Part shown: positions 1 to 36,380 of the stretch, in pieces
Layout of the letters: each line of letters opens with the position of its first letter
Numbering within the stretch: position 1 is the first letter of the stretch
From: a virus
Reading direction: 5' to 3' (one strand)
Virus record (IMG/VR): IMGVR_UViG_3300009506_000111
Span: 1 to 36,380 of that record
Length of the DNA: 36,380 bases
Position numbers and translations under genes: made by a program
The notes under the pieces: generated by a model
Told to the model about the DNA's origin: nothing
Seen by the model: only the letters and a program-made list of their open reading frames with translations
The model's database searches: none

Positions 1-117
1 CGCTGGGCGGACCTGCGCGAGGCGGACCTGCGCGGGGCGTACCTGAGCGGGGCGAACCTGAGCGGGGCGAACCTGAGCGGGGCGAACCTGAGCGGGGCCC
101 TGGTGCTGAGCCGGTAG
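1..117 (+). CDS. Pentapeptide-repeat protein, C-terminal part (continues from the right end of the window)
   Basis: Frame 1 is open from the first base and gives 38 residues before TAG at 115-117. The sequence is tandem A-(D/N/Y)-L-(R/S)-G pentapeptides ending in a non-repeat tail LVLSR. The gene at 36093-36380 runs off the right edge in the same repeat and in the matching phase, so the two pieces probably make one 134-residue protein. Pentapeptide repeats fold into a right-handed quadrilateral beta-helix. Some family members (MfpA, Qnr) mimic DNA and bind gyrase, but no such role can be read here. The 15-bp DNA units are nearly identical, so the repeat number may be miscounted at the contig break. 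Confidence 0.85.
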   Translation, partial: RWADLREADLRGAYLSGANLSGANLSGANLSGALVLSR

Positions 118-204
118 AGCCAGGAGGTGAGCGGTGATCACGCGTGACGAAGCGTTGGAGGCGATCAGGTCCAACGTCCGGCCACTCCCCGACCTGAGCG
201 GGGC
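108..204 (+). repeat. 97-bp direct repeat, copy 1
   Basis: Matches 36067-36163 at 93 of 97 positions. It covers the pentapeptide stop codon, a Shine-Dalgarno AGGAGGTGAG, a GTG start and the first 23 codons of a pentapeptide-type reading frame. The differences are four single-base substitutions, two of them silent third-position changes. On a joined molecule the two copies flank the pentapeptide gene directly. Confidence 0.9.
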
Positions 205-244
205 TTGGGTGTTGGTCGGCAACCGTGAGATCAGGATCCCCTGA
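134..244 (+). CDS. 36-residue truncated paralog of the pentapeptide protein N-terminus
   Basis: GTG start with the Shine-Dalgarno AGGAGGTGAGC in front. The first 24 residues match the start of the pentapeptide protein ([13 protein letters not shown], then PLPDLSGA) with one substitution, N for D at residue 14. Where repeats would begin, the frame turns into AWVLVGNREIRIP and stops. The TGA at 242-244 overlaps the ATG of the next gene by one base, which suggests translational coupling. It could be a decayed duplicate kept as a leader peptide, or a small protein from a repeat collapse. Confidence 0.6.
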   Translation: MITRDEALEAIRSNVRPLPDLSGAWVLVGNREIRIP

Positions 245-831
245 TGCACCCGACCGCCCTGGAGGGCTTTCGGCGGATGATCGACGCTGCCTTCGGGCCG
301 ATGGTGGCGATGACGCAGGATCGGCCGATTCGCGCGCTCGACGTCGGCGGCGCCGACGTCAACGGAACGGTGCACACGATCGTGCGGCAGTGGTTTCCGG
401 TCGAGTCCATCGACGTGATGGACATCGAGTCCGGGTCTGGCGTGACGATCGTGGCCGACGCCACCGACCCGGCGACCTGGAGAATGCTGCAGCGCGAGCG
501 GGAGAACGCCAAGGGCGGCCTTTACGACCTTGTGATCACGACCGAGACCTTCGAGCACGTCGAGGCGTGGGGTCGGATCGTGCACGGCGCGGCCTCCGTG
601 CTCCGTCCCGGCGGGTGGTTCATCGGGACGTGCGCCAGTTGGGATCGTCGTCCGCATGGTGCGCGAGGTGCGCATAACCCGGAGCCTGGGGAGCACTACG
701 ACAACGTGCGGGCGGATGACCTGATCGCGTTCCTGCTCGGCGACTTCGCCGGCGAGGTGGTCGTCGAATACAGCCGGCGGCCCAGCTTCCCCACGACCAA
801 CGATCTGTACTGGAGGGCGCAGAAGCTGTGA
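244..831 (+). CDS. Class I SAM-dependent methyltransferase
   Basis: 195 residues. The Rossmann-fold motif I is ALDVGGAD (31-38). An acidic residue at the end of strand 2 is in DVMDIESG (about 57-64). Motif II/III is DLVITTETFEHVE (95-107) and a post-motif is VLRPGGWF (119-126). This is the layout of the Methyltransf_11/23 superfamily. The substrate cannot be read from sequence. The gene is followed by three glycosyltransferase-like genes with 4-bp start/stop overlaps, so methylation of a glycan or of a virion protein is the likeliest role, by inference. It starts at ATG 244, overlapping the preceding stop. Confidence 0.8.
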   Translation: MHPTALEGFRRMIDAAFGPMVAMTQDRPIRALDVGGADVNGTVHTIVRQWFPVESIDVMDIESGSGVTIVADATDPATWRMLQRERENAKGGLYDLVITTETFEHVEAWGRIVHGAASVLRPGGWFIGTCASWDRRPHGARGAHNPEPGEHYDNVRADDLIAFLLGDFAGEVVVEYSRRPSFPTTNDLYWRAQKL

Positions 832-1610
832 TCGTCGACGCCTTCCCCTACGCCTACGGTCCGGAGATCCTGCTCATCCGGTTGCATGAGCTGGCCGGCG
901 TCGTGGATCGGCACCTGATCGTCGAGGCTGACACGACGCACACCGGGCGGCCGCGCACCCCGCACTGGCCGGAGCTGCGGAACGATCCGCTGTTCGCCCC
1001 ATTCCGTGATCGGGTCGACTGGTCGTGGGTCGAGGTGCCGCGCAGTGTCGACAGGCCGATCGTCCGGGAGGGGTGGATCCGCTCGGCGGTGCTGGACGCG
1101 GTGCGCGGGATGCCCTACGCGAGCGACGACCTGTGGGTGCTGTTCGGCGACCATGACGAGATCCCGCACCCCGAGGCAATGTCGGACGCGCTCGCTGCGA
1201 GGTACCCGGCGGCCCGCTTGCTGACTCGCTACCACGAGTGGTACCTGAACCTGCGCGCCTCGGGCGGTCCGCACCTGTGGGAGTTCCGTCAACCGATGCT
1301 GTTCACGCTGGAGTGGGCAGCCCCGTACTCCGGCGAGGAGATGCGCGCCCGGCAGATCGGCTACCGGGCGGCCGGGACCGGTTGGCACCTGACGCTGCAG
1401 GGTGGCGCCGATGCGGTGGCGGAGAAGCTTCGCACGTTCGCGCACACCGAGATGTCCCGGTTCACCGCCCCGCTCATCTCCGCGCTCATGGAGCAGCGGC
1501 GCGACATCCTCGACCGCGCCCCGCTGGAGCTCGTGCCTGACGAGGAGCTGCCGCGCGCCGCGCTGGAGCTGGAGCGACGCGGCCTGCTGGAAGGGATGCT
1601 GATCCGATGA
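828..1610 (+). CDS. Glycosyltransferase family 17-like protein
   Basis: 260 residues, GTG start overlapping the previous stop as GTGA. It has the GT17 pattern: an N-terminal VDAFPYAYGPEILLIRLHEL, then VEADTTHTG (32-40), the metal-binding GDHDEIP (107-113) and GTGWHL (183-188). GT17 is the family of the bisecting N-acetylglucosaminyltransferase of glycoproteins and also occurs in bacteria and phages. Donor and acceptor are unknown. It sits inside a glycan-modification operon between the small and large terminase genes. Confidence 0.8.
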   Translation: MIVDAFPYAYGPEILLIRLHELAGVVDRHLIVEADTTHTGRPRTPHWPELRNDPLFAPFRDRVDWSWVEVPRSVDRPIVREGWIRSAVLDAVRGMPYASDDLWVLFGDHDEIPHPEAMSDALAARYPAARLLTRYHEWYLNLRASGGPHLWEFRQPMLFTLEWAAPYSGEEMRARQIGYRAAGTGWHLTLQGGADAVAEKLRTFAHTEMSRFTAPLISALMEQRRDILDRAPLELVPDEELPRAALELERRGLLEGMLIR

Positions 1611-2242
1611 CCCCCTGGCTCGTGGTGCCGACCCTCGGCAACCGGGACGGCTCGCTGGTACCCCTGCTGCGCGACGCCGGGATGCCTTCGGTGGTGATAG
1701 TGACGGGCAAGTCTGGTCTGTCTCAGTACGTCCTGGACGGAGGTGCCCGCGCAGCCCTTCGGGACATCTCCGGAACGCCCAACATCCACCGCTGGTGGAA
1801 CCGGGGCATCGACCACGCGGTGCGGCACGGAGCTGACGTCGTGGTGGTCTGCAACGACGACGTGCAGGCAGCGCCGGGGGCACTGCTGGAGCTGGCCGCG
1901 CACATCGAGGCGGGAGAGCCGCACTCCCCGATGCTGGTCTGGCCGGACGACCCGGCGCATGCCGCGCCGCGGGTGAGCGCGATCACCGGCTACTGCTTCG
2001 CGCTCGACCCGGTGCGCATCCGGCCCGACGAGTCGTTCGCGTGGTGGTACGGCGACAACGACTTGGAGTTGCGGGCCCGGGCGATGCGCCCCGACTACGG
2101 CGTGCAGGCGGTCAGCGTGCCCGGGATCACGCACCTGCGCACCGGGACGACCTACGATCGCCCCGTGCAGCACCTGATCAACGCCGACCGCGAGCTGTTC
2201 GCCCGGCGCTACCCGGACCTGATGGGAGGGTGGAAGCCATGA
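1607..2242 (+). CDS. GT-A fold (GT2-like) glycosyltransferase
   Basis: 211 residues, ATG overlapping the upstream TGA by 4 bp. A short GT2-like protein with an N-terminal VVPTLGNR strand, a DxD-type metal site CNDDV (82-86), a mid-domain TGYCFAL and a WWYGDNDLELR segment near residue 146 that corresponds to the acceptor-side ED motif. No membrane segment is seen, so it is probably cytoplasmic and acts with the neighbouring transferases. Confidence 0.78.
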   Translation: MTPWLVVPTLGNRDGSLVPLLRDAGMPSVVIVTGKSGLSQYVLDGGARAALRDISGTPNIHRWWNRGIDHAVRHGADVVVVCNDDVQAAPGALLELAAHIEAGEPHSPMLVWPDDPAHAAPRVSAITGYCFALDPVRIRPDESFAWWYGDNDLELRARAMRPDYGVQAVSVPGITHLRTGTTYDRPVQHLINADRELFARRYPDLMGGWKP

Positions 2243-3009
2243 CGTACCTGCTCGACGTGCTCGTGCCGTCTCGCGGCCGGCCGTTCAACGCCCGCCGGCT
2301 CTGGCGCGCGATCCAGGACACCGCGGCGCACCCTTCGCGGGTACGCCTGCGCGTACGGCTCGACGACGACGACCCACACGCCGGGCAGTACAACCGGCAC
2401 TACCCGGACGGGCAGTCCCTGCTCACCGCGGCGGACCTGATTGTCACCAGCGGGCCGCGCACCCGCCTCGCCGCGTCGTGGAACGAGCTGGCGGCACAGG
2501 CGGCCGACGGCGGGGCGACGCACCTTGCGCTCTGGGGCGACGACAACATCCCGATCACGCAGGGCTGGGACCTGCGGTTCGTCGAGCGGCTGGAGCGGGA
2601 CGGGCCGGGGTTCGCCTACGGTCGGGACGGGGTGTGGGATCACACCTACGATCGGGACATCGCCGGGCACCTCGTGCTGCCGACCGCGACCGTGTGGCCG
2701 GTTGAGCTGTACCAGGCCCTCGGGTGGGTCTCCCCGCCCGGGCTGACGCACCTGTGCATCGACGTGGCGTGGAGGGACCTCGGAGTCGCCGCGGGCTGCC
2801 TGTGGTATGAGCCGGAGGTCGAGATCAGGCACCTGCACCGGATCAAGGGCGCGCCGGACGATCAGACCTACCGCGACGCCAACGACAACCCGGCTCAGGT
2901 GGCCTCGGACTCGGCGCACCTGGGCGTGTGGCGCAACGGCCCCCGGTTCGCCGAGGACCTCGCCAAGGTGCGGGCGTTGCGCAGTCGCTGGTCGGTCGGC
3001 GCATCCTGA
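2239..3009 (+). CDS. Glycosyltransferase-like protein, GT-A fold
   Basis: 256 residues, start ATG 2239 chosen because it overlaps the preceding stop as ATGA. The N-terminus LDVLVPSRGRPFNARRLWRA is typical of GT-A transferases. It is followed by LDDDDP (41-46) and ALWGDDNIP (97-105), two possible metal/nucleotide-sugar sites. The second half contains HLCIDVAWRDLG and an HLHRIKGAPDD segment. It is the third transferase in a row and has no separate promoter. The specific activity is unknown. Confidence 0.68.
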   Translation: MTYLLDVLVPSRGRPFNARRLWRAIQDTAAHPSRVRLRVRLDDDDPHAGQYNRHYPDGQSLLTAADLIVTSGPRTRLAASWNELAAQAADGGATHLALWGDDNIPITQGWDLRFVERLERDGPGFAYGRDGVWDHTYDRDIAGHLVLPTATVWPVELYQALGWVSPPGLTHLCIDVAWRDLGVAAGCLWYEPEVEIRHLHRIKGAPDDQTYRDANDNPAQVASDSAHLGVWRNGPRFAEDLAKVRALRSRWSVGAS

Positions 3010-3013
3010 CCTC

Positions 3014-4291
3014 GTGACGCTCTACGCCCCCCTGACCGGCAAGGCGCGTCGGTCGGTGCAGCTCGCAACCCGGCGGATGAACGTGTGGGAGGGCGCCGTC
3101 CGCTCCGGCAAGACGGTGGCCTCGATCATCGCGTGGCTGCGGTACGTGCGCACCGGTCCGCCCGGCGACCTGCTCATGGTGGGCAAGACTGAGCGGACGC
3201 TCAAGCGCAACATCATCGCGCCGATCATGGTGATGCTCGGACCCCGGGCCCGCTATGTCGAGGGCTCGGGGGAGCTGTGGATCTGTGGCCGACGGATCTG
3301 GACCGTGGGCGCCAACGACGCGCAGTCCGAGGGCAAGATCCGTGGCATGACGCTGGCAGGCGCCTACATCGATGAGGCGACCCTGATGCCCGAGGCGATG
3401 TGGCGGATGCTCGGCACTCGACTGAGTGTGAGCGGAGCGCGGCTGTTCGCCACGACGAACCCCGATAACCCACGACACTGGTTGCGGCAGGTGCTGGCCC
3501 GAGCTGAGACGTGGCTCACCCCCGATGGTGACGTCACGCCCGGCCGGGAGCCGACGGCCGTCGGGCCGACCCTCGACCTCGCCCGGTTCAGCTTCACGCT
3601 CGCCGACAACCCGCACCTGTCCCCGGAGTACATCGCTGCACTCTCCGCGGAGTACAGCGGGCTGTGGTACCGGCGGTTCATCCGCGGTGAGTGGGTGATC
3701 GCCGAGGGCAGCATCTACGACATGTGGGACCCAGCGCGTCACCTTGTCGACCCGCTGCAGGTGCCCGAGCCCGAGATGCTGGTCTCGCTCGGGGTGGACT
3801 ACGGCACCCGGCACGTGTTCGCCGCCGAGCTGCTGGCGCTGGCCCGGGGTCGGCTGTGGATGATCGACGAGTGGCGCTGGTCCTCCCAGCAGACCCGGGT
3901 GCAGCTCGCCCCGACGCAGTACAGCCAGCGCCTGCGCGGCTGGCTCGGCGACCGGTACCCCGAGGGGGTCTACGTCGACCCGGCGGCCGCGGACTTCCGG
4001 CGCCAACTCTGGACCGACGGGATGCCGGGGGTGCGCCTGGCCGTCAACGACGTAGCGCCGGGCATCCGCACGATGGCCGGCCTGTTGTCCGGGCAGCGCC
4101 CGCGCCTGCTGGTCAGCCGCGCGTGCGAGGGTCTGATCGAGACCTTGCCGGGCTACTCTTGGGATGAGAAGGCGGCGGCACTCGGAGTGGACAAGCCCGT
4201 GAAAGAGGCCGACGACGAGCTCGATGCGGCGCGGTATGGAGTGCACTCCTCCCGGGCGTCCTGGGAGCCGCACCTCACCCCGGCGGCCTGA
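3014..4291 (+). CDS. terL: Terminase large subunit
   Basis: 425 residues, the ATP-driven packaging motor and nuclease. The start is taken as GTG 3014, four bases after the previous stop. The Walker A variant is AVRSGKT (28-34), Walker B is AYIDEAT with the DE pair at 120-121, and the coupling motif is TTNP (147-150). The C-terminal RNase H-like nuclease shows LGVDYGT (about 259), YVDPAAADF (about 318) and DDELDAARYG (about 400). Motif order and size match Terminase_6/Terminase_3-type large subunits. It lies directly upstream of the portal. Confidence 0.92.
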   Translation: MTLYAPLTGKARRSVQLATRRMNVWEGAVRSGKTVASIIAWLRYVRTGPPGDLLMVGKTERTLKRNIIAPIMVMLGPRARYVEGSGELWICGRRIWTVGANDAQSEGKIRGMTLAGAYIDEATLMPEAMWRMLGTRLSVSGARLFATTNPDNPRHWLRQVLARAETWLTPDGDVTPGREPTAVGPTLDLARFSFTLADNPHLSPEYIAALSAEYSGLWYRRFIRGEWVIAEGSIYDMWDPARHLVDPLQVPEPEMLVSLGVDYGTRHVFAAELLALARGRLWMIDEWRWSSQQTRVQLAPTQYSQRLRGWLGDRYPEGVYVDPAAADFRRQLWTDGMPGVRLAVNDVAPGIRTMAGLLSGQRPRLLVSRACEGLIETLPGYSWDEKAAALGVDKPVKEADDELDAARYGVHSSRASWEPHLTPAA

Positions 4292-4303
4292 GACGGAGGA
4301 TCG

Positions 4304-5917
4304 ATGGCACTGCCCACCGGTGCGGAGCAGTGGCCCCCGCATGAGCTCGGCGAGGAGATCGAGCGGGTTCGCAGGCTCGCCGCCTGGTACGGAGGCGACA
4401 AGCGGGTCCTGCTGCCCTACTCGGCGGCGGCGGCCGGCGCCGGGGGCAGCCCGCCCGGCATGGTTGCGCGGTGGCTGCTCGGCCGACGCCCCGGCGGGGC
4501 GATCAGCGGCGAGATGGGCGGGTGGGGGGAGCCCGACCCGCTGCACATGCCGGTCGCGGCGGACATCGCGCGCACCTCGGCCGACCTGCTGTTCGCCGAG
4601 ACCCCGGTGTTCTCCGCGCCCTCGGACGCCGCGCAGGCGCGCCTCGACGCGCTGGGCGAGAACCTCGGGCTGGACGCGGGGTTGCTGGAGGCTGCCGAGC
4701 TGGCGGCAGCGCTGAGCGGGATCTACTGGCGGGTCGGGTTCGACGTGGCGGTCGCTCCGGATCGGCCGGTGCTGGCATGGGTGCAGCCGGACAACGCCAT
4801 CCCGGAGTGGTCCTACGGCGAGCTGCGCGCGGTGACCTTCGTGCGCCGTCTGGAGCCACTGCTGCAGGACCGGCGGGTGTGGCGGCACCTGGAGCGGTAC
4901 TCCGTGGTGCCGACCGGGTCGGGTCCGGCCGCGCAGATCGAGCACGGGTTGTTCGCGGGGTCGGCCGAGGAGGGCTCGCCGCTCGGTGTGCCGATGCCGC
5001 TGACCGAGCATCCCGACACCGCCCCGATCGCCGAGTCGCTCACGGTCGACAACCTGATGCTGTTCCCCGGCGTGCCGATGCTTGCCGGGTACGTGCCGAA
5101 CATGCGTCCCAACCGGGCGCGGCGCGGCTCCCCGCTCGGGCGCGCCGACATCGAGCAGCTCGACGACGCGCTGCGCGGTATCGACGACGTGTGGACGTCG
5201 TGGATGCGGGACCTGCGCTTGGCGAAGGCGCGGATCATCGTGCCGGACGAGTACCTGCGGGTGAACGGGCCCGGCGAGGGCGCCACCTTCGACGTCGATC
5301 GGTCGGTCTACACGCCCCTGCGGATGATGCAGCCGGACGGCGGTGCGAAGGCCACCGACATGATCCAGTTGATCCAGTTCGCCATCCGCACCGCCGAGCA
5401 CGGCGACACCCTGCGCGCCCTGATCCAGCAGGCCATCGGCTCGGCCGGGTACTCGCTGTGGACCTTCGGCATGGCGGACCCCGGCGCGCCGGCCGCCACT
5501 GCCACCGAGGTCGAGGCGCGCGAGCGGTTGAGCAACCGGACCCGGGAGAAGAAGGCGCGCTACTGGAGCCCGGCGCTGCGCGGGATGTGGTCCGCGGTGC
5601 TCGCCCTGGACTACTACCTGCGGTTCCCCGGGGCGGTGCGGCTGGCCCCGGGCGAGGTGGTCGGCGTCGAGCTGCGCCGCGAGTCCGACCGCGAGCCGCA
5701 GGCGATGGCACAGACGCTGTCCCTGCTCGCGCAGGCTGAGGCCGCCAGCACCCGCACGAAGGTGGAGGCGCTGCACCCGGAGTGGACGCCGGAGCAGGTG
5801 ACCAAGGAGGTCGCGCTCATCCGGGCCGAGGCGGGCCTGCCGGCCGCCGACCCGCTCGCCGTCGGCCCTGTCACTCCGGCCGACCTGAGCGCGGCCGGAG
5901 TGGGCGCGGGTGGCTGA
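4304..5917 (+). CDS. Portal protein
   Basis: 537 residues with a good GGAGG ribosome site before ATG 4304. It is the size of SPP1-type portals and sits directly after terL. Features are the N-terminal VRRLAAWYGGDKR helix, the DIARTSADLLFAETP segment, a central VQPDNAIPEW strand, an acidic clip/stem region, and LSNRTREKKARYW with a following helix. The ring of twelve subunits forms the DNA entry vertex and binds terminase and connector. It ends 4 bp before a convergent gene. Confidence 0.88.
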   Translation: MALPTGAEQWPPHELGEEIERVRRLAAWYGGDKRVLLPYSAAAAGAGGSPPGMVARWLLGRRPGGAISGEMGGWGEPDPLHMPVAADIARTSADLLFAETPVFSAPSDAAQARLDALGENLGLDAGLLEAAELAAALSGIYWRVGFDVAVAPDRPVLAWVQPDNAIPEWSYGELRAVTFVRRLEPLLQDRRVWRHLERYSVVPTGSGPAAQIEHGLFAGSAEEGSPLGVPMPLTEHPDTAPIAESLTVDNLMLFPGVPMLAGYVPNMRPNRARRGSPLGRADIEQLDDALRGIDDVWTSWMRDLRLAKARIIVPDEYLRVNGPGEGATFDVDRSVYTPLRMMQPDGGAKATDMIQLIQFAIRTAEHGDTLRALIQQAIGSAGYSLWTFGMADPGAPAATATEVEARERLSNRTREKKARYWSPALRGMWSAVLALDYYLRFPGAVRLAPGEVVGVELRRESDREPQAMAQTLSLLAQAEAASTRTKVEALHPEWTPEQVTKEVALIRAEAGLPAADPLAVGPVTPADLSAAGVGAGG

Positions 5918-5921
5918 GGTG

Positions 5922-6182
5922 TCATCCGAGGACGGCGACGCGGTGGCCTCGCCCGGTCAGAGTCAGCGTGTACCCCTGGCGGGAGTGCGGGTCGCCGGAC
6001 AGTTCGATCAGGCCGGCCCGGACGCACCGCATCACGATGCGGTCGCCGAAGGCGTTGCTCCCGTGGGGGCCAACGGCAACGGCGAGGCCGTGCTTGCCGG
6101 TCATCGTCCCGCCCTTGGAGAGCAGGATCTTGCACGCCTGGATCATGCGGGGGCCGATGCGGTATGTCTTCGTCGTCGTCAT
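5922..6182 (-). CDS. Small winged-helix-like protein, reverse-oriented insertion (moron)
   Basis: 86 residues on the opposite strand to all surrounding head genes. The pattern MIQACKILLSKGG, LAVAVG, GDRIVMRCVRAGLIEL and YTLTLTGRGHRV resembles a winged helix-turn-helix: helices followed by a two-stranded wing. There is no Shine-Dalgarno. Instead a -10 box TACAGT lies 6 nt before ATG, which fits a leaderless message, and tandem TAGACA-type boxes lie further upstream. Leaderless repressor genes are known from phages (lambda cI from PRM). It is a candidate regulator; DNA binding is inferred. Confidence 0.7.
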   Translation of the reverse strand: MTTTKTYRIGPRMIQACKILLSKGGTMTGKHGLAVAVGPHGSNAFGDRIVMRCVRAGLIELSGDPHSRQGYTLTLTGRGHRVAVLG

Positions 6183-6188
6183 GAGACA

Positions 6189-6228
6189 ACTGTAGCGCGT
6201 TTACCTGCGCAGTGTCTACCCTTGTCGA
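6189..6228 (-). promoter_or_regulatory. Tandem-hexamer promoter/operator A (reverse strand)
   Basis: Read on the minus strand: TCGACA, N4, TAGACA, N18, TACAGT, N6, ATG of the gene ending at 6182. The second hexamer is at -35 spacing, and the first lies 10 bp further upstream. At the other sites of this family the second box lies inside the -35/-10 spacer instead. The site covers a possible GTG start of the rightward MuF gene at 6212. Confidence 0.65.
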
Positions 6229-6235
6229 GTGTCCG

Positions 6236-7336
6236 ATGACCAACCCGATCGATCGGCTCGCCCTGACGATGTTCCGCCTCGCCGGGGAGGCGGAACTCGC
6301 GCTGATTACCCGCATCAGCAAGGCGTTGGCCAGGGGGATTGACGCCCCGGGGTGGGCGCAGCGTCAGCTCGGCGACCTCGCGCGCCTGCGCCGGGGCTGG
6401 GAGGCAGACGTCGGGGCATGGCTGCTGCGGGGGCAGGCGCAGGCCGTGACCGCGGTCGGCGAGGCGGGCGAGTGGGGCGCCGCCCGGGCGCACGCGGAGA
6501 TGCGCGTCGCCCTGCGTCGCACCGCGCTGGCCTCTCCGCTGCCGGGCACGCAGGGCGTGATGGCGCTCGCCGAGGAGCTGTCCGGGATGCTCGGCAGTAC
6601 CCGGCTCGGTGTCCTCCGCGCCACCGAGGACGTGTTCCGCACCGTCGTGGCGCAGGCGTCCGCTCAGGTGCTGCTCGGAGCGCAGACGCGCCGCGGGGTG
6701 GCGCAGACCGTGCTCGATCGACTCGTCGCTCGTGGCATCAGCGGCTTCACTGACGCGGCCGGACGGCGCTGGGAGCTGGGCAGCTACACCGAGATGGCCA
6801 CCCGCACGGTCACGCAGCGCGCCGCGGTGCAGGCGCACGCCGACGCCCTGGTCGGCGCCGGAGTGGATCTCGTGATCGTCAGCGACGCCCAGCAGGAGTG
6901 CAGGCTGTGCCGGCCATGGGAGGGCAAGGTGCTCTCGCTGTCCGGAGCGGGCGCCGGGACCTACCCGCTACCGAGTGCCGTCAACCCGGACAAGATCGTG
7001 CAGGTCAAGGTCTCAGGCACGCTCGACGAGGCGAGGCGCTCCGGGCTCTTTCACCCCAACTGTCGGCACTCGGCGAGCGCCTACCTGCCCGGCCTGACCA
7101 AGCCCGCTCGCACGGCGACCGCCGACCCGCAGGGCAGCGCGGATCGGCAGCGCCTGCGCGAACTGGAGCGACGGGTGCGACGCGAGAAGCTGCGCGAGGC
7201 GGCTGCCCTCGACCCGGCCGCGCAGGCACGCGCGCGCGCTCGGGTACGCGCGGCGCAGGCAGCGATCAGAGATCACGTGGACAGCACTTCGGCGAAGCGT
7301 CAGCCCGCGCGGGAGCGGATCGGCATAGCGCGCTGA
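6236..7336 (+). CDS. MuF-like minor capsid protein
   Basis: 366 residues from ATG 6236. A GTG at 6212 would add 8 residues but falls in promoter A, and neither start has a clear ribosome site. The C-terminal half carries the Phage_min_cap2/SPP1 gp7-like signature: RTVTQRAAVQAHAD, then VSDAQQECRLCRPWEGKVLS and GLFHPNCRHS with conserved Cys and His. The tail is a basic coiled coil. Such proteins bind the portal inside the procapsid and are ejected with DNA in some phages. No toxin domain is seen after the MuF part. Confidence 0.85.
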   Translation: MTNPIDRLALTMFRLAGEAELALITRISKALARGIDAPGWAQRQLGDLARLRRGWEADVGAWLLRGQAQAVTAVGEAGEWGAARAHAEMRVALRRTALASPLPGTQGVMALAEELSGMLGSTRLGVLRATEDVFRTVVAQASAQVLLGAQTRRGVAQTVLDRLVARGISGFTDAAGRRWELGSYTEMATRTVTQRAAVQAHADALVGAGVDLVIVSDAQQECRLCRPWEGKVLSLSGAGAGTYPLPSAVNPDKIVQVKVSGTLDEARRSGLFHPNCRHSASAYLPGLTKPARTATADPQGSADRQRLRELERRVRREKLREAAALDPAAQARARARVRAAQAAIRDHVDSTSAKRQPARERIGIAR

Positions 7337-7337
7337 G

Positions 7338-7649
7338 TTACGCCGGAGGGGTGCGGGTCGGCCCGACTCCGGAGCACCGCGCATCCATCACCGAGATGAT
7401 CATCGGGCGGTCCGGATCGAACCCCTCCTTGTCGTGGAACCCCTGGACGATGCCGGCCAGGACGGTGTCGCGGCTCAGCGCCCACGCGGTGCAGGTCGCC
7501 TCGACGGCGTGGTTCGTTTCGATGTTGGACCACAGCGTGTCCATGCCGGTGCGGGTGCGCTCCGGCACCGTTGGACCCGAGGAGCAGGCGGCCAGGAGCA
7601 GAGCGCCGGAGGCAAGCGCGAGGGCGTCGCGTCCGATTCGTATCGTCAT
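7338..7649 (-). CDS. Phage-encoded lipoprotein, reverse-oriented (moron)
   Basis: 103 residues. The signal peptide has a basic start (MTIRIGRDA), a hydrophobic core and a lipobox LAAC with the lipidated Cys at residue 22, so the mature protein should be anchored to the outer face of the host membrane. The mature part (about 82 residues) is unknown. It has two more Cys (ATCTAW, DARCSG) that could pair and a DRPMIISVMDARC strand. It has its own leaderless promoter and stops one base past the end of the MuF gene. Superinfection exclusion is a reasonable guess, not shown. Confidence 0.75.
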   Translation of the reverse strand: MTIRIGRDALALASGALLLAACSSGPTVPERTRTGMDTLWSNIETNHAVEATCTAWALSRDTVLAGIVQGFHDKEGFDPDRPMIISVMDARCSGVGPTRTPPA

Positions 7650-7655
7650 GCCTTA

Positions 7656-7685
7656 ACCGTAGGGCACATTGTCGACACTTGTCTA
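7656..7685 (-). promoter_or_regulatory. Tandem-hexamer leaderless promoter B (reverse strand)
   Basis: Minus strand: TAGACA, N4, TCGACA, N8, TACGGT, then TAAGGC and the ATG of the lipoprotein. The first hexamer is 18 bp from the -10 box. The transcription start should fall at or next to the ATG, so the message has no leader. Confidence 0.75.
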
Positions 7686-7786
7686 TTCCATGGATTCTGG
7701 TTCCACGTGAAACCGCATCCTTACCGGTACAGTGTGCTCCAGCGCGGACCGGGTGTCCGCATCGCGAGATCCCGGGAGGATCGACC

Positions 7787-8515
7787 GTGAGCGAGACCAG
7801 CACCGAGGGTGGCCAGCAGGGCGGGACCGGCGGGACCGGTGGCTCCGAGGGCGACCAGCAGCAGACCCAGCAGCAGGGTGGACAGCAGCAGACATCGACG
7901 GGCCAGACCGGGCAGCAGGGCATCGCGAGCGAGGCCGGGCGCCTCGTGGAGCAGCAGCGCCAGCAGCAGGCCGAACAGCAGGGCGGCGCCGAGGGTGGGA
8001 TCGAGTCCCTCCCGGAGTGGGCGCAGAAGCTGATCCGGGACACTCGGAGCGAGGCCGCCAGCGCCCGAACCTCCGCCAAGGAGGCCGCGGCGAAGGAGGC
8101 GCGCGAGACCCTCCTCGCCGAGATCGGCAAGGCGCTCGGCCAGGAGGACAAGCTCGACCCCGAGAAGCTCAAGGCGGACCTGGAGTCCTCCTCGGCGAAG
8201 CACCGGGGTGCGCTCGTGGAGCTGGCGGTCGTGCGTGCCGCAGGCAAGGCGGGCGCCGACGTCGACGCGCTGCTCGACTCCCGCGCCTTCGTGGCGCGGC
8301 TGGACAAGCTCGACCCGTCGGCCGATGACTTCGCCGCCAAGGTGACGGAGGAGATCGCGGCTGCGGTCCGGGACAACCCGAAGCTGTCCGCAGGTCAGCC
8401 CGCTACCCGCTCCGGTGGGCAGGTGCAGGGCGGCGCCGGCGACAGTGGCGGGGAGGAGTCCTGGGAGTCCATGGAGAAGCGCGCCCGGGCCGGGCGTACC
8501 TCGCTGTTCGGCTGA
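7787..8515 (+). CDS. Capsid scaffolding protein
   Basis: 242 residues, GTG start preceded by GGGAGG. The N-terminal ~65 residues are a Gly/Gln-rich disordered stretch encoded by CAG-rich DNA. Then follow LPEWAQKLIRDTRSEA, a charged helix (AKEAAAKEARETL), the FVARLDKLDPSADDF segment and a basic C-terminal KRARAGRTSLFG. This layout and the position just before the major capsid gene are typical of phage scaffolds, in which the basic C-terminal helix binds the coat protein. Confidence 0.85.
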   Translation: MSETSTEGGQQGGTGGTGGSEGDQQQTQQQGGQQQTSTGQTGQQGIASEAGRLVEQQRQQQAEQQGGAEGGIESLPEWAQKLIRDTRSEAASARTSAKEAAAKEARETLLAEIGKALGQEDKLDPEKLKADLESSSAKHRGALVELAVVRAAGKAGADVDALLDSRAFVARLDKLDPSADDFAAKVTEEIAAAVRDNPKLSAGQPATRSGGQVQGGAGDSGGEESWESMEKRARAGRTSLFG

Positions 8516-8556
8516 GCCGCGGGGCCGGTCAGGGCTGACTCGGAAAGGAACCCAAG

Positions 8557-9444
8557 GTGACGAACACCTTCATCAAGCCGAGCGTGATCGCCCGGCAGGC
8601 CCTGATGACCCTGTACGCCAACAGCGTGATGCTGCCCCTGGTCTACAAGGACTACTCGACCGAGTTCAACGGCAACCAGGGCGACACGGTCACGATCCGC
8701 AAGCCGGCCACCTTCACCGCCGCCGAGTACGACAGCTCGATCGGTACCGTGAAGCAGGCGATCACCGAGACCAGCACCAGCGTCAAGCTGGACACGATCT
8801 ACGACGTGACGATCCCGGTCCCCGACCTGGACGCGACGATCAACCTGGACGACCTGCAGGGCAAGGTCCTGCAGCCGGCCATGGAGGCCATCTCGCAGGC
8901 GATCGATACCCTGATCCTGACCCTGCGGGACGATGTCACCGCCTCGGTGACGCTGAGCGCCTACGACGCCAGCACGAACCCGCACCCGCTGCACGACCTC
9001 GTCGACGCCCGGCGGGCGCTGAGCACGGCCAAAGTGCCGATGACCAACCGGTTCGCGGTCGTCGACCCCTACATCGCCGCGCAGTGGATGCGGGACGACC
9101 TCGCCAACCGGGCGGACGCCCGCGGCGACGCCGGCACCGCACTGCGGGACGGCTGGCTCGGCCGGGCCTTCGGCTTCGACAACATCGAGTCCAACAACAT
9201 CGCCGACTACGTCGGCGTGGGCTTCCACCCGACGGCCTTCGCGTTCGTCAGCAGGCCGCTCGCGCTGCCCAAGGGCGCCGCCTCGGCCGGGGTCGTGTCG
9301 TACAAGGGCCTGAGCGTGCGGGTCATCTACGACTACGACGCGCAGTACAAGACCGACGTCATCTCCCTGGACATCCTGTGCGGGGTGAAGACGCTCGACG
9401 CCAACCGGGCGGTGCTGCTCAACGGCCTGGCCGACTCGGTCTGA
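8557..9444 (+). CDS. Major capsid protein
   Basis: 295 residues, HK97-fold coat protein of the P22 coat/gp5-like type. Signatures are the N-terminal FIKPSVIARQALMTLYANSV, YSTEFNGNQGDTVTIRKP, the A-domain-like FAVVDPYIAAQWMRDDL and the C-terminal strand YDAQYKTDVISLDILCGVK. GTG 8557 follows GGAAAGGAA at good spacing. It is followed at once by a strong hairpin that may limit transcription of downstream genes relative to the coat gene. Confidence 0.93.
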   Translation: MTNTFIKPSVIARQALMTLYANSVMLPLVYKDYSTEFNGNQGDTVTIRKPATFTAAEYDSSIGTVKQAITETSTSVKLDTIYDVTIPVPDLDATINLDDLQGKVLQPAMEAISQAIDTLILTLRDDVTASVTLSAYDASTNPHPLHDLVDARRALSTAKVPMTNRFAVVDPYIAAQWMRDDLANRADARGDAGTALRDGWLGRAFGFDNIESNNIADYVGVGFHPTAFAFVSRPLALPKGAASAGVVSYKGLSVRVIYDYDAQYKTDVISLDILCGVKTLDANRAVLLNGLADSV

Positions 9445-9458
9445 GCCGAGCGCCAGCA

Positions 9459-9505
9459 GGACAGGGTGTGGGCCGATGCCACGGATCGTCGCCCACACCC
9501 TGTCC
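9459..9505 (+). promoter_or_regulatory. Perfect 15-bp hairpin enclosing the start codon of the next gene
   Basis: GGACAGGGTGTGGGC at 9459-9473 pairs perfectly with GCCCACACCCTGTCC at 9491-9505. The 17-nt loop contains ATG 9476. The left arm includes the only Shine-Dalgarno-like bases (AGGACAGG) and the right arm codes for AHTLS. The RNA hairpin would both attenuate transcription after the capsid gene and block initiation on the glycosyltransferase gene. There is no U-tract. Confidence 0.75.
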
Positions 9506-10795
9506 TACCCGCCGTGGCGCCGGATCGGCGCCGAGCTGGCGACGCACGCCCTGCTGGAGCACCTCGCGGACTCCGGATGGACGTGCGTCGTCGCTCCCTC
9601 GGCAGCCCAGCCTCAGGTCACGCACCGGGTGGGCCGGGTGTGGGCAGTGCCGCTGCGGCTGGCCCGGGCCAGCCGACCGGACGTCGTGCTCACCCATGCC
9701 GGGCACGTCACCCCGGGCATGGAGCACGCGCAGCGCTACGGTGCTCCGCTCGTGGTCAGCGGGCACGGCGGGCCGCCCGGGTGGATGGCGGCGCAGGCCA
9801 AGCGCGCCGAGCCCGCCCTGCTCCTGGCCAACAGCGAGGAGATGGCCCGCTCGCTGGAGCGCACCGGCCTGCCCGTGCAGGTGCTCCGCCCGCCTGTGTG
9901 GCCCGCCCGTCGTTGGCCGCTCACCCCGGCCGGTCGTGACGTCGGGCTGATCAACGCCAACCCCGACAAGGGCGGCAAGATGCTGGCCTGGCTCGCCGGC
10001 CGCAACCCGTTGACCCGCTTCGTGGTGCTCGCCGGGGGCTACGGTCAGCAGGTCCCGCTCGGCCACCTGCCCAACGTGAGCGTGCTGCCGCACGGCACGC
10101 CCCCCTCGCGATTCTGGCGCCGGGTCCGCGTCCTGCTGATGCCGAGCGTCGAGGAGTCCTGGGGGATGGCCGCGGTCGAGGCGATGCACCGCGGCATCCC
10201 GGTCATCGGCAGCACCGCCCGCGGCCTGACGGAGTGCCTCGGCGGTCTGCAGCAGACGCTCCCGGTGGACGACCGGCTGCTGTGGGGCAAGCGCCTGAGC
10301 GACACCCTCGGTCCGCGGTGGCAGGACTGGCACATCATGGCGTTGCGCCGCTCCGCCGAGCTGCACCCCGCACCCGACCTCATGGCAGCACAGCACGCGA
10401 TCGGAGGACTGATCGGCATGAGCGACACCCCGCAGACGAAGGTCGAGTACCGCAACTCGCGCACCGGGCAGACCGTGGCCGTCGAGGAGGGCTCGATGAT
10501 GCACCGGCGGTTGGACGGACTCCCGCTGGTCTGGCAGCCTGTGACCGCCGCCATGGGGGTGCGGCAGCCCTCCGGGACGCACGAGACATCCCCCCCGAGT
10601 GTCGACGGCGCCCCGGAGGGCTCCGAGCCCCCCGGCATCGACCCGGGCCGGGAGTACGGCGAGCGCATCCCGCCTCCGCGGCACGCCCCCACCTCGACGT
10701 GGATCGAGTGGGCGGTGACCTGCGGGGCCGAGCGCGCGGCGGCCACCGATGCGGGGCGCTCGGCGCTGATCGCGTTGTACGGTGATGGTCGATGA
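9476..10795 (+). CDS. GT4-like glycosyltransferase fused in frame to a small head protein
   Basis: 439 residues. Residues 1 to about 310 are a GT-B glycosyltransferase: HTLSYPPWRRIGAE near the start, a mid-domain LLLANSEEMARSLERTG, PPVWPARRW, and the GT4 donor-site region LLMPSVEESWGMAAVEAMHR with the conserved glutamates. Residues 315-439 are different: a VEYRNSRTGQTVAVEEGS start, a Pro-rich linker and TSTWIEWAVTCGAERAAATD. They resemble the short protein found after the capsid gene in many actinophages. An internal GGAGG and ATG suggest that this part is also made alone. The ATG 9476 start is buried in a hairpin loop. Confidence 0.78.
   Translation: MPRIVAHTLSYPPWRRIGAELATHALLEHLADSGWTCVVAPSAAQPQVTHRVGRVWAVPLRLARASRPDVVLTHAGHVTPGMEHAQRYGAPLVVSGHGGPPGWMAAQAKRAEPALLLANSEEMARSLERTGLPVQVLRPPVWPARRWPLTPAGRDVGLINANPDKGGKMLAWLAGRNPLTRFVVLAGGYGQQVPLGHLPNVSVLPHGTPPSRFWRRVRVLLMPSVEESWGMAAVEAMHRGIPVIGSTARGLTECLGGLQQTLPVDDRLLWGKRLSDTLGPRWQDWHIMALRRSAELHPAPDLMAAQHAIGGLIGMSDTPQTKVEYRNSRTGQTVAVEEGSMMHRRLDGLPLVWQPVTAAMGVRQPSGTHETSPPSVDGAPEGSEPPGIDPGREYGERIPPPRHAPTSTWIEWAVTCGAERAAATDAGRSALIALYGDGR
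10418..10795 (+). CDS. Probable internal-start product: head-associated protein (125 residues)
   Basis: ATG 10418 lies in the frame of the glycosyltransferase fusion and is preceded by GGAGG at 10403-10407, 10 nt upstream, a better ribosome site than that of the full gene. The product begins MSDTPQTKVEYRNSRTGQTV, has a Pro-rich middle and ends IALYGDGR, overlapping the next ATG by 4 bp. Position between capsid and connector fits a decoration or head-completion role. Whether it is free or only part of the fusion needs protein data. Confidence 0.55.
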   Translation: MSDTPQTKVEYRNSRTGQTVAVEEGSMMHRRLDGLPLVWQPVTAAMGVRQPSGTHETSPPSVDGAPEGSEPPGIDPGREYGERIPPPRHAPTSTWIEWAVTCGAERAAATDAGRSALIALYGDGR

Positions 10796-11217
10796 GCAGC
10801 GTCCTGATGTACGCCGACGTGGCGGAGCTGACCGAGTGGATCGGCAGCCCGGCGCCGAGCAACGCTCGTGCCCTGCTCCGCGCCGCCTCCCTGCTCGTGC
10901 GCGACGCCACCTCGGCCGCGCTCTACGAGGTGAACACCGCGGGCCTGCCGAGCGACGCGGACACGCTCGCCGCCTTCAGCGACGCCACGTGCGCACACGC
11001 CGAGGCGCTCGACTCGGCCGGGGTCGACCCGGCGGCCGCGGGCGCGGACAGCGCAATCGTCGGGAGCTCGATCGGGTCCGCCTCGGTCAGCTACACCTTC
11101 GCCGACAAGGCGCGGGACGCCAGGGCCCGCCTGGCCATCGAGCTGTGCCCGATGTCGCTGCGGATCCTGCGCGACGCCGGGCTGCTGGCCAACCCGCCGA
11201 TGACCTTCCGGGGCTGA
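10792..11217 (+). CDS. Head-tail connector (adaptor) protein
   Basis: 141 residues, ATG in a 4-bp overlap with the upstream stop. An all-helical protein: MYADVAELTEWIGSPAPSN, LLRAASLLVRDATSAALYEV, a central FSDATCAHAEAL helix and a terminal LCPMSLRILRDAGLL. This matches the gp6/gp15-type adaptor that binds under the portal. The assignment rests on fold pattern and position between capsid and stopper genes. Confidence 0.75.
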   Translation: MSSVLMYADVAELTEWIGSPAPSNARALLRAASLLVRDATSAALYEVNTAGLPSDADTLAAFSDATCAHAEALDSAGVDPAAAGADSAIVGSSIGSASVSYTFADKARDARARLAIELCPMSLRILRDAGLLANPPMTFRG

Positions 11218-11220
11218 GTC

Positions 11221-11553
11221 ATGGTCGCCCGGGACAGCATCGAGGCGTGGTTCACCCACACGGTCGGCGTGGAGCGCTATTCGGGGGCGGGTGTGAGCGG
11301 ACCGGTCTTCGAGGCGAGCGTCGACCTGAGAGCCTTCGTCGACCCGGTGACGAAGCAGGTCCGCGCGGCCACCGGTGAGACCTCGCTCAGCTTCGCCGGA
11401 GTGTTCCTGCCCTACGACACCGCGATGATCCCGGTCGGCTCACGGGTCACCCTGCCCTCCTCGCTCGGCGGTGCCGTCGGCACCGTGCTGTCCTGCGCGC
11501 CGCACGCCTCGGGGCTCGGCACCCCGGATCACCTTGAGCTGAGGCTCGGATGA
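11221..11553 (+). CDS. Head closure (stopper) protein
   Basis: 110 residues, mostly beta: WFTHTVGVERYSGAG, VDLRAFVDPVTKQVRAATG, SFAGVFLPYDTAMIPVGSRV and DHLELRLG. This pattern and its position after the adaptor fit the SPP1 gp16/HK97 gp7-like stopper that seals the filled head. The start ATG follows the previous stop by three bases with no strong ribosome site, so coupling is likely. Confidence 0.7.
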   Translation: MVARDSIEAWFTHTVGVERYSGAGVSGPVFEASVDLRAFVDPVTKQVRAATGETSLSFAGVFLPYDTAMIPVGSRVTLPSSLGGAVGTVLSCAPHASGLGTPDHLELRLG

Positions 11554-11909
11554 TCGCCGCCGACATCGTGTTCACCGAGGCAAACCCCGGGTTCAGTCTG
11601 AAGATGGCTGAAGCTGCACTCAAGGGCCTGCGTCTCGGGGGTGAGCACGTGCTCAAGCTGAGCCGCGACATCGTGCCGATCGAGGAGGGCACACTGGAGC
11701 GCTCCGGCATGGTCAGCGACGACGGCAAGGGCACGGTGGCCGTGAGCTACGACACGCCGTACGCCGCGCGGCAGCACGAGGACCTCGACGCCCATCACGA
11801 CCCCGGCCGATCGGCGAAGTACCTGGAGAAGGCCGTTGCCGAAGGGCGGGGTGACGTCGCGCAGCTCGTGGCCGCGCAGGTGCGGCAGATCACCGGGGGT
11901 GCGGCATGA
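11550..11909 (+). CDS. Neck / tail-completion protein (HK97 gp10-like)
   Basis: 119 residues, ATG overlapping the previous TGA. It has the family's hallmark order: a long helix (MAEAALKGLRLGGEHVLKLS), VPIEEGTLERSG, the strand VAVSYDTPYAARQHE, then RSAKYLEKAVAE and a final helix. These proteins act at the top of the tail during joining. Some members are annotated as minor capsid proteins. Confidence 0.78.
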   Translation: MIAADIVFTEANPGFSLKMAEAALKGLRLGGEHVLKLSRDIVPIEEGTLERSGMVSDDGKGTVAVSYDTPYAARQHEDLDAHHDPGRSAKYLEKAVAEGRGDVAQLVAAQVRQITGGAA

Positions 11910-12358
11910 GCGGAGTCAGCAGCACCGACCTGTGTCGTGGGATCGCCGCCCTGCTCGACGCGGCCGGCGCGGTCACCTGGACGCCGAGCGGAGCCGTCGA
12001 CCCGACGGCCGATCCGCCGCCGGTCTTCCTGACGATCTACCCGGCCGCCCCGGATGTCGCCGCCGCACTGGCCACCTACGCGGTCGGCGGGGACGATCCG
12101 ACGCTGTCCGGCTCGGTGCTCATGCTGCAGGTGCGGTGCCGTTCCGGCACCGACGACGTCACCGCTGGGGACGACCTCGACGACGCGATCAAGGACGCCC
12201 TGCTCGGCAACTTCCCCGTGACGCTGCCGAACGGCGTCCGCTTGACCAGTATCGTCCGCTCCTCGGGCTCCCCGCTCGGGCGTGACGCTGCTGGCAGAAT
12301 GGAGCGCACGACGAACTACCGCGTCCGGTACTACGACCCAACCCCGCACCGGGGCTGA
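11906..12358 (+). CDS. Tail terminator protein
   Basis: 150 residues, start overlapping the upstream stop as ATGA. The alternating helix/strand pattern LCRGIAALLDAAG, PPPVFLTIYPAAP, VLMLQVRCRSG, DDLDDAIKDALLG and RTTNYRVRYYD fits the small Minor_capsid/tail-terminator fold that caps the tail tube. Its position just before the tube gene supports the role. Confidence 0.75.
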   Translation: MSGVSSTDLCRGIAALLDAAGAVTWTPSGAVDPTADPPPVFLTIYPAAPDVAAALATYAVGGDDPTLSGSVLMLQVRCRSGTDDVTAGDDLDDAIKDALLGNFPVTLPNGVRLTSIVRSSGSPLGRDAAGRMERTTNYRVRYYDPTPHRG

Positions 12359-12371
12359 AGGGAGAACGGCC

Positions 12372-12872
12372 ATGACGGCACCGACCCGGGCGGACCTCGC
12401 GGACGCCACGCTGGTCAAGGACTGGTACCTCGACGTCGACTCGGGGTACCCGGGCGTGGCCTCGTGGATCGCGGTCGGCGGGCTGATGAAGTTCAAGCCC
12501 GAGACCCCGGCCACCTTCAAGGACGCCGGCACCTTCGAGGGCGGTGGCTGGGGGAGTCAGCAGAAGACCGCGGCGCAGTGGAAGCTGTCGCTCCAGCTCA
12601 AGCGCGCGCCGCAGTCCTCGGCGCTGACCGACTACGACGAGGGGCAGGAGGTCCTCCGCGCCGCCTCCCGACTGTTCGGAGCGTCGAACCGGGTGCACGT
12701 GCGCTGGTACGAGGCCAACGACTCCGGCCCGGTCACCGAGGCGTGGGAGGGCTACGCCAACGTCGAGTGGACCGAGGCGAACGACGGCATCGACGACATC
12801 CGGGTGATCGACGTCACCCTGCAGGGCCAGGGCGCGCCGACTGCGGTCAGCCCGAACCCCGCATCAGCCTGA
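12372..12872 (+). CDS. Major tail tube protein
   Basis: 166 residues. The start is ATG 12372, with GAAGGGAGA 8 nt upstream. It reads as a beta-sandwich tube protein: KDWYLDVDSGYPG, VGGLMKFKPETPATFKDAGT, KTAAQWKLSLQLKRAP, RVHVRWYEAND, WEGYANVEWTEAND and the terminal VIDVTLQGQGAP. It lies between the terminator and the tail assembly chaperones, the fixed place for this gene in siphoviruses. Confidence 0.87.
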   Translation: MTAPTRADLADATLVKDWYLDVDSGYPGVASWIAVGGLMKFKPETPATFKDAGTFEGGGWGSQQKTAAQWKLSLQLKRAPQSSALTDYDEGQEVLRAASRLFGASNRVHVRWYEANDSGPVTEAWEGYANVEWTEANDGIDDIRVIDVTLQGQGAPTAVSPNPASA

Positions 12873-12889
12873 GGCAGGAGCGCACCCCC

Positions 12890-13444
12890 ATGGCGTTCCG
12901 CGACCTGACCGACGTCCTCGGTGCCACCCCGGACAAGGTACTGCCCATCGAGGGCCACGACGTGGCGTTCCCGGCCCGCATCAGCGCGTGGGCCGGGACG
13001 ATGCTCCTCGCGATCCAGGAGGCGGCCCTGCGCAAGGCGGAGGCCGGTACCGATCCGTCCGCGATCGACCTGGACAACCTCATCACCGAGCTGGCGATGC
13101 AGGAGAGCGACGCACTCGACCTGGAGCGCGAGATCCTCGGCGACGGCGCGGAGCGCCTCGCCGCGCTCGGGGTGATCGGCGAGGCGCGGCAGCACGTGAT
13201 CAACACCCTGATGGCGTGGCACCTGCGCGGCCAGGAGGCGGCTGAGGCCGTGTGGGACCCGCCGGAGGGAAAAGCACCAGCCCCGAACCGGGCGGCCCGG
13301 CGGGCGACGGCTGGACGCTCCTCGACGACGGGTGGTACGGCAAGGGGCCGCTCCCGGACGGCCGGTGGCGCATCGTCCGCCGCCCCGAAGCGCACGAGGG
13401 CCAGCGGTGGGGGCAGTGGCTCGTCGAGGTCTGGCCGCTCCTGA
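12890..13444 (+). CDS. Tail assembly chaperone, zero-frame product (gpG-like)
   Basis: 184 residues. The N-terminal ~125 residues form a helical domain (VLPIEGHDVAFPARISAWAG, ITELAMQESDALDLEREILG, RQHVINTLMAWHLRGQEAAEA). After the slippery site the zero frame continues as a Ser/Gly/Arg-rich low-complexity tail, typical of the short form when the -1 frame is the meaningful one. The protein binds the tape measure during tail assembly. Confidence 0.85.
   Translation: MAFRDLTDVLGATPDKVLPIEGHDVAFPARISAWAGTMLLAIQEAALRKAEAGTDPSAIDLDNLITELAMQESDALDLEREILGDGAERLAALGVIGEARQHVINTLMAWHLRGQEAAEAVWDPPEGKAPAPNRAARRATAGRSSTTGGTARGRSRTAGGASSAAPKRTRASGGGSGSSRSGRS
13267..13273 (+). promoter_or_regulatory. Programmed -1 ribosomal frameshift site GGGAAAA
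   Basis: In the zero frame the heptamer reads G GGA AAA, a perfect X XXY YYZ slippery site, and the protein sequence at this point is PEGKAP. After slippage the ribosome reads GGG AAA AGC and enters frame 1, which stays open to 13647. Conserved tail chaperone frameshifts of this kind are known from lambda G/GT. Confidence 0.93.
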
Positions 13445-13647
13445 CCGCCGACGCGCTGCAGCTCTACGGCGTCGATCTCGCGGACGGCGCCCTGCTCCGA
13501 GCCCGCCCCTGGTCGTGGCTGCTGGCTCTGATCGACGGGCTGCTCATCACGCGGTCCCGGGTGAGCTGGGAAGCGATCGGGCCGGAGCGACAGCGCGCCG
13601 TCCGCGAGGCCCTGGCTCAGGGTGCCGACGTGACACCATGGCTGTGA
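13273..13647 (+). CDS. Tail assembly chaperone, -1 frame extension (gpT-like part)
   Basis: The frame joined by the -1 shift at 13273 gives about 124 further residues, for a fusion of 252. It holds a well-behaved protein: WTLLDDGWYGKGPLPDGRWR, RWGQWLVEVWPLLTADALQL, RPWSWLLALIDGLLI and REALAQGADVTPWL. The extension has no ribosome site of its own, so it should be made only by frameshifting. It ends 24 bp before the tape measure gene. Confidence 0.88.
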   Translation, partial: STSPEPGGPAGDGWTLLDDGWYGKGPLPDGRWRIVRRPEAHEGQRWGQWLVEVWPLLTADALQLYGVDLADGALLRARPWSWLLALIDGLLITRSRVSWEAIGPERQRAVREALAQGADVTPWL

Positions 13648-13671
13648 CGTCGGCAGGCGGGAGGGGTTGAG

Positions 13672-15747
13672 GTGGCGCTGAGCCTCGGCGAGCTGGTCGC
13701 CTACCTGAAGGCCGATGACACCAAGCTGAAGGCTGGCCTACGGGGCGCGCAGGAGAAGCTCAAGAGCTTCGGCAAGGCTGCTGCGGTGGGGCTCGGCGTG
13801 GCCGGGGCTGCAGCCGGAGCGGCGCTGGCCGCCGGTGTCGTCGGCAACCTCGACGTCGGTGAAGGTCGGGCCAAGCTCGCCGCGCAGATGAACCTGTCGA
13901 GTGAGGACTCGGCCCGTATCGGCAAGGTGGCCGGACAGGTCTACGCGGACAATTGGGGCGAGAGCCTCTCTCACGTGAACGAGGCAATCCGCGCGGTTGG
14001 ACAGAACCTCGGCGACGTCACCGACATGAGCAACGCCGAGCTGCAGAAGATGACCGAGCAGGCGCTCGCCTTGAGTCAGACCTTCGACCTTGACTTGAAC
14101 ACCGCCACCGAGGCGGCCGGGAAGCTGATCAAGAACGGCCTCGCGAAGAACAGCACCGAGGCGTTCGACATCATCACGAGCGGGATGCAGAACGGCGCCG
14201 ACCGCTCGGGCGATTTCCTAGAGACGCTGAACGAGTACGCCCCGCAGTTCGCCAAGCTCGGGTACTCCGGCGAGCAGGCGCTTGCCATTCTGCAGACCGG
14301 GCTCAAGGCAGGCGCACGGGACACCGACACGGTGGCGGACGCCTTCAAGGAGTTCTCGATCCGGGCCATCGACGGGACCGCGCAGACCGCCGATGGCTTC
14401 TCCTCGCTCGGGTTGAACGCCGAGAAGGCGGCCGCGCAGATCGGCAAGGGCGGACCGGCCGCAGCCGCGATGACGCAACGGGTGCTCGCCAAGCTCAACG
14501 CGATCAAGGATCCCGTTGAGCGCAACCGGGTCGGCGTGGAGCTGTTCGGGACGCAGTGGGAGGACACGCTGCGCCGGATCTTGCCGAGCATGGTCAACGC
14601 CGCGGACCGCACCGAGGATGTTGCCGGCGCCACGCAGCGGATGGCGGATACGGCGGGCAGCAGCGGCAAGGCCAAGATCGAGACGCTCAAGCGCGGGTTC
14701 GATCAGTGGGTGCTCAGCATGACCTCATCCAACAGCACCCTCGGCACCACGGTAGCCGCGGTGGCCTCGTTCGGCGGGCCGGCGCTGGCCATGGCGGGCA
14801 GCTTCGGCCAGATCGCCGCGGGGATGGCTGCGTTCAATCTGCAGGCCACGATTGCCGCGGTGAAGACCGCCGTCGTGGCCACCGGCACGAAGCTGTGGGC
14901 GGCCGCTCAATGGCTGCTCAACGTGGCGATGAACGCGAATCCGCTCGGACTGATCCTGATCGCCATTGTGGCCCTGGTCGGCGGGCTGATCTACGCGTGG
15001 AAGCACTCCGAGACCTTCCGGACGATCGTGCTCGCGGCCTGGTCGGCGATCAAGGCTGCGGCATCCGCCGTGTTCGGATGGATCACCAGCTGGATCCGAT
15101 CGAACTTCGAGCGGATCAAGGCCGTTGCTCAAGCGGTATGGGGCTTCATCTCGGCCTACATCCGTACCGAGATCGCCATCATTCTCGGCGTGGTGCGCGG
15201 CGTAATCGCCGTGGTCTCGTTCTTCCGCAACGCCTTCGAGTCGGCGCGGAGCGCCGTCGTGTCGAAGGTGAGCGCGCTGGTCTCGTTCGTGCGCTCGATC
15301 CCCGGCAAGATCCTCAGTGCGCTCGGCAACCTCGGAAACCTGCTCCGCGATGCGGGACGCAAGATCGTGCAGGGTCTGATCGACGGGATCAAGGCGATGT
15401 TCGGCCCGCTGCAGAGCACGTTCTCCTGGGTGACCGACCACATCCCTGACTGGAAAGGGCCGGAGGGCAAGGACCGGCGCCTGCTGTACCGTCCCGGGCG
15501 GGTCATCATGGAGGGGTTGACCGAGGGGCTGCGGGACAGTGTGCCGACCGTGCGCGCGGAGCTGACCGGCCTGACCGGCGCTCTCCCCGCCATGATCCCG
15601 GCGCCCCGCAGCGCTCCGGGGGCGACGACCGCAAGTGGCGCGGAGCACGCCCGGGTGATCTACGAAGGCGATCCCGCCGTCGCCGCGTTGCTCAAGCGGG
15701 TGGTGCGCGTGGAGTTCGGCGGGGATCCGGCGAGGATAGGGGGCTGA
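13672..15747 (+). CDS. Tail tape measure protein
   Basis: 691 residues, GTG start with GGGAGGGG upstream. The N-terminal VAYLKADDTKLKAGLRGAQE is the classic tape measure start. It is followed by an AAAGAALAAG hydrophobic stretch (about 40-60), the TP901-like region (KMTEQALALSQTFDLD, EYAPQFAKLGYSGEQALAIL), a membrane-spanning segment at about 421-441 and a second amphipathic helical region. The length is small for a siphovirus and implies a tail of about 100 nm. It has no recognisable lysozyme or peptidase domain. Confidence 0.92.
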   Translation: MALSLGELVAYLKADDTKLKAGLRGAQEKLKSFGKAAAVGLGVAGAAAGAALAAGVVGNLDVGEGRAKLAAQMNLSSEDSARIGKVAGQVYADNWGESLSHVNEAIRAVGQNLGDVTDMSNAELQKMTEQALALSQTFDLDLNTATEAAGKLIKNGLAKNSTEAFDIITSGMQNGADRSGDFLETLNEYAPQFAKLGYSGEQALAILQTGLKAGARDTDTVADAFKEFSIRAIDGTAQTADGFSSLGLNAEKAAAQIGKGGPAAAAMTQRVLAKLNAIKDPVERNRVGVELFGTQWEDTLRRILPSMVNAADRTEDVAGATQRMADTAGSSGKAKIETLKRGFDQWVLSMTSSNSTLGTTVAAVASFGGPALAMAGSFGQIAAGMAAFNLQATIAAVKTAVVATGTKLWAAAQWLLNVAMNANPLGLILIAIVALVGGLIYAWKHSETFRTIVLAAWSAIKAAASAVFGWITSWIRSNFERIKAVAQAVWGFISAYIRTEIAIILGVVRGVIAVVSFFRNAFESARSAVVSKVSALVSFVRSIPGKILSALGNLGNLLRDAGRKIVQGLIDGIKAMFGPLQSTFSWVTDHIPDWKGPEGKDRRLLYRPGRVIMEGLTEGLRDSVPTVRAELTGLTGALPAMIPAPRSAPGATTASGAEHARVIYEGDPAVAALLKRVVRVEFGGDPARIGG

Positions 15748-15748
15748 G

Positions 15749-18505
15749 GTGGCCTTCCCGTTCGACGCCACTGACCTGCGGGTCCGGCTCGACCTTGACG
15801 GCTCGGGCGCCTTCTCCACCGACGTCACGGACTACCTGCGCGGGTCGGTGGGCATCACCCGTGGCCTGCAGTCAGAGGGGTCGACTGCTGGGCCCGCCTC
15901 GATGTCCTGCACTCTGGACAACAGCGATCATCGGTTCACCCGCAGCAACCCGGACGGGCCCTACTTCGGTCAGCTCGTGCGGAACACCCCGATCCGCGCC
16001 GACCTGCCACACCTGATCACCCGGCTCAACGTCCCCCTCGGCGTGCCGGCCGCCCTGAGTACCCCAGACACCGCGACCCTGAGCATCACCGATGCGATCG
16101 ACCTACGGGTCGACATCGAGATGGACGACTGGCAGGGCGGCGGGGTCGGCTGCGACCTGCTGCACAAGTGGGTCGAGGCGGGCAACCAGCGCTCGGCGTC
16201 GATGTACATCGGTCCGGACGGGGTGCTCTCGTTCCACTGGACCGCGGATGGGTCCACCGTGCACGGCGGACCGACGGCGTCCGCAGTGGTTCCGCGCGGT
16301 CCGAAGCGGCAGGTGCTGCGCGTCACCTGGAAGCACGACGACGGGGCGGGGAACCGGGTCTACTCCGCCTATGCGGGGACGGGCATGAGCGGACCGTGGA
16401 CCCTGCTCGGGACGCAGTCCGCGGCCGGAACAGACACGATCTACGACAGCACCGCCCCGTGGTCCATCGGCGACACCGCGGACGGGGGTGGCCGGGCCGC
16501 GATGCGCGTGTTCGCCGTGCAGGTGTGGGACGGGATCGAGGAGGACGGCGGCACGCTCGTGTCGGACCTTGACCTGACCGCGATCCCCGAGAGCGCGAGC
16601 ACGGTCGACGACGCGCAGAGCAACACCTGGACCCCGGCGAGCGGCGCGGAGTTGGCAACCAGAGATGTTCGCTACGTCGGCGTGGTGCCGTCCTGGGCGA
16701 TCTCCGGCGGATGGATCAGCACCGACGCCGAGGCGTCCGTCAGTGCGGCCGACGTGCTGCGCAGGCTCGGGCGCAGCGCCGGGACGCTGAAGAGCACCTA
16801 CCGCCGAGCCTGCTCCTCCACGCAGAGCCCCGTCTCCGGGCTCGTGGCCTACTGGCCGCTGGAGGATGCCGCGGGCTCGCTGCGATTGGCCTCGGGGCTC
16901 CCGGACGGCTCCTCGATGTGGATCGTCGGTGAGCCAGAGCTGGCGAGTGACGGCACGGCCTTCGTGTGCAGCGACCCCCTGCCGAAGCTGACCAGTGGCT
17001 CCGCGGTGGCCGGGAACGTGCGGAGCGCAGCGAACGGCGCGGCGCAACTCCGTCTTCTCCTGCGCGTGCCTGCGGCGTGGAGCGGGAGTGGGCGCCTGGT
17101 CAAGTTGACCGTCTCTGGCACGGCGCCGATATGGGAGGTCAGCATCGACTCCTCCGGTCGTCTCACCCTCACGGCCCGGGACTCGGCCGGAGCGAGCCTG
17201 CTCAGCGACGGACCGACCGTGTTCGGACTGCCGGGGGTGAGCGCCCGGCTTGATCTGTCCCTCGTGCAGTCCGGGAGCGACATCTCGTGGCGCCTGAGCA
17301 CGCTCGGGGTCGGGGAGTCCACCGGTGGGGAGCACACAGGGACGCTCAGCTCACGTACGGTCGGTCGCGCGGTCGGGGTGAGCATCGCCCCCGACCTGTC
17401 GATGCCGGACGTCGTGGTCGGTCACGTAACGGTGCAGGACGAGCAGACATCGGTCTACGACCTGCACGACCAGCTCGACGGGTACGTGGGCGAGACGGCC
17501 GCCGAGCGCATCGCCCGGCTCGCCGGGGAGGCGGGGCTGAGCGCACGGTCGCTCGGGGTCGGCGGCCCGGCGCTCGGCGCACAGCGCAGCGGCAGCCTGC
17601 TCGACGTACTGCGCGAGGCTGAAACCTCGGACGGTGGCATCCTGCATACCCCCAGGGGATCGGGCGGGATCGCCTATCGGTCACTGCGCTCGATGTACTC
17701 CCGCGACCCCGTGGTGACGCTGCCGCTCATGGCCGGCGGGATCTCCCTGATCGCTCCGGTCGACGACGATCAGCAGGCGCGCAATCTGGTCACGGTCTCC
17801 CGCGTCGGCGGCAGCTCGCAGACCGCCGAGCTCACCTCGGGCGAACTCTCCACGCAGGACCCGCCGGACGGGATTGGGCTCTACGACGCGAGCTTGTCCG
17901 TCACCCTCGCCGGAGATGGACAGCTCGCCGACCGCGCGAGTTGGGAGCTGCACGCGGGGACCGTCGCCGAACAGCGATTCCCCGTGGTGGCGGTCAACCT
18001 CGCGGGCGAGGCGTTCATCGTCGAGGCGCAGGCCGGGACGCATGATCTCGCCGTGGCCGTGCGCGACCTGGACATCGGGGACCGGCTCGTCATCACCGAC
18101 CCCCCCGCATGGGCGGCACCCGACGACATCGATCAGGTGATCATCGGGCTCGCGGAGGAGATCGGACAGTGGGAGCACCGCATCACTCCGGTCTGCCGCC
18201 CGGCGAGCACGTTCCACGTTGGGCGCTACGCGGACAGCGGGCACCGCTACGGCAGCGCGGCGAGCACGGTCAACGGCACGCACTCGGCTGGGGCGGGCAC
18301 ACTGTCCGTGGCCATCGCCGCCGGTGCACTGTGGGGGCACGGCAGTGGCGACTTCGATGTGCGAGTGGGGGGACGACGACTGACCGTGACGGCCGTGAGC
18401 GGCGCCTCCTCGCCACAGACCTTCACCATCGATGGCGGGCTGCCCGCCGACCTGAGCGGCGGCGAGGCGGTCGTGCTGGCCGACCCGAGTTTCCACGGGC
18501 TGTAG
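15749..18505 (+). CDS. Minor tail / tip protein with central LamG-like domain
   Basis: 918 residues, GTG start two bases after the tape measure stop. The N-terminal part (FDATDLRVRLDLDGSGAFST, SMSCTLDNSDHRFTRSNPDG) resembles the distal-tail or hub proteins of actinophages. A first jelly-roll region lies at about 110-280. A second, LamG/concanavalin-like, begins with VAYWPLEDAAGSL at about 365 and runs to about 560. The C-terminal third (DVLREAETSDGGILHTP, RNLVTVSRVGGSSQ, LDIGDRLVITDPPAWA) resembles the tail-hub region. It probably serves baseplate structure and host glycan binding. Confidence 0.8.
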   Translation: MAFPFDATDLRVRLDLDGSGAFSTDVTDYLRGSVGITRGLQSEGSTAGPASMSCTLDNSDHRFTRSNPDGPYFGQLVRNTPIRADLPHLITRLNVPLGVPAALSTPDTATLSITDAIDLRVDIEMDDWQGGGVGCDLLHKWVEAGNQRSASMYIGPDGVLSFHWTADGSTVHGGPTASAVVPRGPKRQVLRVTWKHDDGAGNRVYSAYAGTGMSGPWTLLGTQSAAGTDTIYDSTAPWSIGDTADGGGRAAMRVFAVQVWDGIEEDGGTLVSDLDLTAIPESASTVDDAQSNTWTPASGAELATRDVRYVGVVPSWAISGGWISTDAEASVSAADVLRRLGRSAGTLKSTYRRACSSTQSPVSGLVAYWPLEDAAGSLRLASGLPDGSSMWIVGEPELASDGTAFVCSDPLPKLTSGSAVAGNVRSAANGAAQLRLLLRVPAAWSGSGRLVKLTVSGTAPIWEVSIDSSGRLTLTARDSAGASLLSDGPTVFGLPGVSARLDLSLVQSGSDISWRLSTLGVGESTGGEHTGTLSSRTVGRAVGVSIAPDLSMPDVVVGHVTVQDEQTSVYDLHDQLDGYVGETAAERIARLAGEAGLSARSLGVGGPALGAQRSGSLLDVLREAETSDGGILHTPRGSGGIAYRSLRSMYSRDPVVTLPLMAGGISLIAPVDDDQQARNLVTVSRVGGSSQTAELTSGELSTQDPPDGIGLYDASLSVTLAGDGQLADRASWELHAGTVAEQRFPVVAVNLAGEAFIVEAQAGTHDLAVAVRDLDIGDRLVITDPPAWAAPDDIDQVIIGLAEEIGQWEHRITPVCRPASTFHVGRYADSGHRYGSAASTVNGTHSAGAGTLSVAIAAGALWGHGSGDFDVRVGGRRLTVTAVSGASSPQTFTIDGGLPADLSGGEAVVLADPSFHGL

Positions 18506-18514
18506 GAGGCTGAA

Positions 18515-18937
18515 ATGTCTGGACTCGCCGGAGAAGAGATCATCGCGCCGGTCTTTGCCGAGAACGAGGAGAACGGGATCGGGTCGAGCGTCTCGGCCGA
18601 GACGGTGATGCAGACCCTGACCACTACGGTTGAGGCTGGCGGGGAGTACGAGCTGTGGTGGGACGGACTGTGCAACGGCTCGACCAACGGCAACGAGGCA
18701 GCGATCAAGCTCCGCGACACGAACGTCTCGGGCACGGTCATTGGTGATGGCGGGCAGGTCTACTGCGTGAACACGGCTCGGGTCTACCCCGGGCACATCT
18801 ACGGCCGATTCTCCGCGACGGTAACCGGGGTGCAGGTGTTCGTCGCGACGATCCTCCTCGGAGCCGGGTCCGGCACCGTGCGCCGCTACAGCACTGCGAA
18901 CGCTCCGGCCCGGCTGCGCATGAAGCGGGTCTCCTGA
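18515..18937 (+). CDS. Small beta-rich tail-associated protein
   Basis: 140 residues, ATG after AGGAGG at good spacing. Unrecognised. It reads as alternating strands: TLTTTVEAGGEYELWWDG, EAAIKLRDTNVSGTVIG, RVYPGHIYGRFSATVTGV and a basic end RLRMKRVS. Position directly after the tail tip gene suggests a tip or fibre component. It ends just before the tandem 55-bp repeats. Confidence 0.6.
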   Translation: MSGLAGEEIIAPVFAENEENGIGSSVSAETVMQTLTTTVEAGGEYELWWDGLCNGSTNGNEAAIKLRDTNVSGTVIGDGGQVYCVNTARVYPGHIYGRFSATVTGVQVFVATILLGAGSGTVRRYSTANAPARLRMKRVS

Positions 18938-18952
18938 CTAGCGACGATTGCA

Positions 18953-19007
18953 GACTTCAGTGTCGTAGACTCACCCCTGTGAAGCCGTCCCCCCGCGGCG
19001 ATCGGCC
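18953..19007 (+). repeat. 55-bp tandem repeat, unit 1
   Basis: First of two identical, directly adjacent 55-bp units between the last tail-tip gene and the lysis genes. Each holds GTGTCGTAGACT, a possible -10 box TAGACT, and after 7 nt a GTG that opens a tiny frame (VKPSPRGDRP...). Noncoding function is more likely. Confidence 0.9.
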
Positions 19008-19062
19008 GACTTCAGTGTCGTAGACTCACCCCTGTGAAGCCGTCCCCCCGCGGCGATCGGCC
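19008..19062 (+). repeat. 55-bp tandem repeat, unit 2
   Basis: Exact copy of 18953-19007. It ends at the base before the GTG of the first lysis-region gene, so unit 2 forms the whole leader of that gene. The duplication may have doubled a promoter-like element; no good -35 hexamer is visible in either unit. Confidence 0.9.
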
Positions 19063-19293
19063 GTGACCGCGATGACCACCGACCCGAACGGCGTGAGCCT
19101 CGGTGAGGTGTGGAGGCGGGTCGTGGGGATGGATGGCAAGATCGACGCGCTCGGCGAGAAGGTGGAGCGACTGGAGATCAGGGCCGCGGTCAACGGCGTG
19201 CGGACCTCGATCCTGTGGGCCATCGCCGGAGTGGCCGGAGCTGCGCTGGTCTCCTCGCTGGTCGCCGGAGTGATCGCCGTGCTGCACGGCTGA
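19063..19293 (+). CDS. XhlA-like holin accessory membrane protein
   Basis: 76 residues from GTG 19063; ATG 19072 is an alternative, and neither has a ribosome site. The N-terminal half is a short coiled coil (GKIDALGEKVERLEIRAAV) and the C-terminal half one membrane helix (ILWAIAGVAGAALVSSLVAG). This is the layout of hemolysin XhlA/DUF2746-type proteins that act with a holin. The next gene is a two-helix holin 13 bp downstream. Confidence 0.75.
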   Translation: MTAMTTDPNGVSLGEVWRRVVGMDGKIDALGEKVERLEIRAAVNGVRTSILWAIAGVAGAALVSSLVAGVIAVLHG

Positions 19294-19306
19294 GAGGAGT
19301 CCTGCG

Positions 19307-19579
19307 ATGCTCAGCAAGGATCGGGTCCGCCGGGCCCTGCGGACCGCCGTGCAGGCGGCCGTTGCCCTGCCGACCCTCATCCCCGCGCTCTACGCCGGGC
19401 TCGGATGGCTCACCGACCGGCTCGGGATCGACCACCCACTCGTGCGCCTTGGCGTGGCCGTGATGGCGGGGCTCGCCGCAGTGACCTACGCCATGGGGTG
19501 GATGGAGGACCACGGCTACCTGCGGCCGCTGCTGCGGTCCCTCGACCTACCTGACGAACCGGGTACCCTGAAGTCGTGA
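19307..19579 (+). CDS. Holin, two membrane helices
   Basis: 90 residues with GAGAGGAG before ATG 19307. Basic N-terminus (LSKDRVRRALRTAV), helix 1 at about 14-36 (AALPTLIPALYAGLGWL region), a short loop DRLGIDHP, helix 2 at about 45-64 and a charged C-terminus. This topology fits class II-like actinophage holins, which form the membrane hole that lets the endolysin reach peptidoglycan. Confidence 0.78.
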   Translation: MLSKDRVRRALRTAVQAAVALPTLIPALYAGLGWLTDRLGIDHPLVRLGVAVMAGLAAVTYAMGWMEDHGYLRPLLRSLDLPDEPGTLKS

Positions 19580-19722
19580 GCACCCACGCGCCCGAGCCAG
19601 GACCGGGCGAGAAGCCACCGGCGATCACCGGGACCGGCACTCTCGCCCTCCCCTCCCTGGGCTCGCTCATGACCCGTCGGGCCGTGCAGGAGCAGCAGGG
19701 CCGGGACCCGCAGGAGGACTGA
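19576..19722 (+). CDS. 48-residue protein with one glycine-type repeat
   Basis: GTG overlaps the holin stop as GTGA and the frame is open to TGA 19720. The product is Pro-rich at its start (APEPGPGEKPP) and carries ITGTGTLALPSLGSL, the same unit that is repeated 14 times in the large protein at 20177. It ends RDPQED. A minor peptide of this kind could be a relic of the repeat gene or interact with it. Confidence 0.6.
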   Translation: MSTHAPEPGPGEKPPAITGTGTLALPSLGSLMTRRAVQEQQGRDPQED

Positions 19723-19725
19723 GGC

Positions 19726-20139
19726 ATGGCGCTCAACCCGACGTTCTACGACGCACCGGCCGAGGCCGCGGTCAACGCGGTGGTGGACCGGCTCAACAGT
19801 GGCCTGCTGCGGATCTACGACGGGTCACAGCCGGCGCTCAACGGCTCCCCCGCCGGGACCTTGCTGGCCGAGTTGACGCTGAACGCCACGGCCTTCGGGG
19901 ACGCGGCCGCCTCCGGCGGCACGGTCACCGCCACCGCGAACGCCATCACCGCCGACTCCTCGGCGAACGCGTCCGGCACCGCGACCAACTTTGCCCTCGT
20001 GCAGTCCGACGGAACCACGGTCGAGGCGACCGGGACGGTTGGCACCTCGGGGGCGGACCTCAACCTGAACAGCACGACGATCAGCTCCGGGGCGAACGTC
20101 TCGGTGAGCGCCTTCACCGTGACGATGCCGCAGACCTGA
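19726..20139 (+). CDS. Phage structural protein, probably tail or fibre associated
   Basis: 137 residues, ATG after AGGAGG. It begins NPTFYDAPAEAAVNAVVDRL, then LLRIYDGSQPALNGSPAG and LLAELTLNATAFGDAAAS, a beta-rich pattern recurring in siphovirus structural genes of unknown role. The rest is Ser/Thr/Ala-rich strands ending VSVSAFTVTMPQT. It lies between holin and endolysin, in a structural insert within the lysis region. Confidence 0.65.
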   Translation: MALNPTFYDAPAEAAVNAVVDRLNSGLLRIYDGSQPALNGSPAGTLLAELTLNATAFGDAAASGGTVTATANAITADSSANASGTATNFALVQSDGTTVEATGTVGTSGADLNLNSTTISSGANVSVSAFTVTMPQT

Positions 20140-20176
20140 CGAGTCCTCCCCGCGGCGCACCGTGAGGGGGTGACCG

Positions 20177-21907
20177 ATGGCCGTCGCACCCACCGGTAGC
20201 CCTCCGGCGAGCCTGAAGTTCAACGGCGGGGCCTATCCGTTCTCCGGCACCACCACCTCCTTCGATGCCCCGGCGGGCGCCACCCTCATGGCCGTCATGG
20301 TCTCCGGGGACGATGGCAGCACGCCGGTAAGCTTCTCCGTCTCGGACAACAAGAGCGGCATCTGGTCGAGGCTGAAACAGTCGAACGGTGCGGGGGGCGC
20401 CGAGGTCCACGTGCGGGACCTGTCGTCCGAGACCGGGATGACGGTCACCGTGACCTGCACCAACGTGTGGGACAGCACGAACACGGCGCTTGCCTCGTTC
20501 CTGTTCCTGGCTGGTGCCGCCGGACGTACCAGCCAGACCGGGGCCACCGGGTCCACCTCGGCGAGCGGTACCGGCAACCTGACGGCCACCCTCACCACGA
20601 CCACTGCCGGCGCCCTAGTGATCGGCGCCGCGGTGAGCGACCTGACATCGGCCAACCCGACCGCGCACACCGACAGCACGGTGATCGACTACACCAACGG
20701 CGGGGGTGGAGGGTTCACCCTCGTGGCCTGGCGAGCGACCGTCGTAGTCGGCACCCCGGGCAGTACGACCCTCGGCGCGGACGGGTCCTACAGTGGCCGC
20801 GACGTGGTCGCGGTCGAGATCCTGCCGACGGCCGGACCGTCGCCGATCACCGGTACCGGCTCGCTGGCGCTCGGGGGGCTCTCCGCGCAGGGGTCGGGGA
20901 CGAACACTCCACCGGCGGTCACCGGGACCGGGGCGCTCGCCCTCGGCGCGCTCGGAGCGAGCGGGGATGGCGCGGAGGGCTTCACGGGGTCCGGCACGCT
21001 CGCGCTGACCGGCCTCGGCGCATCGGGTGTCGGCACCGAGGTGTTCACCGGATCCGGCTCGCTCGGGCTCGGTGGCCTCGGAATGTCCGGCTCGGGCACC
21101 TACACCCCACCGGCGATCACCGGTACGGGCTCGGTGTCCCTGACGGCGCTCGGCGCAGCGGGTACCGGCGTCGAGGCGTTCACCGGATCCGGCACTCTTG
21201 CCCTCGGACCGCTCGGCGCAGCGGGTACCGGCGTCGAGGCGTTCGCCGGGGTTGGCACTCTCACCCTCGGCGCACTCGGGGCGACCGGTGTCGGCACCGA
21301 GGTGTTCTCCGGGGCTGGCACTCTCGCCCTCGGTGCGCTCGGGGCGACCGGGGCCGGATCGGTGGTCAGCGGGCCGGACATCGACGGGTCGGGATCGCTC
21401 GCACTGGCCGGACTGACCGCGACCGGTTCTGGGACGAACACCCCACCGGCGGTCACCGGGAACGGGGCGTTGGCGCTTGGTGCTCTCGGCGCGGGCGGGA
21501 GCGGCGCGGAGGGCTTCGCGGGGACCGGCACGCTCGCGCTCACCGGCCTCTCCACGCAAGGATCCGGCGCGGTCACCGCGGCCGGCATCACCGGGTCCGG
21601 GTCACTCGCGCTGGCCGGGTTGAGCGCGGGCGGTGCGGGCGCCGAGAGCTTCGCGGGAGCCGGGTCGCTGGCGCTGGCCGGATTCGCGCTGTCCGGGCAG
21701 GCGGTCGGCGGGGACGTGGCGGGCTCCGGATCGCTGGCGCTGGCGGGTATCGGCGCCGCTGGGGTCGGGCAGGCCGTGGTGCGCACGGTGCAGGTGCTCA
21801 TCGGCGTGGTGCACCTCGGACCGCAGGTGGCAGGCGCCGCATCACTGCCGACTCAGGTCAGCGGTGTCGGGCCCGTAGGCTCCACCTGGAGCGCGAGCCG
21901 AGCCTGA
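20177..21907 (+). CDS. Tail protein with 14 glycine-rich GxGxLALxxL repeats
   Basis: 576 residues. Residues 1-215 are a beta-rich domain (SLKFNGGAYPFSGTTTSFDA, VSFSVSDNKSGIWSRLKQ, LVIGAAVSDLT) like phage receptor-binding or carbohydrate-binding modules. Residues 224 to about 530 consist of about 14 tandem units of 19-30 residues with the core G(T/S)G(T/S)LALxxLxAxGxG. Three spacers contain TNTPPAVTG or YTPPAITG. The end is RTVQVLIGVVHLGPQVAG. A stiff glycine-rich fibre or spike is plausible. The repeat family is known in actinophages but its structure is not known to me. Confidence 0.7.
   Translation: MAVAPTGSPPASLKFNGGAYPFSGTTTSFDAPAGATLMAVMVSGDDGSTPVSFSVSDNKSGIWSRLKQSNGAGGAEVHVRDLSSETGMTVTVTCTNVWDSTNTALASFLFLAGAAGRTSQTGATGSTSASGTGNLTATLTTTTAGALVIGAAVSDLTSANPTAHTDSTVIDYTNGGGGGFTLVAWRATVVVGTPGSTTLGADGSYSGRDVVAVEILPTAGPSPITGTGSLALGGLSAQGSGTNTPPAVTGTGALALGALGASGDGAEGFTGSGTLALTGLGASGVGTEVFTGSGSLGLGGLGMSGSGTYTPPAITGTGSVSLTALGAAGTGVEAFTGSGTLALGPLGAAGTGVEAFAGVGTLTLGALGATGVGTEVFSGAGTLALGALGATGAGSVVSGPDIDGSGSLALAGLTATGSGTNTPPAVTGNGALALGALGAGGSGAEGFAGTGTLALTGLSTQGSGAVTAAGITGSGSLALAGLSAGGAGAESFAGAGSLALAGFALSGQAVGGDVAGSGSLALAGIGAAGVGQAVVRTVQVLIGVVHLGPQVAGAASLPTQVSGVGPVGSTWSASRA
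20846..21775 (+). repeat. Degenerate tandem coding repeats, about 60-90 bp each
   Basis: DNA coding the 14 GxGxLALxxL units. Several adjacent units are near-identical at the DNA level (for example ctcggcgcagcgggtaccgg occurs twice), so unit gain or loss by slippage or recombination is likely. Confidence 0.75.
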
Positions 21908-21916
21908 GGAGGAGCC

Positions 21917-22228
21917 GTGTCCGAGTCGATCAGCGTCCTGAGCACCGAGTATGACCGATGGGCGATCAGTGCGGCATCCGATCCACGGGCTGACGTCGTC
22001 GAGCTGGCTTACCTGACCCCCGGCACCGAGCCGACGGAGAGCGACTGGCACACCGCGAGCTGGGAGGCGAGCACGCTCGTCGTCGACGGGGTGACCTGCT
22101 ATGTCGTCGCCCTGCTCCTGGGGTACGGCGGGCTGGAGCTGGAGGTCGGCGAGTGGTCGGTGTGGGTGCGCGTCACCGACGACCCGACGATCCCGGTCAA
22201 GCCGCTCGGCACGATCGTGGTCTACTGA
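21917..22228 (+). CDS. Conserved beta-rich protein of unknown function
   Basis: 103 residues, GTG after GAGGAGGAG. Short strands ISVLSTEYDRWAISAA, VVELAYLTPG, GVTCYVVALLLGYGGLEL and VGEWSVWVRVTDDPTIPVKP suggest an Ig-like or tail-accessory fold. It lies between the glycine-repeat tail protein and the endolysin. Its role is not known. Confidence 0.6.
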   Translation: MSESISVLSTEYDRWAISAASDPRADVVELAYLTPGTEPTESDWHTASWEASTLVVDGVTCYVVALLLGYGGLELEVGEWSVWVRVTDDPTIPVKPLGTIVVY

Positions 22229-22270
22229 CCTGAGCGCACCCTGCGCACTCCTACCCCCAGGGAGATGAGC

Positions 22271-23017
22271 ATGACGGCACAGCAGACGGTCGCGTGGGCG
22301 GCCTCGCAGATCGGGCAGCACGAGACGCCGTGGGGATCCAACCGGGTGCCCTACTGGACTGACGTGCTGCCGAGCTACCAGGGCGGGCAGTGGTGCGGGG
22401 CGTTCGCCTTCGACGCGCTCATGCACGGCGGTGCCGACCTGTCCTGGACGACGGTCCGGCGGTTCGTCTACACGCCGTGGGGCCTGGCCGACGCGCGGGC
22501 CGCGGGCATCTTCTACACGGACACCCCGCGCCCCGGCGATGTCGTGTGGTTCGACCTCGACGGGCGCCCCGGCCCGGAGCACGTTGGGATCGTCGCGGCC
22601 GCCGGGAACGGCGTGCACATCCACACGATCGAGGGCAACGTCGGCGACCAAGTGAAGACCCTCGTCCGCTCCGCCCCGCAGATCATCGGGTACGCCCGGA
22701 TCACCTACCCCACCCCCACTGGAGAGGACACCGACATGAGGCTCGTGGAGCACCCCGGCGACAAGGCCGTGTACCTGCTCGGGCTCACTCCAATCCCGCT
22801 GCGGATCTCCACGCCCGACGTGGAGCCGTGGCGTCGGATTACCGGGCAGGCCCTGCCACTTCCGTCCGCCTCCGGCGCGATGATCCAGGCCGTCTCGGTC
22901 CCCGCGCTGGACTACGGCCAGCTCGCCGACGCGCTCGCCGCGAAGGGGATCGACATCGACCCGCAGGCCCTGGCCGCCGCGGTGGCCGACGAGCTCGGCA
23001 GACGCCTCGGGGCGTAG
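22271..23017 (+). CDS. Endolysin with CHAP amidase/endopeptidase domain
   Basis: 248 residues. ATG 22271 is preferred over ATG 22265 because GGAG is 6 nt before it. Residues 1 to about 145 form a CHAP domain: catalytic Cys42 (GQWCGAFAFD), His104 (GPEHVGIVAA) and a third polar residue in IEGNVG (about 121-125). CHAP enzymes cut peptidoglycan cross-bridges or amide bonds. Residues 156-248 look like a separate cell-wall-binding or oligomerisation part and may also be translated alone. No mycolylarabinogalactan esterase (LysB) gene accompanies it. Confidence 0.85.
   Translation: MTAQQTVAWAASQIGQHETPWGSNRVPYWTDVLPSYQGGQWCGAFAFDALMHGGADLSWTTVRRFVYTPWGLADARAAGIFYTDTPRPGDVVWFDLDGRPGPEHVGIVAAAGNGVHIHTIEGNVGDQVKTLVRSAPQIIGYARITYPTPTGEDTDMRLVEHPGDKAVYLLGLTPIPLRISTPDVEPWRRITGQALPLPSASGAMIQAVSVPALDYGQLADALAAKGIDIDPQALAAAVADELGRRLGA
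22736..23017 (+). CDS. Possible internal-start product of the endolysin C-terminal domain
   Basis: ATG 22736 is in the endolysin frame and preceded by GGAGAGG at 22721-22727, 8 nt away, a strong ribosome site inside a coding region. It begins exactly at the domain border (MRLVEHPGDKAVYL) and would give a 93-residue C-terminal subunit ending IDPQALAAAVADELGRRLG. Endolysins that add free binding-domain subunits from internal starts are known (Lys170). Not proven here. Confidence 0.5.
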   Translation: MRLVEHPGDKAVYLLGLTPIPLRISTPDVEPWRRITGQALPLPSASGAMIQAVSVPALDYGQLADALAAKGIDIDPQALAAAVADELGRRLGA

Positions 23018-23045
23018 ACTGACCGCAGCGCATCCAAACGCAAGG

Positions 23046-23061
23046 GCCCCTCGCAAGGGGC
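23046..23061 (+). terminator. Short hairpin after the endolysin
   Basis: GCCCCT pairs with AGGGGC around a CGCA loop. It lies 29 bp after the endolysin stop and directly before the stronger hairpin at 23066-23103, so they form a tandem pair. Confidence 0.6.
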
Positions 23062-23065
23062 AGAA

Positions 23066-23103
23066 GAGCGCCCCCGTCCCGGGCTCATGGGACGGGGGCG
23101 CTC
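23066..23103. terminator. Bidirectional terminator, perfect 15-bp stem
   Basis: GAGCGCCCCCGTCCC and GGGACGGGGGCGCTC form a perfect 15-bp stem with an 8-nt loop. It sits between the converging rightward lysis block and the leftward block that ends at 23135. There is no U-tract on either side, as usual for actinobacterial terminators. Confidence 0.88.
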
Positions 23104-23134
23104 GCTCGCGGGGGACCTATCGGGCGGGCCGGTG

Positions 23135-23515
23135 TCAGGTCCGCGCGAGCCGGCAACCGCCCGATGTGCGGTGCCCTCTCAGTAGCTCGACGGCGCGTGC
23201 GGTCGAGGTGACCGGCGCTGAGGAGAAGTCCCTGCCGGAGCACACCGACCGGTAGACCCGGGGTGACGTCTCGTGCACCGAGCCGAGCCGGGTGGCCGAG
23301 TCGTCCGCGTCGCGCACGTCGAGGTGCCGCAGGATCACACCGCCGACGACGCGCTGCTCCTGCACGATCTGCGAGGTGCGCATCGCCAGCAGCAGCCGGG
23401 CCAGCATCGCCGCAGCCCATAGCGGCATCAGTACCAGTGCGATCGCCTCGGCCAGCGCACGGCTGGGGCCAACACCCCGGCCGTGCCGCCCGGTGCCGCG
23501 CCTCAGCGCAGCCAC
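23135..23515 (-). CDS. Small membrane protein of unknown function
   Basis: 126 residues if started at GTG 23515, which has GGAG 8 nt upstream and overlaps the previous gene end by 13 bp. ATG 23428 would give 97 residues without a ribosome site. One membrane helix lies near residues 22-45 (ALVLMPLWAAAMLARLLLAM region). A soluble tail has RHLDVRDADDSATRLGS and a Ser/Arg-rich end. It is the last gene of the leftward block before the shared terminator. Confidence 0.5.
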   Translation of the reverse strand: MAALRRGTGRHGRGVGPSRALAEAIALVLMPLWAAAMLARLLLAMRTSQIVQEQRVVGGVILRHLDVRDADDSATRLGSVHETSPRVYRSVCSGRDFSSAPVTSTARAVELLRGHRTSGGCRLART

Positions 23516-24177
23516 GGCGGGGTCTCCGGTCCGGGCTGCGGGGCCAGCGCAGCGGCCGGAGGAGCCGGCTGCTGCGGCTGCGCGGGGGCCTGCTGCGCGA
23601 AGGGGTTCGGCGCGGCCGTCGGGGTCTGCTGCTGCGACTGCGCGGGGAACGGCGAGGCGGCCGCAGGGGTGGCCTGTACCGGGTCGGGCCGGTAGTACGC
23701 GGCGTCGCCCTGCTGCATCCGCCAGGCGAACCACTGCTTGACCTGCGCGAGCTGTTCGGGGGTCGGGTCGGACAGCCGCCACATCGGGTTGCCCTTGACC
23801 GTCTCGGTCGCGAGCACGCCGACGATGCCCGGGAAGCCCGGCACGCCGACCTTGTCGCCCAGCCGGCTGACGAACCACTTCTGCGACATGAACATGTCGC
23901 GCATGACCTGCCCGGGGCCGATCGGCGGGGTGAGCGGCTTCTGCCCGCCCATCTTGTCGATGATCGCCGGGATCGGCGCGCCGTCCAGGAACGTGACGTC
24001 GCAGGTCAGCCGGGTGTGCGGGGTGGGCTGCTTCTCGGTCACCACGTTGTCCTGGCGGCCGCGGGGGAGGATGTGCAGGAGCCTGCCGCTGAGCTGCGCG
24101 AGGGATGGGTACCCACCGCCACCGCTGCTGGGGAGCTGGCTCGGCAGGGTGAAGTCGTCGTAGGTCATCTGCGTCAT
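23503..24177 (-). CDS. Possible ssDNA-binding (OB-fold-like) accessory protein
   Basis: 224 residues from ATG 24177 with GAAAGG upstream; the next ATG is 9 nt downstream. The body has YPSLAQLSGRLLHILPRG, LTCDVTFLDGAPIPAII, MRDMFMSQKWFVSRLGD and IVGVLATETVKGNPMW. This strand pattern resembles proteins annotated as ssDNA-binding or replication accessory in actinophages. The last ~65 residues are a disordered Pro/Gln/Ala-rich tail ending PPWLR, comparable in layout to SSB tails but not acidic. Context with nuclease and helicase supports a DNA-metabolism role. Confidence 0.5.
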   Translation of the reverse strand: MTQMTYDDFTLPSQLPSSGGGGYPSLAQLSGRLLHILPRGRQDNVVTEKQPTPHTRLTCDVTFLDGAPIPAIIDKMGGQKPLTPPIGPGQVMRDMFMSQKWFVSRLGDKVGVPGFPGIVGVLATETVKGNPMWRLSDPTPEQLAQVKQWFAWRMQQGDAAYYRPDPVQATPAAASPFPAQSQQQTPTAAPNPFAQQAPAQPQQPAPPAAALAPQPGPETPPWLR

Positions 24178-24224
24178 GTCGGGGGACCTTTCGGGGTCGG
24201 GTTGTCGGTTGGGGTGTGGTCCCG

Positions 24225-24260
24225 CCGCACCGGAGGCCCTTCCCCGAGCCCCCGGTGCGG
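24225..24260 (-). promoter_or_regulatory. Leader hairpin of the ssDNA-binding candidate
   Basis: A 9-bp perfect stem (CCGCACCGG with CCGGTGCGG, 18-nt loop) falls in the ~85-nt leader between promoter C and ATG 24177. It could be an attenuator or a translational element; no riboswitch family is recognised. Confidence 0.45.
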
Positions 24261-24267
24261 ACACTGC

Positions 24268-24297
24268 ATCGTACTCGTATCTGTCTACAGTTGTCTA
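24268..24297 (-). promoter_or_regulatory. Tandem-hexamer promoter C (reverse strand)
   Basis: Minus strand: TAGACA, N4, TAGACA, N8, TACGAT. Both hexamers are exact. It overlaps the last codon of the upstream gene. It should give a leadered mRNA, unlike sites A, B, E and F. Confidence 0.72.
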
Positions 24298-24567
24298 CGA
24301 CGTCCACCATGACGACAGCGTCTCGTCGTACTGCCGCTGCGCATCGTCTCCGCACTGCTCGCAGACCGCCTCACCTTCGTGCATCCGAATCGTGTCCCCT
24401 TCGAAGATGGTGGACCCACATGAGGCGCAGTTGCTGTCCCATCCTGCGGTGAACGGCCGAGACGGTGCGGATCCGAGGGGCGCTGGTTTCGGCTCGCCGC
24501 GGTGATCCGGACACGCGCACTGATCGGGAAGGAGGTCAGTGCGCGTGCACCGCTCGACCTTGATCAT
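24295..24567 (-). CDS. Zinc-ribbon protein
   Basis: 90 residues, ATG overlapping the nuclease stop by 4 bp (24564-24567). Cys pairs CASC (47-50) and CEQC (69-72) around TIFEGDTIRMHEGE form a zinc ribbon. Two further Cys lie in CTRTDLLPDQCAC (7-19). Such small ribbons occur beside actinophage nucleases and may bind DNA or a protein partner. The acidic, Trp-ending C-terminus is TLSSWWTS. Confidence 0.7.
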   Translation of the reverse strand: MIKVERCTRTDLLPDQCACPDHRGEPKPAPLGSAPSRPFTAGWDSNCASCGSTIFEGDTIRMHEGEAVCEQCGDDAQRQYDETLSSWWTS

Positions 24568-26165
24568 TTCCCCGAGCTCGCGACCGGGATGCCCTGCTCG
24601 ACCCGGGCCCGCGCCGCCGCGCTGTGCTCCTCGCCCCACTCACCCTGGCGCGACTCCCACAGCTTGCCGATCGCCTCCTGCGAGTCTGCCTGAGCGATGA
24701 GGTCGAGCAGGGTCAGGGTCTTCGGCACGTTCATCCACGGCGGCGGGGAGGGCTGCGCGGGGGGCTCGGTGGGCGCCTGGGCCTCACGTGCAAGCCGGTT
24801 GAACGTGTCCTCGGACAGGCGGTTGCACTGCTGGTGCACCGCCGGGCCGCCCTGGAAGATCGGGACCCATCCCCGCGGGTCCGGGCAGGTGCAGTGCAGT
24901 CCGGACTGCAGCGCCTCGGCGACGGTCGTCGGTCGTGGTGGTAGGTCCGGCGCCCCGGCGTCGTCCACAGGCTGTGCATCGGGCTGTGGAGACGGGGTCG
25001 AGGCGCCACCCTTCGGTTCGGGGCAGTGCTTCGCCGTGTGCCCGGGCCGGCGGCAGTTGCTGCAGGTGCGCCGCTTGCGCCCGGACGGGGAGCGCTCTGC
25101 CTCGGCGCGGGAAGCGTCGGCGTGAGCCATAGCATCGGACTCGCTCTGACCGGGCAGGGGCTGGCCGGGCTCCGTGGTGAAGGTCTCGACCGACTCGGCT
25201 ACTGTGGGCTGCGCAGGCGCCAGGGGCCGGTCGGACGGCTGTTCCCCGCGGGTCGATACGGGCCCGCCCGGCGCCTGCCCCTCGCCGCGCACCGGCGCAC
25301 CGACGGGCAGCATCTGTGTGCTCGCGCTGCGCCGTCCGTGCAGCTTCACCGCGATGAGCATGTCGACCCATCCCGTGATCAGGTCGATCTCGTAGAGCTG
25401 TGCCACCCCGTCGCGCACGTGCAGTACGTACCCCGCCGTCCGGTCGATCTCCGGGGGCGTGGAGAACGAGCGGGTGGCCGGGTCGTAGATGTGCGTGCAG
25501 TTCGCGTAGCCCGCGAGCTGTGCGCCGATGATCTGTCGCTTCGCCGCCTCGGCAACCTTGCCCGTCTTGAGATCCCCGACCCGCAGCTTCACCTCGCCGT
25601 CCGGCAGGGTGACCTCCCACAGCGCGTCGAGCCGGCCCGCGTACCCGAGGGTGGCGTGCACGACGACCTGCTCGACGGCGCGCACGCGGATGCCCGCCTG
25701 TCGCAGGCAGGCCAGCGCCAGCGCGAGGTCGGACCCGAGCTGCTCGTCGGCAGGCAGGGCGATCTCCTCGCCCGAGGTGGCCCGCTCCAGCACGCGGTGC
25801 AGGGCCCGGCCGTAGATGCTGGCCGCATCGAGCCCGGCCGCCGCCTTCGCCCCGCGCAGCACCTCGTCCTGCGTCGCCTTGCTCTCCGGGTCGGAGGCCA
25901 GCAGCGCGCGCAGGTCGGCGCGCCGACCGAGCCCGCGCATCACCTCGCGCTCGGTCCAGATCCGCAACCCCTCGTTGCTGGTGAGCGATCCGGTCAGGGT
26001 CGTCACCCGGGTCCAGGGGCGCAGGTCCTCCGGGTCCTCGCCGGGCACGGGGAGCAGGTAGCGTCGGTGCCTGTCGTAGCTGACCCCCGGCACGTACCCG
26101 GGGTCGTCCTCACCGCCGGATCCGCCGGTCTGCGAGGGGAGCAGGAACTCCGTCGATTCGGTCAC
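24564..26165 (-). CDS. Cas4/RecB-family PD-(D/E)XK nuclease fused to a CCHC zinc knuckle
   Basis: 533 residues, GTG 26165 with GAGAGG upstream. The N-terminal ~275 residues have the RecB/Cas4 active site: GRALH (119-123), GRLD (177-180), GDLKTGK (197-203) and QLAGY (216-220). The central ~100 residues are a disordered Pro/Ser-rich linker. Then C-SN-C-RRPG-H-TAKH-C (368-381) is a retroviral-type CX2CX4HX4C knuckle. A second Cys cluster HCTCPDP, a conserved VHQQCNRLS and a C-terminal helical domain (LDLIAQADSQEAIGKLW) follow. No [4Fe-4S] four-Cys set is evident in the nuclease part. It probably trims DNA ends for recombination or replication. Confidence 0.85.
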   Translation of the reverse strand: MTESTEFLLPSQTGGSGGEDDPGYVPGVSYDRHRRYLLPVPGEDPEDLRPWTRVTTLTGSLTSNEGLRIWTEREVMRGLGRRADLRALLASDPESKATQDEVLRGAKAAAGLDAASIYGRALHRVLERATSGEEIALPADEQLGSDLALALACLRQAGIRVRAVEQVVVHATLGYAGRLDALWEVTLPDGEVKLRVGDLKTGKVAEAAKRQIIGAQLAGYANCTHIYDPATRSFSTPPEIDRTAGYVLHVRDGVAQLYEIDLITGWVDMLIAVKLHGRRSASTQMLPVGAPVRGEGQAPGGPVSTRGEQPSDRPLAPAQPTVAESVETFTTEPGQPLPGQSESDAMAHADASRAEAERSPSGRKRRTCSNCRRPGHTAKHCPEPKGGASTPSPQPDAQPVDDAGAPDLPPRPTTVAEALQSGLHCTCPDPRGWVPIFQGGPAVHQQCNRLSEDTFNRLAREAQAPTEPPAQPSPPPWMNVPKTLTLLDLIAQADSQEAIGKLWESRQGEWGEEHSAAARARVEQGIPVASSGK

Positions 26166-26176
26166 TGTGAGCCCTC

Positions 26177-26206
26177 TCTGTTCTGCACGTTGTCCATGAT
26201 TGTCTA
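26177..26206 (-). promoter_or_regulatory. Tandem-hexamer promoter/operator D (reverse strand)
   Basis: Minus strand: TAGACA, N4, TGGACA, N8, AACAGA. The hexamer pair is clear but the -10 box at the family spacing is poor, so this may act more as an operator. It precedes the nuclease gene by 11 nt and lies in the 49-bp gap after the helicase gene. Confidence 0.6.
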
Positions 26207-26214
26207 CCGTAGCA

Positions 26215-27894
26215 CTACCCGCCGAGCGCCCGTGTCGCCAGGGCGGTGCTGATCGCGTCGCTCACCTGTCCCTTCGTCGGCCGCTCGGGCAGGCGTGCGC
26301 CGAGCGAGTGCGCGTAGGCGAGCGCGTTCGGGCGGGGTCCGTCGCGCCGCCACGGCGCCTTGCGCCCGGCGCCGATCGCCCCGAGCTCGCGCTGCAGGCG
26401 ACCCGCGTAGCCTTCCGCCTGATCCATCGCCCACTCCAGCGTCATGCCCGCGGCCAGGCACTGCGCGCTCCCTGCCGGGGCCTTGCTGCCGGTGACCCCG
26501 ATCATCCACAGCCCCGGAGCGTCCGCGTCCGGCCACAGGAACACGAGCCAGTCGCCGACCGGCAGGAACCACGTCCCGGCCGGGGTCTGCAGCCACACCG
26601 AGACCCGATCGCCGAACAGGTCCACGTCACGGATCACGCGCCGCCCGGTGACCGGATCGAGTTCTCCGGCCATCACCGCGGCCCGGCGCTCCGCCTCGTC
26701 GAGCATCTCGTCAGCAGCGGTGAGCAGGGACTGCCCGTCCTTCGGCTCGACCTTCGTCGTGACGCTCAGATCCGCCATCGTGGCCAGGCGGTGATTGCCG
26801 GTGGCGCCGACGACGTCGATCAGCAGCGCGTCGTGCTTCGGGGCGAACCCGGGGACCGGCAGATGCCAGGGGCGCAGCACCCGCCCGGCCATCTGCACGT
26901 ACAGCGGAGCTGACTGCGTCGGCCGGGCGATCACCGCGGCGCTTGCCTGCGGCATGTCGAACCCCTCGGTGAGCACCATCACCGAGGACAGCATCTGCAG
27001 CCGGCCGCGCCGGTACGCTTCGTAGACCCGGGCCCGCTCGTCCGGTGGGGTGCTGCCGGTGATGACCGCGGTCGGCACACCAACCGCTGCATAGGCGGCG
27101 GCTCCGGCGTGAGCGGTGTCCACCGTCGGCCAGAACGTGATGCCCTGCCGGTCCGATGCCAGCTCGACGTAGGACTGCGCCACGTGCTCCGGCGCGTCCG
27201 CCGCCTGCAGCTCCTCGCCGAGGGCTCGGTCGCCGTAGTCTCCCGCGGTGCGCCTGACCTGCCGCAGGTCGAGCCCGGCAAGCTCCACCCGCTTGCCGAC
27301 CACGTCGACAAGCCAGCCGTGCCGGATGCCGTGCAGGATGTCCCGCTGGAGCACGACCTCCTGCCAGATGTCCCCGAGGTGTGCGTCGTCGGAGCGGGCC
27401 AGCGTCGCGGAGAATCCGGCCACCGGCACTCCGGGCGAGGAGAAGGCGCCGAAGTGCCGTAGTACGGACACGTAGGTCGGGGCCGTGGCGTGGTGCGCCT
27501 CGTCGACCACGATCAGTCCTACGTCGCGGATCCGTTCCCGGCGCCGCGGGTTGGCCAGCGTCTGCACCGAGGCCACCACGACCCGGGCATCGGTCTCGTC
27601 CCAGATGTTCTGCACCCGGCCGACCGACGTCGTCGGGTCGACGCTGTGGGTCTTCGCCACCGCCTGCACCGCGAGCTCGTCACGATGTACCAGCACCAGC
27701 ATCCGGCCGCGCTCACCGAGCACCGGATCGCGCAGAGAGGGGTGCGCGAACACCACCGTCTTGCCGGCGCCGGTCGGCAGCACCACGGCCGCGCGGGAAG
27801 ACACCCCCGTTCCGGTACCGCGTTCTCGTCCGGCCCACGCGGCGTGCAGTCCGGCGATCGCGTCGCGCTGGTAGTCGCGCAGCTCGATGCTCAC
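26215..27894 (-). CDS. Superfamily 2 DNA/RNA helicase
   Basis: 559 residues from GTG 27894, chosen for its GTGA overlap with the upstream stop. Motifs in order: Q-like ELRDYQRDAI, Walker A LPTGAGKT (about 39-46), II VDEAHH (130-135), III FSATL (about 161), IV-V region ITGSTPPDE and VLTEGFDMP, VI QMAGRVLRP (334-342). A C-terminal ~170-residue extension contains TWFLPVGDWLVFLWP and NALAYAHSLGARLP, common in actinophage DEAH helicases. It probably works with the downstream nuclease in recombination or replication. Confidence 0.9.
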   Translation of the reverse strand: MSIELRDYQRDAIAGLHAAWAGRERGTGTGVSSRAAVVLPTGAGKTVVFAHPSLRDPVLGERGRMLVLVHRDELAVQAVAKTHSVDPTTSVGRVQNIWDETDARVVVASVQTLANPRRRERIRDVGLIVVDEAHHATAPTYVSVLRHFGAFSSPGVPVAGFSATLARSDDAHLGDIWQEVVLQRDILHGIRHGWLVDVVGKRVELAGLDLRQVRRTAGDYGDRALGEELQAADAPEHVAQSYVELASDRQGITFWPTVDTAHAGAAAYAAVGVPTAVITGSTPPDERARVYEAYRRGRLQMLSSVMVLTEGFDMPQASAAVIARPTQSAPLYVQMAGRVLRPWHLPVPGFAPKHDALLIDVVGATGNHRLATMADLSVTTKVEPKDGQSLLTAADEMLDEAERRAAVMAGELDPVTGRRVIRDVDLFGDRVSVWLQTPAGTWFLPVGDWLVFLWPDADAPGLWMIGVTGSKAPAGSAQCLAAGMTLEWAMDQAEGYAGRLQRELGAIGAGRKAPWRRDGPRPNALAYAHSLGARLPERPTKGQVSDAISTALATRALGG

Positions 27895-28157
27895 AGCACC
27901 CCCAGCAACCGCAGGGCCCACCGCCCGATGAGCACGAGCGAGGTGACCATCAGGAGCGCTGACACCGCGAACCCGGCGAACACGCCGACGCGCTCACCCG
28001 CCCGGTACGCCGGACTGCGCGGGGCGACGCGGGCGGGAGCGGGCGGGGCGCACTCGGCGCACACGCAGAACAGGCCACCACCGAGGTGCACGAGTCGGGT
28101 CGCCGGGCGCACGAGGCAGGACTCGCACGGACCGAAGATGTTATCGAGCCAGTTCAT
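27891..28157 (-). CDS. Small zinc-binding membrane protein
   Basis: 88 residues. N-terminal Cys pairs CESC (11-14) and CVCAEC (31-36) look like a zinc site. A Pro/Arg linker follows, then one membrane helix at about 57-80 (VGVFAGFAVSALLMVTSLVL) and a short basic end. The ribosome site GAGTGAGG is upstream of ATG 28157. It overlaps the helicase start by 4 bp, so translation is coupled. Function unknown. Confidence 0.65.
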   Translation of the reverse strand: MNWLDNIFGPCESCLVRPATRLVHLGGGLFCVCAECAPPAPARVAPRSPAYRAGERVGVFAGFAVSALLMVTSLVLIGRWALRLLGVL

Positions 28158-28196
28158 CTCAGCACCTCACTCCAGTCTGCCCGGGATGAATGATGG

Positions 28197-28712
28197 TCAC
28201 GTGACTGCCACCTGACGACGCCTGCGAATTCCGATCAGGACGGATGCCAGGACTACACCGTAAGTCTTGCCGAGGACTTGACCGGGCATGAATGCGAATG
28301 ACCCGAACGCGAGTTGTAGAAACACGGCTGAGTCAAGCAGTGCCCCGATGATTCCGCCGACGAGGACAGCCAGGGACCAGCGCGGGGTGATCCATGTGAA
28401 CAGCGCAAAGTCAGCGAGTTCACTGATTGCGAAGGCTGCGGCGGAGGCGGTTGCGATCCGGGGGTCGGCGATGGCGTACGAGAGGACGATCCCGACGGCG
28501 AGCCAGGCGAGGGCGATCCGCTTGCCGGCGGCCCACTGTAGCCAGTCCCGTGCCACCAGAGCTGGTCCGATCAGGAACACGCCAGCCGGGGCGACTGTGC
28601 CAAGGCCGGCCGGGATGACCCCCCATCGAGCGATGGCGTAGTTCGCGCCGACGATGCAGCTGACGTAAACCACAGCAGCGGCTAGGCTTGAGACAATCCT
28701 GATGCGACTCAC
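28197..28712 (-). CDS. YhhQ/VUT-family transporter, probable 7-deazaguanine precursor importer
   Basis: 171 residues with about five or six membrane helices: [52 protein letters not shown], the helix with the family signature [32 protein letters not shown] and the last one near [12 protein letters not shown]. YhhQ (QueT-like VUT family) imports preQ0/preQ1-type bases. Its GTG overlaps the stop of the DpdA-like gene (GTGA), so both are made together. GC is about 58 percent, below the genome. Confidence 0.8.
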
Positions 28713-29464
28713 GAGAGAATTCCGTTCAGAAGGTTGTCACGCCACTTCAGTGCCCATTGCATACAATTTCCGCAATTCTTGTGAGTACAACTAACTGACG
28801 CTCGGTTACTGCCCCTGCCGTTCCATCGTCCATTTCTCGACCAGGCAAGGGAATCGGCAGAAGCTAGATACTGCGCGCCGTCCCTAAGTCCAAGGGCCTT
28901 TACTCCGTAACCATGAAGCTGCAACCCTAGACCGCTCAACCGATAGAACAGATCGGTTATCTCCGGAGTCCCCTGTCGGCGACATACCGACCCAACTCCA
29001 ACCAGCGGGAGACTGGCAAGGTCGACACTTTCCCGTGCGTACATGTCTGCGCAACGGAAGTAGTCGTCAGTAGAGAACCCCTGAAGTACCGGAATGAATC
29101 CGAGCGAATCATCAAGCTCCATTAAGTCAAGGTAGTTACGAACCGTCAGCTTCTGGTGGTCCTCGACACCGAGTCCCGTTTTTCGCAGAACGCTAGGTTC
29201 ACACATCCAATCCTGCGGGCTCGCCCACTCCATCATTCCTATTTCCCGATCGTAGCGACGCACAGCCGCTACGTAATCACGTACCGATGTCTGCCAACCC
29301 CCGAACTGTCCCACCTCAGTAAAACCGCCGGAATCAAGGGCCCAGTTGGTCGTTGCCCGCCGCCACGATCCTTGACGCTTCAGTCGCCGATGCGAAATGA
29401 ACAACGGAACATCATTTAGGAGATGAAGCCATGAGATTTCGTGTGTCCCGAGATAGAACCTCAC
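28709..29464 (-). CDS. dpdA: DpdA-like 7-deazaguanine DNA transglycosylase
   Basis: 251 residues from GTG 29464 with GGGAG 7 nt upstream. TGT-fold (tRNA-guanine transglycosylase) protein: LDSGGFTEV with Asp44, [10 protein letters not shown] (81-90), VLQG (126-129), LVGVGSV (154-160), GVKALGL (187-193) and SADSLAWS with Asp204, a candidate nucleophile. A C-terminal zinc-site Cys cluster is C226, C231, C234. It lacks the tRNA-binding size of Tgt (about 370 residues) and matches the shorter phage DpdA set, which exchange guanine in DNA for a 7-deazaguanine. GC is about 50 percent against about 70 percent around it, so it was probably acquired. Confidence 0.82.
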
Positions 29465-29559
29465 CGCAGGACTCCCATCAATCGGGTCCCGATCCACTGT
29501 GTGTAAGCAGGCGGCAGTGCGTCGCGCACGCCGAGGTGATCGGTGGACCCTACGGTCAC
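29461..29559 (-). CDS. 32-residue peptide like the C-terminus of a cytosine-5 DNA methyltransferase
   Basis: GTG overlaps the previous stop and TGA overlaps the dpdA start, each as GTGA, so the frame fills the whole gap between the two genes. The product contains VRDALPPAYTQWIGTRLMGV. The R(D/E)A(I/L/V)PPAYTxxIG pattern is familiar to me from the C-terminal helix of Dcm-type C5 methyltransferases. No catalytic domain is present upstream. It could be a gene remnant, or a small protein kept for its own use. The similarity is from memory and needs a profile search. Confidence 0.55.
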   Translation of the reverse strand: MTVGSTDHLGVRDALPPAYTQWIGTRLMGVLR

Positions 29560-29897
29560 GACAGCACCGCTTTCGGGTCCGCCAACACATCGAAGGCTCG
29601 CTTCATGGTGATGCGGGAGTCACTCCCGCGGGCCCAGGGAGCTCGTGACACACTGAGGATCAGGGACCAGCTCTTGCCGCCGATAATCGAGATGAACACG
29701 TGCCGGTCATAGGTCTCGCCGGCCCACAGCGCAAAGCGACCGTGGATGCCCGGATTGCGCGCCCAGTCAGGCGTCGGCAGGTCACGCTCGGTGTAGCGGA
29801 TCACGTACCCGTGAGCCTCGGGAACCCGTACCCAGATTCCGGAGTCGAGCGCGGTCTGAATCGCTTCCTTCAGTCGTCGCTGCGTCATCGTTGTCAT
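29556..29897 (-). CDS. 113-residue protein of unknown function
   Basis: Start ATG 29897 with GGGAG 7 nt upstream; the upstream frame has no better site. It reads as an N-terminal helix MTQRRLKEAIQTALDSG, then mixed alpha/beta (WVRVPEAHGYVIRYTERD, GRFALWAGETYDRHVFISII, KSWSLILSVSRAPW) ending in a helix (RAFDVLADPKAVL). I do not recognise the family. It heads the dpdA operon after a short upstream frame. Confidence 0.6.
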   Translation of the reverse strand: MTTMTQRRLKEAIQTALDSGIWVRVPEAHGYVIRYTERDLPTPDWARNPGIHGRFALWAGETYDRHVFISIIGGKSWSLILSVSRAPWARGSDSRITMKRAFDVLADPKAVLS

Positions 29898-29947
29898 CGC
29901 GGCTCTCCCAACCCCCAGCGCGCTGCCTCGTGCTCGGTCATGGTCAT
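29894..29947 (-). CDS. Possible 17-residue leader peptide
   Basis: ATG ACC ATG ACC GAG ... reads MTMTEHEAARWGLGEPR and ends in a TGA overlapping the next ATG (29895-29897). The leader carries the next gene's Shine-Dalgarno, so translation of the leader would govern access to it. A weak GAAGGG precedes it. Short and speculative. Confidence 0.35.
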   Translation of the reverse strand: MTMTEHEAARWGLGEPR

Positions 29948-29967
29948 GAGCCCTTCGTCGTGGAGGG

Positions 29968-30010
29968 GAGCACCGCGCGGGTTGGGGGGTCGCGTCACCG
30001 CGCGGTGCTC
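29968..30010. promoter_or_regulatory. Perfect 13-bp hairpin in the divergent region upstream of the dpdA operon
   Basis: GAGCACCGCGCGG and CCGCGCGGTGCTC pair perfectly around a 17-nt loop containing a run of six G. It lies in the leader of the leftward operon, between site E and the 17-residue frame, and could attenuate it. I could not match it to a preQ1 riboswitch, which is much smaller and A-rich in its tail. Confidence 0.55.
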
Positions 30011-30033
30011 CGTGCCACCTCACGGTACACGGG

Positions 30034-30064
30034 TAGACATCCATAGACAACCCCCTGATAGAGT
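30034..30064 (+). promoter_or_regulatory. Tandem-hexamer leaderless promoter E
   Basis: TAGACA, N4, TAGACA, N9, TAGAGT, then GTCCTC and ATG 30071. The -10 box is 6 nt from the start codon, so the mRNA should be leaderless. On the other strand the same DNA offers TTGTCT, N17, TACCGT for the leftward operon, so it may be a divergent control region. Confidence 0.75.
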
Positions 30065-30070
30065 GTCCTC

Positions 30071-30331
30071 ATGACGAGCGAGCGCAAGCGGAACAAGCGG
30101 AGGCGCGCGGTGCTGGACGCGCTCGCGGCCGCACCCGAGTACCTGACCCGGCGACAGGCCGCGCATGTCGCGGGGACCACCGAGCGCACCATCGACCGGT
30201 GGCGCGACGACGGGATCCTGCGCACCTACAGGCACCGGGGATCCTCGCGGGGACACCTCGTGATGGTCTCGCGGGATGAGCTACGCGCGCACCTGATCCC
30301 GCAGCCGGCGCCGGAGAGCGTTTCGCGGTGA
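30071..30331 (+). CDS. Helix-turn-helix regulator (excisionase/MerR-like)
   Basis: 86 residues. A very basic N-terminus (SERKRNKRRRAV) precedes EYLTRRQAAHVAGTTERTID (23-42), RWRDDGILRTYRHRG and RDELRAHL, the HTH_17 excisionase-type pattern with a one-turn wing. It is first gene of the rightward early block and lies just behind promoter E, so it may regulate that promoter and perhaps the other sites of the family. No integrase is present to make it a true excisionase. Confidence 0.8.
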   Translation: MTSERKRNKRRRAVLDALAAAPEYLTRRQAAHVAGTTERTIDRWRDDGILRTYRHRGSSRGHLVMVSRDELRAHLIPQPAPESVSR

Positions 30332-30957
30332 TCCGCGTCGCCCTCGGCGGGCAGGTCTACGCCTTCGACCCCCCGCAGCGTCCGGACCCGCCCGGGCTCG
30401 TGTGGCGCGAGGTGGAGGGCTGGGCGTGCGACTGCACCGGGCCGGGAGCCGGGCATCCCGCCGTTGACTGCGCCGGACGGTACCGCATCACCGCCCGCGT
30501 GCCGACCTACCCCGAGCACGATCGCGAGCGGCTGGCCCGGGAGCGTGACGCGCGCACCCGGGCGGAAGGCACACACTCCGGGGTGATCGTCGGAGCACGG
30601 GTACTGCGCCCTGATGATCCCGGGGTGAGACTCCCCCCGAAGGCCGTCACGCTCGGCAGGACGGCGCACAAGGCTGGGAGGGCGCCGCGCCTCACCTATG
30701 CCAAGGGGTGGGGACGACGCAAGACCGGGACCGGTGAGGGGGCCTTCGAGCCGTGGCCGGTGGAGACCGTCGCCCTGCGGATTCCCGGCGTCGGGTGGGC
30801 CTGCTGGGACCGGTTCGCGGCACATGACGGGAGGGCGCTGAGCGCTCCGTCTCCGACGGCGTGGTCCGCGGCCGGCGCCATGGCGCTGTGGGAGAGGCGC
30901 TGGTACCGGGTGACGCACACGCAGTTCGGCAGTCTAGTCAAGGGAGTGAACGAATGA
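30328..30957 (+). CDS. 209-residue protein of unknown function
   Basis: GTG start overlaps the HTH stop as GTGA. It shows a short beta start (IRVALGGQVYAFDPP), a Cys pair WACDCTG, a basic stretch RERLARERDARTRAEG, and a C-terminal half rich in Trp (VGWACWDRFAAH, MALWERRWYRVTH). No family is recognised. It is translated in a chain of overlapping small early genes. Confidence 0.55.
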   Translation: MIRVALGGQVYAFDPPQRPDPPGLVWREVEGWACDCTGPGAGHPAVDCAGRYRITARVPTYPEHDRERLARERDARTRAEGTHSGVIVGARVLRPDDPGVRLPPKAVTLGRTAHKAGRAPRLTYAKGWGRRKTGTGEGAFEPWPVETVALRIPGVGWACWDRFAAHDGRALSAPSPTAWSAAGAMALWERRWYRVTHTQFGSLVKGVNE

Positions 30958-31535
30958 AGATCGGCGACGTGACCACGGAGGAGCCAACCCGGATCGGCAC
31001 CATCGTCCGGGACAGGGACGGGGACCTCTACGAGCTGACCGGGAAGGGGTGGACGGGAGACTGGATGTGGAGTTCGATCCAGGAGAGCTACGGCCCCCTC
31101 ACTGTCGCGCACCTGCCCGAGTCCGCCAAGGACGACCAGAGCCGGGGCGACGAGGAGGAGTGGGAGGAGGTGCTACCTGAGGACCTGCGGGTCGGCGACG
31201 AGGTGGAGGTCACTCGGCGCGGCAGGGTCGCCGAGGTGAGCCCCTCCCGGACCGCCCCCCCATTGATCGTTCTGGTGGGCGGAGCGCCCTACGACTTCCG
31301 TAACCACACCTTCCGTCGCCGGATCGTCCGGGACATGCCGGAGCCGGAGGCCCCGGCGCTCGTCGTGCACGCCGGGCGCGCGTTCGTGCGGCCGAATGCA
31401 TCGAACGCACGGTTCCAATGGCGGGACGTGACCGGGGAAAACGGTGAATGGTTCGCCTGGAAGTGGGTGCTGGACCTCGACCGGACTACGCCACCACGGA
31501 TCGTCCCGTGGGACAAGATCATCGGGAAGGGCTGA
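30954..31535 (+). CDS. 193-residue protein of unknown function
   Basis: The start ATG 30954 is fixed by the ATGA overlap with the previous gene. Small beta segments (RIGTIVRDRDGDLYELTGKG, RVGDEVEVTRRGRVAEV, VLVGGAPYDFRNHTFRRR) look like SH3-like barrels, and there is an acidic linker rich in Glu near residue 60. It ends VPWDKIIGKG. Function unknown. Confidence 0.55.
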   Translation: MKIGDVTTEEPTRIGTIVRDRDGDLYELTGKGWTGDWMWSSIQESYGPLTVAHLPESAKDDQSRGDEEEWEEVLPEDLRVGDEVEVTRRGRVAEVSPSRTAPPLIVLVGGAPYDFRNHTFRRRIVRDMPEPEAPALVVHAGRAFVRPNASNARFQWRDVTGENGEWFAWKWVLDLDRTTPPRIVPWDKIIGKG

Positions 31536-31540
31536 GCGGG

Positions 31541-31780
31541 ATGGGCGCGCAGGTGATTGACCTCGAAGACCTGGAGCACCTGAGGTGGGGCGGGTCCGGG
31601 CTTGACGCGATCGCCGAGCGACTCGGGGTGCAGGAAGAGTCGATCCTGCGCGCGGTACTACGCCGAGCTCCCGAGACCCCCCTGCACCGATGGGTCGTGC
31701 GCGAGCGCGCCAGGCTCGGCGAGGAGCGGATGGCGTGGGTCGGTAACGCCCGACGCGCTAGGGGGTGGCTGGCGCGATGA
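31541..31780 (+). CDS. Small helical protein with an HTH-like segment
   Basis: 79 residues from ATG 31541. The central GLDAIAERLGVQEESILRAV matches a basic helix-turn-helix arrangement (helix, turn at LGV, second helix). The C-terminus is Arg-rich (RERARLGEERMAW, RRARGWLAR). It could be a DNA-binding accessory factor of the early block; this is inference from the pattern. Confidence 0.55.
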   Translation: MGAQVIDLEDLEHLRWGGSGLDAIAERLGVQEESILRAVLRRAPETPLHRWVVRERARLGEERMAWVGNARRARGWLAR

Positions 31781-32085
31781 GCTTCCTCGGCGAGTCGCAC
31801 CCGCAGGAGTGGACCGCGGTGATGCCCGGCGACCTCGTGCGCGACGCGGCCGGCAATCGGTGGGGTGTGACCCGCATCGCACCGGACGGCGCCGGCGGGG
31901 TGTGGGCCGAGCTGAACGGCGGGGCGTTGCACGGGGTGCGCACGCTGCACGTGCCGTCCGGGACCACCCGGGTCGAGCTGGCGCCCGGGCCCGGGTGGGG
32001 ACCGCAGGGTGACGGGGACGCCGCGTTGTCCTGGGCGGTCGGGCTCGTCACCGAGGTTCTCGGGGGTACGGTGGTCCGCACCTGA
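31777..32085 (+). CDS. 102-residue protein of unknown function
   Basis: ATG 31777 overlaps the preceding TGA. A beta-rich protein: AVMPGDLVRDAAGNRWGVTR, GVWAELNGGALHGVRTLHV and a helical end LSWAVGLVTEVLGG. The PGDLVRD segment recalls small SH3-like phage proteins. It is last of the chain of four small genes before the large hairpin at 32118. Confidence 0.5.
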   Translation: MSFLGESHPQEWTAVMPGDLVRDAAGNRWGVTRIAPDGAGGVWAELNGGALHGVRTLHVPSGTTRVELAPGPGWGPQGDGDAALSWAVGLVTEVLGGTVVRT

Positions 32086-32117
32086 TCGGCCGCCCCCACG
32101 GCCATACGGAGGAGAAA

Positions 32118-32160
32118 CACTGAGGCCCGGCGGATCTGATGATCCGACCGGGCCTCAGTG
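32118..32160 (+). terminator. Strong 19-bp hairpin terminator before the replication gene
   Basis: CACTGAGGCCCGG (32118-32130) pairs with CCGGGCCTCAGTG (32148-32160), and inside it CGGATC pairs with GATCCG around a TGAT loop. One A is bulged. No U-tract follows. It ends the early chain, or it reduces readthrough into the primase-helicase gene. Confidence 0.85.
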
Positions 32161-32174
32161 TCAAGGGCTGACAC
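32158..32174. promoter_or_regulatory. Dyad GTGTCA-N5-TGACAC upstream of the replication gene
   Basis: A perfect 6-bp inverted repeat with a 5-bp spacer, adjacent to the terminator and 29 bp before ATG 32203. It resembles a dimer operator. No reliable promoter hexamers could be set around it. Confidence 0.45.
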
Positions 32175-32202
32175 GTCCACGACAACGCGAAAGCAGGATA
32201 GC

Positions 32203-34800
32203 ATGTCCGATTCGTCCCCGCAGTCCGCCACGCAGGACATGATCGACCAGGGCGCGATCGGCGCCTATCTGGACCTGATCTACCCGCCCGGGTGGGACTG
32301 GCGGGGAGAGATCGGGGCGGCGCACTCGCTGCCCGGCGGCACGGGGATGCCCTCCGCGCACTGGCCGCGGGAGCGCGCGGTGTACGAGGCCGTCGAGTTC
32401 GCCCGCTCGGCGCAGCGCCGGGATGCGCCAGGGGTGTACCTGCGCTGCAGCACGGTGCGGCCCGACATCGAGCCGGGAAGGCGCGGAGGAGCACAGGACA
32501 GCGTCGAGCTGCCGGGACTGTGGGCCGACCTCGACATCGCCGGACCTGGACATCGGCACGACCCGGGCAAGCACGGCGGGCTCGTGCTGCCGCCGGATGC
32601 CGCGGGAGCCCTGGCCATCGTCACGGCCTCGGGCCTGCCGGCCCCGAGCGCCGTCGTGCACTCCGGGGGCGGGCTCTACGCATGGTGGCTGTTCGACCGG
32701 CGGGTCGAGCTGGCGCAGGAGGGACACGCGGTCTGGTCGCGGATCAGCGAGGCGTGGCAGGCGCGACTTGCCGAGGGAGCGAGCTCGATCGGACTGCACT
32801 ACGGGACCGGGGTCGGCAACCTCGACCGGGTGCTCGGGCTCGTCGGCACACCGAACCGCAAGGTGCCCGGCCTGCCGACCCCGCGCCGCCTGCTCCACGC
32901 CGACGGACCGCGGTACGCCCCTGAGGTGCTGGCCGAGGCGTCCGGACACGCGACAGCCCCCGGGCCGGTCCAAGCCGGGTCGGGGGCTGTCGCCACGGGG
33001 CAGTGGCAGGTGGTTCCTCACGGATCGCAGCTGCCGTCCGAGCCGCTCGTGGCGAGCAGAGTGCGCCCCGCTGGGCACGTGTCGCCACTCGACGACCTGG
33101 AGACGCGGCACACGTGGGCGCAGATCCTCACCCCGCTCGGGTGGGAGCTGGTCAAGGGCGTGGAGGGACAGGGGGAGTGCCACTGGCGCAGGCCGGGTGC
33201 CTCGCACCCGCTGAGCGCGACTACCGGCCGCGAGGCGGACCGGGACCGGATGTGGGTGTTCAGTGATGCTGCCGGGCTGCCGGTCAATGAGCCCTTGACC
33301 AAGGGGTTCGTCTTCGCGGCGCTCTATCACGGGGGGGACATGCGGGCAGCTGCCGGCGCGGTGAAGGCCATGGGGTACGGCTCGACCACCCATGGAGAGG
33401 GGGACGGTGTCGGGGGTCAGGACGCCACCACCAACCCGGGTAGGCGCCTGGAGCTGACCGCGGCCTCGGGGATGGGCGGGCCGAGGGCGACGCGGTGGCT
33501 GTGGGCCGAGGGGTCGGCCGAGTGGCTACCCCTCGGCGGGCTGTGCCTGCTGGGAGGGCGCGAGGGGAGGGGCAAGAGCACGTGGGTGGTTCGGCTGATC
33601 GCGGAGCTGACCCGCGGGACGCTGGCCGGGGACCTGCACGGCACGCCGCACAGCGCGGTGATCGCCGCCACCGAGGACGACTGGCGGGCGACGATCATCC
33701 CCCGGCTCATGGCTGCGGGGGCGGACCTGGACCGGGTGTACCGGATCGACGCCGTGGAGCCGGACCGGGTCACCGGCGTCAGCCTGCCGGAGGACCTGTG
33801 GCCGCTGCGGGCGCTGCTGGCCGAGCGGACGGACGTGGCGCTGCTCGTGCTCGACCCGATCATGAGCGTCATCCCGGCCCGGGCGGACTCGCACAAGGAC
33901 CACGAGGTCCGCAGGTCGCTGGAGCCGATCTCCGCGCTCGCGCACGCGCACGGGGTCACGGTGCTCGGGCTGATCCACGACAACAAGAGCACGGGCACCG
34001 ACCTGAGCACCCGGCTCATGGGAAGCCGCGCCTTCGTCGCCGTGGCTCGCGCGGCGCTGGTGTGCACCGAGGAGCAGGACACCCCCGACGAGGGCTCCGT
34101 GGATGCACGGGGGGCCGATCCGGTGCGCCCGAGCACCGATGCCTCACCTCTGCCGGCCGGCGAGGTCGAGCGCCCGCGGGTGTTCCTGCTCGGGCAGATC
34201 AAGTCGAACCTCGGGCCCAAGGTCGGCGTCTCGATCCGGTACGTGATCGGGGCCGAGGTTGTGGCGCACGACGAGGAGCTCGACAAGGACGTGCGGGGCA
34301 GCTACGTGCACCGCATCGGCCGGCGCACCGCGGGCGTGGAGGAGATCGTGCGAGAGGCGGAGCGGGTCCGCCCGTCCGGGGACGGTGCGGTGACCCTGCG
34401 GTCGGCGCAGGAGCGGATCCTCGCGCTGCTCGACGGCGGGGAGAGGGGCAGCAGGTCCGTCAAGGACGCGCTGATCGACGGCGGGTTCACCCTGTCGACG
34501 ATCGAGCGCGCGGCGCGGGAAATGGTACGAGACGGACGTATCCGAATTGTCCGTAATGGGAGAGAGACCTCGTGGTCCCCCACCACACCCCCTGAAGGTG
34601 AAGGGGGTAATGACGGCCTTAAGGCGATGAAGGATGAAGGGGGACGCTTCGCTGAAGCGAGCTCTTTCGTTGAAGCTGATTGCCTTCAACCTTCACCTTC
34701 ACCGACCCCCCGCGCGCGCGCGCGCGAGGTGAAGGCAATCGACTCCGGGTGCGCCTGTCCCGAGGGTCAGCACTGGCCGTGGTGCGCAGGTGCGGCGTGA
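32203..34800 (+). CDS. Replicative primase-polymerase/helicase fusion
   Basis: 865 residues. ATG 32203 is taken over GTG 32158, which lies inside the hairpin region. The N-terminal AEP-like domain has GLWADLDIAG (106-115, DxD metal site) and VVHSGGGLYAWWLF (151-164). A central winged or linker region follows. The C-terminal RecA-like ATPase has LLGGREGRGKST (Walker A, about 450) and LLVLDPIMSV (Walker B, about 547), then LGLIHDNKSTGTD. The last ~150 residues include a helix-turn-helix like region (STIERAAREMVRDGRI) and a low-complexity tail. It would prime and unwind at the origin. Confidence 0.85.
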   Translation: MSDSSPQSATQDMIDQGAIGAYLDLIYPPGWDWRGEIGAAHSLPGGTGMPSAHWPRERAVYEAVEFARSAQRRDAPGVYLRCSTVRPDIEPGRRGGAQDSVELPGLWADLDIAGPGHRHDPGKHGGLVLPPDAAGALAIVTASGLPAPSAVVHSGGGLYAWWLFDRRVELAQEGHAVWSRISEAWQARLAEGASSIGLHYGTGVGNLDRVLGLVGTPNRKVPGLPTPRRLLHADGPRYAPEVLAEASGHATAPGPVQAGSGAVATGQWQVVPHGSQLPSEPLVASRVRPAGHVSPLDDLETRHTWAQILTPLGWELVKGVEGQGECHWRRPGASHPLSATTGREADRDRMWVFSDAAGLPVNEPLTKGFVFAALYHGGDMRAAAGAVKAMGYGSTTHGEGDGVGGQDATTNPGRRLELTAASGMGGPRATRWLWAEGSAEWLPLGGLCLLGGREGRGKSTWVVRLIAELTRGTLAGDLHGTPHSAVIAATEDDWRATIIPRLMAAGADLDRVYRIDAVEPDRVTGVSLPEDLWPLRALLAERTDVALLVLDPIMSVIPARADSHKDHEVRRSLEPISALAHAHGVTVLGLIHDNKSTGTDLSTRLMGSRAFVAVARAALVCTEEQDTPDEGSVDARGADPVRPSTDASPLPAGEVERPRVFLLGQIKSNLGPKVGVSIRYVIGAEVVAHDEELDKDVRGSYVHRIGRRTAGVEEIVREAERVRPSGDGAVTLRSAQERILALLDGGERGSRSVKDALIDGGFTLSTIERAAREMVRDGRIRIVRNGRETSWSPTTPPEGEGGNDGLKAMKDEGGRFAEASSFVEADCLQPSPSPTPRARAREVKAIDSGCACPEGQHWPWCAGAA
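34592..34740 (+). repeat. Iteron-like TGAAGG repeats within the 3' end of the replication gene
   Basis: CTGAAGGTGAAGGGGG (34592-34607) and ATGAAGGATGAAGGGGG (34627-34643) are direct repeats. They are followed by GCTGAAGC and GTTGAAGC, then the inverse CCTTCAACCTTCACCTTCACC (34683-34703), and AGGTGAAGGC (34727-34736). GATTGCCTTCA (34678-34688) and TGAAGGCAATC (34730-34740) are a perfect 11-bp inverted pair around an (CG)8 tract at 34711-34726. AT content rises here. This is the best origin candidate in the window. Confidence 0.55.
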
Positions 34801-35279
34801 CAGCGCCCGGCGCTGCTCCTCGCCACCCCCTGCCGCTGGTCGTGTGGGTGCCGGGGCGGGCGCGAACGAAGGGTAGCCTCAGGCCGCAGGGGCGTACCGC
34901 GGACGGACGGGTCCGGCTCGTGGAGCAGGTGCGTCTGTCCGGCTCTTGGCGCGCCACGGTGGTTGAGGTGGTCCTGCGGCACCTCGGGGCCTCGTTCGGC
35001 CCCGATGGGCCCGTAGTGGGCTGGGAGGCGTACGCCGGGCCCGTGTCCGTGCAGCTCGCGGTGCGCTTCCCCCGACCCGACTCGGCGGACCGGCCGTACC
35101 CGACCGCGCGCACCGACGGCGACCTGGACAAGCTGCAACGCAACGTGGGTGACGCGCTGCAGGACGCCCGGGTGATCCTCGACGACGCGCAGATCGTGGA
35201 GTGGCACGCGGTCAAGTCCTGGGCGCCTCCGCTGAGCGCCGGCATCTGGCTCGTGGTGACCCCTGCCGTGGGAGGATGA
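34797..35279 (+). CDS. rusA: RusA-family Holliday junction resolvase
   Basis: 160 residues from GTG 34797, which overlaps the replication gene stop as GTGA. It has the RusA pattern: GRARTKGSLRP near the start, then TDGDLDKLQRNVGDALQDA (106-124) and VILDDAQIVEWHAVKSW. The conserved acidic residues Asp107/109/111, Asp119 and Asp129/130 bind metal. It resolves branched DNA before packaging. Confidence 0.88.
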   Translation: MTAPGAAPRHPLPLVVWVPGRARTKGSLRPQGRTADGRVRLVEQVRLSGSWRATVVEVVLRHLGASFGPDGPVVGWEAYAGPVSVQLAVRFPRPDSADRPYPTARTDGDLDKLQRNVGDALQDARVILDDAQIVEWHAVKSWAPPLSAGIWLVVTPAVGG

Positions 35280-35284
35280 GGCGC

Positions 35285-35860
35285 ATGGACGAGGAGGACG
35301 TTTCCGGTCGGCGGAAGGAAAGAAAGCTGCAGGTCGTAGCCTCGCCGGGCGACGTTCGCAACCGCCCGGGGCGACCGGGTAGAAACCTCACGGGGCGTCC
35401 GCCGACCCCCGAGGCGAAGGTCGAGGAGATCCGGGCCCTGCTCGCCAACCCATCCCTGAGTCGTAATGAGATCGCGCGACGCACCGGGGTGAGCGGCTAT
35501 GTGGTGAGCCGGGTTGCCGCGGAGATCGGGCGCGCCTTCCGGCCGGCGGCCGAGGTCTCGGACACCCGGGCGGCTTCAGCGGCGCGTTCGGTCAATGCGA
35601 CCGGGGACCGCAAGGCCCTGGCCGAGAACCTTGCCGGTGCGGTGGCCGAGATCATGGGCCAGCTCCGGGAGCTCCTCCCCGCCAAGGACACGCGCGCCAC
35701 TGGGGACCTGTCCCGTGCTGCCGCCGCGCTGGTACGGGCCGCGGTGGACCTGGACCGGCTGGAGATCGACCGGCAGCGCGCGGCGAGTGCGGCGCGCGGC
35801 GGGTCCGAGGTCGACTCGTGGCTCGATGAGATGACTGGCACCGAAGGTGGACAACAGTAG
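35285..35860 (+). CDS. Probable terminase small subunit
   Basis: 191 residues. ATG 35285 is chosen because GGAGG lies 9 nt upstream; ATG 35276 directly abuts it. A basic N-terminus (SGRRKERK, NRPGRPGRN) precedes an HTH at 58-84 (LSRNEIARRTGVSGYVVSRV). A long helical region with coiled-coil character follows (AVAEIMGQLRELLP, ALVRAAVDLDRLEIDRQRAA). HTH plus coiled coil upstream of terL is the small-terminase layout, although terL lies about 4 kb further on, beyond the glycan genes. Confidence 0.6.
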   Translation: MDEEDVSGRRKERKLQVVASPGDVRNRPGRPGRNLTGRPPTPEAKVEEIRALLANPSLSRNEIARRTGVSGYVVSRVAAEIGRAFRPAAEVSDTRAASAARSVNATGDRKALAENLAGAVAEIMGQLRELLPAKDTRATGDLSRAAAALVRAAVDLDRLEIDRQRAASAARGGSEVDSWLDEMTGTEGGQQ

Positions 35861-35877
35861 ACATGCTGCACTAGGGT
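35848..35877 (+). promoter_or_regulatory. Tandem-hexamer leaderless promoter F
   Basis: TGGACA, N4, TAGACA, N8, TAGGGT, then CGAGTC and ATG 35884. The site overlaps the end of the preceding gene. It is the likely promoter of the 70-residue protein, pentapeptide, methyltransferase, glycosyltransferase and terminase genes. Confidence 0.78.
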
Positions 35878-35883
35878 CGAGTC

Positions 35884-36096
35884 ATGGGAATCTTCAGTCT
35901 CGGGAGCAGCAACGGTCGCGGCCTGCTCGGACACGGCGCGGCACGCGCGGAGGCGAGCCTGCGGGGTGCCGAGCGTGGACCCGGAGGTGCGACGGTGGCG
36001 GCGCAGCAGGTGGACGTCGATGCCCGGCGAGGTGTCGTGGACTGGACCGTCACGCCGTACGGCGTGGAGCCGGTAGAGCCAGGAGGTGAGCGGTGA
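35884..36096 (+). CDS. 70-residue Gly/Arg-rich protein of unknown function
   Basis: ATG with no ribosome site and the -10 box of promoter F 6 nt upstream, so a leaderless gene. The N-terminal part is [17 protein letters not shown], followed by [18 protein letters not shown] and [19 protein letters not shown]. It stops at TGA overlapping the GTG of the pentapeptide gene as GTGA. No family is recognised. Confidence 0.6.
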
Positions 36097-36163
36097 TCAC
36101 GCGTGATGAAGCGTTGGAGGCGATCAGGTCCGACGTTCGACCACTCCCCGACCTGAGCGGGGC
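36067..36163 (+). repeat. 97-bp direct repeat, copy 2
   Basis: Partner of 108-204, four mismatches. Here the same bases read as the last codons of the 70-residue protein and then as the pentapeptide ribosome site and N-terminus. Confidence 0.9.
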
Positions 36164-36380
36164 GGACCTGAGCGGGGCGGACCTGCGCGGGGCGAACCTG
36201 CGCTGGGCGGACCTGCGCTGGGCGGACCTGCGCGGGGCGGACCTGCGCGGGGCGAACCTGAGTGATGCGGACCTGCGCGGGGCGTACCTGCGCGGGGCGT
36301 ACCTGCGCGGGGCGGACCTGCGCGGGGCGGACCTGCGCGGGGCGAACCTGCGCGGGGCGGACCTGCGCGGGGCGGACCTG
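36093..36380 (+). CDS. Pentapeptide-repeat protein, N-terminal part (runs off the window end)
   Basis: GTG 36093 follows AGGAGGTGAGC and overlaps the previous stop. The first 19 residues ([19 protein letters not shown]) are non-repeat. From residue 20 on the protein is [19 protein letters not shown] type repeats, about 15 before the edge and more after the join. Every fifth residue is Leu with Ala two before it, the face of a four-sided beta-helix. The last codon ends exactly at 36380 and the frame continues at position 1, which yields 134 residues in total. Confidence 0.85.

Follow-up and report, generated by a model that had tools for sequence, protein, structure and literature searches.

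The stretch of DNA analysed here, called the window below, is the IMG/VR virus record IMGVR_UViG_3300009506_000111 (36,380 bases, 71% G+C). It contains six sites, A to F, made of two tandem hexamers. The sites and the genes served by them or lying near them are listed in order of position:

5922..6182, minus strand: gene under site A, encoding an 86-aa protein without known family
6189..6228, minus strand: site A, TCGACA-AGGG-TAGACA, second unit as -35, 18 bp, -10 TACAGT, leaderless
7338..7649, minus strand: gene under site B, encoding a 103-aa protein with a lipobox-like LAACSSG in its translation
7656..7685, minus strand: site B, TAGACA-AGTG-TCGACA, 8 bp, -10 TACGGT, leaderless
23503..24264, minus strand: gene downstream of site C, whose start may be the ATG at 24177
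24268..24297, minus strand: site C, TAGACA-ACTG-TAGACA, 8 bp, -10 TACGAT, following the exonuclease gene
24564..26165, minus strand: exonuclease gene (PHROG 466), downstream of site D
26191..26206, minus strand: site D, TAGACA-ATCA-TGGACA, between the helicase and exonuclease genes, no clear -10
26215..27921, minus strand: helicase gene, the query for retrieving relatives
30034..30064, plus strand: site E, TAGACA-TCCA-TAGACA, 9 bp, -10 TAGAGT, serving the HTH gene as a leaderless promoter
30071..30331, plus strand: gene for an 86-aa winged-HTH candidate regulator (HTH_17, Xis/BldC-like), at the head of a rightward operon
32158..34800, plus strand: primase/polymerase gene, farther down the operon that begins with the HTH gene
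35848..35877, plus strand: site F, TGGACA-ACAG-TAGACA, 8 bp, -10 TAGGGT, leaderless
35884..36096, plus strand: gene under site F, encoding a 70-aa protein

A first-pass annotation had reported hexamers 10 bp apart at six loci, and a pattern scan found all six where it had placed them. The chance occurrence of the tandem was checked as well: TVGACA-N4-TVGACA has six matches in the window, none in 100 dinucleotide shuffles, and the reversed-pattern control gave no match in the window. All eight copies of TAGACA in the window are inside the six tandem sites, and TTGACA, which is a better -35 than TAGACA, is present as a single copy. With a matrix built from the six sites, their own scores ranged from 22.7 to 27.8 and the next best score was 15.7, in coding DNA at 7879, i.e. 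a gap of seven score units between the sites and the rest of the genome.

As had been claimed, the ATG at four sites (A, B, E and F) is preceded, at exactly 6 nt, by a TANNNT box. The spacer between the -35 unit and the -10 is 18 bp at B and F, 19 bp at E and, counted from the second hexamer, 18 bp at A; at C the TACGAT box is 18 bp from the first hexamer. At D no convincing -10 is seen (AACAGA). Leaderless starts are found at four of the six sites, A, B, E and F. Site D has an RBS-like GAGAGGG 5' of its GTG. Site C is not leaderless in the TANNNT-N6-ATG layout, since the nearest start, the GTG at 24264, is only 3 nt past the box; judging from the sequence, the in-frame ATG at 24177, behind a purine-rich stretch, is more likely to be the real start. 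Sites C and D are within the leftward helicase-exonuclease operon. A and B are inside the structural region (head genes), contrary to the idea that the sites lie in non-virion contexts only, yet both serve small genes on the opposite strand.

Other features of the window are recorded here for completeness. Just upstream of site E (29966-30012) there is an inverted repeat, GGAGCACCGCGCGG / CCGCGCGGTGCTCC, which could be a terminator or a second operator. Between structural genes, at 18938-19062, a 55-bp direct repeat with ACTTCAGTGTCGTAGACTCACCCCTGTGAAG holds an inverted repeat. A DpdA gene (28709-29590, minus strand, E 4e-91) adjoins the gene of a Vut_1 (PF02592) transporter-like protein (28197-28712, minus strand), and the two neighbours probably take part in 7-deazaguanine DNA modification; the low third-position G+C of dpdA (0.56) suggests a recent acquisition. 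A pentapeptide-repeat frame (GADL-type) at 36098-36380 is truncated at the record end.

The product of the gene at 30071 (86 aa, no additional domain) is a stand-alone MerR-like winged HTH protein without effector domain. It falls in PHROG 66 (excisionase/regulator) and matches Pfam HTH_17 with 23.7 bits, under the cut-off of 27. When its alignment with four counterparts was compared with the PDB by profile search, BldC (8.6e-06) and Pukovnik Xis (3.3e-05) were matched, and the best solved structures in a Foldseek search with its AlphaFold model (pLDDT 77) include those of Xis, BldC and RdfS, with modest E-values and 4j2n as top match. The identity to the four counterparts, all from IMG/VR, is only 18-35%. 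Used as single queries, the HTH protein and the primase retrieved no relatives from viral contigs, nor did the HTH protein from the phage collection; a nine-sequence HTH alignment was discarded as a search profile, the sequences being too diverse. Direct repeats spaced by roughly one helical turn are the binding sites of BldC, Xis and Apl (PMC5859096, PMC7498355), and RdfS oligomerises through its N-terminal helix (PMC11963761). An N-terminal helix is also seen in the 30071 model; by analogy it may be an RdfS-like oligomerisation element, which we give as a lead only.

The first-pass annotation had named two binders for the sites. The 30071 protein is the best candidate. The 5922 protein is a weak one: it has no PHROG or Pfam match, no homologue was found in the relatives compared, and its structure model (pLDDT 49) is uninformative. 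A MarR-like ORF at 35201 was also considered as a regulator and dropped, its weak matches being to terminase small subunit and invertase families.

Carried from the window, with its six sites, to relatives, the motif scan showed that tandem sites recur there. The first viral pattern scan gave mostly chance matches with single sites and was rejected. A scan using DNA only, for three GACA units at 10 bp and a leaderless start, gave ten matches, among which are G001, G002, G003 and G004; their full records have more sites at leaderless promoters. One locus with GACA repeats before an XRE-type gene (L030/G006), which has a TGTCGACA palindrome at a single place, was set aside. Arthrobacter phage Shambre1, reached via primase similarity, carries four copies of GGACA, in steps of 10 bp, ahead of the leaderless gp51, a MerR-like HTH_17 protein and primase neighbour. 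G001-G004 and Shambre1 have exactly one HTH_17 gene each, the domain being widespread (13 of 14 control genomes also carry it). GACA repeats are found in the promoter of the HTH_17 gene in G001, in G003 (where the second copy is degenerate) and in G004, with the units in opposite orientation in these three, and, 20 bp apart, in G002. G002 and G004, though retrieved by the motif, are syntenic with the window (terminase, portal, MuF, helicase and exonuclease in common); in G004 sites overlap the ends of the helicase and exonuclease genes, corresponding to D and C, and G002 has one site after the exonuclease gene.

When all 256 tetramers were tested, GACA had the strongest 10-bp excess in the window, G001, G004, Shambre1 and Yavru, and was not the strongest in SV1, phiSAJS1 or MargaretKali. 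Leaderless promoters with a GACA pair near the -10 were tabulated: their first unit is at -35, and 8 bp (7-9) separate the end of the second from the -10, with spacers of mostly 18, sometimes 19 bp. This regularity comes in part from the search pattern and the range of the script, many listed sites not being pattern-selected, and the sites outside the search pattern mostly have the same 18-bp spacer and 8-bp distance to the -10. Two promoters depart from this, with the second unit as the -35: that of site A and the one at 2864 in G004. The HTH proteins of G002 and G004 matched only themselves when used as queries, and the G001 operator had no match among deposited phages.

Eighty loci were also retrieved by helicase alignment, without selection for the motif. 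Exact hexamer repeats in the 45 bp 5' of leaderless starts numbered 8 at shift 10 and 4 at shift 20, and 0-3 at every other shift between 6 and 19; of the eight, three belong to motif-known loci, and the peak, which falls to 5 without L260 and L261, includes two near duplicates. A shift-10 repeat is present in 11 of 36 regions upstream of HTH_17 genes, a minority of them, with an expectation of 3.2 calculated on random stretches taken from those loci. The unit varies with the phage: TGTC/GACA in L194 and L195 (in L194, four TGTC at exact 10-bp steps), CTGCCA in L235 and L236 (in L235, three copies at a leaderless HTH_17 gene) and GGGTAA in L252. Such divergence among related phages is the pattern expected of a reader that co-evolves with its sites.

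The seven motif-bearing records yielded no Phage_integrase (PF00589) or Resolvase (PF00239) domain, and 20 further records of the helicase lineage gave no PF00589 and one PF00239 (resolvase-type); all these records may be incomplete. The lack of a detected integrase speaks against an excisionase role, weakly given the possible incompleteness.

The sites and their geometry are direct observations, and so is the fact that in relatives they recur together with an HTH_17 gene. From these we infer binding, oligomerisation, repression and early timing by the 30071 protein, and we judge it probable that the six sites are the operators of one phage-encoded, autoregulated repressor of early genes, most likely this protein. 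Two or more protomers would lie head to tail on a single helix face, one per hexamer. At five sites the first hexamer is at the -35 with the second in the spacer, and at A the second is the -35. As the hexamers cover the -35 and the spacer, bound protein should exclude sigma-A RNA polymerase, and repression is the simplest outcome of occupying both units. On infection, the promoters would fire at once with the host polymerase, the HTH protein would be made leaderlessly from site E, and it would then switch off the operon that it heads as well as the five other units, i.e. an autoregulated early-gene shut-off.

Of the other ways to read the sites, the most serious is activation, in which the 30071 protein would help the polymerase across a slightly long spacer, in the manner of MerR or lambda cII. 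The 18-bp, sometimes 19-bp, spacers and the almost constant phasing between operator and -10 go in this direction, and MerR activators work on spacers of 19-20 bp (PMC5859096). However, the repeat unit is the -35 itself, and in G001 and G003 the promoter TTGACA-18-TACACT is so near the sigma-A consensus that an activator should not be needed; the reversed units at the HTH promoters of G001, G003 and G004 also fit repression better. We therefore regard activation as unlikely. That the hexamers are chance repeats, or a mere promoter feature without operator role, seems very improbable: the hexamer does look like a -35 element, but the shuffles gave none, the second copy cannot act as -35 for the same -10, the better -35 TTGACA occurs just once in the window, and the positions of the sites recur in relatives.

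A different reader, whether a regulator of the host or a second phage protein (for example the 5922 product), is a little less likely than activation. In its favour, site A serves the very gene that encodes the 5922 product, and TAGACA-N4-TAGACA with the same phasing is found at promoters of actinobacterial Phd/YefM-type antitoxin genes in several genera. These are leaderless promoters of chromosomal genes (L105, L111, L113, L117, L118, L126 and L129) in Nocardia, Agrococcus, Nesterenkonia, Mycolicibacter and a MAG, where the hexamers are conserved and the N4 varied. Two more groups of look-alikes were seen: Streptomyces GntR/UTRA-type genes (L104, L106, L107, L108, L124, L125 and L127), whose TAGACA-N4-TGGACA at a leaderless start is possibly autoregulatory, and, in cyanobacteria and in a MAG of the Burkholderiales, IS607-like transposase genes (MerR-like N-terminus; L115, L116 and L132) whose leaderless start is preceded by TAGACA-N4-TAGACA. 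The Pfam assignment of the look-alike regulators covers one Phd case and one GntR case. Because the layout recurs with unrelated regulators, host antitoxin genes included, it cannot by itself name the binder, and the link between the 30071 protein and the sites is drawn from co-occurrence, position and the binding mode of the class. Against a different reader, no Phd/YefM homologue was found in the phages, the motif-bearing relatives all have HTH_17 and no homologue of the 5922 product, and the unit sequence varies among related phages as for a phage-borne reader.

Repression by the 30071 protein would make this a repressor circuit encoded by viruses in which no integration genes are detectable, a reading that we consider probable. 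Whether it extends to a widespread actinophage lineage with no integrase detected, where an Xis/BldC-type protein would be the general early repressor and its 10-bp tandem operators, on the -35 of leaderless promoters, would diverge fast, is in our opinion evenly balanced. Little is understood of how early genes are timed in actinophages without known lysogeny system, and for several motifs repeated near the gene starts of these phages no reader has been assigned; here a motif is paired with a candidate one. It suggests that excisionase-like proteins of integrase-less phages serve as transcription regulators, and the unit sequences of the different phages are natural data on specificity change in the HTH_17 fold.

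The sites resemble several known systems in part. The stoperators of cluster A mycobacteriophages are near-identical sites dispersed over the genome. A dispersed, phage-wide operator overlapping -35 boxes is well supported here, but the analogy drawn with stoperators by the first-pass annotation fits less well: stoperators are asymmetric 13-bp sites of the immunity repressor and are not in tandem, whereas the sites here are tandem direct repeats with an Xis/BldC-type candidate and no integrase found. The cluster A reading was rejected on layout. Lambda cII likewise has short repeats in tandem, with a spacing of one turn, at the -35 region; it straddles the -35 and activates, and its fold and oligomer differ from those of the 30071 case. 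An SAS/ESAS reading was rejected on layout. In lytic Microbacterium phages of cluster EC, an 18-bp asymmetric motif recurs in front of non-structural genes, and also in front of a gene inserted behind MuF (PMC7302621); it is not a 10-bp tandem hexamer and is located 21-30 bp upstream of starts, upstream of the RBS.

The closest likenesses are with small HTH proteins. Phage 186 Apl, P2 Cox, lambda Xis and Pukovnik Xis are recombination directionality factors that can also regulate transcription, and Apl represses phage promoters by covering them (PMC7498355). The HTH class (winged, of HTH_17/Xis type) and the direct repeats one helical turn (10 bp) apart are shared; unlike in these systems, no partner integrase was found in the seven motif-bearing, possibly incomplete, records. 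Their array is single, between two promoters and at att, whereas here two-unit sites occur at six places and are merged with the -35 of mostly leaderless promoters. Streptomyces BldC, which jointly with Pukovnik Xis is the best sequence-profile and fold neighbour of the 30071 protein, is likewise a stand-alone winged HTH; it binds head to tail on direct repeats and controls several promoters (PMC5859096). Its units are 9-bp AATTNNNNC repeats in varying number, whereas those described here are TVGACA units with a GACA core at exactly 10 bp, locked to the -35. Judged against the open-access literature, the mode of repression proposed for the 30071 protein is most likely a new variation on the Apl/Cox/BldC mode.
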